Shown here piece by piece: positions 1 to 59,137 of a stretch of 59,137 nucleotides of DNA; position 1 is the stretch's first letter, and each line of letters begins with the position of its first letter. Source of the DNA: Flaviramulus sp. (GTDB taxonomy: Bacteria > Bacteroidota > Bacteroidia > Flavobacteriales > Flavobacteriaceae); the NCBI RefSeq assembly GCF_013001275.1, contig NZ_JABDMV010000073.1, forward strand, positions 1-59,137, in the 5' to 3' direction. The translations under genes were made by a program, and so were the position numbers. The notes under the pieces were generated by a model. That model was not told the origin of the DNA. It did no database searches and was given only the letters and a program-made list of their open reading frames with translations.

Positions 1-1604
1 ATCCTATAGGCGAGAATAGTGAGTTTTACTCGTTTCACGGATATACGTTAAGAACCGGTCGTAGTTTTGCCTATTACAGAGCACCCTACTGGAGACGTGA
101 TGTCGCTGATGCAGGATTCATAACTGCACCAGAAGATTTTATTGGCTACCAACCAACCTTCGAGACAAGGATTAAAGACAACATTAATTCTGCTGGAATC
201 AAGATGGACCTTGGTGATGGATGGAATGGAGACCTAAGTTTAACTTATGGACAGAATGGAGTCGATTACACTGTAAACAACTCAGTAAACAGGGACTATT
301 TAGCAGCTAATGGAACTTCGCCTAGAACCTTCAATCCAGGAGGATACAGACTTAGCAATATAATAGGAAACCTCGATTTCTCAAAGGTATTCTCAGAGAT
401 GATAAGTGCATCCTTTGGTATGGAGTATAAAGTGGAGGATTTTGAAGCCCTTGAAGGCAATCCATTATCGTATTATGGTGCTGGATCAGATTCATTTGCA
501 GGTATCAAACCAGAAGAAGCTGGTGAGTGGGACCGAAATAACATAGCTGTTTATGCAGGAGTGGATTTTGATATCAACGAAGACCTATTATTAAGTACTG
601 CCGGTAGATTTGAGGATTTCTCGGATTTTGGAGATAATTTCTCTTGGAAGCTTAGTGGTAGATATAAACTAGGTGAAGATGGAGCAGTTAGGGCTTCATA
701 CAGTACAGGTTTTAGAGCTCCTACTCTACACCAACGTCACTTAACAAATAGCCAGTATATTATTGTTGCAAGTTCACCAGAACCTTTATTACAAGGAACT
801 TTGGCAAATAATAATCCTGCGGTGCAGGCATTAGGTGTTCCAAACTTATTTGCTGAAACATCTAAAAACATTGCAGCAGGTATTACATATAAGTTTGATA
901 GAAACTTTTCTGCATCTTTAGATTTTTACAATATAAAAGTTGATGATCGAGTTTTATTCTCTTCACAAATTGGTAAGGATGGTGATGACACAACAACTAA
1001 TCCGGTAGAACAAATTCTTGAAGACAACAATGTTGTAGCTGTACAATTCTTTATCAATGCAGGTGATACTAAAACTACAGGAGCAGATTTTGTATTAAAC
1101 TACAGAAATTTGGACTTTGGGTCAGGTAAAATGCATGTAAATTTAGCTGCCAACTTTAATAAAACTACGATTGATGCAATTACAACACCGGACGCTTTAG
1201 CGCAAAACGGTTATGATATTTTTGCAAGAATTGAAAAAGGTTTAATTACAAGTGCTAGACCAAAATCTAAAATTATTTTAGGATTAGATTATGAGTCTGA
1301 AAAAGTTAATGTTGGCCTTTATAATACTATGTTCGGTAAAGTAACTATAACATCACCTAATGGACCTCAATTTGATCAAGATTTATCTTCAAAAGTAGCT
1401 ACCGATTTAACTGTAAGCTATAATTTTACTGATAACTTAAGCTTAACAGGAATCATCAATAATTTATTTGATGTGTATCCAGATGTAACTGAAGCTTCTA
1501 CAGGAACTGCACAAGCGGGAAGTAGATTTACTTATTCTTCTGAGGTACAACAATTAGGACAATTAGGAACTAACTTTAGTATAGGGTTAAATTATAAATT
1601 TTAA
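1..1604 (+). CDS. TonB-dependent receptor, C-terminal part (5' truncated by window edge)
   Basis: The reading frame is open from base 3, so the gene begins outside the window; the first internal Met (base 204) is not the start. The visible 534 or so residues are alternating amphipathic strands typical of a 22-stranded outer-membrane barrel, including a TGFRAPTLHQRH segment characteristic of TonB-dependent receptors and a final aromatic residue (NYKF) as expected for BamA-assembled barrels. Such receptors import siderophores, vitamins or glycans using energy from TonB-ExbB-ExbD. The plug domain and TonB box lie upstream of the window, so the substrate cannot be inferred. The gene ends at a strong bidirectional terminator facing the efflux operon. 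Confidence 0.9.
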   Translation, partial: PIGENSEFYSFHGYTLRTGRSFAYYRAPYWRRDVADAGFITAPEDFIGYQPTFETRIKDNINSAGIKMDLGDGWNGDLSLTYGQNGVDYTVNNSVNRDYLAANGTSPRTFNPGGYRLSNIIGNLDFSKVFSEMISASFGMEYKVEDFEALEGNPLSYYGAGSDSFAGIKPEEAGEWDRNNIAVYAGVDFDINEDLLLSTAGRFEDFSDFGDNFSWKLSGRYKLGEDGAVRASYSTGFRAPTLHQRHLTNSQYIIVASSPEPLLQGTLANNNPAVQALGVPNLFAETSKNIAAGITYKFDRNFSASLDFYNIKVDDRVLFSSQIGKDGDDTTTNPVEQILEDNNVVAVQFFINAGDTKTTGADFVLNYRNLDFGSGKMHVNLAANFNKTTIDAITTPDALAQNGYDIFARIEKGLITSARPKSKIILGLDYESEKVNVGLYNTMFGKVTITSPNGPQFDQDLSSKVATDLTVSYNFTDNLSLTGIINNLFDVYPDVTEASTGTAQAGSRFTYSSEVQQLGQLGTNFSIGLNYKF

Positions 1605-1616
1605 TTAATCTTAATT

Positions 1617-1652
1617 AAAAAAAAAGCCTCAACATATGTTGAGGCTTTTTTT
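1617..1652. terminator. Bidirectional intrinsic terminator
   Basis: The stem GCCTCAAC/GTTGAGGC closes over ATAT and is flanked by A9 on the left and T7 on the right. It can therefore stop transcription of the TonB receptor (+) and of the convergent efflux operon (-). Confidence 0.9.
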
Positions 1653-1657
1653 ATGTT

Positions 1658-4600
1658 TTAAACTTTTTTAAGTTTTAATCTATTTACTAAATAATATAGA
1701 GTAGGTACTATTATTAAAGTTAAGAAAGTAGCAAATGTTAATCCATAAATAATAGCCCAACTCATTGGACCCCAAAATGCAACATTTTCACCACCTATAT
1801 AAAAATTAGGATTTAATTGTGTAAGTAACGTTCTAAAATTTATATTAATACCAAGAGCTAAAGGTAAGAGTCCTAAAATAGTAGTCATTGCAGTTAATAG
1901 TACGGGTCTTAAACGTGTTTTTCCCCCTTCCACAATGCTTTCCAAAAGTTGAGACCTCGTTATTTTTTCATTTGGTTTTAACTTAGATTCTCGTTTTTTT
2001 CTGTGAATGATCAGGTTTATATAATCAATAAGTACAATGGCATTATTCACCACAATTCCTGCGAGCGATATAATACCAATCATAGTCATTAAAATAACAA
2101 ATTCCATTCTAAAAATAAGTAAGCCAAACAACACACCAATTAAACTTAATAAAACAGAAATAGAAATAATGATTGGCGTGGTTGCTGAGTTGAATTGCAT
2201 TACCATTATTAAAAATATAAGCAACACAGCTATTAGCAAAGCTTTACTTAAAAATGCCATTTCTTTAGCTTGTTCTTCTTGTTCGCCAGTGAATTTTAAA
2301 CTTATTCCATTAGGGGCTTTAAAATCTTTTACAGCATTTCTAATATTATCATTTACCTCGGTGGCATTATAATCATTCAAAACATTTGAATACATGGTTA
2401 CCACACGATCTAAATCTAATCGTTTTACTGCACTAAAAGTAGATGAGTTTTTAGCGCTTGCAACGGCAGATATTGGTACTTGTTGTATTTGTCCGCTACT
2501 TTGGTCTCTAAATGTTATTTTTTGATTTAATAAAGCATCCTTGTTATAACGAAATTCATCTTTCAATCTTAAGTTAATAGGGTAATCATCATCCAAGTCC
2601 TTAAAAGTTGAAATTTCCTTTCCATAAAGAGCGGTTCTTAAATTTGTTCCAATTTGACCTGTAGACACACCTAAACGCCTTGCTTTTTGCCTATCTACGT
2701 CTATTAATAATTCAGGTTTCCCCTGGTCGATATCTAGTTTTAATTCTTCAATACCACCAATGTTTTCATCGTTAATAAATTCTTTTAATTGGTTAGCTGT
2801 TTCTAATATTAAGGCATAATCTTCACCACTAATTTCAATATTAACCGGTGCTCCCGTTGGTGGACCATCTGCAGGTTTATCAACCACTATTGTTAATCCA
2901 GGATAACCATATAGCAATTCTCTAATTTCTTTTAGAACTGTTTCTGTTGCAATTCCTCGTCTATCTTGATATTTCACAAAGTCAATAGTAATTCTAGCTT
3001 TATTTGGAGTGTTACCGCCTTGTTGACCTTGTGACGGATCTGCAGTTCCAGCACCCACTTGGCCGATAACGGAAGTAACTAAAAAGCTTTCTCCGTTTTC
3101 TTCATATTTTTTAAGGTGGTTCTCAATATCCTTTTCTATTGTTTTTGAAATTTTATTTGTCTCTTCAATATCTGTTCCAATTGGATATTCCAAAAACACA
3201 AATACTTGCTTCGCTTGAGTGTTTGGAAAAAAAAGTGTTTTTGGTGGGAAAATTCCCATTAATAAACCAGCTAATATCAATAAACCAAAAGTACCAGTTA
3301 CAAAAGCATAAGGGCGCTTGCCTTTAAGTGCAAACTTTAAAAAACGTTCATAATGATTTTCAAGCTTACTCAGAAAGCTTTTATTGTCTTCTTTTTTAGG
3401 TGTTACTCTCATGTACACTGAAATTAACATTGGGTTAATTACTAAAGCCACAAATAATGAGGAACTTAAAACAACAATTAGTGTAATTGGCAACCATTTC
3501 ATGAATTCTCCCATTATTCCATCCCACAAAATAAGAGGGAAAAAGGCCGCTAATGTTGTGGCTGTAGATGCGATAATTGGAGTGGCAACTTCACCAACAC
3601 CGAGTTTTGCAGCTTTCATTCTTGGATAGCCTTCATCCATTAAACGATATACGTTTTCAACTACCACAATTCCATTATCTACTAACATTCCCAGGGCAAT
3701 TACTAATGAGAATAATACCATTGTGTTTAAAGTTACACCAAAGAAACTGAGGATTGAAAACGATAAAAACATAGATAGTGGAATTGCAATTCCAACAAAT
3801 AATGCATTTCTAAATCCAAGAAAAAAGTATAAAACTAAAACTACTAATATCACTCCTAAAACAATGCTATTTTCTAAATCTGAAACCATCGTTTTTGTAT
3901 CGTTAGACTGATCGTTGGTTTTGGATATAATTAAGTTGCTTGGTAATTTAGTAGCTTTTGCTTGTTCAATAATCGCATCAATTTTCGCTGAGGCATCAAG
4001 TAAATTTTCGCCTCCTCGTTTTTTAACGTCAAGCATGACAACAGATTCTAAATACTCGCGTGCGTAACTTTCATTTTCTTGTTCTTTAAAGGTAACGTCG
4101 GCAATATCTCTTAAATAAACAATGTTTCCTTTTTCTTGTTTTACTATTATGTCAGCAATTTCCGCAGCATTGTTAAACTCACCTAAAACACGAACATTTC
4201 TACGAATACCATCCTGAAGAATATCGCCACTTGAAACACTCATGTTTTCAAATGAAACAGCATTTTCAATATCAGTAAAACTGATTTGAGAGGCTTCCAT
4301 TTTATATAAATCAACAGCAATTTCAATTTCTTTTTCCTGAACACCGCGAATGTCAACACTCGATATTTCTGGAAGTTCTTCAATTTCATCTTCTAAATAT
4401 TCTGCATATTCTTTAAGCTGATTCATTGAAAATTCGCCCGAAAGATTGATGTTCATAATCGGCATCATTTCAGAGAAATTCATCTCCGTAATACTAGGCT
4501 CAGTTGGCAAATCTGTTGGAAAATCGCTGTCTGCCATAGCAATATCCACCTTATCTTTTACTTTTTGTAAAGCTTCTGATGGTGTAACATCAAAACTAAA

Positions 4601-4906
4601 TTCTACTTGAATACTTGAAAACCCTTGAATAGAATTGGAAGTGATTTTATCTACTCCTGTGATGGCATTAATTTCTTTTTCTAAAGGTTTTGTAATTAAC
4701 TTTTCTACATCTAAAGCAGAGTTACCAGGATAAGGAGTGGCCACATAAATTTGTGGGACATTAATTTCTGGAAAGTTCTCCCTTGGCATGCTAACATAGG
4801 AAGTTATACCACTCAATACTATAATGAATGTTATAACCGCAATAGTCATTCGATTTGAAATCGCCCAACTAGAGAGTTTAAATTCTTTTATTTTTTGCTC
4901 GCTCAT
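1658..4906 (-). CDS. RND efflux transporter permease subunit (AcrB/HAE-1-like)
   Basis: This inner-membrane proton/drug antiporter would form the pump of a tripartite efflux system. The 1082 residues have the RND layout: a TM1 near residues 18-38, a large periplasmic porter/docking region, TM2-6 around 345-500, a second periplasmic loop, and TM8-12 near the C terminus. The TM4 proton-relay region reads LGMLVDNGIVVVEN, with one Asp where AcrB has two; this variant is common in related pumps. It is last in a four-gene operon, 9 bases after the adaptor. Members of this group export drugs, dyes or lipids; the substrate here is unknown. Confidence 0.9.
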   Translation of the reverse strand: MSEQKIKEFKLSSWAISNRMTIAVITFIIVLSGITSYVSMPRENFPEINVPQIYVATPYPGNSALDVEKLITKPLEKEINAITGVDKITSNSIQGFSSIQVEFSFDVTPSEALQKVKDKVDIAMADSDFPTDLPTEPSITEMNFSEMMPIMNINLSGEFSMNQLKEYAEYLEDEIEELPEISSVDIRGVQEKEIEIAVDLYKMEASQISFTDIENAVSFENMSVSSGDILQDGIRRNVRVLGEFNNAAEIADIIVKQEKGNIVYLRDIADVTFKEQENESYAREYLESVVMLDVKKRGGENLLDASAKIDAIIEQAKATKLPSNLIISKTNDQSNDTKTMVSDLENSIVLGVILVVLVLYFFLGFRNALFVGIAIPLSMFLSFSILSFFGVTLNTMVLFSLVIALGMLVDNGIVVVENVYRLMDEGYPRMKAAKLGVGEVATPIIASTATTLAAFFPLILWDGIMGEFMKWLPITLIVVLSSSLFVALVINPMLISVYMRVTPKKEDNKSFLSKLENHYERFLKFALKGKRPYAFVTGTFGLLILAGLLMGIFPPKTLFFPNTQAKQVFVFLEYPIGTDIEETNKISKTIEKDIENHLKKYEENGESFLVTSVIGQVGAGTADPSQGQQGGNTPNKARITIDFVKYQDRRGIATETVLKEIRELLYGYPGLTIVVDKPADGPPTGAPVNIEISGEDYALILETANQLKEFINDENIGGIEELKLDIDQGKPELLIDVDRQKARRLGVSTGQIGTNLRTALYGKEISTFKDLDDDYPINLRLKDEFRYNKDALLNQKITFRDQSSGQIQQVPISAVASAKNSSTFSAVKRLDLDRVVTMYSNVLNDYNATEVNDNIRNAVKDFKAPNGISLKFTGEQEEQAKEMAFLSKALLIAVLLIFLIMVMQFNSATTPIIISISVLLSLIGVLFGLLIFRMEFVILMTMIGIISLAGIVVNNAIVLIDYINLIIHRKKRESKLKPNEKITRSQLLESIVEGGKTRLRPVLLTAMTTILGLLPLALGININFRTLLTQLNPNFYIGGENVAFWGPMSWAIIYGLTFATFLTLIIVPTLYYLVNRLKLKKV

Positions 4907-4915
4907 AATTTTTAT

Positions 4916-6049
4916 TTATTGAACTATACTTACTTCGTCTCCGCTTTTCACTAATTTCGACCCTTTATCGATTATTATATCTGAAGCTTTCAAACCTTCA
5001 GAAATATAAGATTGGTTTTTATATTCTTTCACAACATTAACAAAAGATTTCACAACTTTACTCTTATTTTTTTCTTTGTTAACTGTATATACAAAGTTGT
5101 TGCCTTCACTGTCTTCCTGTATTGTGTTTGACGGAATTACGATTCCATTTGCTGAAAAATCGTTAATTCTTATATCTGCCAATAAATTGGCTTTTATATC
5201 ACCTTCTTGATTAGTAATATCTATTCTAGCTTTAAAACTTCGATTATTAGGATTAATAAAATTACCAACTTGAGTAATTTTAGAATTCATATTTTTATTT
5301 AGTGAAGGAAATGAAACTTCTACTTCAGTCCCTTTTTTAATACTAGCTAAATAGCTTTCAGTAATGTCTGATTCAATATATACATTACTAAGGTTAATAA
5401 CCCTTAAAAATGGCATTTGAGGGTTTGCCAATTCGCCAACTTTTGCAAATACTTGATCAATAGTCCCAGAAAATGGTGCTTTTATTTTCATTTTGTTGGC
5501 TTGAGAATATAAAGAGTTGAGGTTGTTTTCTAACCCTTCCTTATTGGCTTTAGCTTGAAGATATTGAATTTCACTTCCTATATTTTGCTTCCATAAGCGT
5601 TCTTGTCTTTCAAAAGTGGTTTTTGCTAAACTAAGTTGTGTTTGCATTTGAGCAATGTTATTGTTTAGTACACTGGCATCAAGTTGTGCCAATGTTTGGC
5701 CTTTGCTAACACGTTGCCCTTCTTTAACAAATATTCTGGTTACGTTTCCTCCCATTTCTGGATGCAACTCAACACTTTTATCTGCTTTTACAGTTCCTTG
5801 AACTTCTATAAAATGTTTAAAAACTTCTTGTTTAGGCTGAAAAGTAGTTACAACCACTAATCGTTTTAAAGTATCTAAATCTGAGATTGCCGTTTCAATT
5901 ATTTGAAGCTTTGAACTTAGGCTATCAATTTGTTGCTTAATTATAGCTTTTTCATTTATTAAATTTTGCAAATCTTGTGACACTTTTGGTGCCTTTCCAC
6001 ATGAAGTTATAATAATACTAATTGCTAATATTGTAATTATATTTTTCAT
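4916..6049 (-). CDS. Periplasmic adaptor (membrane fusion) lipoprotein of RND efflux system
   Basis: This 377-residue protein bridges the RND pump and the TolC-type channel. It begins with a lipoprotein signal ending in ITSC (Cys17). A coiled-coil region at about 25-60 is followed by the HlyD/AcrA biotinyl-lipoyl-like half motif (GNVTRIFVKEGQRVSKGQ), an alpha-helical hairpin near 130-180, the second half motif (IKAPFSGTIDQV) and a beta-barrel domain. The gene lies 24 bases after the channel gene and 9 bases before the pump gene, so all are probably co-transcribed. Confidence 0.9.
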   Translation of the reverse strand: MKNIITILAISIIITSCGKAPKVSQDLQNLINEKAIIKQQIDSLSSKLQIIETAISDLDTLKRLVVVTTFQPKQEVFKHFIEVQGTVKADKSVELHPEMGGNVTRIFVKEGQRVSKGQTLAQLDASVLNNNIAQMQTQLSLAKTTFERQERLWKQNIGSEIQYLQAKANKEGLENNLNSLYSQANKMKIKAPFSGTIDQVFAKVGELANPQMPFLRVINLSNVYIESDITESYLASIKKGTEVEVSFPSLNKNMNSKITQVGNFINPNNRSFKARIDITNQEGDIKANLLADIRINDFSANGIVIPSNTIQEDSEGNNFVYTVNKEKNKSKVVKSFVNVVKEYKNQSYISEGLKASDIIIDKGSKLVKSGDEVSIVQ

Positions 6050-6073
6050 TTTTATATAGTGTTTCTTGGTTGA

Positions 6074-7420
6074 TTAAATTTTTGGTATTTCGTTTAAAAC
6101 TGTTTCAAGCGTGGCTTTGTTATTTATAACATCTAGCATGGCTTGTAATAATTCTTGTTGTGCGGTATAAAGTTGAATTTGTGCTTGCCTTAAATCAAAA
6201 CTTGATGCAATTCCTTCAAAAAATTTAGTTTGATTTTTTTTCTCAATTCGTTCAGCAAGATTTAAATTTTCTTTTTTATTGTTAAAATCTTCAATAGCAA
6301 ACTGATATTCACTTTTGGCTGACGCTATTTGTAATTGAATTTTTTGTTCGGCTTCAATTAAGTCATCGCTCGCTTTTTCTAAATTAATTTTCGCGCGTTG
6401 TGTAGAAGCACTTCTTCCTAATGAACTGAATATAGGAATGTCGAGACTAACACCTAGCAGCGATGAACCAAACCATTTTTGCTCTTTACTCGTAAAATCA
6501 AATTCGTTGCTAAAGGCAGAATAACCGCCATTAATGAATGTGCTTAACGTTGGCAGTGCTTTGCTTTTTTCAAGTTTTAAAAGTAATTCTTTAGAAGTTT
6601 TATCGTTTTCAGCAATTTTAAAATCGATTGTATTTTCAACATTAAAATCGGTTTCGAGTAAATTTAAATTGATGTTTTGAGCTGTAAGTTTCTCTAAACT
6701 ATCTGATAAAATTGTTGCATTATTAATTTCTAAGCCTAATGTGATATTTAGCATTTGATATGCCAGGTCTTTTAATCTTTTTACGTTTTTTAGATTACTT
6801 TGAACGCCTGAGAGTGTTATTTTAAGTTGCTCTACACTTTCCTCTTCTTCCAAGCCATATTCATAAATTTTATTAATTTCAAAGAGATTTTTTTCCAAGG
6901 TTTTAACATTTCTACTTAAAATATTGACGCTTTCTTCTGCTAGCAGTACATTTCCGTAGGCTTCAATAACAGCTTTCCTAACTTCTAAATCTGTTTTTTC
7001 TTTAGCGTTTTTTGAAATTTGTAAAAATACTTTGGCCGACTGTAATCCTACTATGTAAGAACCATCAAAAAGTTTTTGTCTTAATGTGGCAAAAGCTGTA
7101 ACACTTTGTTTGGTTCCAAAAGTAACTTCGGCAAATTCACCAGGATTTCCGCCAAAAAATTCTGCGGGAATTACTGAAACTTGTTGTTTTAAAAAGTTTT
7201 GATAATCTATAGTCGCACTTATTTGAGGTAAACCAGTAGCCGTTGTTTCCCATTTTTGCTGTTTAGCGGCATCAATATCTCTTGATGCATTTTTTGCAGT
7301 TCTGTTATTAGCTAATGCAAAATCTATAGCTTCTTGAAGTGAAAAATATTGCGAATTTTCTTGAGAAGAAATAGTCAGAGATACTAATAAACTAAAAATA
7401 AGTATTAGTTTGTATTTCAT
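6074..7420 (-). CDS. TolC-family outer-membrane efflux channel
   Basis: This 448-residue protein has an N-terminal signal peptide (hydrophobic stretch at 4-18, probable cleavage before QENSQ). Two repeats of long helical coiled-coil segments with short beta-hairpins follow, as in the OEP/TolC family. It would form the outer-membrane exit duct for the RND pump. It follows the TetR gene by 6 bases and precedes the adaptor gene, the usual flavobacterial order tetR-tolC-hlyD-acrB. Identity rests on family architecture and operon context. Confidence 0.88.
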   Translation of the reverse strand: MKYKLILIFSLLVSLTISSQENSQYFSLQEAIDFALANNRTAKNASRDIDAAKQQKWETTATGLPQISATIDYQNFLKQQVSVIPAEFFGGNPGEFAEVTFGTKQSVTAFATLRQKLFDGSYIVGLQSAKVFLQISKNAKEKTDLEVRKAVIEAYGNVLLAEESVNILSRNVKTLEKNLFEINKIYEYGLEEEESVEQLKITLSGVQSNLKNVKRLKDLAYQMLNITLGLEINNATILSDSLEKLTAQNINLNLLETDFNVENTIDFKIAENDKTSKELLLKLEKSKALPTLSTFINGGYSAFSNEFDFTSKEQKWFGSSLLGVSLDIPIFSSLGRSASTQRAKINLEKASDDLIEAEQKIQLQIASAKSEYQFAIEDFNNKKENLNLAERIEKKNQTKFFEGIASSFDLRQAQIQLYTAQQELLQAMLDVINNKATLETVLNEIPKI

Positions 7421-7426
7421 ATTTTA

Positions 7427-8029
7427 TTATTGATTTGATTTTATAAATTTATTTAATATTTGTAAACCTTTGTCAGTAACAATTGCTCTTAAGTGGTATT
7501 CTAGATAACTCTCCATAAGATAATCCATTGAATATATTTCTTTAGGAAAAATAGTGTCATCTTTAATACCTATCATACCATTAAAATACATTCTAGAAAT
7601 AAAATCGACATTAATGTTTAACCTGAATAAATCAGTGTCAACTCCTTTTTGAAGACTATCTCGAACCGAATCATGCATTTTATCAAATTGTTTAACTTTT
7701 AGGGCATCATGAATTTGTGGGTAATATTTTTTTAGTTGAAATTGAGGGGATGATTGTTCGTTTTTTAAATGATGCATAACATACATTTTTATATCATATA
7801 ATTCCTCAATAGGGTTATTGGATGCTTCGCAAATGCTGTCAATACCTGTAGATATAGATTCAAAAAGCTCAAAAGTAACCGCCTCAACTAACTTAGTTTT
7901 ATTCGCAAAGTGAACATAAATGGTTTTTTTAGATATCCCCATTTCTTGGGCAATATCATCCATGGTAACACTTTTAAACCCTAGTGTTAGGAACAATTCC
8001 GCGGCTTTATGTATAATTTTTTCTCTCAT
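7427..8029 (-). CDS. TetR/AcrR-family transcriptional regulator of the efflux operon
   Basis: This is a 200-residue repressor-type protein. The helix-turn-helix is at about residues 20-45 (VTMDDIAQEMGISKKTIYVHF), followed by the helical ligand-binding domain. A longer frame opens at 8068, but the ATG at 8029 gives the typical TetR N terminus and lies nine bases below a TAgaTTTG promoter element, so that start was chosen. As first gene of the efflux operon it probably controls its own transcription; an inverted repeat overlies its promoter. The inducer is unknown. Confidence 0.9.
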   Translation of the reverse strand: MREKIIHKAAELFLTLGFKSVTMDDIAQEMGISKKTIYVHFANKTKLVEAVTFELFESISTGIDSICEASNNPIEELYDIKMYVMHHLKNEQSSPQFQLKKYYPQIHDALKVKQFDKMHDSVRDSLQKGVDTDLFRLNINVDFISRMYFNGMIGIKDDTIFPKEIYSMDYLMESYLEYHLRAIVTDKGLQILNKFIKSNQ

Positions 8030-8038
8030 AATTGGGCG

Positions 8039-8068
8039 CAAATCTACAACAGGAAACTTTAAAAACAA
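8039..8068 (-). promoter_or_regulatory. Promoter of the TetR-efflux operon
   Basis: On the minus strand, TTG (8066-8068), a 19-base spacer and TAGATTTG (8039-8046) match the Bacteroidota -33/-7 promoter. The ATG follows at 8029, so the leader must be very short. Confidence 0.7.
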
Positions 8069-8079
8069 AAATAGTTTCC
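8052..8079. promoter_or_regulatory. Putative TetR operator (inverted repeat over the -33 element)
   Basis: GGAAACT (8052-8058) and AGTTTCC (8073-8079) form a perfect inverted repeat with a 14-base spacer. Its centre falls next to the -33 TTG of the tetR promoter, where a bound TetR dimer would block polymerase. Assignment to this TetR is inference from position. Confidence 0.55.
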
Positions 8080-8141
8080 AAAGTTTTACAATAATTTAAC
8101 ATATATTTTGCATCATCACTTTTTAATATGGGGAATTGCTT

Positions 8142-8149
8142 TATTTTTG
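8142..8149 (+). promoter_or_regulatory. TAnnTTTG element just upstream of the polyprenyl synthase start
   Basis: TATTTTTG ends four bases before the ATG at 8154. If it is the -7 element, the transcript would be leaderless or nearly so. No good -33 TTG is seen at 19 bases. Confidence 0.45.
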
Positions 8150-8153
8150 TTTC

Positions 8154-9128
8154 ATGCTATCCACGGAACAATACCAGCAATATTTTGTTGAAACTTTAAT
8201 AGAATATTCAACAATAAAGGAACCTAAAAACCTTTATGAGCCAATTGAATATATACTAAATTTAGGAGGTAAACGCCTTCGACCGGTATTAACACTCATG
8301 AGTACGGATGTATTTAATGGAGATTATAAACAAGCAATAAATGCCGCTTTAAGTATAGAAGTGTTTCATAATTTTTCATTAGTGCATGATGATATAATGG
8401 ATGACGCCCCGTTAAGACGTGGCCAAAAAACGGTACATGAAAAATGGAATTTAAATACTGGAATTCTATCGGGTGACGCTATGTTAATTATGGCATATCA
8501 ACTTTTCGAAACATATGATGCTGTTACATTTCAAGCATTAGCAAAGCTTTTTAGTAAAACGGCTTTAGAGGTATGTGAAGGTCAACAATATGATGTGGAT
8601 TTTGAAACAAGAAACGATGTGACCATTCCAGAATATTTAAAAATGATTGAATATAAAACTGCTGTCTTGGTTGGTGCAGCTATGAAAATGGGAGCTATAG
8701 TTGCCAGCGCTTCGGTTAGTGATCAGAATAATATTTATGAGTTCGGAAAAAATTTAGGAATAGCATTTCAATTACAAGATGATTATTTAGACGCATTTGG
8801 CGACCCTAAAACATTTGGGAAACAAGTTGGGGGTGATATTATTGAAAACAAAAAAACTTATTTATATTTAAAGGCATTAGATTTTTTAAATGAATCTGAT
8901 AAAGCAAATTTATTGCATTTATATGCATCATATCCTGAAGACATAACAACTAAAATTATTGCAACAAAGCAATTATTTGAATCGTCTGGTTCTGCGGACG
9001 CCACAAAAACAGCCATACAAGATTATACTAATAAAGCGTTTGCCCTGTTAGAATCTTTAAATATTTCTGATAAAAAAAAGAAACTTTTAAAAGATTTTGG
9101 TCTAAGCTTAATGAATCGAACCGTTTAA
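8154..9128 (+). CDS. Polyprenyl (all-trans) diphosphate synthase
   Basis: This 324-residue enzyme chain-extends farnesyl or geranyl diphosphate with isopentenyl diphosphate, probably to supply the menaquinone side chain. The first Asp-rich motif is LVHDDIMDD (about residues 74-82) and the second is LQDDYLD; the GGKRLRP substrate-binding motif is near residue 40. The frame extends to a TTG at 8136, but that TTG overlaps the promoter-like element and the ATG at 8154 fits the family N terminus. It overlaps the next gene by one base (TAATG), implying translational coupling. Product chain length cannot be read with certainty. Confidence 0.9.
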   Translation: MLSTEQYQQYFVETLIEYSTIKEPKNLYEPIEYILNLGGKRLRPVLTLMSTDVFNGDYKQAINAALSIEVFHNFSLVHDDIMDDAPLRRGQKTVHEKWNLNTGILSGDAMLIMAYQLFETYDAVTFQALAKLFSKTALEVCEGQQYDVDFETRNDVTIPEYLKMIEYKTAVLVGAAMKMGAIVASASVSDQNNIYEFGKNLGIAFQLQDDYLDAFGDPKTFGKQVGGDIIENKKTYLYLKALDFLNESDKANLLHLYASYPEDITTKIIATKQLFESSGSADATKTAIQDYTNKAFALLESLNISDKKKKLLKDFGLSLMNRTV

Positions 9129-9478
9129 TGCAGTTGCCTATTACTTTTGAAGATTTAATTGAGGAAGCCAATCAATTAAACCTATATAAAAAATTAATTT
9201 TACAGATAAATAAAGACTTTCTTTTGTCAAACATAGACTTAGATTTTCATGAAGATATTTTACCTTCAAGTTTAAAATTTTTACTTCATGAAACAGTTTA
9301 TAAGCTAATTCAAGAAAAATTTAACGAGTATTTAAATTTACTTTACATTGTTGATGTGCCAGAAAAAGATGTAAAAGCATTGAATGGAGAAGATACCTTA
9401 AAACTGTCTGAGGATGTTGCTTTTTTAATATTAAAACGCGAATGGCAAAAAGTATGGTTTAGAAACAAGTATTTTTAA
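9128..9478 (+). CDS. Conserved-looking hypothetical protein coupled to polyprenyl synthase
   Basis: I do not recognise this 116-residue protein. It is soluble, mostly helical in pattern, rich in Leu, Lys, Asp and Glu, without signal peptide, membrane segment or Cys. Its C terminus is basic-aromatic (REWQKVWFRNKYF). It starts on the last base of the stop of the polyprenyl synthase gene, so translation is probably coupled, and a 210-base gap follows before sucA. Codon usage and base composition resemble the neighbours. No function is proposed. Confidence 0.7.
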   Translation: MQLPITFEDLIEEANQLNLYKKLILQINKDFLLSNIDLDFHEDILPSSLKFLLHETVYKLIQEKFNEYLNLLYIVDVPEKDVKALNGEDTLKLSEDVAFLILKREWQKVWFRNKYF

Positions 9479-9641
9479 AAACACCATACCGTTATCAAAG
9501 TAAAGTGAATAATTATGATAATTTAAAGGTAAATGGATTATGAATTTATTAAAAACTTAACAGCAATTATATGATATATATTAATTGTGTTTTAACTAAC
9601 ATAAATATACTTAAAGAATCCTCTATTTTTAGTAAAAGTTG

Positions 9642-9649
9642 TATTTTTG
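9642..9649 (+). promoter_or_regulatory. Probable -7 promoter element of sucA
   Basis: TATTTTTG lies 39 bases before the ATG at 9689. Its presence argues against the longer frame starting at the TTG inside this element. No clear -33 TTG is seen. Confidence 0.5.
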
Positions 9650-9688
9650 AAGAATATTTTGCTAAATCGTTATAGTACAAAAATAATA

Positions 9689-12433
9689 ATGGATAAATTT
9701 TCATTTTTAAACGCAGCACACACAGCTTACTTCGCTGATTTATACGATCAATATTTACAGAATCCAGATAATGTAGAGCCAAGTTGGAGAGCTTTTTTTC
9801 AAGGCTACGATTTTGGTAGTGAAAACTATGGATTAGACGGTGAAATTATAGATGGCGTTTCAACCCAAATTCCCGAACAGGTTCAAAAAGAATTCAATGT
9901 AGTTAAGTTAATTGACGGCTACAGAATGCGAGGACATTTATTTACAAAAACAAATCCAGTTAGAGGAAGACGAACATATTCACCAAATTTAGATATTGAA
10001 AACTTTAGCTTAACAGAAAGTGATTTAGATACTGTTTTTAATGCTGGAGAAATTTTGGGTATTGGTGCAAAATCCTTGCGCGAAATAATTAAGCATTTAG
10101 AAAGTATTTATTGCGATTCAATTGGAATTGAGTACATGTATTTGCGTAATCCAGAAGTTATAAAATGGTGGCAAGATCAGCTTAATGAAAATGATAATCA
10201 ACCCAATTTTTCGGTTGAAACTAAAAAATATATTCTTTCAAAATTAAACCAAGCAGTAACCTTTGAAAACTTTTTGCAAACTAAATATGTAGGACAAAAA
10301 CGATTTTCATTAGAAGGTGGAGAGTCTTTAATCCCAGCTTTAAGTAATGTGCTTTTTTATGCTGTAGAAAAGTATGGTGTAAAGGAATGTGTTTTAGGAA
10401 TGGCTCATCGAGGTCGTTTAAGCACATTGGTTAATATTTTTAGAAAACCCGTAAACGAACTTTTTAGTGAGTTTGATGGAAAAGATTTTGAAGATGAAAA
10501 TATTGATGGTGACGTAAAATATCATTTAGGCTTAACACTCGATAAAACATATCAAAACGGAAAAAATATCAAGATGAATTTAGTGCCAAATCCATCGCAC
10601 TTGGAAACTGTAGCGCCCGTAGCAGAAGGCATTACACGAGCTAAAATTGATAGTGATTATGATGGCGATAATTCTAAGATTTTACCTATAATAGTTCATG
10701 GTGACGCGGCTATTGCAGGGCAAGGCGTGGTATATGAAGTGGCGCAAATGAGTCAGTTAAACGGTTATAAAACAGGAGGAACAATACACATTGTTGTAAA
10801 TAATCAAATAGGCTTTACTACCAATTATTTAGATGCTCGATCTAGTACTTATTGTACAGACATAGCCAAAGTTACTTTGTCCCCAGTATTACATATAAAT
10901 TCCGATGACGCCGAGGCAGTTGTTCATGCTGTTGAAATGGCTTTAGAGTATAGAATGCGCTTTAAAAAAGATGTGTACATCGATTTACTGGGATACCGAA
11001 AATATGGACATAACGAAGGTGACGAACCTCGATTTACACAACCAAAACTATATAAAGAAATAGCAAAACATTCAAATCCATTTAAAATATATTCTGATAA
11101 ATTAATTGCAGAAAACACTATTGATAAAGCATATCTTGATAAAATTGTTGAAGATTTTAAAGCGACCTTAGAACGCGCATACGATAAATCTAAGAAAGCA
11201 AAATCGTCTAAAGTTAGAGAGTTTATGCAAGAGCGATGGACCAATTTTGAACGAAAAGGTGTCGAAGCAATGCTTGAAACAGATAATACAACCTATCCTA
11301 AAGATAAATTAGAAAATATTTCTAAAGTTGTTTCCACAGTACCTAAGGATGTTACGTTTTTGCGAAAGGCAGAAAGAATTTTGGAAGGTCGTGCAAAAAT
11401 GGTTTTTGAAACCGATACGCTCGATTGGGGAATGGCTGAAACGTTAGCCTATGGTAGTTTAATGGAAGAAGGGTTTAATGTTCGTATTTCCGGACAAGAT
11501 GTTGAACGTGGTACGTTTAGTCATCGCCATGCAATACTGCGCGATGAAAAATCTGAAGAACGCATCAATCTATTAAATATCAATCCGAACACTAAAGGTA
11601 AAATGGATATTTATAATTCCTTTTTATCGGAATATGGTGTGCTTGGTTTTGATTATGGCTATGCTATGGCTAATCCAAACACCTTAACTGTTTGGGAAGC
11701 ACAATTTGGAGATTTTAGTAATGGAGCTCAAATTATTTTTGATCAATATTTATCAGCAGCTGAAGATAAATGGAAATCACAAAATGGGATTGTAGTATTA
11801 CTTCCACATGGATATGAAGGTCAGGGCTCGGAGCATTCAAGTGCGAGAATGGAGCGTTATTTACAGCTATGCGGAGATGATAATATGATTGTTGCCGACT
11901 GTACAACTCCAGCGAACTTTTTTCACTTGCTACGCCGTCAAATGAAGCGTAATTACAGAAAGCCGTTAATTGTATTTACACCAAAAAGTTTACTGCGTCA
12001 TCCTAAAGCAGTATCTTCTTTAAATGAATTGGCTTCCGGACAATTTCATGAAGTTATAGACGATACTGTAAATCCTAAAGGAGTTAAAAAGTTAGTATTT
12101 TGTACAGGTAAATTTTATTACGATTTACTTTCGGAAAGAGAAGAAATAGGAAAAGAAGATGTTGCATTGGTAAGAATAGAGCAATTATTCCCATTACATT
12201 TAGATAAAATACAAGCTGTTATAAATCGTTACCCAAATGCTGAGAAATATGTTTGGGCGCAAGAAGAACCTAAAAACATGGGTGCTTGGAGCCATATGGC
12301 GCAACGAATGGATTTAGTGAAATTAGAAGTAAATTCAAGACCATATAGTTCTGTGCCTGCGCCAGGTTCAAGCACACGAGATAAAAGAAGACAAAAGCGC
12401 GTTATTGATGCAATTTTTGATAAAGAAGAATAG
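9689..12433 (+). CDS. sucA: 2-oxoglutarate dehydrogenase E1 component (EC 1.2.4.2)
   Basis: This 914-residue thiamine-diphosphate enzyme decarboxylates 2-oxoglutarate in the TCA cycle and passes the succinyl group to the E2 lipoyl arm. The N terminus (MDKFSFLNAAHTAYFADLYD) matches the E1o peripheral segment that docks E2. Further signatures are the HRGRLSTL loop, the GDAAIAGQGVVYE...VNNQIGFTT ThDP-binding region, and the GQDVERGTFSHRHA segment of the C-terminal half. The start at 9689 was chosen over a longer frame at 9647 because of this N terminus and the promoter element upstream. sucB follows 24 bases downstream. Confidence 0.95.
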   Translation: MDKFSFLNAAHTAYFADLYDQYLQNPDNVEPSWRAFFQGYDFGSENYGLDGEIIDGVSTQIPEQVQKEFNVVKLIDGYRMRGHLFTKTNPVRGRRTYSPNLDIENFSLTESDLDTVFNAGEILGIGAKSLREIIKHLESIYCDSIGIEYMYLRNPEVIKWWQDQLNENDNQPNFSVETKKYILSKLNQAVTFENFLQTKYVGQKRFSLEGGESLIPALSNVLFYAVEKYGVKECVLGMAHRGRLSTLVNIFRKPVNELFSEFDGKDFEDENIDGDVKYHLGLTLDKTYQNGKNIKMNLVPNPSHLETVAPVAEGITRAKIDSDYDGDNSKILPIIVHGDAAIAGQGVVYEVAQMSQLNGYKTGGTIHIVVNNQIGFTTNYLDARSSTYCTDIAKVTLSPVLHINSDDAEAVVHAVEMALEYRMRFKKDVYIDLLGYRKYGHNEGDEPRFTQPKLYKEIAKHSNPFKIYSDKLIAENTIDKAYLDKIVEDFKATLERAYDKSKKAKSSKVREFMQERWTNFERKGVEAMLETDNTTYPKDKLENISKVVSTVPKDVTFLRKAERILEGRAKMVFETDTLDWGMAETLAYGSLMEEGFNVRISGQDVERGTFSHRHAILRDEKSEERINLLNINPNTKGKMDIYNSFLSEYGVLGFDYGYAMANPNTLTVWEAQFGDFSNGAQIIFDQYLSAAEDKWKSQNGIVVLLPHGYEGQGSEHSSARMERYLQLCGDDNMIVADCTTPANFFHLLRRQMKRNYRKPLIVFTPKSLLRHPKAVSSLNELASGQFHEVIDDTVNPKGVKKLVFCTGKFYYDLLSEREEIGKEDVALVRIEQLFPLHLDKIQAVINRYPNAEKYVWAQEEPKNMGAWSHMAQRMDLVKLEVNSRPYSSVPAPGSSTRDKRRQKRVIDAIFDKEE

Positions 12434-12457
12434 TAAATACCATTAAAATTATAAACA

Positions 12458-13669
12458 ATGATTTTAGAAATGAAAGTGCCTTCGCCAGGTGAGTCTATCA
12501 CGGAAGTGGAAATAGCGACATGGTTAGTTGAAGATGGAGATTATGTTGAAAAAGACCAGGCAATTGCAGAGGTTGATAGTGATAAAGCAACCCTTGAATT
12601 ACCAGCTGAAGCAAGTGGAATTATAACACTTAAAGCGGAAGAAGGAGATGCTGTAGCCGTTGGAGCTGTTGTGTGTTTAATTGATACTGATGCAGAAAAA
12701 CCAGAGGGAAGTGCTGATCCAAAAGAAGAAAAGAAAGAAGAAGCACCAAAAGCTGAAACACCTAAACCAGTGGCTTCAGAGTCAAAAACCTATGCTACAG
12801 GGTCTGCTAGTCCAGCTGCAAAAAAGATTTTAGCAGAAAAAGGGATGGATTCGACTTCTATTTCTGGAACCGGAAAAGATGGAAGAGTAACAAAAGAAGA
12901 TGCTGTAAATGCTGTGCCATCCATGGGTACTCCAACAGGAGGAAATAGAGGCACAACCAGAAGTAAAATGTCCATGTTACGCAGAAAAGTAGCAGAACGT
13001 TTGGTTGAAGCAAAAAATACAACAGCAATGTTAACTACTTTTAACGAAGTAGATATGTCGCCAATTTTTGCTTTACGCACAGAGTATAAAGAAACCTTTA
13101 AAACTAAACATGGCGTTGGTTTAGGCTTTATGAGCTTTTTCACTTTAGCAATAGTGAGAGCTTTAAAAATGTATCCAGCCGTAAATTCTATGATTGATGG
13201 GAAGGAAATGATTTCATATGATTTTTGTGATATTAGTATTGCAGTTTCTGGTCCAAAAGGATTGATGGTTCCAGTAATGAGAAATGTTGAAAACTTAAGT
13301 TTTAGAGGCGTTGAAGCCGAAGTAAAACGATTAGCTATTCGAGCGCGCGATGGCCAAATTACTGTTGATGAAATGACTGGAGGAACTTTCACAATATCAA
13401 ATGGAGGAGTATTTGGAAGCATGCTTTCAACACCTATTATTAATCCTCCTCAAAGCGCCATATTAGGGATGCACAATATAGTTGACCGTCCGGTGGCAAT
13501 TGAAGGAAAAGTTGAGATACGCCCAATAATGTTTGTAGCATTATCTTATGATCATAGAATTATAGATGGTAAAGAAAGCGTTGGATTTTTAGTGGCAGTT
13601 AAGGAAGCTTTAGAAAACCCTATTGAGTTATTAATGAATAATGATGTTAAAAAAGCTTTAGAACTTTAA
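12458..13669 (+). CDS. sucB: Dihydrolipoyllysine-residue succinyltransferase, E2 of 2-oxoglutarate dehydrogenase (EC 2.3.1.61)
   Basis: This 403-residue core subunit accepts the succinyl group from E1 and transfers it to CoA. Domains in order: a lipoyl domain (residues about 1-76, lipoyl-Lys in DSDKATLE), an Ala/Pro/Lys/Glu-rich linker, a peripheral-subunit-binding domain ([13 protein letters not shown]...GRVTKEDA, about 115-150), and a catalytic domain ending in the active-site motif [11 protein letters not shown]. It lies directly after sucA and ends at a strong hairpin terminator. The E3 lipoamide dehydrogenase is not in the window. Confidence 0.95.
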
Positions 13670-13690
13670 TTTCTATAATAAATAAACTTA

Positions 13691-13728
13691 AAAAAAGGAG
13701 TTACATTTTAAAATGGAACTCCTTTTTT
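13691..13728. terminator. Terminator of sucAB; also usable from the minus strand
   Basis: GGAGTT-A-CATTTT pairs with AAAATG-G-AACTCC (one mismatch) and is flanked by A6 and T6. It ends the sucAB transcript and could also end a minus-strand transcript carrying the small ORF at 13748-13849. Confidence 0.85.
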
Positions 13729-13747
13729 GTTTTAAAAAACTAACTAA

Positions 13748-13849
13748 CTAAATAAAAAATAAAAATATATTTATAGATATAATTGTAACAACTAAAACAA
13801 CTAAACCTATGTAACAATATTTCTGGAGAAGGTTATTTTCTTTTTCCAT
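13748..13849 (-). CDS. Putative 33-residue single-pass membrane peptide
   Basis: This is a short ORF with an ATG start and TAG stop. The first ten residues are polar (MEKENNLLQK) and the remainder, from about residue 12, is almost wholly hydrophobic (Ile, Val, Leu, Phe), long enough for one membrane helix. A bidirectional terminator lies 20 bases beyond its stop, and another hairpin lies upstream, so it would be a self-contained unit. I see no TAnnTTTG element close to it. The polar-then-hydrophobic layout is what a small membrane protein looks like, but an AT-rich antisense stretch could produce it by chance. Confidence 0.4.
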   Translation of the reverse strand: MEKENNLLQKYCYIGLVVLVVTIISINIFLFFI

Positions 13850-13889
13850 GGTATTTTAATTTAACTGGTTTAGGTATAGATTAACAAAT

Positions 13890-13922
13890 AAAAACTCCAC
13901 GCTATTAAAACGTGGAGTTTTT
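13890..13922 (-). terminator. Hairpin ending putative small RNA A
   Basis: AAAAACTCCACG pairs with CGTGGAGTTTTT across a nine-base loop. The T-run on the minus strand fits an intrinsic terminator; the symmetric flanks would also work on the plus strand. Confidence 0.8.
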
Positions 13923-13957
13923 AAAAAATCCCTCTAAATTTGAGTTGATTAATAGCA
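13890..13957 (-). ncRNA. Putative small RNA, copy A (about 68 nt)
   Basis: On the minus strand, TATCTTTA (a TAnnTTTG-like -7 element) is followed after three bases by TGCTATTAAT, taken as the 5' end. A purine-rich linker with AGAGGGA and a hairpin with T5 follow. The layout is shared with copy B at identical promoter spacing. The hairpin loop contains TTAATAGC, complementary to the 5' end. No convincing ORF is inside. The transcript is inferred, not observed. Confidence 0.4.
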
Positions 13958-13983
13958 GTATAAAGATATGGTACATTTCTGAC

Positions 13984-14013
13984 AAAAAAAATACGCACTT
14001 CTACTTATTTTTT
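13984..14013 (-). promoter_or_regulatory. Operator-like box A
   Basis: On the minus strand it reads AGTGCGTATTTT within a longer segment shared almost base for base with box B (14117-14146). The inverted-repeat form AAATAAG/GCGTATTT has one mismatch. It sits 15 bases upstream of the TAnnTTTA element of putative small RNA A, where an activator would contact polymerase. Confidence 0.5.
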
Positions 14014-14020
14014 GATTTTT

Positions 14021-14091
14021 AAAATGCGAAAGCTCCAAATCATAACAATTTGGAGCTTTCTTTAATTCTCCCTAAGAACTAATTAATAGCA
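14021..14091 (-). ncRNA. Putative small RNA, copy B (about 71 nt)
   Basis: On the minus strand TAACTTTA is followed after three bases by TGCTATTAAT, as in copy A. A linker with AGGGAGA follows, then a perfect 13-base-pair hairpin. The distance from box B to the -7-like element and to the 5' segment equals that in copy A, which suggests duplication. An alternative is that the hairpin is only the terminator of the upstream response-regulator gene. Confidence 0.4.
14028..14060 (-). terminator. Hairpin ending putative small RNA B or the regulator mRNA
   Basis: GAAAGCTCCAAAT (14028-14040) pairs perfectly with ATTTGGAGCTTTC (14048-14060) around a seven-base loop. The T-tract on the minus strand is interrupted (TTTCGCATTTT), so termination may be partial. 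Confidence 0.7.
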
Positions 14092-14116
14092 ACGTAAAGT
14101 TAGTTCAAAGAATTGT

Positions 14117-14146
14117 AAAAAAAAATACGCACTTCTACGTATTTTT
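14117..14146 (-). promoter_or_regulatory. Operator-like box B with perfect inverted repeat
   Basis: AAAAATACG (14121-14129) and CGTATTTTT (14138-14146) form a perfect inverted repeat with an 8-base spacer, overlapping the stop codon of the response-regulator gene. It lies the same distance upstream of a TAnnTTTA element as box A. A dimeric NarL/LuxR-type HTH protein is a natural candidate to bind it. Confidence 0.5.
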
Positions 14147-14777
14147 ATAAATGAGTTTTATTTAAACTTGCCCATACAGCTAAAGATGTGGGTTTGTTAT
14201 CTAAACCAAGTTTGCCAACAATATTACTGCGGTGTTTGTCAACTGTTCGAACAGAAATTGATAACTCATCAGCAATATCGTGACTTGTTTTGTTTTCAGA
14301 AATAAGAGTTACTATTTTTAATTCAGATTTAGTAAGTAATTTTAAAGTAGCTGGTTTATGGTTTCCATTATTTCCATTTAAATAAGAGGTAATTTCTTTA
14401 CTAAAATAAGGAGAGCCTTTTATAGCACTTTGTATACAAGTTTCAATTTCTTCTATAGCAAATTCTTTTAAAATATAGCCGTATACATTTAACGACTTAG
14501 CCTTATCATATAGTTCCTCTTCTTTATCAAAAGTGATTAGAATTATTTTGGTGGGCAAGTTGTTTTTTTTACATGCTTCAGCAATCTCTAAGCCTGTTAA
14601 ATAGGGCATTCTAATGTCTAGAATAGCTATTTCTGGTTTTAATTTTACAATTAGATTATAAGCTTGGTTGCCGTCTTCTGCGCTCCCTAAAATATTATAG
14701 CTTTTAGAAGTTAAAAAATCGGTCAGCCCCCGTAGCATCAATGGATGATCGTCTGCAATAACTATTGAAGTATTCAT
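14145..14777 (-). CDS. NarL/LuxR-family response regulator (orphan)
   Basis: This 210-residue two-domain regulator has an N-terminal receiver (residues 1-120) with acidic pair Asp9-Asp10, phospho-acceptor Asp54 (ILDIRMP) and conserved Lys in GYILKEF. A C-terminal LuxR-type HTH spans about 145-205 (LTKSELKIVTLIS...SVRTVDKHRSNI). No histidine kinase is adjacent, so its input is unknown. Forty-eight bases separate it from the upstream retropepsin-like gene, and that gap carries one AGTGCGTATTTT box. Boxes of the same sequence lie just downstream, suggesting autoregulation and control of the adjacent units. Confidence 0.9.
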   Translation of the reverse strand: MNTSIVIADDHPLMLRGLTDFLTSKSYNILGSAEDGNQAYNLIVKLKPEIAILDIRMPYLTGLEIAEACKKNNLPTKIILITFDKEEELYDKAKSLNVYGYILKEFAIEEIETCIQSAIKGSPYFSKEITSYLNGNNGNHKPATLKLLTKSELKIVTLISENKTSHDIADELSISVRTVDKHRSNIVGKLGLDNKPTSLAVWASLNKTHL

Positions 14778-14798
14778 AAATTTTTTTTTTGTGAGATT

Positions 14799-14825
14799 AA
14801 TTGCTATTAAATTAAAATACGCACT
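14799..14825 (-). promoter_or_regulatory. Operator-like box C upstream of the response regulator
   Basis: The minus strand reads AGTGCGTATTTT directly after the TAG stop of the retropepsin-like gene, followed within four bases by TTAATAGCAATTAA. The second half-site of the inverted repeat is not well conserved here, and no TAnnTTTG element follows, so the site may act in autoregulation differently from boxes A and B. Confidence 0.45.
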
Positions 14826-15275
14826 CTAATAATTATTCAATTTTAAATATAAATATTTCTTTTCATAATCAATAATAGCTTTAGATTTTTTTAATATATC
14901 TGCACCAATAATACCATCAACTGGATTCGATTTATGGTTTATAAGCGCTGTATTAACATGTGTTAAATTAAATAAGACTAAAACAACTTTATCATTTTTC
15001 CACTTTCCTATTTTGACTTTATTTTGACTAGACATTTTGGTCTCCATATTAGTGGCTCCTGCACCTCCAGCTAAAATTTTTGAGTCTTTTACCTTAAGAT
15101 TAAAAACTTCAATCGCCTCGAAACCTACACAAGAATTTGAGGCTCCAGTGTCTAAAATAAATAAACCAGTTTTATCATTTAATTTCACTTTAATTTCAAA
15201 ATGATTTGTTTTTGTAAGGTGCAATTTAACTTTGGCGTAACCTTTCTCATGTAGAAATTCTTGTAGTGTTTCCAT
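14826..15275 (-). CDS. Retropepsin-like aspartic protease-fold protein
   Basis: This 149-residue protein has the clan AA signature LFILDTGASNS with catalytic-type Asp42, a glycine-rich flap-like segment (AGGAGA, near residue 70) and the second family motif DGIIGADIL. Retropepsin-like proteins work as homodimers, each giving one Asp. There is no signal peptide, so the cytoplasm is its likely place. The ATG at 15275 was chosen over the longer TTG frame because that TTG is the end of a TATATTTG promoter element. The response-regulator gene follows on the same strand. The substrate is unknown. Confidence 0.8.
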   Translation of the reverse strand: METLQEFLHEKGYAKVKLHLTKTNHFEIKVKLNDKTGLFILDTGASNSCVGFEAIEVFNLKVKDSKILAGGAGATNMETKMSSQNKVKIGKWKNDKVVLVLFNLTHVNTALINHKSNPVDGIIGADILKKSKAIIDYEKKYLYLKLNNY

Positions 15276-15290
15276 CAATTTAATTTTAAT

Positions 15291-15298
15291 CAAATATA
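15291..15298 (-). promoter_or_regulatory. Probable -7 element for the retropepsin-like gene
   Basis: TATATTTG on the minus strand lies 15 bases before the ATG at 15275. The response regulator may be transcribed from here as second gene. Confidence 0.5.
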
Positions 15299-15358
15299 AT
15301 CATGTAAAAACAATTATTTTTACCGAATAGAATTAGCTATAATTTAAAATATTTTCTT

Positions 15359-16126
15359 TTGATTATTACCGATACACATACACATTTATATAGTGAAGCT
15401 TTTGATGATGATAGAAATAGCATGATTCAAAGAGCTATTGAAGGTGGAGTTTCTAGGTTTTTTATTCCAGCTATTGATTCTGCTTACACCGATGCAATGT
15501 TGCAACTTAAAAAAGATTTCCCAGATAATATTTTTTTAATGATGGGTTTGCACCCAACACATGTTAACGAGAAATATTTGGAAGAATTAGGCCATGTTGA
15601 TGAAATGCTTTTAAAAGAAAAATTTTATGCTATAGGTGAAATTGGCATTGATTTATATTGGGATAAATCTACTTTAGAGTCTCAAAAAAAAGCATTTAAA
15701 CATCAAATTAAATTGGCCAAAAAACACAAATTACCTATTGTAATTCATTGTCGCGATGCATTTGATGAGATATTTGAAGTTTTAGAAACTGAAAAAAGCG
15801 ATGATTTATTTGGGATTTTTCATTGTTTCACAGGAAATTTGGATCAAGCAAAAAAAGCAATTTCGTATAACATGAAATTAGGAATTGGTGGAGTAGTTAC
15901 CTTTAAAAATGGTAAAATAGATCAGTTTTTAAACCAAATTGATTTAGGTCATATAGTGTTGGAAACCGATTCTCCTTATTTAGCCCCCGCGCCATATAGA
16001 GGTAAACGTAATGAAAGCGTATATATATTAAAGGTATTAGAAAAATTATCTGCAATTTATAATTTACCTTTAGAAACAATTGCAGAAATCACAACAGAAA
16101 ACTCCAAGGAAGTATTTAAAATTTAA
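15359..16126 (+). CDS. tatD: TatD-family metal-dependent hydrolase
   Basis: This 255-residue TIM-barrel hydrolase belongs to a family of metal-dependent nucleases and deacylases. Metal ligands are visible in order: DTHTHLY (residues 5-11), Glu in IGEIGIDLYWD, IVIHCRDAF, FHCFTGN and ETDSPYLAP. The start codon is TTG at 15359; the next in-frame Met would remove the THTH metal motif, so TTG is required. The asparaginase gene follows after three bases, implying an operon. Confidence 0.92.
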   Translation: MIITDTHTHLYSEAFDDDRNSMIQRAIEGGVSRFFIPAIDSAYTDAMLQLKKDFPDNIFLMMGLHPTHVNEKYLEELGHVDEMLLKEKFYAIGEIGIDLYWDKSTLESQKKAFKHQIKLAKKHKLPIVIHCRDAFDEIFEVLETEKSDDLFGIFHCFTGNLDQAKKAISYNMKLGIGGVVTFKNGKIDQFLNQIDLGHIVLETDSPYLAPAPYRGKRNESVYILKVLEKLSAIYNLPLETIAEITTENSKEVFKI

Positions 16127-16129
16127 ATC

Positions 16130-17161
16130 ATGAGCACATCTAACCCTAACATTTTACTAATTTATACTGGAGGCACAATAGGTATGGTGAAAGATTTTAA
16201 AACGGGAGCATTAAAGGCTTTTGATTTTAAAACCTTGTTAGATAAGATTCCAGAAATTCAACTTTTGGATTGCAAGATTGATACAGTTTCTTTTAAAAAG
16301 CCAATCGATTCTAGTGATATGGACCCTAAATATTGGATTCAAATAGCAGATATTATTGAAGAAAATTACAAAAATTTTGATGGCTTCGTGGTGTTACATG
16401 GTAGCGACACTATGAGTTATACAGCATCAGCGTTAAGTTTTATGCTAGAAAATCTAGCAAAACCGGTTGTATTTACAGGGTCTCAATTGCCCATTGGGGA
16501 TTTACGCACCGATGCTAAAGAAAATCTCATTACTTCAATTCAAGTAGCGTCTTTGCAGGAAAAAGGCAAGCCAATAATTAAAGAAGTTTGTTTGTATTTT
16601 GAGTATAAACTATATCGTGCAAACCGAACAACAAAAATTAATGCTGAACATTTCCAAGCTTTTGCTTCATTAAATTATCCAGATTTGGCTGAGTCGGGCG
16701 TTCATTTAAAAATTAATAATGAATATTTATTTAAACCTAATATTAGAAAAAAATTTGTTGTTCATAAAGATTTGGATAAAAATATTGCACTAATAAAGGT
16801 ATTTCCAGGAATTTCAAAAACCGTTTTCACTAGTATATTTAGTATTCCTAATTTAAAAGCTGTTATTATTGAAACCTATGGTGCAGGTAATAGTACTACC
16901 AAAAAATGGTTCATTGATATATTAAAAGAAAACATTTCTAAAGGCATACATATTATTAATATCACCCAATGTTCTGGTGGAAGTGTCATGATGGGGCAAT
17001 ATGAAACGAGCAGTGAATTAAAAAGAATCGGAGTTATTTCAGGAAAAGACATAACAACAGAAGCTGCAATTGGAAAACTCATGTATTTGTTAGGACAAAA
17101 CATTTCTCGTAAAGCCTTCAAAACCAATTACGAAACTTCCTTGCGTGGAGAAATTAACTAA
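16130..17161 (+). CDS. ansA: Type I (cytoplasmic) L-asparaginase
   Basis: This 343-residue enzyme hydrolyses asparagine to aspartate and ammonia. Catalytic motifs are YTGGTIGM (Thr16) and VVLHGSDTMSYTAS, with Lys in RTDAKENL. There is no signal peptide, matching the cytoplasmic AnsA type rather than the periplasmic type II. It begins three bases after tatD and is probably co-transcribed with it. No obvious terminator is seen before the tRNA gene downstream. Confidence 0.92.
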   Translation: MSTSNPNILLIYTGGTIGMVKDFKTGALKAFDFKTLLDKIPEIQLLDCKIDTVSFKKPIDSSDMDPKYWIQIADIIEENYKNFDGFVVLHGSDTMSYTASALSFMLENLAKPVVFTGSQLPIGDLRTDAKENLITSIQVASLQEKGKPIIKEVCLYFEYKLYRANRTTKINAEHFQAFASLNYPDLAESGVHLKINNEYLFKPNIRKKFVVHKDLDKNIALIKVFPGISKTVFTSIFSIPNLKAVIIETYGAGNSTTKKWFIDILKENISKGIHIINITQCSGGSVMMGQYETSSELKRIGVISGKDITTEAAIGKLMYLLGQNISRKAFKTNYETSLRGEIN

Positions 17162-17235
17162 ATATAATCGTTAAAATTTTAGTGTTCGAAGTTTTTTTTG
17201 TTATTTGAGCATCCAAATTAAGTAAATAAAAATAC

Positions 17236-17323
17236 AGAGAGGTGGCCGAGTGGTCGAAGGCGCACGCCTGGAAAGTGTGTATACCTCAAAAGGGTATCGA
17301 GGGTTCGAATCCCTTCCTCTCTG
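17236..17323 (+). tRNA. tRNA-Ser (anticodon GGA)
   Basis: The acceptor stem AGAGAGG pairs with CCTCTCT, discriminator G. The anticodon stem CACGC/GTGTG encloses CTGGAAA, giving anticodon GGA. A long variable arm (TATACC...GGTATC) and the GGTTCGAAT T-loop region confirm a class II serine tRNA. CCA is not encoded. Confidence 0.97.
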
Positions 17324-17397
17324 CTGATATTTATTATTTTTAATTGCTTTTTTTTTATATCTTTAACACTTTAACTAATAAAATTAAGAACTAGAAC

Positions 17398-18168
17398 ATG
17401 AAAAGATTATTTTCTATCCTCGCCATTTCAGGAATGATGGCATTCGGAACTGCTAATGCAACAACTATTGCAAACACTAGCACAGCTGTAACCACAGTAG
17501 CAAGTATTACTCAAGATGATGCAGCACCTGCTGAAGAGCTTGGTTTTCATCAAGAATTAAAAAAGCGTTTTATTGAAGGAGGCCCTGGCTTTATGGGGAT
17601 TGTATTATTATGTTTAATTCTAGGATTAGCAATTGCTATTGAAAGAATTATCTTTTTAAATCTTTCAACAACAAACACTAAAAAATTAGCTACAGACGTT
17701 GAAGAAGCATTAGCTTCTGGTGGTGTTGATGCTGCAAAAGAAGTTTGTAGAAACACAAAAGGACCTATTGCATCCATTTATTATCAAGGATTGGATAGGA
17801 CTGATGAAGGATTAGAAGCCGCAGAAAAAGCTGTAGTAGCTTATGGAGGAGTTCAAATGGGACAGTTAGAAAAAAATGTATCTTGGATTTCATTATTTAT
17901 TGCCTTGGCACCAATGCTTGGTTTCATGGGAACGGTAATAGGTATGATTCAGGCATTCGATAAAATTGAAGCTGCTGGAGATATGCAACCATCACTTGTT
18001 GCAGGAGGTATTAAAGTAGCACTTTTAACTACTGTTTTTGGTTTAGTAGTAGCAATTATTCTTCAAATTTTTTACAATTATATTATTGCTAAAATTGATA
18101 GTATTGTTAACGATATGGAAGATGCTTCTATCACGTTAATGGATCTATTAATTAGAAACAAAAAGTAA
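17398..18168 (+). CDS. exbB: MotA/TolQ/ExbB proton channel family protein
   Basis: This 256-residue inner-membrane protein forms the pentameric channel of an Exb/Tol-type motor that couples proton flow to TonB or a similar effector. It has a cleavable-looking N-terminal hydrophobic segment (residues 4-20), TM1 at about 62-82, and a conserved pair of helices at about 160-225 containing APMLGFMGTVIGMIQAF and GLVVAIILQIF. A four-TM protein and two ExbD proteins follow in the same operon. It may energise TonB-dependent receptors; no tonB gene is in the window. Confidence 0.9.
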   Translation: MKRLFSILAISGMMAFGTANATTIANTSTAVTTVASITQDDAAPAEELGFHQELKKRFIEGGPGFMGIVLLCLILGLAIAIERIIFLNLSTTNTKKLATDVEEALASGGVDAAKEVCRNTKGPIASIYYQGLDRTDEGLEAAEKAVVAYGGVQMGQLEKNVSWISLFIALAPMLGFMGTVIGMIQAFDKIEAAGDMQPSLVAGGIKVALLTTVFGLVVAIILQIFYNYIIAKIDSIVNDMEDASITLMDLLIRNKK

Positions 18169-18189
18169 TAATTTAAAACTAAAAAAATT

Positions 18190-18621
18190 ATGGGTTTACA
18201 TAAAATTTTAAAAATACTAGCATTCACGCTTGCTATTATTGGTGCGATTTTTGCACTCTTAATAATAGCAGGGGATGAAGATACTGCTCAGAGCATGGGT
18301 GGAAATCTGCTTTACGTTGCATATTTAGTGCTAGGTATAGTTTTAGCTCTTGTGCTTTTGTTTGTATTAAAAGGATTGTTTAAAGGAGATATTAAAAAGA
18401 CCTTAACTACTGTTGGTGCATTTTTAGCCATAGTTGTTATAGCTTATGTTATATCTTCAGGAACAGATTTGGATTTACAACCATTTAACGACAAAGGATT
18501 GGGTATTACTGAAGCTATCTCTAAGAATGTTGGAGCAGGATTATATGCTTTTTATATCCTTGCAGTTTTGGCAATAGGATCTATGTTATATGGAGGAGTA
18601 AAAAAAATATTTAATAAATAA
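18190..18621 (+). CDS. Four-helix membrane protein of the Exb operon, function unknown
   Basis: I do not recognise a named family. The 143 residues hold four hydrophobic segments (about 7-27, 38-64, 74-93 and 115-136) with short loops, and a Lys-rich C terminus (GVKKIFNK). The gene lies 21 bases after exbB and 3 bases before the first exbD, so it is translated as part of the motor operon. It could be an assembly factor or an extra subunit of the proton channel; this is inference from position only. Confidence 0.75.
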   Translation: MGLHKILKILAFTLAIIGAIFALLIIAGDEDTAQSMGGNLLYVAYLVLGIVLALVLLFVLKGLFKGDIKKTLTTVGAFLAIVVIAYVISSGTDLDLQPFNDKGLGITEAISKNVGAGLYAFYILAVLAIGSMLYGGVKKIFNK

Positions 18622-18624
18622 ATT

Positions 18625-19212
18625 ATGGCAAAAAGAGCAGCACCAGAAGTAAATGCAGGCTCCATGGCCGACATTGCGTTCTTATTATTAATATTCTTTT
18701 TAGTAACAACTACAATTGAAACAGATTCTGGAATTAACAGAAAGTTACCTCCGATGGAAGAATCTGAGGAAGATGTTATAATCAAGCAAAAAAATATTTT
18801 TACCGTATTATTAAATGGTAAAGATCAATTGCTTGTTGAAGATGATTTAATGGAACTTAAGAATTTAAGAAAAGCGGCTATTGAGTTTCTTGATAATGGA
18901 GGAGATGGTACTTGTAATTACTGCAAGGGAAAAAAGGATCCTACCTCTTCGGATAATCCTGATAAAGCCATAATTTCTTTAAAGAACGAAAGGGAAACAT
19001 CTTATAAAACTTATATAGCTGTACAAAATGAATTGGTTGCAGCTTATAATGATTTAAGAAATAAAAGAGCACAATCACTTTATGGTGAACCTTTCAGTGA
19101 AATGGAAGCAAACTATAAGGATGTGAACTGGCCTGGAAACAAAGAAAAGTTAAAAGAGAAAATTGAGCAAATAAAGCTTGAGTATCCTCAAAAACTTTCA
19201 GAAGTACAATAA
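18625..19212 (+). CDS. exbD: ExbD/TolR-family biopolymer transport protein with CxxC insertion
   Basis: This 195-residue protein has one N-terminal membrane helix (about 15-31) with the conserved proton-carrying Asp16 in MADIAFLLLIFFLV, followed by a periplasmic domain. It is longer than the usual ExbD of about 130-150 residues: an insertion around residues 91-112 carries Cys97-x-x-Cys100 (TCNYCKG), and the C-terminal part is predicted helical and charged. It is the first of two exbD genes in the operon, 23 bases before the second. Confidence 0.88.
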   Translation: MAKRAAPEVNAGSMADIAFLLLIFFLVTTTIETDSGINRKLPPMEESEEDVIIKQKNIFTVLLNGKDQLLVEDDLMELKNLRKAAIEFLDNGGDGTCNYCKGKKDPTSSDNPDKAIISLKNERETSYKTYIAVQNELVAAYNDLRNKRAQSLYGEPFSEMEANYKDVNWPGNKEKLKEKIEQIKLEYPQKLSEVQ

Positions 19213-19234
19213 TTAAAATTTAACATTTATAAAT

Positions 19235-19711
19235 ATGTCTAAATTTAAAAAGAAAAAAAGCGGTGATATGCCGGCGGTTAATACAGCATCGTTACCCGAT
19301 ATCGTATTTATGTTGTTATTCTTCTTTATGGTGGCCACTGTTATGAGGCAAAACACCTTAATGATACAGAATAATTTACCATTTGCGGATCAGGTTGAAA
19401 AGTTGGATAAGAAGGATTTGGTGATGTATATTTATGCAGGAAAACCAAGCGCTAATTATAAACAATACGGTACAGAAGCAAAAATTCAGTTAAATGATAA
19501 ATTTGCTGATGTTAATGAAATTGCTGCTTTTATCGCTGCTGAACGAGCTTCAAAACGTGAAGAATTAATACCATTTTTAACAACTGCACTTAAAGTGGAT
19601 AGTGATGCTAATATGGGATTAATAGGTGATATTAAACAAGAACTACGTAAAGTTAATGCGCTTAAAATAAACTACACTGTTAAAAAAGGAAGTGTGTTTG
19701 GTAATAAGTAA
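19235..19711 (+). CDS. exbD: ExbD/TolR-family biopolymer transport protein (second copy)
   Basis: This 158-residue protein has a basic N terminus (KFKKKKSG), one membrane helix at about 19-37 with conserved Asp22 (LPDIVFMLLFFFMV), and a periplasmic ExbD domain (GDIKQELRKVNALKINYTV near the end). Together with the longer ExbD it may form a heterodimer inside the ExbB channel. It ends the operon, followed by a strong hairpin terminator. Confidence 0.88.
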   Translation: MSKFKKKKSGDMPAVNTASLPDIVFMLLFFFMVATVMRQNTLMIQNNLPFADQVEKLDKKDLVMYIYAGKPSANYKQYGTEAKIQLNDKFADVNEIAAFIAAERASKREELIPFLTTALKVDSDANMGLIGDIKQELRKVNALKINYTVKKGSVFGNK

Positions 19712-19734
19712 ATTTACATTCTTAATTTTATAAA

Positions 19735-19766
19735 AAAGGCGTTTTGATATTTCAAAACGCCTTTTA
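19735..19766 (+). terminator. Terminator of the Exb operon
   Basis: AAAAGGCGTTTTGA (19735-19748) pairs perfectly with TCAAAACGCCTTTT (19753-19766) around a four-base loop, ending in T4. Confidence 0.88.
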
Positions 19767-19842
19767 ACATTTTAATAAGTTCTTAGTTTTATTTATAATT
19801 GTAAGCATAAAATAATGAAACTTTAAATAGTATTAATTATAT

Positions 19843-20535
19843 ATGAATCGTCTACTTGTTATTGCAGTTTTATTGTTGAGTTCGTTGTGGTCTTATACAC
19901 AAGAAAACGCAGATAAAGAAATTGATTCTCTTTATAAAGAAGATCAATTTTATGCAGGAATTACATATAATTTAATTGGAAATCAGCCAAAAAACCTTTC
20001 TCAAAGTGGATTTTCTTTAGGTTTTCATTTGGGGTTTATTAAAGACATGCCTATCAATGATGCAAGGAATATGGCTATTGGAATTGGATTAGGATATTCA
20101 GCTAATTCATACAACCAGAACTTACTTATTAGTAAAAACAATTTCGGAAATGTACGTTATAGCGTATTGGATAACAGTAGTACTTATACAAAAAATAAAT
20201 TATCCACCCATATTTTAGAAGTTCCGATCGAATTTAGATGGCGTACATCAACTCCAACTAACTATAATTTCTGGCGTATTTATGCGGGATTTAAGCTAGG
20301 ATATGTGTTTGCCAATACCTCAAATTACGAAGGTGATTTAGGGTCTATTAAAAATAGAAATTTAAAAGATTTCAATAATTTGCAATACGGCTTTACTATA
20401 AGCACGGGGTTCAATACCTGGAATTTATATGTTTATTATGCTTTGAATAAAATGTTCGCGGAGGAAGCTTTAATTAATGGGGATAATATTGATATGAATG
20501 CAGTAAAAATTGGTTTAATGTTTTACATATTATAA
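19843..20535 (+). CDS. PorT-like outer-membrane beta-barrel protein
   Basis: This 230-residue protein has a signal peptide (hydrophobic 4-17, cleavage near SYTQ), then alternating strands typical of a small barrel (FYAGITYNLIG, GFSLGFHLGF, MAIGIGLGYS, AVKIGLMFYIL). The layout resembles the porin/PorT group common in flavobacteria, some of which serve the type IX secretion system, but I cannot say that it is PorT itself. Its 3' end overlaps the convergent membrane-protein gene by six bases. Confidence 0.7.
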   Translation: MNRLLVIAVLLLSSLWSYTQENADKEIDSLYKEDQFYAGITYNLIGNQPKNLSQSGFSLGFHLGFIKDMPINDARNMAIGIGLGYSANSYNQNLLISKNNFGNVRYSVLDNSSTYTKNKLSTHILEVPIEFRWRTSTPTNYNFWRIYAGFKLGYVFANTSNYEGDLGSIKNRNLKDFNNLQYGFTISTGFNTWNLYVYYALNKMFAEEALINGDNIDMNAVKIGLMFYIL

Positions 20536-21135
20536 CCAATAGCTAACCAATATTATCTGAGGGATTACACCAATAAAAAACCCTAAAATTAGTTCTATAT
20601 AATTATGTGCTTTTAAATGTAATCGAGACGTAGCTATGGCTCCAATCAAAATTACCATTAATGCAAGTGTACCATTTATATTAATACTAAAATGAATACT
20701 TAAAATTATAAAAAACATTAATAATCCAGATATCCCTATCATATGGATACTTGCTTTAAATTTAAAAATGGCTAGTATTAAGCAAACCATATTAGAAATA
20801 AGTATACCCACAAAAAAATAATAAAGCTCAATAACTTGCGAAGGGGTGAAAATTCGTTTTATCACTAAAAAAGTTATAATACAATTTAGTAATAATGGAA
20901 AAATGCGTTCTTTGGTTGTTTCTAGATGCAAAGATTTAACCCTGCCTAAAATTTTTAAAAGAAAAAAAAGTAAAATTGGAAGTAATACTGTTAAAATAAA
21001 AAGAGAAACTAATTTAGCTTGAACAATTTCTTCTGGAATAAAACGTGGCGATTTTGAAAAATAAAAAATAACTCCCAGAAGAGGCATAATAACAGGATGA
21101 AAGATATACGAGATACTTTTTAAAACTTTATCCAT
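20530..21135 (-). CDS. Multi-pass membrane protein, possibly PAP2-like
   Basis: This 201-residue protein has about six hydrophobic helices. The segment SRLHLKAHNYIELILGFFIG near the C terminus resembles the last part of PAP2-superfamily proteins, but the phosphatase signature residues are not all visible, so catalysis is uncertain. It starts on the last base of the rpoN stop codon (TAATG overlap), suggesting translational coupling to sigma-54, and its 3' end overlaps the PorT-like gene. Confidence 0.65.
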   Translation of the reverse strand: MDKVLKSISYIFHPVIMPLLGVIFYFSKSPRFIPEEIVQAKLVSLFILTVLLPILLFFLLKILGRVKSLHLETTKERIFPLLLNCIITFLVIKRIFTPSQVIELYYFFVGILISNMVCLILAIFKFKASIHMIGISGLLMFFIILSIHFSININGTLALMVILIGAIATSRLHLKAHNYIELILGFFIGVIPQIILVSYWL

Positions 21136-22595
21136 TAGATTTTTTTACGTAATCTAGCTACAGGAATGTCTAGTTGCTCTCTATATTTGGCCACGGTTCT
21201 TCTTGCAATTGGATACCCTTTTTCCTTTAGAATGGACGCTAATGTTTCGTCAGTTAAAGGTTTTTTCTTGTTCTCTTCTTCAATAACTGTTTCTAAAATC
21301 TTTTTAATTTCTCTAGTTGACACATCTTCTCCTTGATCGTTTTTCATTGATTCTGAAAAGAATTCTTTTATCAATTTAGTACCATACGGCGTATCAACAT
21401 ATTTACTGTTTGCAACACGTGATACTGTAGAAACATCCATTGAAATTTCATCTGCAATATCTTTTAATATCATGGGTTTTAAATTACGCTCATCACCAGT
21501 GAGGAAATATTCTTTCTGATAATGCATAATGGCACTCATGGTTATAAATAAAGTTTGTTGACGCTGTTTTATAGCCTCGATAAACCATTTTGCGGCATCT
21601 AATTTTTGTTTTATAAAAATTACTGCATCTTTTTGCGACTTAGATTTGTCTTTAGCATCTTTATAGCCTTTAAGCATGTTGTTGTATTCTCTTGAAACAT
21701 GAAGTTCAGGCGCATTTCTTCCATTTAGTGTTAATTCTAATTCCCCATCAACAATTTTTATAGCAAAATCTGGAACTACATGCTCAACAATTCTATTATT
21801 TCCCGCATATGAGCCTCCAGGTTTTGGGTTTAAATGTTCAATTTCTGAAACGGCACCTTTAAGTTGGGTTTCAGTAATATCAAATTTTTGTAGTAATTTT
21901 TTGTAATGCTTTTTAGTAAATTGATCAAATGCATTATCAATTATACTAGTCGCTAATTCGGTGTCCTGAGTTTTATCTTTTCTATGTAATTGTATACTTA
22001 AGCATTCTTGTAAATTCCTAGCACCAACACCGGCTGGGTCGAGTTGATGAACAATTTTTAAAACTTTTTCAATATTTTCTTCCGTAGTGTAAACGTTTTG
22101 GGTGAATGCTAAATCATCCATTATGTCACTTAATTCTCTTCGGATATAGCCACTTTCATCAACACTACCAACTAAAAATTCTGCTATTTCTCGTTCTTCG
22201 TCATTTAGCCTATACGTGTTTAATTGACTTATTAAATGTTGAGTAAAGGATGTGCCTGCGGCATAAGGCATTGTTTTTTCTTCATCATCACTACTATAAT
22301 TATTTACTTGAGTTCTATAATCAGGAATTTCATCATCACTTAAATACTCATCAATATTTATATCGTCTTTTTCAAGAGTTTCATTATTATCAAAATCGTC
22401 ATTTGAATTATCAAGGTCAGAATCGTAATCATTTTCAAGATCATCCTTCCCGTTTTCTAATGCAGGATTTTCTTCTAACTCTTGTTTTAAACGTTGTTCA
22501 AAAGCCTGTGTTGGTAGCTGTATCAATTTCATTAACTGAATTTGCTGCGGCGACAGTTTTTGTGATAATTTGAATTGTAAATATTGTTTAAGCAT
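21135..22595 (-). CDS. rpoN: RNA polymerase sigma-54 factor
   Basis: This 486-residue alternative sigma factor needs AAA+ activators to melt promoters. Region I is the Gln/Leu-rich N terminus (QKLSPQQIQLMKLIQLP), followed by a strongly acidic region at about 50-110, the core-binding domain, the DNA-binding HTH (DVSTVSRVANSKYV) and the RpoN box ARRTVAKYRE near residue 467. It has its own promoter and one-base overlap with the membrane-protein gene downstream. Target promoters are not obvious within the window. Confidence 0.95.
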   Translation of the reverse strand: MLKQYLQFKLSQKLSPQQIQLMKLIQLPTQAFEQRLKQELEENPALENGKDDLENDYDSDLDNSNDDFDNNETLEKDDINIDEYLSDDEIPDYRTQVNNYSSDDEEKTMPYAAGTSFTQHLISQLNTYRLNDEEREIAEFLVGSVDESGYIRRELSDIMDDLAFTQNVYTTEENIEKVLKIVHQLDPAGVGARNLQECLSIQLHRKDKTQDTELATSIIDNAFDQFTKKHYKKLLQKFDITETQLKGAVSEIEHLNPKPGGSYAGNNRIVEHVVPDFAIKIVDGELELTLNGRNAPELHVSREYNNMLKGYKDAKDKSKSQKDAVIFIKQKLDAAKWFIEAIKQRQQTLFITMSAIMHYQKEYFLTGDERNLKPMILKDIADEISMDVSTVSRVANSKYVDTPYGTKLIKEFFSESMKNDQGEDVSTREIKKILETVIEEENKKKPLTDETLASILKEKGYPIARRTVAKYREQLDIPVARLRKKI

Positions 22596-22617
22596 GTTAT
22601 GATTTAAGGTTGTTACT

Positions 22618-22646
22618 CAAAAATATAATAATTATTAGTTAGCCAA
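22618..22646 (-). promoter_or_regulatory. rpoN promoter
   Basis: On the minus strand, TTG (22644-22646), an 18-base spacer and TATTTTTG (22618-22625) match the Bacteroidota promoter pattern. The rpoN ATG lies 22 bases downstream. Confidence 0.65.
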
Positions 22647-22669
22647 CGTTATACTAAGTTAATGATAAT

Positions 22670-24103
22670 TTAAAACTCTGCATTCTGAGGTGTTCTAGGA
22701 AACGGGATTACATCTCTTATATTACTCATTCCTGTTACAAACATTACTAATCTTTCAAAACCCAAGCCAAATCCAGAATGAACGGCAGTACCATATTTAC
22801 GTAAATCCAAATACCACCAAAGCTCTTCTTCTGGAATATTTATAGCTGCCATTTTTTGTTTCAACACTTCTAAACGCTCTTCACGTTGCGCACCTCCTAC
22901 AATTTCTCCTATACCAGGAAACAATATGTCCATAGCACGAACGGTTTTACCATCATCATTCAGACGCATATAAAAAGCTTTAATATTTGCAGGATAATCA
23001 AATAAAATTACCGGGCATTTAAAATGTTTTTCAACAAGAAACCGTTCATGTTCACTTTGTAAATCTGTTCCCCATTCATCAATTAAATATTTGAATTTCT
23101 TTTTCTTATTAGGTTTACAATTGCGTAATATATCAATAGCTTCTGTGTAGCTAACTCGTTTAAAATGGTTGTCTGTTACAAAGTTTAATTTTTCAATTAA
23201 ACTCATGTCGCCGCGTTCTATTTGTGGTTTGGTTTTTTCTTCATCTAATAAGCGTTTGTCTAAAAACTCTAAATCTTCTCTATTATTCTCAAGTACATGG
23301 TTAATAACAGATTTCATAAAATCTTCAGCCAAATCCATATTACCTGCTAAATCCATAAAGGCAACTTCGGGTTCAATCATCCAGAATTCTGCTAAATGAC
23401 GTGAGGTATTAGAGTTTTCTGCCCTGAAAGTTGGACCAAAAGTATAAACTTTACCTAAAGACATGGCATAAGTTTCAGCTTCCAATTGCCCAGAAACGGT
23501 TAGGTTAGTTTCTTTCCCGAAAAAATCTTTAGAATAGTCAACATTACCAGATTCATCAATTGGAGAATTTTTAATATCCAAATTTGTGACTTTAAACATT
23601 TCACCTGCACCTTCAGCATCACTACCCGTAATTATTGGCGTGTGCATATAATAAAAACCATTGTCATTAAAATATTTATGAATAGCAAATGACAATGCTG
23701 ATCGCAATCGCATCACAGCACTAAATGTGTTAGTACGAGTACGTAAATGAGCGTTTTCTCGTAAAAATTCAAACGAGTGTTTTTTAGGCTGAATAGGATA
23801 GGTTTCTGGGTCAGAATCGCCTAAAACAGCTAACTCATTAACCTGTATTTCTACTTTTTGACCCTGACCCTGGCTTTCAACCAATTCGCCTTTTATATGA
23901 ATGGCGGCACCTGTTGTAATACGTTTTAAAAGCGCCTCATCGAAGTTTTCGAAATCAACTACACATTGAATGCTATTTAAAGTAGAGCCGTCGTTTAAGG
24001 CAATAAAACGATTTGCTCTAAAAGTACGAACCCATCCTTTAATTTCAACTTCCGGAATAACAATATCTTGTGCGAGTAATTCTGAAACAGTTCTTGTGTG
24101 CAT
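22670..24103 (-). CDS. asnS: Asparaginyl-tRNA synthetase (EC 6.1.1.22)
   Basis: This 477-residue class IIb synthetase charges tRNA-Asn. The N-terminal OB-fold anticodon-binding domain ([10 protein letters not shown]...FIALNDGS) covers residues 1-110. The catalytic core shows motif 2 ([24 protein letters not shown]) and motif 3 ([14 protein letters not shown]) near the C terminus. The ATG is the first Met below a good promoter. The gene is monocistronic as far as the sequence shows. Confidence 0.96.
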
Positions 24104-24123
24104 ATATGTTAAATTTATTAATG

Positions 24124-24153
24124 TAAATATAAAAAAAGCGTATCGGCTTTCAA
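24124..24153 (-). promoter_or_regulatory. asnS promoter
   Basis: On the minus strand, TTG (24151-24153), a 19-base spacer and TATATTTA (24124-24131) fit the -33/-7 consensus with one change in the last base. The ATG is at 24103. Confidence 0.65.
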
Positions 24154-24182
24154 TTACAGATTAATTAAAATAAACTGTAAAT

Positions 24183-26570
24183 TTACTCGTCTTCGTCTTC
24201 TTTTGGGATAATATTAATCGATGGTTCTCTAAGCACTTCTTTGTTAGCAATACTGCGTTCTAAAGATAATAGTAGTGAGGGAAGTAATAATAAATTAGAC
24301 AACATAGCAAATAATAATGTAGCAGATACTAATGCACCTAATGCGACAGTTCCTCCAAAGCTCGAAATAGTGAAAACTGAAAAACCGAAAAACAAAACAA
24401 TAGATGTGTAAAACATGCTGACTCCAGTTTCCCGTAAAGCACCATAAACAGAGACTTTAATTTTCCAATGATTGGCTTGTAATTCTTGCCTATATTTTGC
24501 TAAAAAATGAATAGTATCATCGACCGATATACCAAAAGCAATACTAAAAACTAATATAGTTGAAGGTTTTATAGGGACTCCCAAATAGCCCATTAGGCCT
24601 GCCGTTACTAGTAATGGTAATAAATTAGGAATAAGTGAGACAATTATCATTCGTCCTGACCTGAACATATATGCCATAAATAAAGCAATTAATAATATAG
24701 CTAATGATAAGGAAATGGCTAAGTTTTTTACAAGATATTTTGTTCCTTTTTGGAATACTAATGCCTTGCCCGTCATGGTTACATCGTATCTATCTTTTGG
24801 AAATACTTTATCTATTTTAGTTTGAATATTTTCCTCAATACGCTCCATTTTATCTGTTCCAATATCTTTCATAAAGGTTGTGATGCGTGCGTATTGACCA
24901 GTACTATCTACAAAGTTTTTTAGCAAATCGACATTTGAAGACGAGTTTTTTGCATAAGAAAGTATAAAACTATTTTCTTGAGCTGTTGGTAACTGATAAA
25001 ATTTAGGGTTGCCATTATAGTAGGCCTGTTTAGAATATTTAACTAAACTTACTACAGATATTGGTTTTGATAATTCAGGAATTTCAATGATCAAATCCTC
25101 AAGCTCATCCATACGTTTAAGTGTAGAGAGTTTCATAACACCTTTTTTACGTTTGGTGTCAATCATAAATTCTAAGGGCATGATGCCATTAAATTCCTTT
25201 TCGAAAAAACGAATATCATTTACAAAATCAGACTCTTGGGGCATATCTTCAATTAAACTACCAGATATTTTTATCTGATAAATACCGATGATGCTTAAGG
25301 TCAATAATACAACAGAAGTAATGTAAATAGCTATTCGTTGTTGTTTTACCATGCGCTCCATCCAATTAACAAATCCACCTATCCAGCGTTTATTTAAGTG
25401 CTCTAAATGACGATCTTTTGGAAAGGGCAAAAAAGTATAAATGATAGGAATAATAAGAATACAAAGAATAAAAATTGCCAGAATACTCAAGGATGCTACA
25501 ACACCAAACTCTTTTAAAAGTTTGCTTTCGGTTAGAATAAAGGTAGCAAATCCAGAAGCGGTAGTAACGTTAGTCATTAAAGTTGCATTACCAATTTTAG
25601 TAATAACGCGTTGTAATGATTTTACTTTATTACCATGTAATTTAACTTCATGTTGGTATTTATTAATTAAAAAGATGCAATTCGGAATTCCTATTACAAT
25701 AATTAAGGGTGGAATAAGGGCGGTTAAAACAGTAATTTCATAATTTAATAAACCTATAATACCTAAGGTCCACATAACACCAATGCACACAACAATTAGC
25801 GAAATAAAAGTAGCACGGAATGATCTAAAAAATAAAAAGAAAATAAAGGATGTTACTAATAAAGCAGCTAGTATAAACTTTCCAATTTCATCAACAATAT
25901 TTTGTGAGTTTAGAGTACGGATATAGGGCATTCCCGAAATACGAACATCTAAATTATTATTAATTTCAAAATTTTCAATTGTTGGTAATAATGTATTTAT
26001 TACGAAGTCTTTTCGAGCTGATGTATTTACAATATCTTTTTTTAGATAGATAGCAGTTCTAATCGTTTTTGAGTTCTTGTTGAACAAAAAATTATCATAA
26101 AATGGATACTGTTCAAAAAGCTCGCTCTGTAATACTTCAATTTGTTTTAAGGATGAAATAGAATCTTTAATAAAAGGCTCCAGCTTAAACCTCTCATTGT
26201 TAGTGTCTTTTATGAGTTTTTGAAGGTCTTTTATGGAAATGACAGTTTCAACTGCGCCATTTTTTTTAAAATCTTCTGAGAGTTTATTCCAAGCATTTAA
26301 TTTATCAATTGTAAACAAGGTGCTGTCTTTTAAACCAAGCACAATAAGGTTTCCTTCTTCACCAAATGTTTTTAAAAAATCATTATAAGTTGTGTTTATT
26401 TCATGGTCATCAGGTAATAAATTGGCTTCGGTGTAGGTGAAACGCATATTATCCCATTGCTGACTAAAGAAAAAAGTAGCTATAATAATACCAACAAGAA
26501 TGATTATTTTATTACGTAAAATTAATCGTGCGGTAATATCCCAGAAATCGTTAGTAAAAAGTTTAAACAT
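24183..26570 (-). CDS. MMPL/RND-superfamily transporter (sterol-sensing-domain type)
   Basis: This 795-residue protein has the RND half-repeat twice: TM1 at about 24-42, a periplasmic loop, five helices around 225-385, TM7 near 415, another loop, and helices at about 625-780. The relay-type motif FSIAFGISVDDTIHFLAKYR and its first-half counterpart are seen. MMPL-type exporters move lipids or hopanoid-like molecules; the substrate here is unknown. The C terminus is acidic (KEDEDE). A TACCTTTG element lies 20 bases upstream, and a DUF5686-type barrel gene precedes it on the same strand. Confidence 0.85.
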   Translation of the reverse strand: MFKLFTNDFWDITARLILRNKIIILVGIIIATFFFSQQWDNMRFTYTEANLLPDDHEINTTYNDFLKTFGEEGNLIVLGLKDSTLFTIDKLNAWNKLSEDFKKNGAVETVISIKDLQKLIKDTNNERFKLEPFIKDSISSLKQIEVLQSELFEQYPFYDNFLFNKNSKTIRTAIYLKKDIVNTSARKDFVINTLLPTIENFEINNNLDVRISGMPYIRTLNSQNIVDEIGKFILAALLVTSFIFFLFFRSFRATFISLIVVCIGVMWTLGIIGLLNYEITVLTALIPPLIIVIGIPNCIFLINKYQHEVKLHGNKVKSLQRVITKIGNATLMTNVTTASGFATFILTESKLLKEFGVVASLSILAIFILCILIIPIIYTFLPFPKDRHLEHLNKRWIGGFVNWMERMVKQQRIAIYITSVVLLTLSIIGIYQIKISGSLIEDMPQESDFVNDIRFFEKEFNGIMPLEFMIDTKRKKGVMKLSTLKRMDELEDLIIEIPELSKPISVVSLVKYSKQAYYNGNPKFYQLPTAQENSFILSYAKNSSSNVDLLKNFVDSTGQYARITTFMKDIGTDKMERIEENIQTKIDKVFPKDRYDVTMTGKALVFQKGTKYLVKNLAISLSLAILLIALFMAYMFRSGRMIIVSLIPNLLPLLVTAGLMGYLGVPIKPSTILVFSIAFGISVDDTIHFLAKYRQELQANHWKIKVSVYGALRETGVSMFYTSIVLFFGFSVFTISSFGGTVALGALVSATLLFAMLSNLLLLPSLLLSLERSIANKEVLREPSINIIPKEDEDE

Positions 26571-26589
26571 GCTAAAATTAAAAGATGCG

Positions 26590-26597
26590 CAAAGGTA
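26590..26597 (-). promoter_or_regulatory. Possible -7 element of the MMPL transporter
   Basis: TACCTTTG on the minus strand is 19 bases before the ATG at 26570. No TTG is found 17-21 bases further up. Confidence 0.4.
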
Positions 26598-26617
26598 GAA
26601 AAAACCTCTGTATTACA

Positions 26618-27889
26618 TCATAACGAGACGTTAAATGTAAACTTAAATGCAACATTATCACTAATTTCCTGTAAGTGATAAGAACCGTATCTGTAAGTAA
26701 AGCTTAAACCAAAACCAAAGAATAGTTTATTCATTTCAAAACCAGATTCTGTATAGCCTTTTTTTAGTGACCCAAACGTGATGTTTTGATGTCTTTCAGG
26801 ATTGGCAATATCACCAATAGCGTAACGTGTAATTAAAACCAATTGTGGCTTATAACGGTCTGATATATTAAAAGGTTTTAAATAGTGTTTTAACTGAATT
26901 GTAGCAAATTTATCTGAAAAGAATTCATTAAAATACATGGTTTCAAAACTATTTAATCCCGCCACCGAAAACCGTTGTAAAATGGTTTCTTTAGTAATAT
27001 TGTTTGGATAAGCATGATATAAGTGGGTTAAGGGAGTGTCACCATTTGTAATTCCTGAAACAAGAGTTATTTCGGAAAATGCTGCATCTTCATTGCCAAT
27101 CTTATAAATGGTTCGAAAATCAATTTTCGAAAAATTAAAATCACTTTTTAAAATATCACTAAAACTTTTTGTGTATTGAAATGTGAATTTTGGATAGCCA
27201 TGTTTTATATTATTCTTCTCTTTTTTACTAGCGATAATAACATCAAAAGGACTCCATTGTAAAGCTATTTTTGAAGTGCTTAAGTTGAAGTTTTCAAAAG
27301 AATTACTGTTAAAATTAAAGCTATAGCCGTAAGTAGGATCTATTTTGCTGTTGGCCAGTTCTACTTCAGTTATTAATTTATTAGAAAATTGATGTTCTAA
27401 TGATATTGCTTTTGTGATATGCTTATGAAATAAATCAATATTAAGTAATCTGGGTTCGAAAAATTGAAAAAAGCGTTTATCGGTTAAGAATTTGGTGCTT
27501 CCAGTTTCTTCTAAATCATCAGTGTAAGTTATATTTACCCACGTTTTAGTTTTTTCGGCTATTCTAAATCCGCCACCAATACTATATTTAAAACGATGAT
27601 CTCTAAAACCATAAACAACATAACTATTTATTCTGTGTTTTTTTGAAAATTCATCATTTGTAATTCCACCAATTCCAGTTCTAACTCCCTCATATTGGTT
27701 ATATTTTATTAAATACCGCAAATCTAAATTAAAATATTTTGAAGGCAGAAAACCGTTACCCAAACTTGTTAAGAGTTCCCTTTTTTTAATAGAGTCTTGC
27801 TTAGGTTCTTCTTTTTTTTCGACTAATGGTTGCCCGAGTGCTCCATAAGAGCAGAAAATAAAAAGGAGTAATTTAAAATGTTTTAACAT
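26618..27889 (-). CDS. DUF5686-type outer-membrane beta-barrel protein (short form)
   Basis: This 423-residue protein begins with a signal peptide (cleavage near ALGQ). The barrel pattern resembles the C-terminal part of DUF5686 proteins: YNQYEGVRTGIGG, RINSYVVYGFRDHRFKYSIGGG, GYPKFTFQYTK and FFSDKFATIQLKHY. Full-length DUF5686 proteins usually carry an N-terminal carboxypeptidase-regulatory-like domain and are about twice as long; that domain is absent. The next gene on the strand, 47 bases away, is the MMPL transporter, so the pair may bridge inner and outer membrane. Function is unknown. Confidence 0.68.
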   Translation of the reverse strand: MLKHFKLLLFIFCSYGALGQPLVEKKEEPKQDSIKKRELLTSLGNGFLPSKYFNLDLRYLIKYNQYEGVRTGIGGITNDEFSKKHRINSYVVYGFRDHRFKYSIGGGFRIAEKTKTWVNITYTDDLEETGSTKFLTDKRFFQFFEPRLLNIDLFHKHITKAISLEHQFSNKLITEVELANSKIDPTYGYSFNFNSNSFENFNLSTSKIALQWSPFDVIIASKKEKNNIKHGYPKFTFQYTKSFSDILKSDFNFSKIDFRTIYKIGNEDAAFSEITLVSGITNGDTPLTHLYHAYPNNITKETILQRFSVAGLNSFETMYFNEFFSDKFATIQLKHYLKPFNISDRYKPQLVLITRYAIGDIANPERHQNITFGSLKKGYTESGFEMNKLFFGFGLSFTYRYGSYHLQEISDNVAFKFTFNVSL

Positions 27890-27913
27890 CTAATAATCAA
27901 AAACAAATGGATT

Positions 27914-27940
27914 ATAAAAAAAAGCGACCATTATGTCGCT
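27914..27940 (-). terminator. Terminator of pyrH-frr
   Basis: On the minus strand AGCGAC pairs with GTCGCT around a six-base loop and is followed by a T-run. It sits just after the frr stop. Confidence 0.8.
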
Positions 27941-27947
27941 CTTCAAA

Positions 27948-28505
27948 TTAAACTGTCATGATTTCTTTTTCCTTAAAATCAAAAAGTTCTTCAACTTTTT
28001 TAACGAAGTTATCAGTCATTTGTTGCACGTCAATTTCAGCATTTCCTTTTAAGTCTTCAGAAACATCATCAATTTTTTTGATTTCGTTGTTAGCATCTTT
28101 TCTAGCAGTTCTAATACTTACTTTAGCATCTTCAGCTTCCGCTTTAGCTTGCTTTGCTAAATCACGTCTTCGTTCTTCTGTTAACGGAGGCACATTAATT
28201 ATAATTGTTTCACCATTATTCATTGGATTAAAACCAAGATTTGCATAGGCAATACCACGTTCAATTTCTTGAAGCATGCTTTTTTCCCATGGTTGAACTG
28301 TAATAGTTCTACCATCTGGAGTATTTACATTTGCTACTTGATTTAGTGGTGTTTGCGAGCCATAATAGTCTACCATCACACTACCAAGCATTGCAGGACT
28401 TGCTTTTCCTGCTCTAATATTAACAAATTGCTTTTCTAAATGCTTAATAGCATTAACCATTGCCTCTTTTGTGGTGTCTAGTATAAATTGTATGTCTTCG
28501 TTCAT
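27948..28505 (-). CDS. frr: Ribosome recycling factor
   Basis: This 185-residue protein splits post-termination ribosomes together with EF-G. The family pattern is clear throughout: HLEKQFVNIRAGKASPAML near the N terminus, NPMNNGETIIINVPPLTEERRRDLAKQ in the middle, and RTARKDANNEIKK in the coiled-coil domain. It follows pyrH by 57 bases, the usual bacterial pairing, and ends at a terminator. Confidence 0.96.
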   Translation of the reverse strand: MNEDIQFILDTTKEAMVNAIKHLEKQFVNIRAGKASPAMLGSVMVDYYGSQTPLNQVANVNTPDGRTITVQPWEKSMLQEIERGIAYANLGFNPMNNGETIIINVPPLTEERRRDLAKQAKAEAEDAKVSIRTARKDANNEIKKIDDVSEDLKGNAEIDVQQMTDNFVKKVEELFDFKEKEIMTV

Positions 28506-28562
28506 TTTTTTAAACTTTTAGGTCAAACTATAATATACGTATGTCAAAAATTAAGCCAAGGA

Positions 28563-29270
28563 TTAAATATTAACCTCGGTACCAATTTTTTCGCCAGAAA
28601 CTACTTTAAGTAAATTACCTTTTTTATTCATATCAAAAACAATTATCGGTAGTTCGTTTTCTTGACTAAGAGTAAATGCTGTCGTATCCATTACTTTTAA
28701 GCCTTTACGTAAAACATCATCAAATGTTATTGTATTAAATTTAATGGCTTTGTCATCTTTTTCTGGATCGGTGTTATAAATTCCATCAACGCGAGTGCCT
28801 TTTAAAATAACATCTGCCTCAATTTCAATTGCTCGTAAAACAGCTGCCGAATCGGTAGTAAAATAAGGATTTCCTGTACCGCCGCCAAAAATTACTACAC
28901 GCCCCTTTTCTAAATGGCGCATCGCTCTTCTCCTTATAAAAGGCTCTGCAACTTCATTTATTTTGATAGCTGTTTGTAGCCTTGTTGGTATCTCAGCATC
29001 TTCTAAAGCGCCTTGTAAGGCTAATCCGTTTATAACTGTTGCAAGCATCCCCATATAATCACCTTGCACACGATCCATACCTTTACTAGCACCGGCAACA
29101 CCTCTAAAAATGTTTCCGCCACCTATAACTATAGCAACTTCTACACCCTTTTCAGTTATAGTTTTAATGTCTCTTGCATATTCTGCTAAACGTTCTGGAT
29201 CAATACCGTATTGGCGATCACCCATTAGCGCTTCACCTGATAATTTGAGAAGTATTCTTTTATATTTCAT
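28563..29270 (-). CDS. pyrH: UMP kinase (EC 2.7.4.22)
   Basis: This 235-residue hexameric enzyme phosphorylates UMP to UDP. The N-terminal [17 protein letters not shown] motif, the GGGNIFRG nucleotide/UMP loop, and the [16 protein letters not shown] segment are diagnostic. The start is the ATG at 29270; the longer frame at 29294 begins at the TTG of a TAGCTTTG promoter element. frr is co-transcribed downstream. Confidence 0.96.
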
Positions 29271-29291
29271 TAGATCTTTACTGAAGTTGAG

Positions 29292-29299
29292 CAAAGCTA
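29292..29299 (-). promoter_or_regulatory. -7 promoter element of pyrH-frr
   Basis: TAGCTTTG on the minus strand lies 21 bases before the pyrH ATG. The same octamer occurs upstream of polA (35375-35382). Confidence 0.5.
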
Positions 29300-29350
29300 C
29301 ATAATTTTTTTAATTTCTGAATTTATATGAATTAGGATTTTGCAAATAAA

Positions 29351-29381
29351 AAACCACTATCCTTATTTAGAATAGTGGTTT
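29351..29381 (-). terminator. Terminator after tsf
   Basis: AAACCACTAT (29351-29360) pairs with ATAGTGGTTT (29372-29381); on the minus strand a T-run follows. It separates the rplM-rpsI-rpsB-tsf unit from pyrH-frr. Confidence 0.85.
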
Positions 29382-29415
29382 GCAATTTTTATTTACGCAA
29401 ATGCGTAATATTAGG

Positions 29416-30390
29416 TTACCCTACTGACACACGTTTGAAGCCTGTAATTTCAACATCCCCATAAGTGGATACATATTTTGCAACGCTCATTTTTTCATCT
29501 TTAATAAAATTTTGATCTAGTAAACATTTTTCTTGATCAAGAGTTGTATTATCAGAAATAAAACGTTCCATTTTCCCTGGTAAAATTCTATCCCAAATTT
29601 GTTCTGGCTTGCCTTCAGCTTTTAATTCTGCTTTTGCAGCTTCTTCAGCCTTAGCAATAACTTCTTGAGTTAATTGTGCCATAGAAATATATTGAGGTAC
29701 ATTTTTAAGAGTTTTTCCTAAACGACCTAATTCTATATTGTCTTTTTCAATAACAGCAATTCTAGCTTCCGTTTCGGATGCGATGTACGCAGAGTCAAAA
29801 TCTTTATAAGATAATGTTGTTGCTCCCATTGATGCTACTTGCATAGCTACATCTTTAACTAATATTTCAGCTTTATCAACTTTGGTAGACAATCCTACTA
29901 AAGCAGCAATTTTGTTAATGTGAACATAAGTGCCAACATAAGGTGCTTGTAATTTTTCGAAGGCGGTAATATCTAATTTCTCACCAATCACACCTGTTTG
30001 CTCTGTTAATTTTTCTGCAACTGTCATTCCTCCGAAATCTGCTGCTAAAAAGTCTTCTTTTGTATTGCAGTTTAAAGCAACTTCTGCTAAATCATTAGCT
30101 AGTGCAACAAAGTTTTCATTTTTTCCAACAAAATCTGTTTCGCAACCTAAAACAATCGCAACACCTTCTGTTTGGTCTGCATTAATTTTAGAAATAGCAG
30201 CACCTTCAGAAGAATCTCTATCCGCTCTTTTTTCTGCAACTTTTTGTCCTTTTTTACGTAAAACCTCGATTGCTTTATCGAAATTGCCTTCAGCTTCAAC
30301 TAATGCTTTCTTGCAATCCATCATTCCTGCACCTGTAGCTTGTCTTAATTTATTTACTTCAGCTGCTGTAACTTTTACCGTAGTACTCAT
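29416..30390 (-). CDS. tsf: Translation elongation factor Ts
   Basis: This 324-residue protein exchanges GDP for GTP on EF-Tu. The N-terminal UBA-like domain (VNKLRQATGAGMMDCKKALVEAEGNFDKAIEVLRKKG) and the TDFV motif (CETDFVGKN) are diagnostic. Two dimerisation subdomains follow. It lies after rpsB with an 83-base gap that contains a terminator-like hairpin, which may set the ratio of the two products. Confidence 0.97.
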   Translation of the reverse strand: MSTTVKVTAAEVNKLRQATGAGMMDCKKALVEAEGNFDKAIEVLRKKGQKVAEKRADRDSSEGAAISKINADQTEGVAIVLGCETDFVGKNENFVALANDLAEVALNCNTKEDFLAADFGGMTVAEKLTEQTGVIGEKLDITAFEKLQAPYVGTYVHINKIAALVGLSTKVDKAEILVKDVAMQVASMGATTLSYKDFDSAYIASETEARIAVIEKDNIELGRLGKTLKNVPQYISMAQLTQEVIAKAEEAAKAELKAEGKPEQIWDRILPGKMERFISDNTTLDQEKCLLDQNFIKDEKMSVAKYVSTYGDVEITGFKRVSVG

Positions 30391-30404
30391 AGTAATTAAA
30401 ATTT

Positions 30405-30452
30405 AAAAAAGTCGTTTAATTAATTCAATAAAGAAAAGAATCAAACGACTTT
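30405..30452 (-). terminator. Terminator-like hairpin between rpsB and tsf
   Basis: On the minus strand AAAGTCGTTT (30452-30443) pairs perfectly with AAACGACTTT (30417-30408), loop 25 bases, followed by a T6 run. It probably causes partial termination before tsf. Confidence 0.65.
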
Positions 30453-30473
30453 ATAATGTATTATTAATGTTAT

Positions 30474-31328
30474 TTATTCTTCTTCTTCAGCAACAGCTTT
30501 TTTAGCTGGAGCAGCTTTAGCTTTTGCTTTTGGAGCAGCTTTCTCAACTACTGCTTCAGTTTTTTCTTCAACTTCAGCTTTTGGAGCTTCTTCTTTTGCT
30601 TTTGGAGCTTCTTCTTTAGAAGCTGCGGCAGCATCTTTTTCAGCTTTGCGTTCTGCTAAACCTTCTGAAATTGCGGAAGTTACGTGAGTTAAAATTTTAT
30701 CTATCGATTTAGAAGCGTCATCATTTGAAGGGATTACATAATCAACTTGACGTGGGTCTGAGTTGGTATCTACCATTGCAAATATTGGAATGTTTAATTT
30801 TTGAGCTTCTTTAATCGCGATATGCTCACGTTTAATATCTACAACAAACAAAGCGCCTGGTAAACGTGTCATGTCTACGATAGATCCTAAGTTTTTCTCT
30901 AACTTAGCTCTTAAACGATCAACTTGTAAACGCTCTTTTTTAGATAGTGTTAAAAAAGTACCATCTTTCTTCATTCTATCAATAGAAGCCATTTTTTTAA
31001 TAGCTTTTCTAATAGTAACAAAGTTAGTTAACATTCCACCTGGCCATCTTTCAGTGATGTAAGGCATGTTAATTTCACCAGCTTTTTCAGCTACGATATC
31101 TTTTGCTTGTTTTTTGGTTGCAACGAATAAAATTTTACGACCTGAATTTGCAATTTTAGCTAATGCTGCACCTGCTTCATCAATTTTTGCCGCTGTTTTA
31201 TAAAGGTTTATTATATGGATACCGTTGCGTTCCATATAAACGTAAGGGGCCATGTTAGGATCCCATTTACGTGTTAAGTGTCCGAAATGTACACCTGCTT
31301 CAAGTAATTCTTTTACTTCTACTGCCAT
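30474..31328 (-). CDS. rpsB: 30S ribosomal protein S2
   Basis: This 284-residue small-subunit protein starts at MAVEVKELLEAGVHFGH; an upstream frame from 31361 is discarded on that basis. The core (about 1-225) contains TRKWDPNMAPYVY, RKILFVATKKQAKDIV and the ERWPGGMLTNF motif. A C-terminal extension of about 50 residues is rich in Ala, Lys, Glu and Pro repeats ([11 protein letters not shown]), typical of flavobacterial S2. It is followed by tsf and preceded by a long leader with its own promoter-like element. Confidence 0.97.
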   Translation of the reverse strand: MAVEVKELLEAGVHFGHLTRKWDPNMAPYVYMERNGIHIINLYKTAAKIDEAGAALAKIANSGRKILFVATKKQAKDIVAEKAGEINMPYITERWPGGMLTNFVTIRKAIKKMASIDRMKKDGTFLTLSKKERLQVDRLRAKLEKNLGSIVDMTRLPGALFVVDIKREHIAIKEAQKLNIPIFAMVDTNSDPRQVDYVIPSNDDASKSIDKILTHVTSAISEGLAERKAEKDAAAASKEEAPKAKEEAPKAEVEEKTEAVVEKAAPKAKAKAAPAKKAVAEEEE

Positions 31329-31483
31329 TTTGTAATAGTTTACGTTCTGTTGAATTAGCAATGCTTAAGTGGTCATTATAAAAAATTCGCCTTAAACATT
31401 TAGATGCTAAACTAAATCCTGCTTTTACGCTAGGACAACAATAACTAGTTTAAATTTTTGTTTTGAGTTGAAAGTGATTTCAA

Positions 31484-31491
31484 CAAATATA
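31484..31491 (-). promoter_or_regulatory. Possible rpsB promoter element at the rpsI stop
   Basis: TATATTTG on the minus strand begins immediately after the rpsI stop codon. It would give rpsB a leader of about 150 nt. Confidence 0.45.
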
Positions 31492-31878
31492 TTAACGTTT
31501 CGAGAATTGGAATTTTTTACGCGCTTTTTTCTGTCCGAATTTTTTACGCTCAACCATTCTTGGATCTCTTGTTAATAAACCTTCTGGTTTTAATATTAAT
31601 CTGTTTTCAGCATCAATCTCACACATAACGCGAGAAAGTGCTAAACGAACCGCTTCCGCTTGTCCGGTAATACCACCTCCATATACATTAACCGTAATAT
31701 CAAAGTTGCTGTCATTGTTAGTCAAAACTAAAGGTTGCTTTACTTTGTACTGTAAGGTAGCTGTTGTAAAGTAATTAGCTAAGTCTTTTTTATTAATCGT
31801 AATGTTACCTTTTCCTGGGGCAACATAAGCACGAGCAACAGCCGTCTTTCTACGGCCAATTTTGTGAATTACATCCAT
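31492..31878 (-). CDS. rpsI: 30S ribosomal protein S9
   Basis: This 128-residue protein binds near the ribosomal P site. It starts with IGRRKTAVARAYVAPGKGN and ends with the conserved basic tail KKFGQKKARKKFQFSKR, whose last Arg contacts P-site tRNA. Its ATG overlaps the rplM stop by one base (TAATG), so the two are coupled. Confidence 0.98.
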   Translation of the reverse strand: MDVIHKIGRRKTAVARAYVAPGKGNITINKKDLANYFTTATLQYKVKQPLVLTNNDSNFDITVNVYGGGITGQAEAVRLALSRVMCEIDAENRLILKPEGLLTRDPRMVERKKFGQKKARKKFQFSKR

Positions 31879-32333
31879 TATTTGAATTCGTTTAAGTTAA
31901 TTGTTTTCGGTTTTTGCGCTGCATGAGCATGCTCTGAACCAACAACAACTGTTAGATTACGGAATAAATCTGCGCCTAATTTGTTTTTAGGGAGCATTCC
32001 TTTAACTGATTTTTCTACTACTCTTGCAGGATCTTTTCCATACAATTCTGTAGCAGTTAAACTTTTTTGACCTCCTGGATATCCGGTGTGACGAATGTAC
32101 GTTTTGTCGTTCCATTTGTTTCCTGATAAAGTGATTTTTTCAGCATTGATAACAATAACATTATCTCCGCAATCAACATGAGGTGTGAAGTTTGGCTTGT
32201 GTTTACCTCTTAAAAGTTTTGCAACTTTAGAGCATAAACGACCAAGCGCCTGACCTTCAGCATCAACTAAAACCCACTGTTTATTTGCAGTAGCTTTGTT
32301 CGCTGAAATCGTTTTGTAGCTTAATGTGTCCAC
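31878..32333 (-). CDS. rplM: 50S ribosomal protein L13
   Basis: This 151-residue protein has the family motifs [32 protein letters not shown] and GMLPKNKLG. The start codon is GTG at 32333, giving the usual flavobacterial N terminus [15 protein letters not shown]; no in-frame ATG fits. It leads the rplM-rpsI unit and has a leader of about 55 nt with a small hairpin. Confidence 0.97.
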
Positions 32334-32390
32334 ACTTATTATTTTTTCTAATTAAACATTCCTCTCTCAAAAAGAGTTTGCAAATTTACG

Positions 32391-32398
32391 ATTATATA
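32391..32398 (-). promoter_or_regulatory. -7 promoter element of rplM-rpsI
   Basis: TAAATTTG on the minus strand lies 57 bases before the GTG start. Between them lie CTCTTTTTGAGAG, a possible hairpin, and a three-codon ATG-TTT-AAT-TAG frame. Confidence 0.5.
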
Positions 32399-32496
32399 TT
32401 TGATTACCAAATAGTGAAGTGAGATTATTTTGTGGAATTTCTAACACACAATAATAATTGAGAAAACGGCTAAGGTATTATTCAGTTTTTTGAGGA

Positions 32497-35352
32497 TTAA
32501 TGGGCTTCTAACCAATTATCACCAATATCCAAATCAACATCTAATGGGACCTCAAGTTTATAGGCGTTTTCCATTTCCGTTTTAACTAGTTTTTTTATGA
32601 CTTCTAATTCTTGTTTATAAACATCAAAAACTAATTCATCATGCACTTGCAATAGCATTTTGGTTTTATAATTACCTTCTTGAAGTTTATTATAAATATT
32701 AATCATGGCAATTTTAATAATATCGGCAGCACTTCCTTGTATTGGTGCATTAATGGCATTACGTTCTGCCGCTCCTCGAACCACCGCATTTCTTGAATTA
32801 ATATCTTTTAAATAACGACGGCGCCCTAAAACGGTTTGCACATAGCCATTATCTCGTGCAAAATCAACTTGCTCGCTCATATAGGCACGTAATTTCGGAT
32901 AGGTTTCATAATAGGTGTCAATAAGATCTTTGGCTTCACTTCGGGATAAATCGGTTTGGTTACTCAGTCCGAAAGCTGAAACACCATAAATAATTCCAAA
33001 ATTTACTGTTTTAGCATTTCCACGTTGCTCACGAGTTACGTTGTTTAAGGGGATATTGAAAACTTTTGAAGCTGTGGACGCATGAATATCTTCTCCATTT
33101 TTAAAAGCTTCAATCATTGTTTTTTCTTTACTCAATGCTGCGATTATTCGTAATTCAATTTGTGAATAATCGGCGGCTAACAAGGTATAGTCATTATTTC
33201 TCGGTACAAATGCTTTTCGTACTTGACGACCTCTCTCGGTACGAATAGGAATATTTTGTAAATTAGGATTGTTACTTGATAAACGACCCGTGGCCGCAAC
33301 GGTTTGCATATAGTCAGTATGCACACGTCCCGTAATTGGTTCTACCTGCAGCGGAAGCGCATCTACATAAGTGCTTTTTAATTTAGCCAATCCGCGATAC
33401 TCTAAAATATGCTTTATAATTTCATGATCTTTGGCTAAATAACTCAAAATATCTTCGCTAGTGGCATACTGTCCAGTTTTTGTTTTTTTAGGCTTGTCTA
33501 CAAGTTTTAATTTATCAAACAAAATATCTCCCAACTGCTTTGGTGAAGCTATATTAAATTCCTCACCAGCTTCGGCATAAATTTTTGTTTCTAAAGATTT
33601 AATGTCTTTATCTAACTGTTCAGAAAGAGAATTCAAGAAATCACCATCCAAATTAATACCTTCTAATTCCATTGCCGCTAAAACTCGAAGTAAAGGTATT
33701 TCAATTTCATCGAAAAGTTTTTTCGTATTTGCTTCTCCTAATTCTTTTTCAAAATGATCTTTTAGTTGTAATGTAATATCAGCATCTTCAACTGCATATT
33801 CAGTTTGTTTTTCTAGCGGAACATCTCGCATAGATAATTGATTCTTGCCTTTTTTACCAATTAAATCTGTTATAGAAATGGGTGTGTAATTTAAATAGGT
33901 TTCAGCTAATACATCCATATTATGGCGCATGTCTGGATTAATTAAATAATGCGCCAACATAGTATCAAAGAGTTTTCCTTTAACTGTAATATTATATTTT
34001 GCTAATACTTTTATATCATATTTTAAGTTTTGTCCTATTTTTTGAATGGTTTCTGCCTCAAAAAACGGCCTTAATTCCTCAATTAATTTTTGAGCTTGTT
34101 CACGGTTTTCTGGAAATGGCATATAAAAACCTTTGCCTACTTCCCATGAAAATGCAATACCAACCAATTCCGCTATTAATGGATTTAAACCTGTAGTTTC
34201 TGTATCAAAACAAACACTGCTTTGGTTCATTAAATTTTTTATAAACAATTTGGTAGCCATTCCTGGCGCTATACTTTGGTATAAGTGTGAAGTGGTTTCT
34301 GCTGTTTTTCTAGTGTATTCTGATTTTGTTTCAGGTAAATCGGTACTTGTGGGATCTGCACCAAATAAAGAAAATTGCCCTGTGCCAGCTGATTTAACCT
34401 CTTTAGGTGTCGCTTTTTTATTTTCTGTTTCTTTAGAGCTATCCGAGGTATTAGTATTATCGGAAGTTTCCACAGCGAACGTTTTAGTAAAATTATCAAT
34501 TAATCTTCTAAATTCTAATTCTTGAAAAATCTCGGTAACTTTTGGAATATCTGGATGGTCTAACTCAAAATCTTTGGCATTAAATGCAACTGGCACGTCC
34601 AGCATTATAGTTGCTAATTTTTTAGAAAGTATGCCTAATTCTTTCGAGGCTTCTACTTTTTCTTTCATTTTTCCTTTAAGCTCGTGAGTATTCGCCAAAA
34701 GGTTTTCCATGCTTCCGTATTGTGCTAAAAATTTTTTTGCTGTTTTTTCGCCAACCCCAGGAAGCCCTGGTATATTATCGCTGGAGTCACCCATCATCCC
34801 TAAAAAATCAATAACTTGTAATGGGTCTGTTATTTCAAATTTTTTCTGAACTTCTGGAATTCCCCAAGTTTCGTATCCACCACCAAAAACAGGTCGGTAC
34901 ATAAAAATGTTTTCACTAACCAATTGAGCAAAATCTTTGTCTGGCGTAACCATAAACGTTTTATAGCCTTCTTTTTCGGCTTGTTTCGAAAGGGTTCCAA
35001 TAACATCATCAGCTTCATATCCTTCTTTTACCATAATTGGAATATGCATGGCTTTTAATATATCTTGAATATAAGGAACGGCTATTTTTATAGCTTCTGG
35101 TGTGGCATCTCGGTTAGCTTTATATTCTTCAAACATTTCTATTCTGTCTACACTTCCACCTTTGTCAAAACATACGGCTAAATGGTCTGGTCTCTCTCGT
35201 TTTATAACATCTAAAAGTGAATTCATAAATCCCATTATTGCTGATGTATCAACGCCTTTAGAGTTAATTCTTGGGTTTTTTATGAAGGCATAGTAACCAC
35301 GGAAAATTAACGCATACGCATCTACTAGAAAAAGACGTTTTTGATCGGACAT
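32497..35352 (-). CDS. polA: DNA polymerase I
   Basis: This 951-residue three-domain enzyme fills gaps and removes RNA primers. The 5'-3' exonuclease/FEN domain covers about 1-290 (LFLVDAYALIFRGYYAF, VTPDKDFAQLV, GDSSDNIPGLPGVGEKTA). The 3'-5' exonuclease domain keeps its acidic residues (CFDTETTGLNPL). The polymerase domain has motif A (DYSQIELRIIAALS), motif B (RGNAKTVNFGIIYG) and motif C (VHDELVFDV). A low-complexity linker rich in Ser, Thr and Asn lies near residues 295-345. Confidence 0.97.
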   Translation of the reverse strand: MSDQKRLFLVDAYALIFRGYYAFIKNPRINSKGVDTSAIMGFMNSLLDVIKRERPDHLAVCFDKGGSVDRIEMFEEYKANRDATPEAIKIAVPYIQDILKAMHIPIMVKEGYEADDVIGTLSKQAEKEGYKTFMVTPDKDFAQLVSENIFMYRPVFGGGYETWGIPEVQKKFEITDPLQVIDFLGMMGDSSDNIPGLPGVGEKTAKKFLAQYGSMENLLANTHELKGKMKEKVEASKELGILSKKLATIMLDVPVAFNAKDFELDHPDIPKVTEIFQELEFRRLIDNFTKTFAVETSDNTNTSDSSKETENKKATPKEVKSAGTGQFSLFGADPTSTDLPETKSEYTRKTAETTSHLYQSIAPGMATKLFIKNLMNQSSVCFDTETTGLNPLIAELVGIAFSWEVGKGFYMPFPENREQAQKLIEELRPFFEAETIQKIGQNLKYDIKVLAKYNITVKGKLFDTMLAHYLINPDMRHNMDVLAETYLNYTPISITDLIGKKGKNQLSMRDVPLEKQTEYAVEDADITLQLKDHFEKELGEANTKKLFDEIEIPLLRVLAAMELEGINLDGDFLNSLSEQLDKDIKSLETKIYAEAGEEFNIASPKQLGDILFDKLKLVDKPKKTKTGQYATSEDILSYLAKDHEIIKHILEYRGLAKLKSTYVDALPLQVEPITGRVHTDYMQTVAATGRLSSNNPNLQNIPIRTERGRQVRKAFVPRNNDYTLLAADYSQIELRIIAALSKEKTMIEAFKNGEDIHASTASKVFNIPLNNVTREQRGNAKTVNFGIIYGVSAFGLSNQTDLSRSEAKDLIDTYYETYPKLRAYMSEQVDFARDNGYVQTVLGRRRYLKDINSRNAVVRGAAERNAINAPIQGSAADIIKIAMINIYNKLQEGNYKTKMLLQVHDELVFDVYKQELEVIKKLVKTEMENAYKLEVPLDVDLDIGDNWLEAH

Positions 35353-35374
35353 TTTGTTTGTTTTGATAGAAAAC

Positions 35375-35382
35375 CAAAGCTA
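35375..35382 (-). promoter_or_regulatory. -7 promoter element of polA
   Basis: TAGCTTTG on the minus strand lies 22 bases before the polA ATG, in a divergent intergenic region shared with the metallophosphoesterase gene. Confidence 0.5.
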
Positions 35383-35494
35383 CAAAAAGTTAATCTTATT
35401 TATTGAATTCTACCATTTGGATTTATATTAAAGATAAAAACTTAAGGATTAGTTAAATTAAATTCACTTATCAGATTTTGTTTTAGAATACTAC

Positions 35495-35502
35495 TATCTT
35501 TG
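35495..35502 (+). promoter_or_regulatory. -7 promoter element of the metallophosphoesterase gene
   Basis: TATCTTTG lies 12 bases before the ATG at 35515. The longer frame would start at the TTG inside it, which argues for the ATG. Confidence 0.5.
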
Positions 35503-35514
35503 AAAAAAAGACAT

Positions 35515-36744
35515 ATGCTTCGTTGGATTATTTTCCTAATATTTTATACTGTAATCAGTGTTTATGGTTTTCAAGCAGTAAGAACACTGGTAAAAAGCAC
35601 ATGGGTTTACTATTTGTTTTTTGGTATAGCGCTAGTTATTATAGGTAATTTTTTATTTCAATTTTTAGCATCTTCAGAAGGTCGTGTTTTAAACCCTGCA
35701 AAAAGTTATGCTTTTGGATTTTTGTTAGCCTTTATTTCGTTCAATTTGGTAATTATTCCAATAATGTTGGGAGAGGATATAATTCGACTTATTATAGGAT
35801 TATATGATAGGCTAGTAACAACCAATGATGGTTTTTATTTACCATCGAGAAGAAAGTTTATTAGTCAGGTAGCATTAGGTTTAGCGGCTATTCCATTTGC
35901 TTCACTTTTGTACGGAATGTATGAAGGTAAATATAGATTTAGAGTTTTAAACTATACTTTGCATTTTGAAGATTTGCCAGACGCTTTTAATGGCTATAGA
36001 ATAACACAAATAAGCGACATTCATTCAGGGAGTTTTGATAACAAAAAGAAAATTGAATATGGCATCGATTTAATAAATGAACAAAAATCGGATGTAATTA
36101 TGTTTACTGGCGATTTAGTAAACAATAAATCCTCTGAAATGTTACCATGGAAAGGATTGTTTGGATCACTAAAAGCTAAAGACGGTATTTATTCAGTTTT
36201 AGGAAATCATGATTATGGAGATTATGTAGATTGGGATTCGCATGAAGCCAAAGCACAAAACCTTGCTGATTTAGTTCAATTACAAAGGGATATGGGATTT
36301 GATTTACTTTTGAACGAAAGTAGATTTATTGAAAAAAATGGCCAACGTATTGCCATTGTAGGTGTAGAAAATTGGGGAAAAGGCGGATTTAAAACTGCCG
36401 GTGATTTAAAAAAAGCTTCAGAAAAAATAAATCCTGATGACTTCAAAATATTATTGAGCCACGACCCAACTCATTGGGAAGCTAAGGTGATTAATGATGA
36501 ATATCATTACCATCTTACACTTTGTGGGCATACTCACGGAATGCAATTTGGAATAGAAATTCCAGGTTGGATTAAATGGAGCCCTATAAAGTGGCGCTAC
36601 AAATATTGGGCTGGGATATACCAAGAATTAGGACAGTATATAAACGTAAATAGAGGTTTTGGATATTTAGGATATCCTGGTCGTGTTGGAATATGGCCAG
36701 AGATTACCGTGATAGAGCTTAAAAAAGGCGTAAATAATGCATAA
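35515..36744 (+). CDS. Membrane-anchored metallophosphoesterase (YkuE/calcineurin-like)
   Basis: This 409-residue protein has three or four N-terminal membrane segments (about residues 1-100) and a calcineurin-like phosphoesterase domain. Dimetal-site motifs appear in order: ISDIHSG, GDLVNN, LGNHDYGD, LLSHDP and CGHTHGMQFG. A second hydrophobic patch after SRRKFISQ (about 122-137) resembles a twin-arginine-like anchor. Relatives include UDP-diacylglucosamine or lipid-head phosphoesterases, but the substrate is not readable. The thioredoxin-fold gene follows 54 bases downstream. Confidence 0.88.
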   Translation: MLRWIIFLIFYTVISVYGFQAVRTLVKSTWVYYLFFGIALVIIGNFLFQFLASSEGRVLNPAKSYAFGFLLAFISFNLVIIPIMLGEDIIRLIIGLYDRLVTTNDGFYLPSRRKFISQVALGLAAIPFASLLYGMYEGKYRFRVLNYTLHFEDLPDAFNGYRITQISDIHSGSFDNKKKIEYGIDLINEQKSDVIMFTGDLVNNKSSEMLPWKGLFGSLKAKDGIYSVLGNHDYGDYVDWDSHEAKAQNLADLVQLQRDMGFDLLLNESRFIEKNGQRIAIVGVENWGKGGFKTAGDLKKASEKINPDDFKILLSHDPTHWEAKVINDEYHYHLTLCGHTHGMQFGIEIPGWIKWSPIKWRYKYWAGIYQELGQYINVNRGFGYLGYPGRVGIWPEITVIELKKGVNNA

Positions 36745-36758
36745 TTGCGAAGAAATGC

Positions 36759-36766
36759 TATATTTG
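36759..36766 (+). promoter_or_regulatory. Possible -7 element of the thioredoxin-fold gene
   Basis: TATATTTG lies 32 bases before the ATG at 36799, suggesting a promoter of its own after the metallophosphoesterase. Confidence 0.45.
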
Positions 36767-36798
36767 TAATAACACATTTGACTAATAAATAATAAAGC

Positions 36799-37095
36799 AT
36801 GTCAAAATTTGGTGAACTCATTGATGTTGATATTCCAGTTTTGTTAGATTTCTATACAGAATGGAATGATCAATCTGAAGCAATGCATCTTATACTTAGA
36901 GATGTGGCAGCGGCTTTAGGTGATAAAGCTAAAGTTATAAAAATAGATGTTGAAAAAAATAGTGAATTAGCCGATGCTTTACGTGTTAAGACACTGCCAA
37001 CGTTGATTATTTATAAAGATGGTGAAATGAAATGGCGCCAAAGTGGTGAGCAAGATGCTAATACACTTATTGGTATTATTCAGCAATACGTTTAG
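36799..37095 (+). CDS. Thioredoxin-fold protein lacking the CxxC active site
   Basis: This 98-residue protein spans one thioredoxin domain: VLLDFYTEWNDQSEAM, VIKIDVEKN, VKTLPTLIIYKDGE and the C-terminal helix. The canonical WCGPC is replaced by Trp22-Asn-Asp-Gln-Ser26, and no cysteine occurs anywhere in the protein. The cis-Pro loop (Pro67) is kept. It therefore cannot do disulfide chemistry and may act in binding or as a chaperone-like partner. Its stop codon overlaps the stop of the convergent deacetylase gene (TTAG). Confidence 0.88.
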   Translation: MSKFGELIDVDIPVLLDFYTEWNDQSEAMHLILRDVAAALGDKAKVIKIDVEKNSELADALRVKTLPTLIIYKDGEMKWRQSGEQDANTLIGIIQQYV

Positions 37096-37727
37096 AGATT
37101 TAAAGCTTTAAACACATATCCTTTTTTACTAAAATACTCCAATACTTCTGGTAAAGCGTATTTCATATTGTTAGAAGCTTTTAAACTATCGTGAAATACA
37201 ATAATACTACCTTCTTTTGTTTTGGAAACCACATTATTTAAACATGTTTCTTTATTTACTTGTTTATCCCAATCAAAAGACAACACATCCCACATAATAA
37301 TTTTGTAACCAAGTTCTATGAGGTTCTTTCCTTGTTTCGGTGTGATTTGCCCGTATGGTGGTCTAAATAAATTGGTATTTGTTTTAGTGCTAATTATTTC
37401 TTTAGCTTTATTTACGTCGGTTAAGTAATCCTTAGTGTTGTTTTTCCATCCTTTAATATGATTTTGGGTGTGGTTACCAATTACATGACCATTATTCAAT
37501 ATATTTTCAAAAATTTCTGGATGTTTTTCAACATTATTTCCAATACAAAAAAAGGTGGCTTCGGCTTGATACTCTTTTAAAATATTTAATGTCCAGTTAG
37601 TAATTTCCGGAGTTGGGCCATCATCAAAAGTTAAATAAACAACTTTTTTGGTTGTAGGAATATCCCAAACATAGTTTGGGAATAATTTTTTTGCAATTAA
37701 AGGTGTTTTTATAGGTGTAAAGGTCAT
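37092..37727 (-). CDS. Polysaccharide deacetylase (NodB-homology) family protein
   Basis: This 211-residue carbohydrate-esterase-4 type protein removes acetyl groups from glycans such as peptidoglycan or chitin-like sugars. Motif 1 is YLTFDDGPTPE (metal and base Asp), motif 2 GNHTQNH (metal His), motif 3 FRPPYG, and a late motif VFHDS. No signal peptide is visible, so it is cytoplasmic or exported by a route I cannot see. It lies 13 bases after the GT117 gene and is probably in the same transcript. Confidence 0.87.
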   Translation of the reverse strand: MTFTPIKTPLIAKKLFPNYVWDIPTTKKVVYLTFDDGPTPEITNWTLNILKEYQAEATFFCIGNNVEKHPEIFENILNNGHVIGNHTQNHIKGWKNNTKDYLTDVNKAKEIISTKTNTNLFRPPYGQITPKQGKNLIELGYKIIMWDVLSFDWDKQVNKETCLNNVVSKTKEGSIIVFHDSLKASNNMKYALPEVLEYFSKKGYVFKALNL

Positions 37728-37740
37728 GCCTTATACCAAA

Positions 37741-40700
37741 TTAATTTGTTGTGTCAATTTGTAAATTGCTATCTAGAGGAATATCCACATCTGTTCTAAT
37801 TTCTTCTTCTGGTTCATCATCACCGTAAAAATGGTTGAACGCTCTTAAGTAGTTATTAAAAATATCACCTTCTGTTTCAGCAAACTCAATATCATATTCA
37901 ACTAACACATCCACGAGTCCTTTATAGCGTTGAATATCGGTATAAATGTCTTCAAATAGACGTTCTTGATCGTCTATTTTTAAACTACTATAGTAGCTTA
38001 AGTTTTCTTGATATTTTCTTGAAACTTCTTTAAATAGCCGTTGCGCTTTTTCTTTATTTCCAACAGCATAGTACGTACTAATATAAGGTTCTAAAAGAGT
38101 GTAATAACCAAAATATTCTACAGGCATATTAGTCATAGCGATATCTGCTATTTCTTCAGCTTTTTCAAGTTTATCTTCGTTTATTAACTGTTCTGCTAAA
38201 CGGGCTAAATTGCCACGATAAGTTATAGAGTTTTTACGTGTTTCGGTATCGTGATAAATATCTGGACTTCCACTATTCCCCCAATCCCATTTTTTAACTT
38301 TTTCATACATCAACTCGCTATCTACTCTACCCATATCGAATGGATTCGCTTTGTCTACTGGTGTTTTTATAGGGACCAATTTATAGCACATGCCATCGAG
38401 TTGTAAATAGTCTTTCATCCATAAATAATCATCATCACCAAAGCTTCCTCCGGTAAAGTAAATTGGGCGTTTCCATTCGTTATTGGCAACTATATCCAAC
38501 ATCAATAGTCTGTTTTTATAAAGGGCTCCACCGTCTACTTTTATGTCAATATATGGTACAATTTCGTCAGCATCTTTAGGTTTAACAATTCCTGAGTTTA
38601 ATGCATTTTCTTTGTTTACAGGAAGTCTTAAATAGGGCGTTGGTAAATAGGTGGCATTGAGGTCTTGGTTTCGAACTTGAGACAAATCAACACCTTGTTG
38701 CTGTAAAACATATTTGTATTTTGTTTTTGGGTTTTTGCTTGCAACAAAATCTAAAAACTGTTTAACTTGTAAAGTGTCGTTAATTACAGGTTGAATAATT
38801 ATATAATCGTTGGTGCCGTATTTGTACAAATCATGCGTGAGTTGTGATGGTATTGGATCGCTTTCATAAGCCTTCCGTTTCATTTGATCAATATACCAAT
38901 CGGTTTGAAATAAACTGGTGTTAACAACTCTAACGTCGGTTCTATATCCTTCAATTTCTTGAGCATACCATAATGCAAATGTGTCGTTATCTCCGATAGT
39001 AAATAAAATAGCATTTTCGGCACACGAATCTAAATACATTTTTGCCATAGCCTTGGCAGTATATTTTCCAGATCTATCATGATCGTCCCAATTGTTTGCC
39101 GCTAATATAAAGGGCACTAAAATTAAACAAGCCAATGTGGTTATTGGTGCTACTAATTTTTTTGGTAGATAATTTTTTAAATAATCGAATAGTCCATAAA
39201 CTCCAAAACCAATCCAAAGGGCAAAAACATAAAATGAACCTACTACGGAGTAATCACGTTCACGAGGTTCGAATGGACGAACATTAGTATAAACTTGAAT
39301 AGCAATTCCCGTGAAAAGGAAAAACACGAGCATAATCCAAAATAATTTTTTGTCTTTATTATATAAAAAGAAAAGACCAATAAGTCCTAAAATTAATGGT
39401 AATAAATAATAGGTGTTTCTCGCTTTATTATTTTTTACATCGCTAGGTAAATTATCTTGAGAGTATCCTAAATGAAATTCATCTAAAGGATTAATTCCAC
39501 TTATCCAATTTCCATGATTATCATATCGCCCTTGGATGTCATCTTGTCTTCCAGAAAAATTCCACATAAAATAGCGCCAGTACATATATCCTAGTTGATA
39601 TTCAAACAAATAAGCAATATTACTGGCTAAGGACGGTTTTTCAATATCAATATATTGTTTAAACTGTTTTAAAAAGTTATTATAATCTTCATAATCTATA
39701 TTGCCGGCCGCCGCATCATATTTAAATTTATTAACGGCTGTTCGTAATTCGTTTTCCATTTGATATTCAGATTTAAGTTTAAAATCTAAAAATCCTGAAA
39801 ACATCATGTAGTTTTCTGCATGTTCGGCACTCCACATACGTGGCAGAATAGAGGCATGTTTTGAGTTATAATTTTGTTTTGCGTTTTTAAAATCATTTAC
39901 AATCACATACTCACCTTTATCATAATCTTTTTCATATTTAGGCTTATCATCTACATAAGGATTATTCTCATCTAAATACGCATATTGATCTGTAAATTGT
40001 GGCCCATAAAATAAATGTGTTTCTGGGTATTGCTCTAAATTATAATATGCTAATAATTCTCTGGCACTTGAAGGGTTGTTTTCATTAATAACCACATTAG
40101 CATTCGCCCGTATTGGTAGCATTAGCCACGTAGAAAATCCTATTATAACAAACGTAATACAAAGAACTCCTGTATTTAAATGTACAAACCCTTTTTTTCT
40201 GGTATATTTTAAAGCAAATTGAATTATTGTAATTAATAAAATACCAGCTATAACAGAACCTGAATTAAAAGGAAGGCCTATGGTATTCACGAAAAATATT
40301 TCAAAAACGCTAAAAAGTTTTAGAATATTAGGGGCTAATAGTTTAAAAATAAATAATAATATAGCTACAGAAGCGACATTGGCTATAATGAAATTTTTAA
40401 CAGTAACAGTTTTATAATTTTTAAAGTAGTATATCAAACCAATAGCAGGAATTGTGAGTAAACCCATAAAATGTACTCCGAAAGAAAGGCCTATTACAAA
40501 AGCAATTAATACAAGCCAACGGTTTCCTCTAGGTTTATCCATATCCTGTTCCCAACGTAATCCTAACCAGAATAAAATGGCCATAATTAAAGTAGCCATA
40601 GCGTAAACTTCAGTTTCTACAGCGTTAAACCAAAACGAATCAGTAAACGTAAAAGCTAAACTACCTACTAAACCACTGCCTAAAATAGCCATGGCTTTTG

Positions 40701-41049
40701 ATTGTGAAAGCTCGGTATTATTACTTGTAATTTTTTTAAGTAATAAAGTAATTGTCCAAAACATGAATAAAATAGTGAATGCACTAGAAACGGCACTCAT
40801 CATGTTCATCATCCAACCAATTAATTCGTTATTTCCAAAAGTGAATATTGAAAAGAAAGCACCCATCATTTGAAATAAAGGAGCTCCTGGCGGGTGACCA
40901 ACTTGAAGTTTTGAAGCAGTTAAAATATACTCACCTGCATCCCAAAAACTCACGGTTGGTTCAACAGTTAAACTATACGTTATTAGTGCTATTAAAAAAG
41001 AGAACCATCCTAAAACAGTATTCCATTTTTTATAGTTAAAATGTACCAT
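37741..41049 (-). CDS. DUF2723 (GT117) glycosyltransferase, protein O-mannosyltransferase-like
   Basis: This 1102-residue protein has an N-terminal multi-pass GT-C domain with the family motif SFWDAGEYI (Asp37) in the first extracytoplasmic loop, and VGHPPGAPLF soon after. About twelve helices occur within residues 10-650. A large soluble C-terminal part includes tetratricopeptide-like helices (about 960-1060) and an acidic end. GT117 proteins are thought to glycosylate exported proteins in Bacteroidota. The deacetylase gene follows closely. Confidence 0.88.
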   Translation of the reverse strand: MVHFNYKKWNTVLGWFSFLIALITYSLTVEPTVSFWDAGEYILTASKLQVGHPPGAPLFQMMGAFFSIFTFGNNELIGWMMNMMSAVSSAFTILFMFWTITLLLKKITSNNTELSQSKAMAILGSGLVGSLAFTFTDSFWFNAVETEVYAMATLIMAILFWLGLRWEQDMDKPRGNRWLVLIAFVIGLSFGVHFMGLLTIPAIGLIYYFKNYKTVTVKNFIIANVASVAILLFIFKLLAPNILKLFSVFEIFFVNTIGLPFNSGSVIAGILLITIIQFALKYTRKKGFVHLNTGVLCITFVIIGFSTWLMLPIRANANVVINENNPSSARELLAYYNLEQYPETHLFYGPQFTDQYAYLDENNPYVDDKPKYEKDYDKGEYVIVNDFKNAKQNYNSKHASILPRMWSAEHAENYMMFSGFLDFKLKSEYQMENELRTAVNKFKYDAAAGNIDYEDYNNFLKQFKQYIDIEKPSLASNIAYLFEYQLGYMYWRYFMWNFSGRQDDIQGRYDNHGNWISGINPLDEFHLGYSQDNLPSDVKNNKARNTYYLLPLILGLIGLFFLYNKDKKLFWIMLVFFLFTGIAIQVYTNVRPFEPRERDYSVVGSFYVFALWIGFGVYGLFDYLKNYLPKKLVAPITTLACLILVPFILAANNWDDHDRSGKYTAKAMAKMYLDSCAENAILFTIGDNDTFALWYAQEIEGYRTDVRVVNTSLFQTDWYIDQMKRKAYESDPIPSQLTHDLYKYGTNDYIIIQPVINDTLQVKQFLDFVASKNPKTKYKYVLQQQGVDLSQVRNQDLNATYLPTPYLRLPVNKENALNSGIVKPKDADEIVPYIDIKVDGGALYKNRLLMLDIVANNEWKRPIYFTGGSFGDDDYLWMKDYLQLDGMCYKLVPIKTPVDKANPFDMGRVDSELMYEKVKKWDWGNSGSPDIYHDTETRKNSITYRGNLARLAEQLINEDKLEKAEEIADIAMTNMPVEYFGYYTLLEPYISTYYAVGNKEKAQRLFKEVSRKYQENLSYYSSLKIDDQERLFEDIYTDIQRYKGLVDVLVEYDIEFAETEGDIFNNYLRAFNHFYGDDEPEEEIRTDVDIPLDSNLQIDTTN

Positions 41050-41153
41050 GTAAATCTTTAGTTTATTTGCTTTGGCGAATTTAATAATAAATATGGTATT
41101 GTAAATGTTTTTAAGGAAACGTTAAGTTTTAAAGATTATTTTTCAAAAAAATG

Positions 41154-41183
41154 TTGTGATAATAAAACTTTGTATTAAATTTG
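41154..41183 (+). promoter_or_regulatory. tRNA-Gln promoter
   Basis: TTG (41154-41156), a 19-base spacer and TAAATTTG (41176-41183) match the Bacteroidota consensus exactly. The tRNA begins 17 bases further on. Confidence 0.75.
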
Positions 41184-41200
41184 CACCCTCATTGCACGAA

Positions 41201-41273
41201 TGGCCTATGGTGTAACTGGCAACACGTTGGTTTTTGGTACCAAAGAGTCTAGGTTCGAGCCCTAGTAGGCCAA
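41201..41273 (+). tRNA. tRNA-Gln (anticodon TTG)
   Basis: Acceptor stem TGGCCTA/TAGGCCA with discriminator A; anticodon stem TTGGT/ACCAA enclosing TTTTGGT, anticodon TTG. The T-arm CTAGG-TTCGAGC-CCTAG is perfect. CCA is not encoded. Confidence 0.96.
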
Positions 41274-41274
41274 C

Positions 41275-41308
41275 AAAAAAGTCTTTCAGATTTCTGAAAG
41301 ACTTTTTT
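41275..41308. terminator. Bidirectional terminator between tRNA-Gln and the stress-protein gene
   Basis: GTCTTTCAGA pairs with TCTGAAAGAC around TT, flanked by an A-run and a T6 run; it can serve both converging transcripts. Confidence 0.9.
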
Positions 41309-41331
41309 ATTATTAAAAACAATAATGTTTT

Positions 41332-42156
41332 TTAAATCTTGAATGTAATTACTGGGCGTTTTGCATGATTCACTAAATCTTCACTAATACTTCCATTGAA
41401 AAAATGCGATATCCCTTGCCTACCATGCGTACTCATGCCAATTAAATCGGCATTAATAGTTTTAGAAAAATTCATAATTCCCTTTTCAATACTTATATCA
41501 TTATAAATATTTAAAGTATAATTTGAATAATCAAAAGAATTGGCAAAAGCTTTAATTCTTTTTTCAGCTTCACCCGTAGTTATAAACTTTGCTGGAGTTA
41601 CAACCATAAGTAACTGCATTTTTGCTCCAAAAATATTGGCAAATTTTACAGCTTCCTGATAGGTAGACTTGCTTTCATCTTTAAAATCGGAAGCGAATAC
41701 AAAATCTTTCACGTTAAAAGGATTATGTTCATTTTTAACAACAAGCACAGGTGTTTCGGATGTGCGAACTACTTTTTCTGTATTGCTTCCAATTAACATC
41801 TCCTTTAGGCCGCTAACTCCACTAGAGCCCATAATAATTAAATCTATATTGTGCTTTTTACAAACATGAAAAATTCCTTTAAAAATTTCTTGAAATTCAA
41901 CAGTTTCATGTACAACTAAGCCATCTAAATAATCTTGACTTTTTAATTTTTCAAATTTTTGGTGTGCTAGTTTCATGAAAAACACAGCTTCAGGCATTTT
42001 GCTGTAAGATGTAATTGGATCTATTTCATGCAAAGGCATTTCAAGTATGTGTAACAAATAAATTTCACATTTATGCTTATGAGCTATTTGGGCAGCTACT
42101 TTCAAAGCATTTTCTGCTTGATCAGAAAAATCGGTGGGTACGAGTATTTTTTTCAT
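41332..42156 (-). CDS. Universal stress protein with two Usp domains
   Basis: This 274-residue protein has two tandem Usp folds (about 1-145 and 146-274). The first starts with KKILVPTDFSDQAENALKVA and ends with the nucleotide-loop motif IIMGSSGVSGLKEMLIGSNTEKVVRTSETPVLVV. The second ends with LIGMSTHGRQGISHFFNGSISEDLVNHAKRPVITF. Both glycine-rich loops fit ATP-binding Usp proteins. It is a single gene ending at the terminator shared with tRNA-Gln. Confidence 0.92.
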   Translation of the reverse strand: MKKILVPTDFSDQAENALKVAAQIAHKHKCEIYLLHILEMPLHEIDPITSYSKMPEAVFFMKLAHQKFEKLKSQDYLDGLVVHETVEFQEIFKGIFHVCKKHNIDLIIMGSSGVSGLKEMLIGSNTEKVVRTSETPVLVVKNEHNPFNVKDFVFASDFKDESKSTYQEAVKFANIFGAKMQLLMVVTPAKFITTGEAEKRIKAFANSFDYSNYTLNIYNDISIEKGIMNFSKTINADLIGMSTHGRQGISHFFNGSISEDLVNHAKRPVITFKI

Positions 42157-42310
42157 CTGTTCACGGTTTATTTGGTTTAAATTTTAAATATCATCAAGCT
42201 TTACAAAATCTCAAATAATATTGATTTTTTGATATGGCTTAATTCATAATCACATAAGTAAGTTCTACATAAATTTAAGAAAATTTCCTTTAAAAATCAA
42301 TAAAATATTA

Positions 42311-42318
42311 TATATTTG
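42311..42318 (+). promoter_or_regulatory. -7 promoter element of rimP-nusA-infB
   Basis: TATATTTG lies 63 bases before the rimP ATG. The leader it would produce contains the hairpin at 42347-42367. Confidence 0.55.
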
Positions 42319-42346
42319 CCCCGTTGAAAGGCGAAATTAAATAAAT

Positions 42347-42372
42347 GAGGGGACGGAAAGTCCCCTCTTTTT
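42347..42372 (+). terminator. Terminator-like hairpin in the rimP-nusA-infB leader (attenuator candidate)
   Basis: GAGGGGAC (42347-42354) pairs perfectly with GTCCCCTC (42360-42367) around GGAAA and is followed by T5. It lies between the promoter element and the rimP ATG at 42382, with no gene before it, so it cannot be an ordinary end-of-gene terminator of a plus-strand gene. Confidence 0.7.
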
Positions 42373-42381
42373 ATACTTAAA

Positions 42382-42843
42382 ATGTTTAAAAATACCGTAA
42401 CAGAATTACTTAATACTGCTTTAATAGAAAGGCCAGATTTATTTCTTATTGATTTTTCTATTGGTACTGACAATCATATTAAGGTGGTAATAGACGGTGA
42501 TAAAGGAGTTTTAGTTGAAGACTGTATGTTTGTAAGCAGAGCCATTGAGCATAATATTGATAGAGAAGAACATGATTTTTCTTTAGAGGTTATGTCGGCC
42601 GGTGCAACAGCTCCTTTAGTTAATAAGCGGCAGTATAAAAAAAACATAAATAGAGTACTAAAAGTAAGAACAGCTTCAGAAAAAATTGAAGGCACACTTA
42701 CAGAAGTATCAGATAAAGAAATTACATTAGGATGGAAAGTTAGAGAGCCTAAGCCCGTTGGGAAAGGTAAAATTACTGTTAAGAAGGAAGCGAAAATCGC
42801 TTACCAAGATATTGTGGAAGCAAAAGTTATGATAAAATTTTAA
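42382..42843 (+). CDS. rimP: Ribosome maturation factor RimP
   Basis: This 153-residue protein assists 30S subunit assembly. It has the family pattern: IKVVIDGDKGVLVEDCMFVSRAIE and the VMSAGATAPLVNKRQYKKNINRVLKV segment, followed by an Sm-like C-terminal domain. It is first in the conserved rimP-nusA-infB operon, 9 bases before nusA. A terminator-like hairpin precedes its start by 10 bases, probably regulating the operon. Confidence 0.94.
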   Translation: MFKNTVTELLNTALIERPDLFLIDFSIGTDNHIKVVIDGDKGVLVEDCMFVSRAIEHNIDREEHDFSLEVMSAGATAPLVNKRQYKKNINRVLKVRTASEKIEGTLTEVSDKEITLGWKVREPKPVGKGKITVKKEAKIAYQDIVEAKVMIKF

Positions 42844-42852
42844 TTTAGAGTT

Positions 42853-44085
42853 ATGGAAAATGTCGCGTTAATTGAATCTTTTTCAGAATTTAAAGACGAT
42901 AAGCTAATTGACAGAGTAACGTTAATGGCTATTTTAGAAGACGTATTTAGAAGCGCCTTAAAAAAGAAATATGGTGATGATGATAATTTTGATATTATTG
43001 TTAACCCGGATAAAGGAGATTTAGAAATTTGGAGAAATAGAGTTGTGGTTGCCGATGGTGAAGTTGAAGAACCAAACCAAGAAATTTCTTTATCTGAAGC
43101 TCGTAAAATTGAGCCAGATTTTGAGGTTGGTGAAGATGTTTCAGAAGAAGTTAAACTTATTGATTTGGGTAGACGAGCTATTTTAGCGTTACGTCAAAAC
43201 CTAATTTCTAAGATTCATGAGCATGATAATACCATAATTTATAAACAATTTAAAGATTTAGTAGGCGAAATTTATACTGCTGAAGTTCATCATATACGTC
43301 ATAGAGCAGTGATTCTGTTGGACGATGATGGAAACGAAATTGTATTACCAAAAGACAGACAAATCCCTTCAGATTTCTTTAGAAAAGGTGATAATGTAAG
43401 AGGTGTAATTGATAGTGTTGAGCTTAAAGGCGCTAAACCAACTATAATTATGTCTAGAAGTTCGCCTAAATTTTTAGAGAAATTGTTCGAACAAGAAATC
43501 CCGGAAGTTTTTGATGGCTTAATTACTATAAAAAACGTTGTAAGAATTCCTGGTGAAAAAGCAAAAGTGGCTGTAGATTCTTATGATGACAGAATTGATC
43601 CTGTAGGAGCATGCGTTGGAATGAAAGGATCGAGAATTCATAGTATAGTTCGTGAATTAGGTAACGAAAATATTGATGTAATTAATTACACAAATAATTT
43701 ACAATTATACATTACAAGAGCGTTAAGTCCGGCAAGAGTAACATCAATAAAATTAAATGAAGAAACTAAGCGTGCTGAGGTTATTTTAAAACCAGAAGAA
43801 GTAAGCAAGGCTATTGGAAGAGGCGGGCATAACATTCGTTTAGCAGGTCAATTAACTGGGTATGAAATAGATGTTTTAAGAGAAGGCGCTGAAGAAGATG
43901 TTGAATTAAGAGAATTCACAGATGAAATAGAAGGCTGGATTATTGAAGAGTTTAGCAAAGCTGGATTGGATACTGCTAAAAGTATTTTAGAACAAGAGGT
44001 TGAAGATTTAGTAAAAAGAACGGATTTAGAAGAAGAAACTATTAAAGACGTTATTAGAATTTTAAAAGAAGAATTCGAAGAATAA
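42853..44085 (+). CDS. nusA: Transcription termination/antitermination factor NusA
   Basis: This 410-residue protein binds RNA polymerase and nascent RNA to control pausing, termination and antitermination. Domains in order: the N-terminal polymerase-binding domain (about 1-130), S1 domain (135-200), and two KH domains (KVAVDSYDDRIDPVGACVGMKGSRIHSIVRELGNE...IGRGGHNIRLAGQLTGYEIDV). It lacks the long C-terminal repeats of E. coli NusA. It lies between rimP and infB and may itself control the leader hairpin of this operon. Confidence 0.96.
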   Translation: MENVALIESFSEFKDDKLIDRVTLMAILEDVFRSALKKKYGDDDNFDIIVNPDKGDLEIWRNRVVVADGEVEEPNQEISLSEARKIEPDFEVGEDVSEEVKLIDLGRRAILALRQNLISKIHEHDNTIIYKQFKDLVGEIYTAEVHHIRHRAVILLDDDGNEIVLPKDRQIPSDFFRKGDNVRGVIDSVELKGAKPTIIMSRSSPKFLEKLFEQEIPEVFDGLITIKNVVRIPGEKAKVAVDSYDDRIDPVGACVGMKGSRIHSIVRELGNENIDVINYTNNLQLYITRALSPARVTSIKLNEETKRAEVILKPEEVSKAIGRGGHNIRLAGQLTGYEIDVLREGAEEDVELREFTDEIEGWIIEEFSKAGLDTAKSILEQEVEDLVKRTDLEEETIKDVIRILKEEFEE

Positions 44086-44114
44086 TATATATTTGAGTAT
44101 TTTAAAGGCGATTT

Positions 44115-46844
44115 ATGGCTGAAACAATAAGATTAAATAAAGTATTACGCGAGCTTAATATCTCTCTAGATCGTGCCGTAGAATATCTAGATTCTAAAGG
44201 TGTCGAAATAGAGAAGCGTCCTACCACGAAAATTTCTGAAGAAACTTATAAGTTACTTTCAGATGAGTTCGAAACAGATGCAAGTAAAAAGGTTAAGTCG
44301 CAAGAAGTAAGTGAAGCGAAGCAAAAAGAGAAAGAAGATTTACGTATAAAACGTGAAGCAGAAATTGATGCCAAGCAAAAAGCATACGAGGCCAGAGAAA
44401 AAGCACAACAAGAAGAGGTTGTTAAAGCGTCAAAAACTTTATCGGGACCTAAACAAGTTGGAAAAATAGATTTAGATTCTAAAAAATCTAAAGAGAAAAC
44501 TGTTGTTTCCAAAGAAAAACCTGTTGAATCTAAAGTTGAAGTCGCTCAGCCAGAACCGATAGTTGATAATAAAAAAGTTGACGAAAAACCAGTTGAGGCC
44601 AAAAAAGCTACTCCAAAGCAAAAAGAAGAGATTGTAATTGATGGAGAGGCTGTGCCGGATGAGAAGGTAACAACGCAATACAAAAAACTTTCAGGACCAA
44701 CAATTGCGGGTGATAAAATTGATTTATCAAAATTCAATAAGCCTAAAAAGAAGAAAGAAGAAAAAAAACCAGCAGCAAAAGCTGGAGATACAGGAGCTGC
44801 TAATAAAAGAAAACGTAGAAGAATAAGTAAAGCTGGCGCACCACAAGATAATAGAGGAGGCGCAGCTAGAACTGGAGGCAATGACCGATTTAAAGGTAAG
44901 CCAGGGCAAGGGAGACGAAACATAGTCAAAGAAGAGCCTAGCGAAGAAGATGTAAAAAAACAAGTTCGCGAAACACTTGAAAAACTTCAAGGAAAATCAA
45001 GCAAAGGAAAAGGCGCAAAATACAGACGAGATAAAAGAGATCAACACAAAGAGCAATCTGAGATTGATGAACAAATAGAAGCAGCAGAAAGCAAAATCTT
45101 AAAAGTTACAGAGTTTGTAACTGCAAATGAAGTTGCTACAATGATGAATGTAGGGGTTACCGAAATTATTTCCGCATGTATGTCACTTGGAATGATGGTG
45201 ACCATGAACCAGCGCTTAGATGCTGAAACACTATCAATTGTTGCGGAAGAGTTTGGGTATCAAGTTGAATTTGTAACTGCTGATATTGAAGATTCTATTG
45301 AAGAAATTGTAGATAAACCTGAAGAATTAAAGCCGCGTGCACCGATTGTAACAGTAATGGGACACGTAGATCATGGTAAAACATCTCTTCTAGATTATAT
45401 TCGACAAGAAAATGTTATTGCAGGAGAGTCTGGAGGAATCACGCAGCATATTGGTGCTTATGGCGTACAATTAGAAAGTGGTCAAAAAATAGCATTTTTA
45501 GATACACCAGGTCACGAGGCGTTTACCGCAATGCGTGCACGTGGGGCTCAAGTAACAGATATCGCTATTATTGTAGCAGCAGCGGATGATGATATAATGC
45601 CGCAAACAAAAGAAGCTATTTCGCATGCTCAGGCTGCAGGAGTTCCTATTGTTTTTGCTATAAATAAGATAGATAAGCCAGATGCTAATCCTGAAAAGAT
45701 AAAAGACGGATTAGCACAAATGAATTTACTTGTTGAAGATTGGGGTGGTAAAATACAATCACACGATATTTCTGCAAAAGTAGGTACAGGGGTTAAAGAA
45801 TTGCTTGAAAAAGTATTACTTGAAGCCGAATTATTAGAGCTTAAAGCAAATCCTTATAAACCGGCCGTTGGTACAGTAGTTGAAGCCTTTTTAGATAAAG
45901 GCAGAGGTTATGTGTCTACTATACTTGTACAGGCAGGAACCCTAAAAATAGGAGACTACGTTTTAGCTGGTAGAAACAGTGGAAAAGTGAAAGCAATGCA
46001 CGATGAGCGTGGAAACGATGTGGCTGAGGCAGGTCCGTCAACTCCGGTTTCAATATTAGGATTGGATGGAGCACCTCAAGCAGGTGATAAATTTAATGTT
46101 TTTCAAGACGAACGTGAAGCAAAACAAATTGCTGCAAAACGAGCACAATTACAACGTGAGCAATCCGTTAGAACGCAACGTCATATTACTCTTGATGAAA
46201 TAGGTCGTCGTATAGCACTTGGAGATTTCCAAGAGTTAAATATTATTCTTAAAGGTGATGTAGATGGTTCTGTGGAAGCATTAACCGATTCTTTTCAAAA
46301 ATTATCAACTGAAGAAATTCAAGTTAATATTTTACACAAAGGTGTTGGTGCGATTACAGAGAGTGATGTATTGTTAGCTTCGGCTTCTGATGCCATTATT
46401 ATTGGATTTAATGTACGACCTGTTGGAAATGCTAGAGTAATTGCTGATAAAGAAGAAATTGACATTAGAACATACTCTATTATTTATGATGCTATAAACG
46501 ATCTTAAGGATGCGATGGAGGGAATGTTATCTCCAGAACTTAAAGAAGAAATTTTAGGTACAGCTGAAATTAGAGAAATTTTTAAAGTAACTAAAATTGG
46601 AAGTATCGCAGGTTGTATGGTTACAAACGGTAAAATACTTAGAAGTTCAAGTATTCGTTTAATTAGGGATGGCGTAGTTGTCTTTACCGGAGAATTAGCA
46701 TCATTAAAACGATTTAAGGATGACGTTAAAGAGGTTGCCAAAGGATATGATTGTGGTATGCAAATTAAAAACTATAACGATATTCAAGAAGGCGATATAA
46801 TTGAAGCCTTTCACGAAGTTGAAATTAAAAAGAAACTTAAATAA
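44115..46844 (+). CDS. infB: Translation initiation factor IF-2
   Basis: This 909-residue GTPase places initiator tRNA on the 30S subunit. An IF2 N-terminal subdomain ([20 protein letters not shown]) is followed by a long, charged low-complexity region (about 60-310, Lys/Glu/Ala-rich). The G domain has [19 protein letters not shown] (P loop), DTPGHEAF (G3) and NKIDKP (G4). Domains II to IV, including the fMet-tRNA-binding C terminus, complete the protein. It is the last gene of the operon, before a strong terminator. Confidence 0.97.
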
Positions 46845-46860
46845 TAAATTTAATAGAAAT

Positions 46861-46893
46861 AAAAAAAGCGCCCATTTTGGGCGCTTTTTTTTT
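46861..46893. terminator. Terminator of the rimP-nusA-infB operon (bidirectional)
   Basis: GCGCCC pairs with GGGCGC around ATTTT, flanked by A7 and T9. It separates infB from the convergent SPOR-domain gene. Confidence 0.92.
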
Positions 46894-46918
46894 ATTATAT
46901 ACTTTTTATTAAGTTATA

Positions 46919-47308
46919 TTATTTTTTAGGTTTAAAAATAAAAGCACTTGGAAATTTCTTTTTTATACGCTGAAGAGCTCTATCAGCCTCCAATCGTGAT
47001 CTAAAACTGCCAACTCGCGTTTTAAAGTTAGGCGGTTCGTAATTAACAACAGAGTACCAATCGCCAAATGTTTCGCCAAATTCTTTTTGAGTTGCGTATG
47101 CGCCAGAACGGTTGCCATTATATACTTGTATCTTATAGCGTTCAGAATCAATTTCATTTTTATTCATTTCTTTCTTAAGCTCCAATAAAGCGACAATTTT
47201 TTTATCTTGATTTATCTTCACATCTCCTTGTTGAGCGTTAGTATTAGCCAAACTTAGCCCGAAACAAAAAATGCTTAAAGCACTAATTTTTAAATTCAAT
47301 GGTATCAT
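46919..47308 (-). CDS. Exported SPOR-domain protein
   Basis: This 129-residue protein has a signal peptide (ending near NTNAQQ) and a C-terminal SPOR domain at about 55-128 (YKIQVYNGNRSGAYATQ...FKTRVGSFRSRLEADRALQRIKKKFPSAFIF). SPOR domains bind denuded peptidoglycan glycan strands, often at division sites. The ATG at 47308 was chosen over a TTG at 47314 that belongs to a TATATTTG element; the ATG lies only three bases after that element. The gene is divergent from the ACIII operon. Confidence 0.85.
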   Translation of the reverse strand: MIPLNLKISALSIFCFGLSLANTNAQQGDVKINQDKKIVALLELKKEMNKNEIDSERYKIQVYNGNRSGAYATQKEFGETFGDWYSVVNYEPPNFKTRVGSFRSRLEADRALQRIKKKFPSAFIFKPKK

Positions 47309-47311
47309 ATT

Positions 47312-47319
47312 CAAATATA
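47312..47319 (-). promoter_or_regulatory. TAnnTTTG element directly before the SPOR-domain gene
   Basis: TATATTTG on the minus strand is separated from the ATG by three bases, so transcription starting a few bases after it would give a leaderless mRNA. Confidence 0.45.
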
Positions 47320-47431
47320 TTTATACAAATGTATAGGTTATTAACTTAATTGTTACTCTTTTTATTATTTAGAATCCCTCTAAATTATCAATTATCAGTT
47401 CTCTAACATTTTCCAAATCGACTTTTAATAT

Positions 47432-47439
47432 TACTTTTG
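47432..47439 (+). promoter_or_regulatory. Possible -7 element of the ACIII operon
   Basis: TACTTTTG lies 38 bases before the actA ATG at 47478. A -33 TTG at the right distance is not evident, so another start further upstream is possible. Confidence 0.35.
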
Positions 47440-47477
47440 TTTGAGATTTTTTTAACTGTATTTTTTTTATTTGTTAA

Positions 47478-48815
47478 ATGAAAAAATCATACCAAAGTTT
47501 AGAAGTTAATTTAACCAACAATATGAGACAGGTGATTCACCGTAATTTAAGCAAAAACATTCTTCGTTTATGCTTAATTATTTTAGTAGCGTTTACAACT
47601 TCTCTTTCTGCTCAAGATGGAGATCCAGTAAAAGGAAAATCATTATTCAATGCCAATTGTGCTGCTTGTCATCAATTAGACAAAAAAATGACTGGGCCTG
47701 CTTTACGTAATGTAGAAGCTCGTTTGTCTGATGAGCACGGGTTAGATAGAGAATGGATTAATGCTTGGATTCGTAATAGTGCTGGGGTTATAAAATCTGG
47801 TGATACTTACGCGAACAAAATTTATGATGAATACGGTGGTGCAGCTATGACGGCAATGCCTCAGTTATCGGATGATGATATTAATAATATTTTAGCTTAT
47901 ACTGCTGAAGAAAAGAAAGCTCCAGCTGCTGTCACTGCCGGAGCAGTTGGTAATCAAGCTACAACGACTTCTAATGGTATTTCAAACGAAATTATATTAG
48001 GGGCATTAGCCATTTTATTTGCACTTTTAGCAATTGGTTTATACTTAGTAAACAAAACATTACGTCGATTTGCTACGGTTCAAAACTTAGATTTACCAGA
48101 AGAAACTAAAACCACACCTATTTGGAAAGCATTTGTGCAAAACCAATTCTTAATGTTAGTTGTAGCGATATTCTTTTTATTGGCAAGTGCTTATTTTGTT
48201 TTTGGATATTTATCACAAATAGGAGTAGATCAAGGCTATGAGCCAGTACAACCTATCCATTTTTCACACAAAATACATGCTGGTGATAATGGTATTGATT
48301 GTAAATACTGTCATTCTTCTGCGAGAGTTAGTAAGCATTCAGGGATTCCATCATTAAACGTTTGTATGAACTGTCATAAATCAATTTATGAATATAACGG
48401 AGGAACTTCTCCAGAGTATAGTAAGGAATTTTATGATGGTGAAATTCAAAAGTTATATGCTGCTGCTGGTTGGAGTGATGCCGATCAAAAATACACTGGC
48501 GATTCGCAACCTGTAAAATGGGTTCGTATTCATAATTTACCAGATTTTGCTTATTTTAATCACTCGCAACACGTAACTGTTGCTGGTGTAGAGTGTCAAA
48601 CATGTCATGGTCCTGTTGAGGAAATGGAAGTGATGTATCAACATGCACCGCTAACAATGGGTTGGTGTATTGACTGTCACAGAACAACCGATGTAAATGT
48701 TAAAGACAATTCTTACTACACAAAAATACATGAAGAGTTATCAAAAAAATATGGTGTAGAAAATTTGACAGTGGCTCAAATGGGTGGTTTAGAATGTGGT
48801 AAATGTCACTATTAA
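47478..48815 (+). CDS. actA: Alternative complex III subunit A: cytochrome c domain plus pentaheme domain
   Basis: This 445-residue protein carries six CxxCH heme motifs. The first (CAACH at 61-65) lies in an N-terminal monoheme cytochrome c domain after a hydrophobic signal segment (about 29-45). Two membrane helices follow (about 167-188 and 220-245). The C-terminal part holds CKYCH (275), CMNCH (296), CQTCH (373), CIDCH (397) and CGKCH (440), the multiheme pattern of ActA. It is first of six act genes. It would pass electrons from quinol oxidation toward the cytochrome acceptor. An alternative start is Met16. Confidence 0.9.
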   Translation: MKKSYQSLEVNLTNNMRQVIHRNLSKNILRLCLIILVAFTTSLSAQDGDPVKGKSLFNANCAACHQLDKKMTGPALRNVEARLSDEHGLDREWINAWIRNSAGVIKSGDTYANKIYDEYGGAAMTAMPQLSDDDINNILAYTAEEKKAPAAVTAGAVGNQATTTSNGISNEIILGALAILFALLAIGLYLVNKTLRRFATVQNLDLPEETKTTPIWKAFVQNQFLMLVVAIFFLLASAYFVFGYLSQIGVDQGYEPVQPIHFSHKIHAGDNGIDCKYCHSSARVSKHSGIPSLNVCMNCHKSIYEYNGGTSPEYSKEFYDGEIQKLYAAAGWSDADQKYTGDSQPVKWVRIHNLPDFAYFNHSQHVTVAGVECQTCHGPVEEMEVMYQHAPLTMGWCIDCHRTTDVNVKDNSYYTKIHEELSKKYGVENLTVAQMGGLECGKCHY

Positions 48816-48848
48816 TAAATTTAATAAGAAGTAATTCAATTATATAAT

Positions 48849-51800
48849 ATGTCATCAAACAAGAAATACTGGAAAAGTGTTGAAGAGCTAAACGAGAATA
48901 GCTCTATTGTTGAGACGCTAAAACAAAACGAGTTTGTAGCAGAAATTCCTACTGATGAATTTTTAGGAGATAAAGATACTTTAGAGGCTACTTCTACAAC
49001 ACGTCGCGATTTCTTAAAATATGTAGGATTTAGCACAGCTGCGGCATCGTTAGCTGCTTGCGAAGGTCCTGTAAAAAAATCTATTCCATATGTAGTGCAA
49101 CCAACGGAGATAATTCCGGGAGTTGCCAACTATTATGCATCAACTATTGCTGATGGGTTTGATTTTGCTAGTGTTTTAGTAAAAACGCGTGAAGGTCGTC
49201 CAATTAAGATTGAAAATAATACGATGGCAGCTACAAATGGTAGCGCTAATGCTAGAGTTAACGCTTCTGTTTTAGGATTATATGATAGTTTAAGGGTTCA
49301 AGGACCTAAAAAAGAAGGAGAATCAATTTCTTGGAATACATTTGATGCTGAAACAAATCAAAAATTAACAGATTTAAAGGTTTCAGGGAAGCAAATAGTT
49401 TTATTAACACAAACATTTGCAAGTCCTTCTACAAGTAAGTTAATTTTAGAATTTAAAGAGAAATACGGTAATGTTAGTCATGTAGTTTACGATGCAGTTT
49501 CAGAATCTGCAGCACTTGACGCTTACCAAGCAAAATATGGCGAACGTGGCTTGGCCAATTATGATTTTTCAAAAGCTATGACTATTGTTTCTGTTGGAGC
49601 CGACTTCTTAGGAGATTGGCAAGGTGGAGGTTTTGATTCTGGCTATTCTAAAAATAGAGTGCCAGATCATGGTAAAATGTCTCGTCACATACAATTTGAA
49701 TCAAATATGTCGTTATCAGGTGCAAACGCTGATAAGCGTATACCTTTAACGCCAACTGAGCAAAAATTAGCTTTAGCTAAATTATATAGTTATGTTGTTG
49801 GTGGTTCTGTGTCAGGTAATTTACCAGATCATATTGAAGATGCTGTAAAAAAAGCGGCTTCTCAACTTAAAAAAGCAGGAAGCAACGGAGTAGTTATTAC
49901 TGGAATACAAGATGTAAATGCTCAAACTATAGCTTTAGAAATTAATGAATCTCTAAGCAGTAAAGCTTTTGATCCAAAAACTCCAATCAAAACAAGACAA
50001 GGAAGTAACAATGCAGTAGCGCAATTGATTACTGATATGAAAGCAGGTAAGGTTGGAGCCATTATAATGAGTGGTGTTAACCCAATGTATACCCTTGCAA
50101 ATGCGTCAGATTTTGCGGAAGGACTGAAGAAGACAGATTTATCGATAGCATTCTCAATGAAAGTTGATGAGACTTCATCATTAACTAATTTTATAGCAGC
50201 TTCACCGCACTATTTAGAGTCTTGGGGTGATGTTGAACTTAAAAAAGGACATTACTCATTAACACAACCAACTATTCGTCCGTTGTTTGATACGAGACAA
50301 TTTCAAGATGCTTTATTAAAGTGGACCGGAAACGATGTTTCATATCATGATTATATTAAAGACGCGTGGGGAACTACAATTTTAGGCGGGAGCTCTTTTA
50401 ATCAAGCTTTACATGATGGTGTTTATGTTGGAAGCATTGCTACAGAAACTGAGGGAACTACGATTGCTGAAGAAGCAGTAGAAACACCTTCTGGAAATGC
50501 AGCTAGAGCATTAGCCGCTTCTGCAAAATCAAATAATGAATTAGAATTAACATTATATACCAAAGTAGGTATGGGTGATGGGCAACAGGCCAATAACCCA
50601 TGGTTACAAGAATTTCCGGATCCATTAACAAGAACTTCTTGGGATAATTATTTAACTATTTCAAAAGCAGATGCAGATCGTATTGGGTTAAGTAATACAC
50701 ATGTTGCAAATGGTGCTTTAAATGGTAGTTATGCAAATGTGAGTGTGAATGGAGCAACGTTAAAAGTTCCTGTAATAATTCAACCGGGACAGGCAAAGGG
50801 TTCTGTTGGACTTGCGTTTGGTTATGGAAGAACACTCGGATTAAAAGAAGAAATGCAAACGGGTGTAAATGCATATGCATTATATCAAAATTTCGATACG
50901 GTACAATCTGTAACTGTTGAGCCTGCTTCTGGTGAACATGAATTTGCATCAGTTCAGTTACACAACACCTTAATGGGGCGTGGAGATATAATTAGAGAAA
51001 CTACTTTAGAGATTTTTAACACTTCTGATAGAAATGTATGGAATAAAGTTCCAACAGTATCATTAAATCATATAGAAACTCCAGTAACATCTCCAGAGGT
51101 TGATTTATGGGATGAATTTGATCGTTCAATTGGGCATCACTTCAATTTATCTATCGATTTAAATGCTTGTACAGGATGTGGCGCTTGTGTAATTGCTTGT
51201 CACGCAGAAAACAATGTGCCTGTAGTTGGAAAAACAGAAGTTCGTCGTAGCCGTGATATGCACTGGTTGCGTATTGATAGATATTATTCATCTGAAGATT
51301 CATTTGTTGGTGACAATGAGAAAAAAGATAATATTTCGGGATTAGGAAGCTCATTAAGTGAGTTTAGCGAAATGGAAAATGCATCTGTAAATCCTCAAGT
51401 AGCATTCCAACCTGTAATGTGTCAACATTGTAATCACGCGCCTTGCGAAACCGTTTGTCCGGTTGCAGCAACATCGCATGGTCGTCAAGGTCAAAATCAA
51501 ATGGCATATAACCGTTGCGTAGGTACTAGATATTGTGCAAATAACTGTCCTTATAAAGTACGTCGTTTCAACTGGTTCCTTTACAATGACAATGATGAGT
51601 TTGATTATCACATGAATGATGATTTAGGGCGTATGGTATTAAATCCAGATGTTGTAGTACGTTCACGTGGTGTCATGGAAAAATGTTCTATGTGTATTCA
51701 AAAAACACAGAAAACAATTCTTGATGCAAAACGTGATGGACGCGAAATTAAAGATGGTGAATTCCAAACAGCTTGTTCTGCAGCTTGTAGTAATGGAGCA

Positions 51801-51944
51801 ATGACATTTGGAGACATCAATGATAAAGACAGTAAAGTTGCAAAACTTTTAAAAGATGATCGTATGTATCACTTATTAGAAACTGTAGGTACAAAACCTA
51901 ATGTGCAGTATCATACAAAAGTGAGAAATACAACTGAAGCATAA
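48849..51944 (+). CDS. actB: Alternative complex III subunit B: molybdopterin-oxidoreductase-like iron-sulfur protein
   Basis: This 1031-residue periplasmic subunit has an N-terminal twin-arginine variant motif (TTRRDFLKYVGFS, Arg52-Arg53) followed by a lipobox (LAAC). The large middle part resembles molybdopterin oxidoreductases, although ActB proteins do not carry the Mo cofactor. The C-terminal ferredoxin part, from about residue 773, holds four Cys clusters: CTGCGACVIAC, CQHCNHAPCETVCP, CVGTRYCANNCP and CSMCIQ. These would bind three [4Fe-4S] and one [3Fe-4S] cluster. It sits between actA and actC. Confidence 0.93.
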   Translation: MSSNKKYWKSVEELNENSSIVETLKQNEFVAEIPTDEFLGDKDTLEATSTTRRDFLKYVGFSTAAASLAACEGPVKKSIPYVVQPTEIIPGVANYYASTIADGFDFASVLVKTREGRPIKIENNTMAATNGSANARVNASVLGLYDSLRVQGPKKEGESISWNTFDAETNQKLTDLKVSGKQIVLLTQTFASPSTSKLILEFKEKYGNVSHVVYDAVSESAALDAYQAKYGERGLANYDFSKAMTIVSVGADFLGDWQGGGFDSGYSKNRVPDHGKMSRHIQFESNMSLSGANADKRIPLTPTEQKLALAKLYSYVVGGSVSGNLPDHIEDAVKKAASQLKKAGSNGVVITGIQDVNAQTIALEINESLSSKAFDPKTPIKTRQGSNNAVAQLITDMKAGKVGAIIMSGVNPMYTLANASDFAEGLKKTDLSIAFSMKVDETSSLTNFIAASPHYLESWGDVELKKGHYSLTQPTIRPLFDTRQFQDALLKWTGNDVSYHDYIKDAWGTTILGGSSFNQALHDGVYVGSIATETEGTTIAEEAVETPSGNAARALAASAKSNNELELTLYTKVGMGDGQQANNPWLQEFPDPLTRTSWDNYLTISKADADRIGLSNTHVANGALNGSYANVSVNGATLKVPVIIQPGQAKGSVGLAFGYGRTLGLKEEMQTGVNAYALYQNFDTVQSVTVEPASGEHEFASVQLHNTLMGRGDIIRETTLEIFNTSDRNVWNKVPTVSLNHIETPVTSPEVDLWDEFDRSIGHHFNLSIDLNACTGCGACVIACHAENNVPVVGKTEVRRSRDMHWLRIDRYYSSEDSFVGDNEKKDNISGLGSSLSEFSEMENASVNPQVAFQPVMCQHCNHAPCETVCPVAATSHGRQGQNQMAYNRCVGTRYCANNCPYKVRRFNWFLYNDNDEFDYHMNDDLGRMVLNPDVVVRSRGVMEKCSMCIQKTQKTILDAKRDGREIKDGEFQTACSAACSNGAMTFGDINDKDSKVAKLLKDDRMYHLLETVGTKPNVQYHTKVRNTTEA

Positions 51945-51972
51945 ATTTAATTAAAGAATCAATTATATAATT

Positions 51973-53709
51973 ATGGCGTCTCATTACGAAGCACCTATTA
52001 GAAGACCTTTAGTTACAGGTGAAAAATCATACCACGACGTTACTGTGGATGTTGCAGCACCTGTTGAAGGAAAAGCGAATAAACAATGGTGGATAGTATT
52101 TTCTATTGCACTTGCCGCTTTTCTTTGGGGAATTGGATGTATCATTTATACGATATCTACAGGTATTGGAACTTGGGGTTTAAATAAAACCGTAGGTTGG
52201 GCTTGGGATATCACTAACTTCGTATGGTGGGTTGGTATTGGTCACGCGGGAACACTAATCTCTGCGGTACTATTATTATTCCGTCAAAAATGGAGAATGG
52301 CAATTAACCGTTCTGCTGAAGCCATGACAATTTTCTCTGTTGTTCAAGCAGGTTTATTCCCAATCATTCACATGGGACGACCTTGGTTAGGATACTGGGT
52401 TTTACCAATTCCAAATCAATTTGGTTCGTTATGGGTAAATTTTAACTCACCGTTACTTTGGGATGTATTTGCAATTTCTACGTATTTATCGGTTTCACTT
52501 GTGTTTTGGTGGACAGGATTATTACCAGATTTCGCCATGTTAAGAGATAGAGCTATCAAGCCTTTTCAAAAAAAAATATATTCATTATTAAGTTTCGGAT
52601 GGTCTGGACGTGCAAAAGATTGGCAACGTTTTGAAGAAGTGTCTTTGGTACTTGCTGGTTTAGCAACACCGTTAGTACTTTCTGTACATACTATTGTATC
52701 ATTTGACTTTGCAACTTCAGTTATTCCTGGTTGGCATACAACAATATTCCCACCTTACTTTGTTGCTGGTGCAGTATTCTCAGGATTTGCTATGGTAAAC
52801 ACGCTTCTTATTATAATGAGAAAAGTGTGTAACCTTGAAGATTATATTACAGTGCAACATATCGAATTAATGAACATTGTAATTATGATTACAGGTTCTA
52901 TAGTTGGTGTAGCATATATTACCGAATTATTTATTGCATGGTATTCTGGTGTAGAATATGAGCAATATGCTTTCTTAAACAGAGCAACAGGACCTTATTG
53001 GTGGGCGTATTGGGCAATGATGACGTGTAATGTGTTCTCTCCACAGTTTATGTGGTTTAAAAAATTAAGAACAAGTATCATGTTCTCTTTCTTTATTTCT
53101 ATTGTGGTAAATATAGGTATGTGGTTTGAGCGTTTTGTAATTATTGTAACCTCGTTACATAGAGATTACTTACCATCATCATGGACCATGTTCTCGCCAA
53201 CTTTTGTAGATATTGGGATTTTTATTGGAACTATTGGATTCTTCTTTGTATTATTCTTATTATACTCAAGAACATTCCCAGTAATTGCACAAGCAGAGGT
53301 TAAAACGATTTTGAAATCATCTGGTGAACGTTATAAAAACATTAGAGAAAGAGGAGATAGCTTAGTAGGAACAGGTGCTGATGCAAGAACATCTGGTAAC
53401 ACAGTTTCTAAACCTGTAACCAAAGCAAAAGAAGCATCAGAAGGAGATAATTCAGAAAAAGTTAATAATCTTTTAGGAAGTATTGGAAGTTTTGATGCTG
53501 ATACTCAAACAGCTGATGATTTAAAGAAAGTAAATGGTATCGGGCCTAAAATGGAAGAAGTGCTAAATAGCATTGGTATTTACACTTTTCTTCAGGTTAG
53601 TAAGATGACTAAAAAAGAATATGATTTGTTAGACAGTATTACTGGTACTTTCCCTGGAAGGGCAGAACGGGATGATTGGTCTGGACAAGCTAAAAAATTA
53701 ATAAACTAA
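51973..53709 (+). CDS. actC: Alternative complex III subunit C (NrfD/PsrC-type) with C-terminal helix-hairpin-helix domain
   Basis: This 578-residue membrane protein has about ten helices across residues 38-440, in the NrfD/PsrC quinol-binding fold (WWVGIGHAGTLISAVLLLFRQKWR, PIIHMGRPW). It would oxidise menaquinol and contribute to proton movement. Beyond the usual family length, a linker (about 460-510) leads to a domain with the helix-hairpin-helix pattern LKKVNGIGPKMEEVLNSIGIYTF (from about 517), normally linked to nucleic-acid or protein contacts. This tail is unusual for a respiratory subunit. actD follows after 9 bases. Confidence 0.92.
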   Translation: MASHYEAPIRRPLVTGEKSYHDVTVDVAAPVEGKANKQWWIVFSIALAAFLWGIGCIIYTISTGIGTWGLNKTVGWAWDITNFVWWVGIGHAGTLISAVLLLFRQKWRMAINRSAEAMTIFSVVQAGLFPIIHMGRPWLGYWVLPIPNQFGSLWVNFNSPLLWDVFAISTYLSVSLVFWWTGLLPDFAMLRDRAIKPFQKKIYSLLSFGWSGRAKDWQRFEEVSLVLAGLATPLVLSVHTIVSFDFATSVIPGWHTTIFPPYFVAGAVFSGFAMVNTLLIIMRKVCNLEDYITVQHIELMNIVIMITGSIVGVAYITELFIAWYSGVEYEQYAFLNRATGPYWWAYWAMMTCNVFSPQFMWFKKLRTSIMFSFFISIVVNIGMWFERFVIIVTSLHRDYLPSSWTMFSPTFVDIGIFIGTIGFFFVLFLLYSRTFPVIAQAEVKTILKSSGERYKNIRERGDSLVGTGADARTSGNTVSKPVTKAKEASEGDNSEKVNNLLGSIGSFDADTQTADDLKKVNGIGPKMEEVLNSIGIYTFLQVSKMTKKEYDLLDSITGTFPGRAERDDWSGQAKKLIN

Positions 53710-53718
53710 ACATAGTCA

Positions 53719-54249
53719 ATGGAAGCTTCAAAAGTTATTCACGCTATTTATACTGATGATGATGTATTAATGTCGGCTGTTAAAAAAGTTAAGGCAGAAA
53801 GATATCATATCGAAGAAATATATACGCCATTTCCAGTTCACGGACTAGACAAAGCAATGGGTTTAGAGCCAACACGGATAGCTATTACAGCATTTATATA
53901 TGGATTAATTGGATTAACAGTGGCGATATTAATGATGAATTTTATAATGATTGAAGATTGGCCTCAAGATATTGGAGGAAAACCAAGTTTTAGTTATTTA
54001 GAAAATATGCCGGCTTTTGTACCTATTATGTTTGAACTTACGGTGTTTTTTGCTGCGCATTTAATGGTAATTACTTTTTACCTTCGTAGTAGAATGTGGC
54101 CATTTAAAAATGCCGAAAACCCAGATCCAAGAACTACTGATGACCATTTTTTAATGGAAATTGCAGTTCACGGAAATGAAAAAGAACTAGAAAGTTTACT
54201 TGCAGAAACTGGAGCAGTCGAAATTAACTTAGTTGATAAAGCCCATTAA
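53719..54249 (+). CDS. actD: Alternative complex III subunit D (DUF3341)
   Basis: This 176-residue protein has the DUF3341 layout: a short cytoplasmic N-terminal domain (YHIEEIYTPFPVHGLDKAMGL), two membrane helices (about 55-77 and 95-118), and a short C-terminal region (DDHFLMEIAVHG). It is an integral subunit of the ACIII membrane module. It lies between actC and actE with gaps of 9 and 8 bases. Confidence 0.93.
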   Translation: MEASKVIHAIYTDDDVLMSAVKKVKAERYHIEEIYTPFPVHGLDKAMGLEPTRIAITAFIYGLIGLTVAILMMNFIMIEDWPQDIGGKPSFSYLENMPAFVPIMFELTVFFAAHLMVITFYLRSRMWPFKNAENPDPRTTDDHFLMEIAVHGNEKELESLLAETGAVEINLVDKAH

Positions 54250-54257
54250 TAATACAT

Positions 54258-54809
54258 ATGAAAAGCTTAATTAAAATATTAGTAATAGCAGTAGTTTTAG
54301 TAGCTGTGTCATGTAAAAAAGATACCGCTCCTAACTATCAATTCATGCCAAACATGTATGAATCTGTTGGGTATGAAACGTATGGAGAAGCCGCGTTTCC
54401 TGATGGTGTAGAAGCACAATTACCAGCTCAAGGCTCAATTCCAAGAGGCTATGTTCCTTTTGATATTGAAAACTCAACGGCTGGTTATGAATTAGCGAAG
54501 ACTACGTTAAAATCGCCATTGGATTCAATGCAAGTAGATTTAGAAAGAGGGAAAGTGCTTTATGATATCTACTGTGGAATTTGTCATGGAAATAAAGGCG
54601 ATGGACAAGGTATGTTAGTCAAGCGTGAAAAAATATTAGGTATACCTAGTTACGCTGACGTGGGTAGAGCAATAAATGAAGGAAGTGTTTATCACACAAT
54701 TTATTATGGTAAAAATGCCATGGGATCTTATGCGAACCAATTAAATGAAGAAGAGCGTTGGCAAGTGGTATCGTACGTGTTGAAATTAAAAGTTGATTTA
54801 GAAAAGTAA
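54258..54809 (+). CDS. actE: Alternative complex III subunit E: monoheme cytochrome c lipoprotein
   Basis: This 183-residue lipoprotein has a signal ending in VAVSC (lipid-anchored Cys19). A class I cytochrome c domain at about 95-180 carries CGICHGNKGDG, with a likely Met axial ligand in GKNAMGSYANQL and the C-terminal helix EEERWQVVSYVLKLK. It probably delivers electrons from ActA/ActB toward the oxidase. It precedes actF by 22 bases. Confidence 0.92.
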   Translation: MKSLIKILVIAVVLVAVSCKKDTAPNYQFMPNMYESVGYETYGEAAFPDGVEAQLPAQGSIPRGYVPFDIENSTAGYELAKTTLKSPLDSMQVDLERGKVLYDIYCGICHGNKGDGQGMLVKREKILGIPSYADVGRAINEGSVYHTIYYGKNAMGSYANQLNEEERWQVVSYVLKLKVDLEK

Positions 54810-54831
54810 GATTGATAAGATTATTATAGAT

Positions 54832-56199
54832 ATGTATACATTTTCAAATAAATTAAAGACATTTTCTTTCATTCTAATGATTTTAGGAGCATTAGGTGTT
54901 GGTTATGGTTTTATGACATCTCATAAATCTTTAGATGAAGTAAAAACAATGCTAGCGGAAGAAGCATCTGCTCATGGTGGAGGTCATGCTGAAGAAGCTA
55001 CACATGCTGTTCAGGAAGCTCAATCTGATAATCATGCTGAAGAATCACATGGTGAAGAGGCAATTCATGCAGACGAAGTTCATCACGATGACGCACACGC
55101 TGAACACGTTATGCATCAAATAGCAAACAGACCTTGGTCTGCGCTATATGTAGCCGCTTTTTTCTTTATGATGATAGCGTTAGGAGTTTTAGCATTTTAT
55201 GCGATTCAAATAGCCTCGCAGGCAGGCTGGTCTCCAGTATTATTTAGAGTAATGGAAGGTATTACTGCGTATGTGCTTCCAGGCACTTTAATAGTTTTAG
55301 GAATTGCAGCAGCATCAGGCACTTTAGGTCATTATAATTTATTCATTTGGATGGACCCTGAGGTAGTAGCACATGATAAATTAATTGCAGGAAAATCAGG
55401 TTTCTTAAACCTTCCATGGTTTATTATTCGTGGATTAATTTTTATCGCAGGATGGAGTTTGTACCGTCATTTTTCACGTAAATTCTCAATTGCTCAAGAT
55501 ACAGCAGAAGATAAAAGTAACTTCAAAAAATCGTTTCGTATTTCTGCGGCATTTTTAGTATTCTTTATTTATACGGAATCAATGATGTCTTGGGATTGGA
55601 TAATGAGTGTTGATCCACATTGGTTTTCAACTTTATTTGGATGGTATGTTTTTGCTAGTATGTTTGTAAGTGGTATTACTGTGATAGCATTAATTACTAT
55701 ATACTTAAAATCTAGAAATTATTTAGAGTTTGTAAATGAAAATCATTTACATGATGTAGCCAAGTTTATGTTTGCATTTAGTATTTTTTGGACATACTTG
55801 TGGTTTTCTCAATTCATGCTTATTTGGTATTCAAATATTCCAGAAGAGGTAACTTATTTTGTAACGAGATTCCAAGATTATAAATTACCATTCCTTGGAA
55901 TGGTAGTTATGAACTTTGTATTTCCGATATTAATGTTAATGAATGCCGATTACAAACGAATTCCGTGGTTTGTAGTAATGGCAGGTTTAGTTATTTTATT
56001 TGGACACTATATTGATATATTCAATATGATTATGCCAGCTACAGTAGGGGATAGATGGTTTATAGGAATTCCAGAAATAAGTTCAGTATTACTTTTCGCG
56101 GGATTATTCATATTTATAGTATTTACTGCTTTAACAAAAGCACCATTACTTGTAAAAGGATATCCTTTTAGAAAAGAAAGTGAAGAATTTCATTATTAA
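54832..56199 (+). CDS. actF: Alternative complex III subunit F (NrfD-like quinol subunit 2)
   Basis: This 455-residue membrane protein has about ten helices, a paralogue of ActC in the ACIII membrane core. TM1 (about 10-27) is followed by an extracytoplasmic loop with a His/Glu-rich stretch (residues about 42-96, many His, Glu, Asp and Ala). The rest shows SMMSWDWIMSVDPHWFSTLFGWYVF and MIMPATVGDRWFIGIPEI, typical of the family. It is followed 29 bases later by the oxidase gene coxB, supporting an ACIII-oxidase supercomplex. Confidence 0.92.
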   Translation: MYTFSNKLKTFSFILMILGALGVGYGFMTSHKSLDEVKTMLAEEASAHGGGHAEEATHAVQEAQSDNHAEESHGEEAIHADEVHHDDAHAEHVMHQIANRPWSALYVAAFFFMMIALGVLAFYAIQIASQAGWSPVLFRVMEGITAYVLPGTLIVLGIAAASGTLGHYNLFIWMDPEVVAHDKLIAGKSGFLNLPWFIIRGLIFIAGWSLYRHFSRKFSIAQDTAEDKSNFKKSFRISAAFLVFFIYTESMMSWDWIMSVDPHWFSTLFGWYVFASMFVSGITVIALITIYLKSRNYLEFVNENHLHDVAKFMFAFSIFWTYLWFSQFMLIWYSNIPEEVTYFVTRFQDYKLPFLGMVVMNFVFPILMLMNADYKRIPWFVVMAGLVILFGHYIDIFNMIMPATVGDRWFIGIPEISSVLLFAGLFIFIVFTALTKAPLLVKGYPFRKESEEFHY

Positions 56200-56228
56200 T
56201 TAGATATAAATAAAGACGAACGATACCA

Positions 56229-57302
56229 ATGACTGCTTTATTAACAATTATAGTTTTAGTATTTATTTTAGTTGCCATTTGGCAAATGGTAAAGATTTTC
56301 GATTTGGCACAAGCTAAGAACGAAAATGTAATACCTGGAGTCGCAACTGATAAGGATAATACCATGAATGGATATTTAATGATGGGCTTTTTAGCCTTCA
56401 TTTATATCATAACCATTGTATGTTTTGTAAAATGGGGTGATTTACCACTCATGTCGAACTCTGCTTCCGAGCATGGTCCAACTCTTGATAATTTGATGGT
56501 TATTTCGATGGTAATTATTTTTATCGTTCAAACAATTACTCAGTTTTTATTGCACTATTTTGCTTATAAGTATAAAGGTGAAAAAGGGAAAAAAGCATTA
56601 TTCTTTGCTGACAACAATAAATTAGAACTTATTTGGACCATTATACCTGTAATTGTTTTAGCCGGTTTAATTATTTATGGTTTAAATACCTGGATTAATA
56701 TAATGGGTGTTGACGAAAGTGATGATCCATTAGTAGTAGAATTATATGCCCAACAGTTTAACTGGAAAGCTAGATATGGTGGTGCTGATAATACTTTAGG
56801 AAAATCAAACGTTCGTTTAATTGATATAGACCGAGCAAATATCTTAGGTTTAGATGAATCTGATCCGAATGCACAAGATGATGTAATAACTACAGAATTA
56901 CATTTGCCAGTTGGCCGTCCGGTATTATTCAAAATGCGTTCTCAAGATGTTTTACATTCAGCATACATGCCACATTTTAGGGCACAAATGAATTGCGTAC
57001 CCGGGATGATTACCCAGTTTGGTTTTACGCCAACTGTAACTACTGTTGATATGCGTGCAACTCCGGAAATGGTAGAAAAAGTTAAAAATATTAATAAAAT
57101 TAGAGTTGAAAACAGTAAACCATTAGTTGCTAAAGGAGAAGAAGCTTTAGAGCGTTATGAGTTTGACTATTTATTACTTTGTAATAAAATTTGCGGGAAA
57201 TCACACTACAATATGCAAATGAAGATTGTAGTTGAAACACAGGAGGAATATGATGCTTGGATGCAAACACAAAAAGAATTTAAAGATTCTTTAATTAACT
57301 AA
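56229..57302 (+). CDS. coxB: Cytochrome c oxidase subunit II
   Basis: This 357-residue subunit accepts electrons at its CuA site. Hydrophobic segments lie near 1-20 and 40-62; the two family helices follow at about 90-115 and 135-155. The cupredoxin domain has its first ligand in VLHSAYMPHF (His about 242) and the cluster Cys318-NKI-Cys322-GKS-His326-YN-Met329. There is no fused cytochrome c domain, so it is not of the caa3 type. It follows actF by 29 bases. Confidence 0.95.
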   Translation: MTALLTIIVLVFILVAIWQMVKIFDLAQAKNENVIPGVATDKDNTMNGYLMMGFLAFIYIITIVCFVKWGDLPLMSNSASEHGPTLDNLMVISMVIIFIVQTITQFLLHYFAYKYKGEKGKKALFFADNNKLELIWTIIPVIVLAGLIIYGLNTWINIMGVDESDDPLVVELYAQQFNWKARYGGADNTLGKSNVRLIDIDRANILGLDESDPNAQDDVITTELHLPVGRPVLFKMRSQDVLHSAYMPHFRAQMNCVPGMITQFGFTPTVTTVDMRATPEMVEKVKNINKIRVENSKPLVAKGEEALERYEFDYLLLCNKICGKSHYNMQMKIVVETQEEYDAWMQTQKEFKDSLIN

Positions 57303-57330
57303 TTCATAAAGATAAAAACGATAAAAGATT

Positions 57331-59124
57331 ATGTCAGCACACGCAGATAACCACGCTCACGACGACGATCACGGACATCATCATAAAGAAACGTTTGTAA
57401 CTAAATATATATTTAGTCAGGACCATAAGATGATTGCTAAACAGTATCTTATAACAGGTACTATTATGGGCGTTATAGGTGTATTAATGTCTATGATGTT
57501 TCGTATGCAAATTGCATGGCCAGAAGAACCAAATGTGTTATTTGAAGCATTATTAGGTAAATGGGCACCAGAAGGGGTAATGGATGCTGATATTTATTTA
57601 GCGCTTGTTACCATTCATGGTACAATCATGGTATTCTTTGTATTAACAGCAGGTTTAAGTGGTACGTTTAGTAATTTGTTAATTCCATTACAAATTGGAG
57701 CGCGAGATATGGCATCTGGTTTTTTAAATATGGTGTCATACTGGATGTTTTTCTTATCGAGCGTAATCATGGTACTATCTTTATTTGTTGAGGCAGGACC
57801 GGCAGCGGCGGGTTGGACAATTTATCCTCCGTTAAGTGCATTACCAATGGCTCAAGGTGGCTCAGGAATGGGAATGACCTTATGGTTAGTATCTATGGCA
57901 ATATTTATTGCTTCATCATTATTAGGATCGCTTAATTATATAGTAACAGTTATTAATTTGCGTACAAAAGGAATGTCTATGACAAGGCTTCCACTTACAA
58001 TTTGGGCGTTTTTCATTACAGCTGTAATAGGAGTTATTTCTTTCCCAGTGTTATTATCTGCTGCATTATTGTTAATAATGGATAGAAGTTTTGGAACATC
58101 ATTCTTCTTATCTGATATATTTATTCAAGGTGAAGTATTGCATTATCAAGGAGGTTCACCGGTATTATTCGAACACTTATTTTGGTTTTTAGGACACCCA
58201 GAAGTTTATATTGTAATACTGCCAGCAATGGGTCTTGTTTCCGAAATTATGGCATCGAGTTCACGTAAACCTATATTTGGGTATAGAGCGATGATTGCTT
58301 CTATATTAGCAATAGCATTTCTTTCAACAATTGTTTGGGGTCATCATATGTTTATTTCAGGAATGAATCCATTCTTAGGATCTGTGTTTACTTTTACAAC
58401 CTTATTGATTGCAATTCCGTCTGCTGTAAAAGCATTTAACTGGATAACTACACTATGGAAGGGTAATTTACAGTTGAATCCTGCTATGCTATTTTCTATA
58501 GGATTTGTGTCTACTTTTATTACTGGCGGATTAACAGGAATTATATTAGGAGATAGTGCATTAGATATTAATGTACATGATACTTATTTTGTAGTAGCTC
58601 ACTTTCATTTAGTTATGGGTATATCGGCGTTATATGGTATGTTCGCTGGAATATATCATTGGTATCCAAAAATGTTTGGTAGAATGCTTAACAAAAATTT
58701 AGGGTATATTCATTTTTGGGTAACGGCTGTTTGTGCCTACGGTGTGTTTTTCCCAATGCACTTTATAGGAATGGCAGGATTGCCTCGTCGTTATTATACA
58801 AATAGTAATTTTCCTTTATTTGATGATCTAGCTAATGTTAATGTGATTATAACAATTTTTGCATTAATTGGTGGTGTCGTGCAGATACTATATTTATATA
58901 ATTTCTTTGCAAGTATATTCTATGGAAAGCGAACAGTCCAAAATCCATGGAAATCTACTACTTTGGAATGGACAGCACCAATAAAGCATATTCATGGAAA
59001 TTGGGAAGGCGAGATTCCACACGTTCATCGTTGGGCTTATGATTATAGTAAACCTGGACATGATGTAGATTTTGTTCCTCAAAATATTCCTTTAAAAGAG
59101 GGAGAAGAAGAACTTCAACATTAA
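57331..59124 (+). CDS. coxA: Cytochrome c oxidase subunit I
   Basis: This 597-residue heme-copper oxidase core reduces oxygen and pumps protons. The low-spin heme ligand is in TIHGTIMVFF, the CuB-ligand His and cross-linked Tyr in FLGHPEVYIVILP, the other CuB His pair in VWGHHMFISGM, and the last heme ligands in HDTYFVVAHFHLVMG. The HPEV glutamate marks the A-type family with a D channel. A His/Asp-rich N-terminal tail (about 1-22) precedes TM1. The gene is complete; 13 bases follow to the window edge, where subunit III might continue. Confidence 0.96.
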   Translation: MSAHADNHAHDDDHGHHHKETFVTKYIFSQDHKMIAKQYLITGTIMGVIGVLMSMMFRMQIAWPEEPNVLFEALLGKWAPEGVMDADIYLALVTIHGTIMVFFVLTAGLSGTFSNLLIPLQIGARDMASGFLNMVSYWMFFLSSVIMVLSLFVEAGPAAAGWTIYPPLSALPMAQGGSGMGMTLWLVSMAIFIASSLLGSLNYIVTVINLRTKGMSMTRLPLTIWAFFITAVIGVISFPVLLSAALLLIMDRSFGTSFFLSDIFIQGEVLHYQGGSPVLFEHLFWFLGHPEVYIVILPAMGLVSEIMASSSRKPIFGYRAMIASILAIAFLSTIVWGHHMFISGMNPFLGSVFTFTTLLIAIPSAVKAFNWITTLWKGNLQLNPAMLFSIGFVSTFITGGLTGIILGDSALDINVHDTYFVVAHFHLVMGISALYGMFAGIYHWYPKMFGRMLNKNLGYIHFWVTAVCAYGVFFPMHFIGMAGLPRRYYTNSNFPLFDDLANVNVIITIFALIGGVVQILYLYNFFASIFYGKRTVQNPWKSTTLEWTAPIKHIHGNWEGEIPHVHRWAYDYSKPGHDVDFVPQNIPLKEGEEELQH

Positions 59125-59137
59125 TTTTATGTTACTT

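Follow-up and report, generated by a model that had tools for sequence, protein, structure and literature searches.

Sibling small RNAs of Flavobacteriaceae with predicted LuxR-type activators, probably pairing with the mRNAs of those activators and of a membrane-lipid operon

Two sibling units lie on the minus strand of the window (the whole 59,137-nt stretch of DNA analysed), with starts 134 nt apart, and they raise the question of what they encode, what could switch them on and what they might act upon. In unit A, GTGCGTATTTTTTTT is followed by 15 nt, TATCTTTA, TAC, TGCTATTAAT from 13957, AGAGGGA and a hairpin; unit B has the same 15-nt gap, then TAACTTTA, CGT, TGCTATTAAT from 14091, AGGGAGA and a hairpin. 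An earlier note had described these blocks with their order and spacing, and we located every one of them at these minus-strand positions. The upstream block is present too, although the note had only half of it: the full element is a palindrome, AAAAATACGTAGAAGTGCGTATTTTT, at 14121–14146, with a second copy 134 nt away at 13987–14012, and the palindrome count in the window was equalled in none of 100 window shuffles. The palindromic operator of unit B has its core, TACGTAGAAGTGCGTA, at 14126–14141 and its center at about −42/−43 relative to the RNA start, and that of unit A has its core, TAAGTAGAAGTGCGTA, at 13992–14007.

Downstream of the operators, the promoter −7 boxes, TAACTTTA at 14095–14102 (unit B, of the Bacteroidetes TAnnTTTG type) and TATCTTTA at 13961–13968 (unit A, also of Bacteroidetes type), precede two predicted small RNAs of about 70 nt, all on the minus strand. 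Small RNA B (14019–14091) has the 5′ end TGCTATTAATTAGTTCTTAGGGAGAATT and matches our covariance model R1 at 14025–14090 with 82.2 bits, its 3′ end being placed from the terminator; small RNA A (13886–13957; 5′ end TGCTATTAATCAACTCAAATTTAGAGGGA) matches at 13887–13956 with 44.5 bits, and is the more diverged sibling. The sequence and the covariation in aligned RNAs place the terminator hairpins at 14028–14060 (unit B) and 13889–13923 (unit A). Each unit is therefore laid out as a palindromic operator (TACGNA-N4-TNCGTA), a promoter box (TAnCTTTA) and an RNA that starts with (U)GCUAUUAAU, forms a small hairpin whose loop is G-rich, and ends in a terminator that covaries. Two tandem small RNAs behind activator-dependent promoters, as the earlier note proposed, are the reading that best fits the sequence; the note recognized the units, but overlooked the palindromic operator, the adjoining response regulator, the other loci and the complementarity to mRNAs that are described below.

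Directly upstream of the array, on the same strand, is a gene for a 210-aa NarL/LuxR-type response regulator (14145–14777, minus strand; receiver domain PF00072, 1.6e-22, and GerE domain PF00196, 1.1e-11, in Pfam), whose stop codon abuts the first palindrome, and whose product is the predicted activator of RNAs A and B. On the other side of the array are sucA and sucB, on the plus strand, and no histidine kinase gene is adjacent. Directly upstream of the regulator is a gene for a retropepsin-like aspartyl protease (14826–15293 in the window, minus strand), which also precedes the regulator in many related loci.

Using the regulator protein as query, we collected 80 named Flavobacteriaceae loci that encode an orthologue, from genera that include Flavivirga, Algibacter, Tamlana, Hyunsoonleella, Lacinutrix and Bizionia. 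At least one unit lies downstream of the regulator in 80 of 80 loci, with 1 to 6 per locus, exactly two in 55 loci, and 171 in total; these orthologous loci share descent, so the numbers are not phylogenetically independent counts. The position of the operator is conserved in the 80 loci, and the promoter box is conserved as TAncTTTAC across the 171 units. The distance from operator to GCTATTAAT is identical in 130 of the 171 units, and in nearly all of the remaining units with the strict operator pattern it is within 2 nt. Recurring in this way, the geometry of the units is far beyond chance, and the near-invariant spacing puts the operator center near −42, the position of a class II activator. 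The operator pattern TACGYANNNNTRCGTA is found genome-wide 14 times per strand versus 22 for the reversed control, and with no excess over that control we claim no wider operator regulon.

The consensus RNA opens with GCUAUUAAU; next come a small hairpin, whose loop is rich in purines (for example UAGGG or GAGAGAG), and the terminator. Nucleotides 1–8 are largely unpaired (mean 0.91). Changes on both sides are seen in 12 of the 13 pairs of the terminator helix among 37 aligned RNAs, with totals reached in none of 500 shuffles; statistical support for hairpin 1 is modest (mean z of −1.15), with compensatory changes visible by eye in, for example, L105, L109, L113 and L114. Model R1 has matches in 76 of the 250 family genomes searched. 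With this recurrence, the family-wide spacing and the terminator covariation, the reading passes the refutation test set by the earlier note, which was a loss of spacing and hairpins outside this strain. No Rfam 15 family, Flavo-1 included, matches the RNA units at the gathering threshold, which tRNA alone reaches. Judged from these searches, the RNAs are an undescribed family widespread in marine flavobacteria, and the promoter box, operator and covarying terminator that belong to each of the 171 units suggest independent transcripts.

Additional RNA loci lie beside other LuxR-type regulators and have different palindromes. In the commonest of these, the RNA stands behind a regulator of about 256 aa with PAS and GerE domains and the palindrome TACTCAAwTTGAGTA, at the same distance. 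The genome from which the window comes has two additional loci: C120, which is of this kind, and the more diverged C150, with another PAS-plus-GerE regulator and TACCAC...GTGGTA. Across all loci in the set, helices with DKH or EKH go with TACGnA in 190 units and those with DTH go with TACTCAAwTTGAGTA in 23, with no crossings, such that helix and operator match by class as would be expected if each regulator had diverged together with its operator. We infer activation by the regulator from the operator position near −42 and from this correspondence between operator and helix-turn-helix.

The 5′ end of the RNA, GCUAUUA, has its complement, TAATAGC, in two groups of mRNA leaders, those of the regulator and those of a LUD-cdsA-psd operon. 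TAATAGC is present in 46 of the 80 regulator leaders, clustered at −24 to −32, which puts it at the top of 420 letter permutations, the next being found in 9 of 80; the RNA is thus complementary to the mRNA of its own putative activator near the start codon, as in a feedback module. In the window the site is at 14803–14809 on the minus strand (−32 to −26), and among the 40 window open reading frames (ORFs) of at least 150 aa, the regulator alone has TAATAGC in its leader. The local regulator leader pairs weakly (−9.4 kcal/mol, with 26 of 300 shuffles equally strong), and the C150 regulator leader of the same genome pairs at −18.0 kcal/mol, stronger than all 500 shuffles. A hybrid test on the regulator leaders put 36 of the 80 loci within 5% of shuffles, which lends support but is less sharp than the k-mer test. 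Many regulator leaders also have CUCCCU or CUCUCU just 5′ of the start codon, complementary to the G-rich loop of the RNA; in class-1 leaders the order UAAUAGC then CUCCCU misfits one continuous duplex, whereas in a third regulator class (L177–L180) the order of seed site and loop site fits one. The leaders of the 256-aa class-2 regulators are without a TAATAGC site. Many leaders of the 256-aa PAS-GerE regulators (second loci in L149–L187, and L030 and L031) have TCTCTC a few bases before the ATG, and this, being complementary to GAGAGA of the RNA loop, might be a further pairing site.

The second leader set was reached by pattern search, which led to a LUD-domain gene (PF02589) that is the first of LUD-cdsA-psd and lies behind ftsH; the operon codes for the LUD-domain protein, a phosphatidate cytidylyltransferase and a phosphatidylserine decarboxylase, and we recognized cdsA, psd and ftsH by eye in their sequences. 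Of the 26 ingroup LUD leaders, 21 have TAATAGC at −16 to −18, that of the window's genome among them, and the next permutation is found in 4 of 26; the leader is otherwise unconserved around the site, and most of the exceptional leaders are one base off TAATAGC. Pairing of the LUD leaders with the canonical RNA averages −16.8 kcal/mol versus −8.5 when shuffled, and for the leader in the window's genome it is −17.1 kcal/mol, stronger than all 500 shuffles. In four outgroup genomes without a genuine RNA, the LUD leader has neither the site nor the pairing; in G006 and G009 the LUD site is present and the RNA was not detected. Among leaders of other genes, TAATAGC was seen in 1 of about 370 examined. 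An unpaired conserved seed is thus matched by conserved complements in unlinked mRNAs, as for a base-pairing small RNA.

The exact 9-mer ATTAATAGC was rejected as a target signature, 1 of 93 distinct sites checked being plausibly at a start codon, that of another response regulator gene, where codon bias could account for it. A NarL-type response regulator gene in L248 (G000:C81) has ATTAATAGC over its first codons (ATGATAAATTTATTAATAGCAGAC), which could be a target or could reflect codon bias or coincidence. The composite TAATAGC..CTCCCT has no genome-wide enrichment; with a start codon added, it picked out the LUD operon as well as a T9SS adhesin-like gene, the latter in two species of one genus only. 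In a large, secreted adhesin-like gene of one genus (L329 in G014 and L330 in G268), TAATAGC..TTCTCCCTAAT stands immediately ahead of the start and fits both the seed and the loop of the RNA. A search of G232 for TTAATAGC..ATG gave the LUD gene as the sole clear leader match among the approximately 60 of 115 sites examined. Separately, TTAATAGC lies 25 nt 5′ of the ATG of a pyridoxal-phosphate acyltransferase-like gene in L458 (G000:C78, leader before 291), whose product we take by eye to be of the KBL/serine palmitoyltransferase type; if real, it would be a second lipid-synthesis target.

Could the RNAs instead sequester an RNA-binding protein through their AGGGA loop, like CsrB or RsmY, under a NarL-family regulator of the GacA type? 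A GerE-type regulator, a palindromic upstream site and an ANGGA-like loop would all suit such a sponge, yet siblings that keep the 5′ 9-mer have UAUGG, UUUUAUU or GAGAG in place of the loop, which is commonly AGGGA, and it is the 5′ end that has conserved complements in leaders. CsrA itself was above the cut-off in 0 of 40 relatives, with a control that was positive in E. coli, B. subtilis and T. maritima; with CsrA not found there and ANGGA not conserved in the loop, we rejected a CsrA sponge and regard protein sequestration as improbable.

The region downstream of the array suggests another reading. An unannotated ORF for a 33-aa membrane peptide with a single helix (MEKENNLLQKYCYIGLVVLVVTIISINIFLFFI) is at 13748–13849 on the minus strand, and 58 of the 80 related loci have a similar one. 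The units could accordingly be a leader or attenuator array before this gene, with premature termination at each hairpin setting read-through; in most loci the array is followed on its own strand by the ORF, into which the last unit extends in some cases (L116, L117 and L101). However, each unit has an operator, promoter and terminator of its own, the ORF of several relatives has its own operator without an RNA, and no such ORF was seen at the second-locus copies, which adjoin other genes, so that attenuation appears very improbable. The operator directly precedes the ORF in L061, L104, L105, L108 and L111, and in relatives the ORF is probably a co-regulated gene under the same operator family. 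Where the operator drives the ORF directly in these five loci, GCTATTAAT is missing, which argues for the 9-mer being part of the RNA, not of the promoter. We therefore find it scarcely credible that the blocks are regulator-binding DNA sites only, with GCTATTAAT a downstream promoter element and not an RNA seed: the 9-mer is invariant across units and a similar start is found in some mRNA-driving units (L096 3746 and L087), but those five ORF-driving operators are without it, its complement is fixed at the start codons of unlinked genes, and the terminator helices covary.

We thus return to base pairing, and consider it very probable that these are activator-dependent sibling small RNAs that repress their own activators and LUD-cdsA-psd by pairing near the start codon. 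We propose that the response regulator (14145–14777) binds at the palindromes in the manner of a class II activator, switching on both RNAs; each RNA of about 70 nt would keep its 5′ end, (U)GCUAUUAAU, unpaired and pair with (U)UAAUAGC in leaders just 5′ of the start codon, helped at some targets by pairing of the G-rich hairpin loop with a C-rich patch, and the pairing would block translation. With activator mRNAs as targets, this would be negative feedback, and LUD-cdsA-psd would be the second target. For the signal, a membrane or envelope cue is a reasonable guess, given the operon targeted and the membrane peptide encoded alongside. RNA copies behind other LuxR-type regulators and operators would let several signals converge on one seed. 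We see an even chance that this amounts to a convergence hub. In such a hub, at least three kinds of LuxR-type regulators (a response regulator with a receiver domain, and one-component proteins with PAS domains) would feed a seed-sharing RNA that represses them and the ftsH-linked LUD-cdsA-psd, and every regulator would have a diverged operator of its own that overlaps its stop codon or comes after it; if true, membrane lipid synthesis would be under post-transcriptional control by this RNA across the family.

To our knowledge, the base-pairing RNAs known from Bacteroidota other than Bacteroides are very few, and the open-access literature yielded a single tested regulatory RNA from flavobacteria. 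The present family, defined by sequence and structure and found in about one-third of the sampled Flavobacteriaceae genomes, comes with likely activators, operators, a seed and two likely targets, and suggests that phospholipid synthesis is under the control of an RNA. It offers activator/operator pairs of several specificities, and every step is testable in culturable genera such as Algibacter or Tamlana.

Among systems to compare, LuxO is sigma54-dependent, and OmrA and OmrB are Hfq-dependent and governed by OmpR, a winged-helix regulator. Rfp18 of Flavobacterium psychrophilum, a conserved small RNA that acts on mRNAs, pairs through its third stem-loop and affects metalloproteases (PMC9723704), has three stem-loops versus two hairpins here, and is compared by description only. 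FopS of Bacteroides, as far as the consulted portion of PMC11697453 describes it, is RbpB-bound, has 14 paralogues and a shared 41-nt R1 motif, and represses SusC-like transporter mRNAs; it is likewise a multicopy base-pairing family in Bacteroidota, but, in a comparison by description only, that portion mentions no LuxR-type activator module beside it. Alongside FopS and Rfp18, the present RNAs are a further conserved small RNA family of the phylum. Other cases in which a single response regulator governs several RNA copies are LhrC1-5 of Listeria under LisR (PMC5880928) and the csRNAs of Streptococcus under CiaR (PMC11697453), which differ from the flavobacterial RNAs in phylum, seed, structure and targets. 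OmrA and OmrB of E. coli are two similar tandem RNAs under OmpR with negative feedback on the regulator mRNA (PMC4211561), and the flavobacterial RNAs share the tandem arrangement and, as predicted here, the control by a response regulator and the feedback; their sequence is unrelated, however, and their genes directly follow the regulator gene in up to six copies. The Qrr RNAs of Vibrio are siblings with a shared core that are activated by LuxO and pair back on the regulator mRNA (PMC4211561), and sibling RNAs, response regulator activation and pairing on the activator mRNA are all predicted here as well. In contrast to Qrr, to whose families there is no Rfam match at the gathering threshold or at E ≤ 1, the RNAs have unrelated sequences, belong to a different phylum, and have NarL/LuxR-type regulators with class II-like operators; moreover, the same seed stands behind several regulator classes with different operators, which is the unusual feature. 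By analogy, then, the flavobacterial RNAs would work like Qrr with LuxO and OmrA/OmrB with OmpR, without being members of those families.
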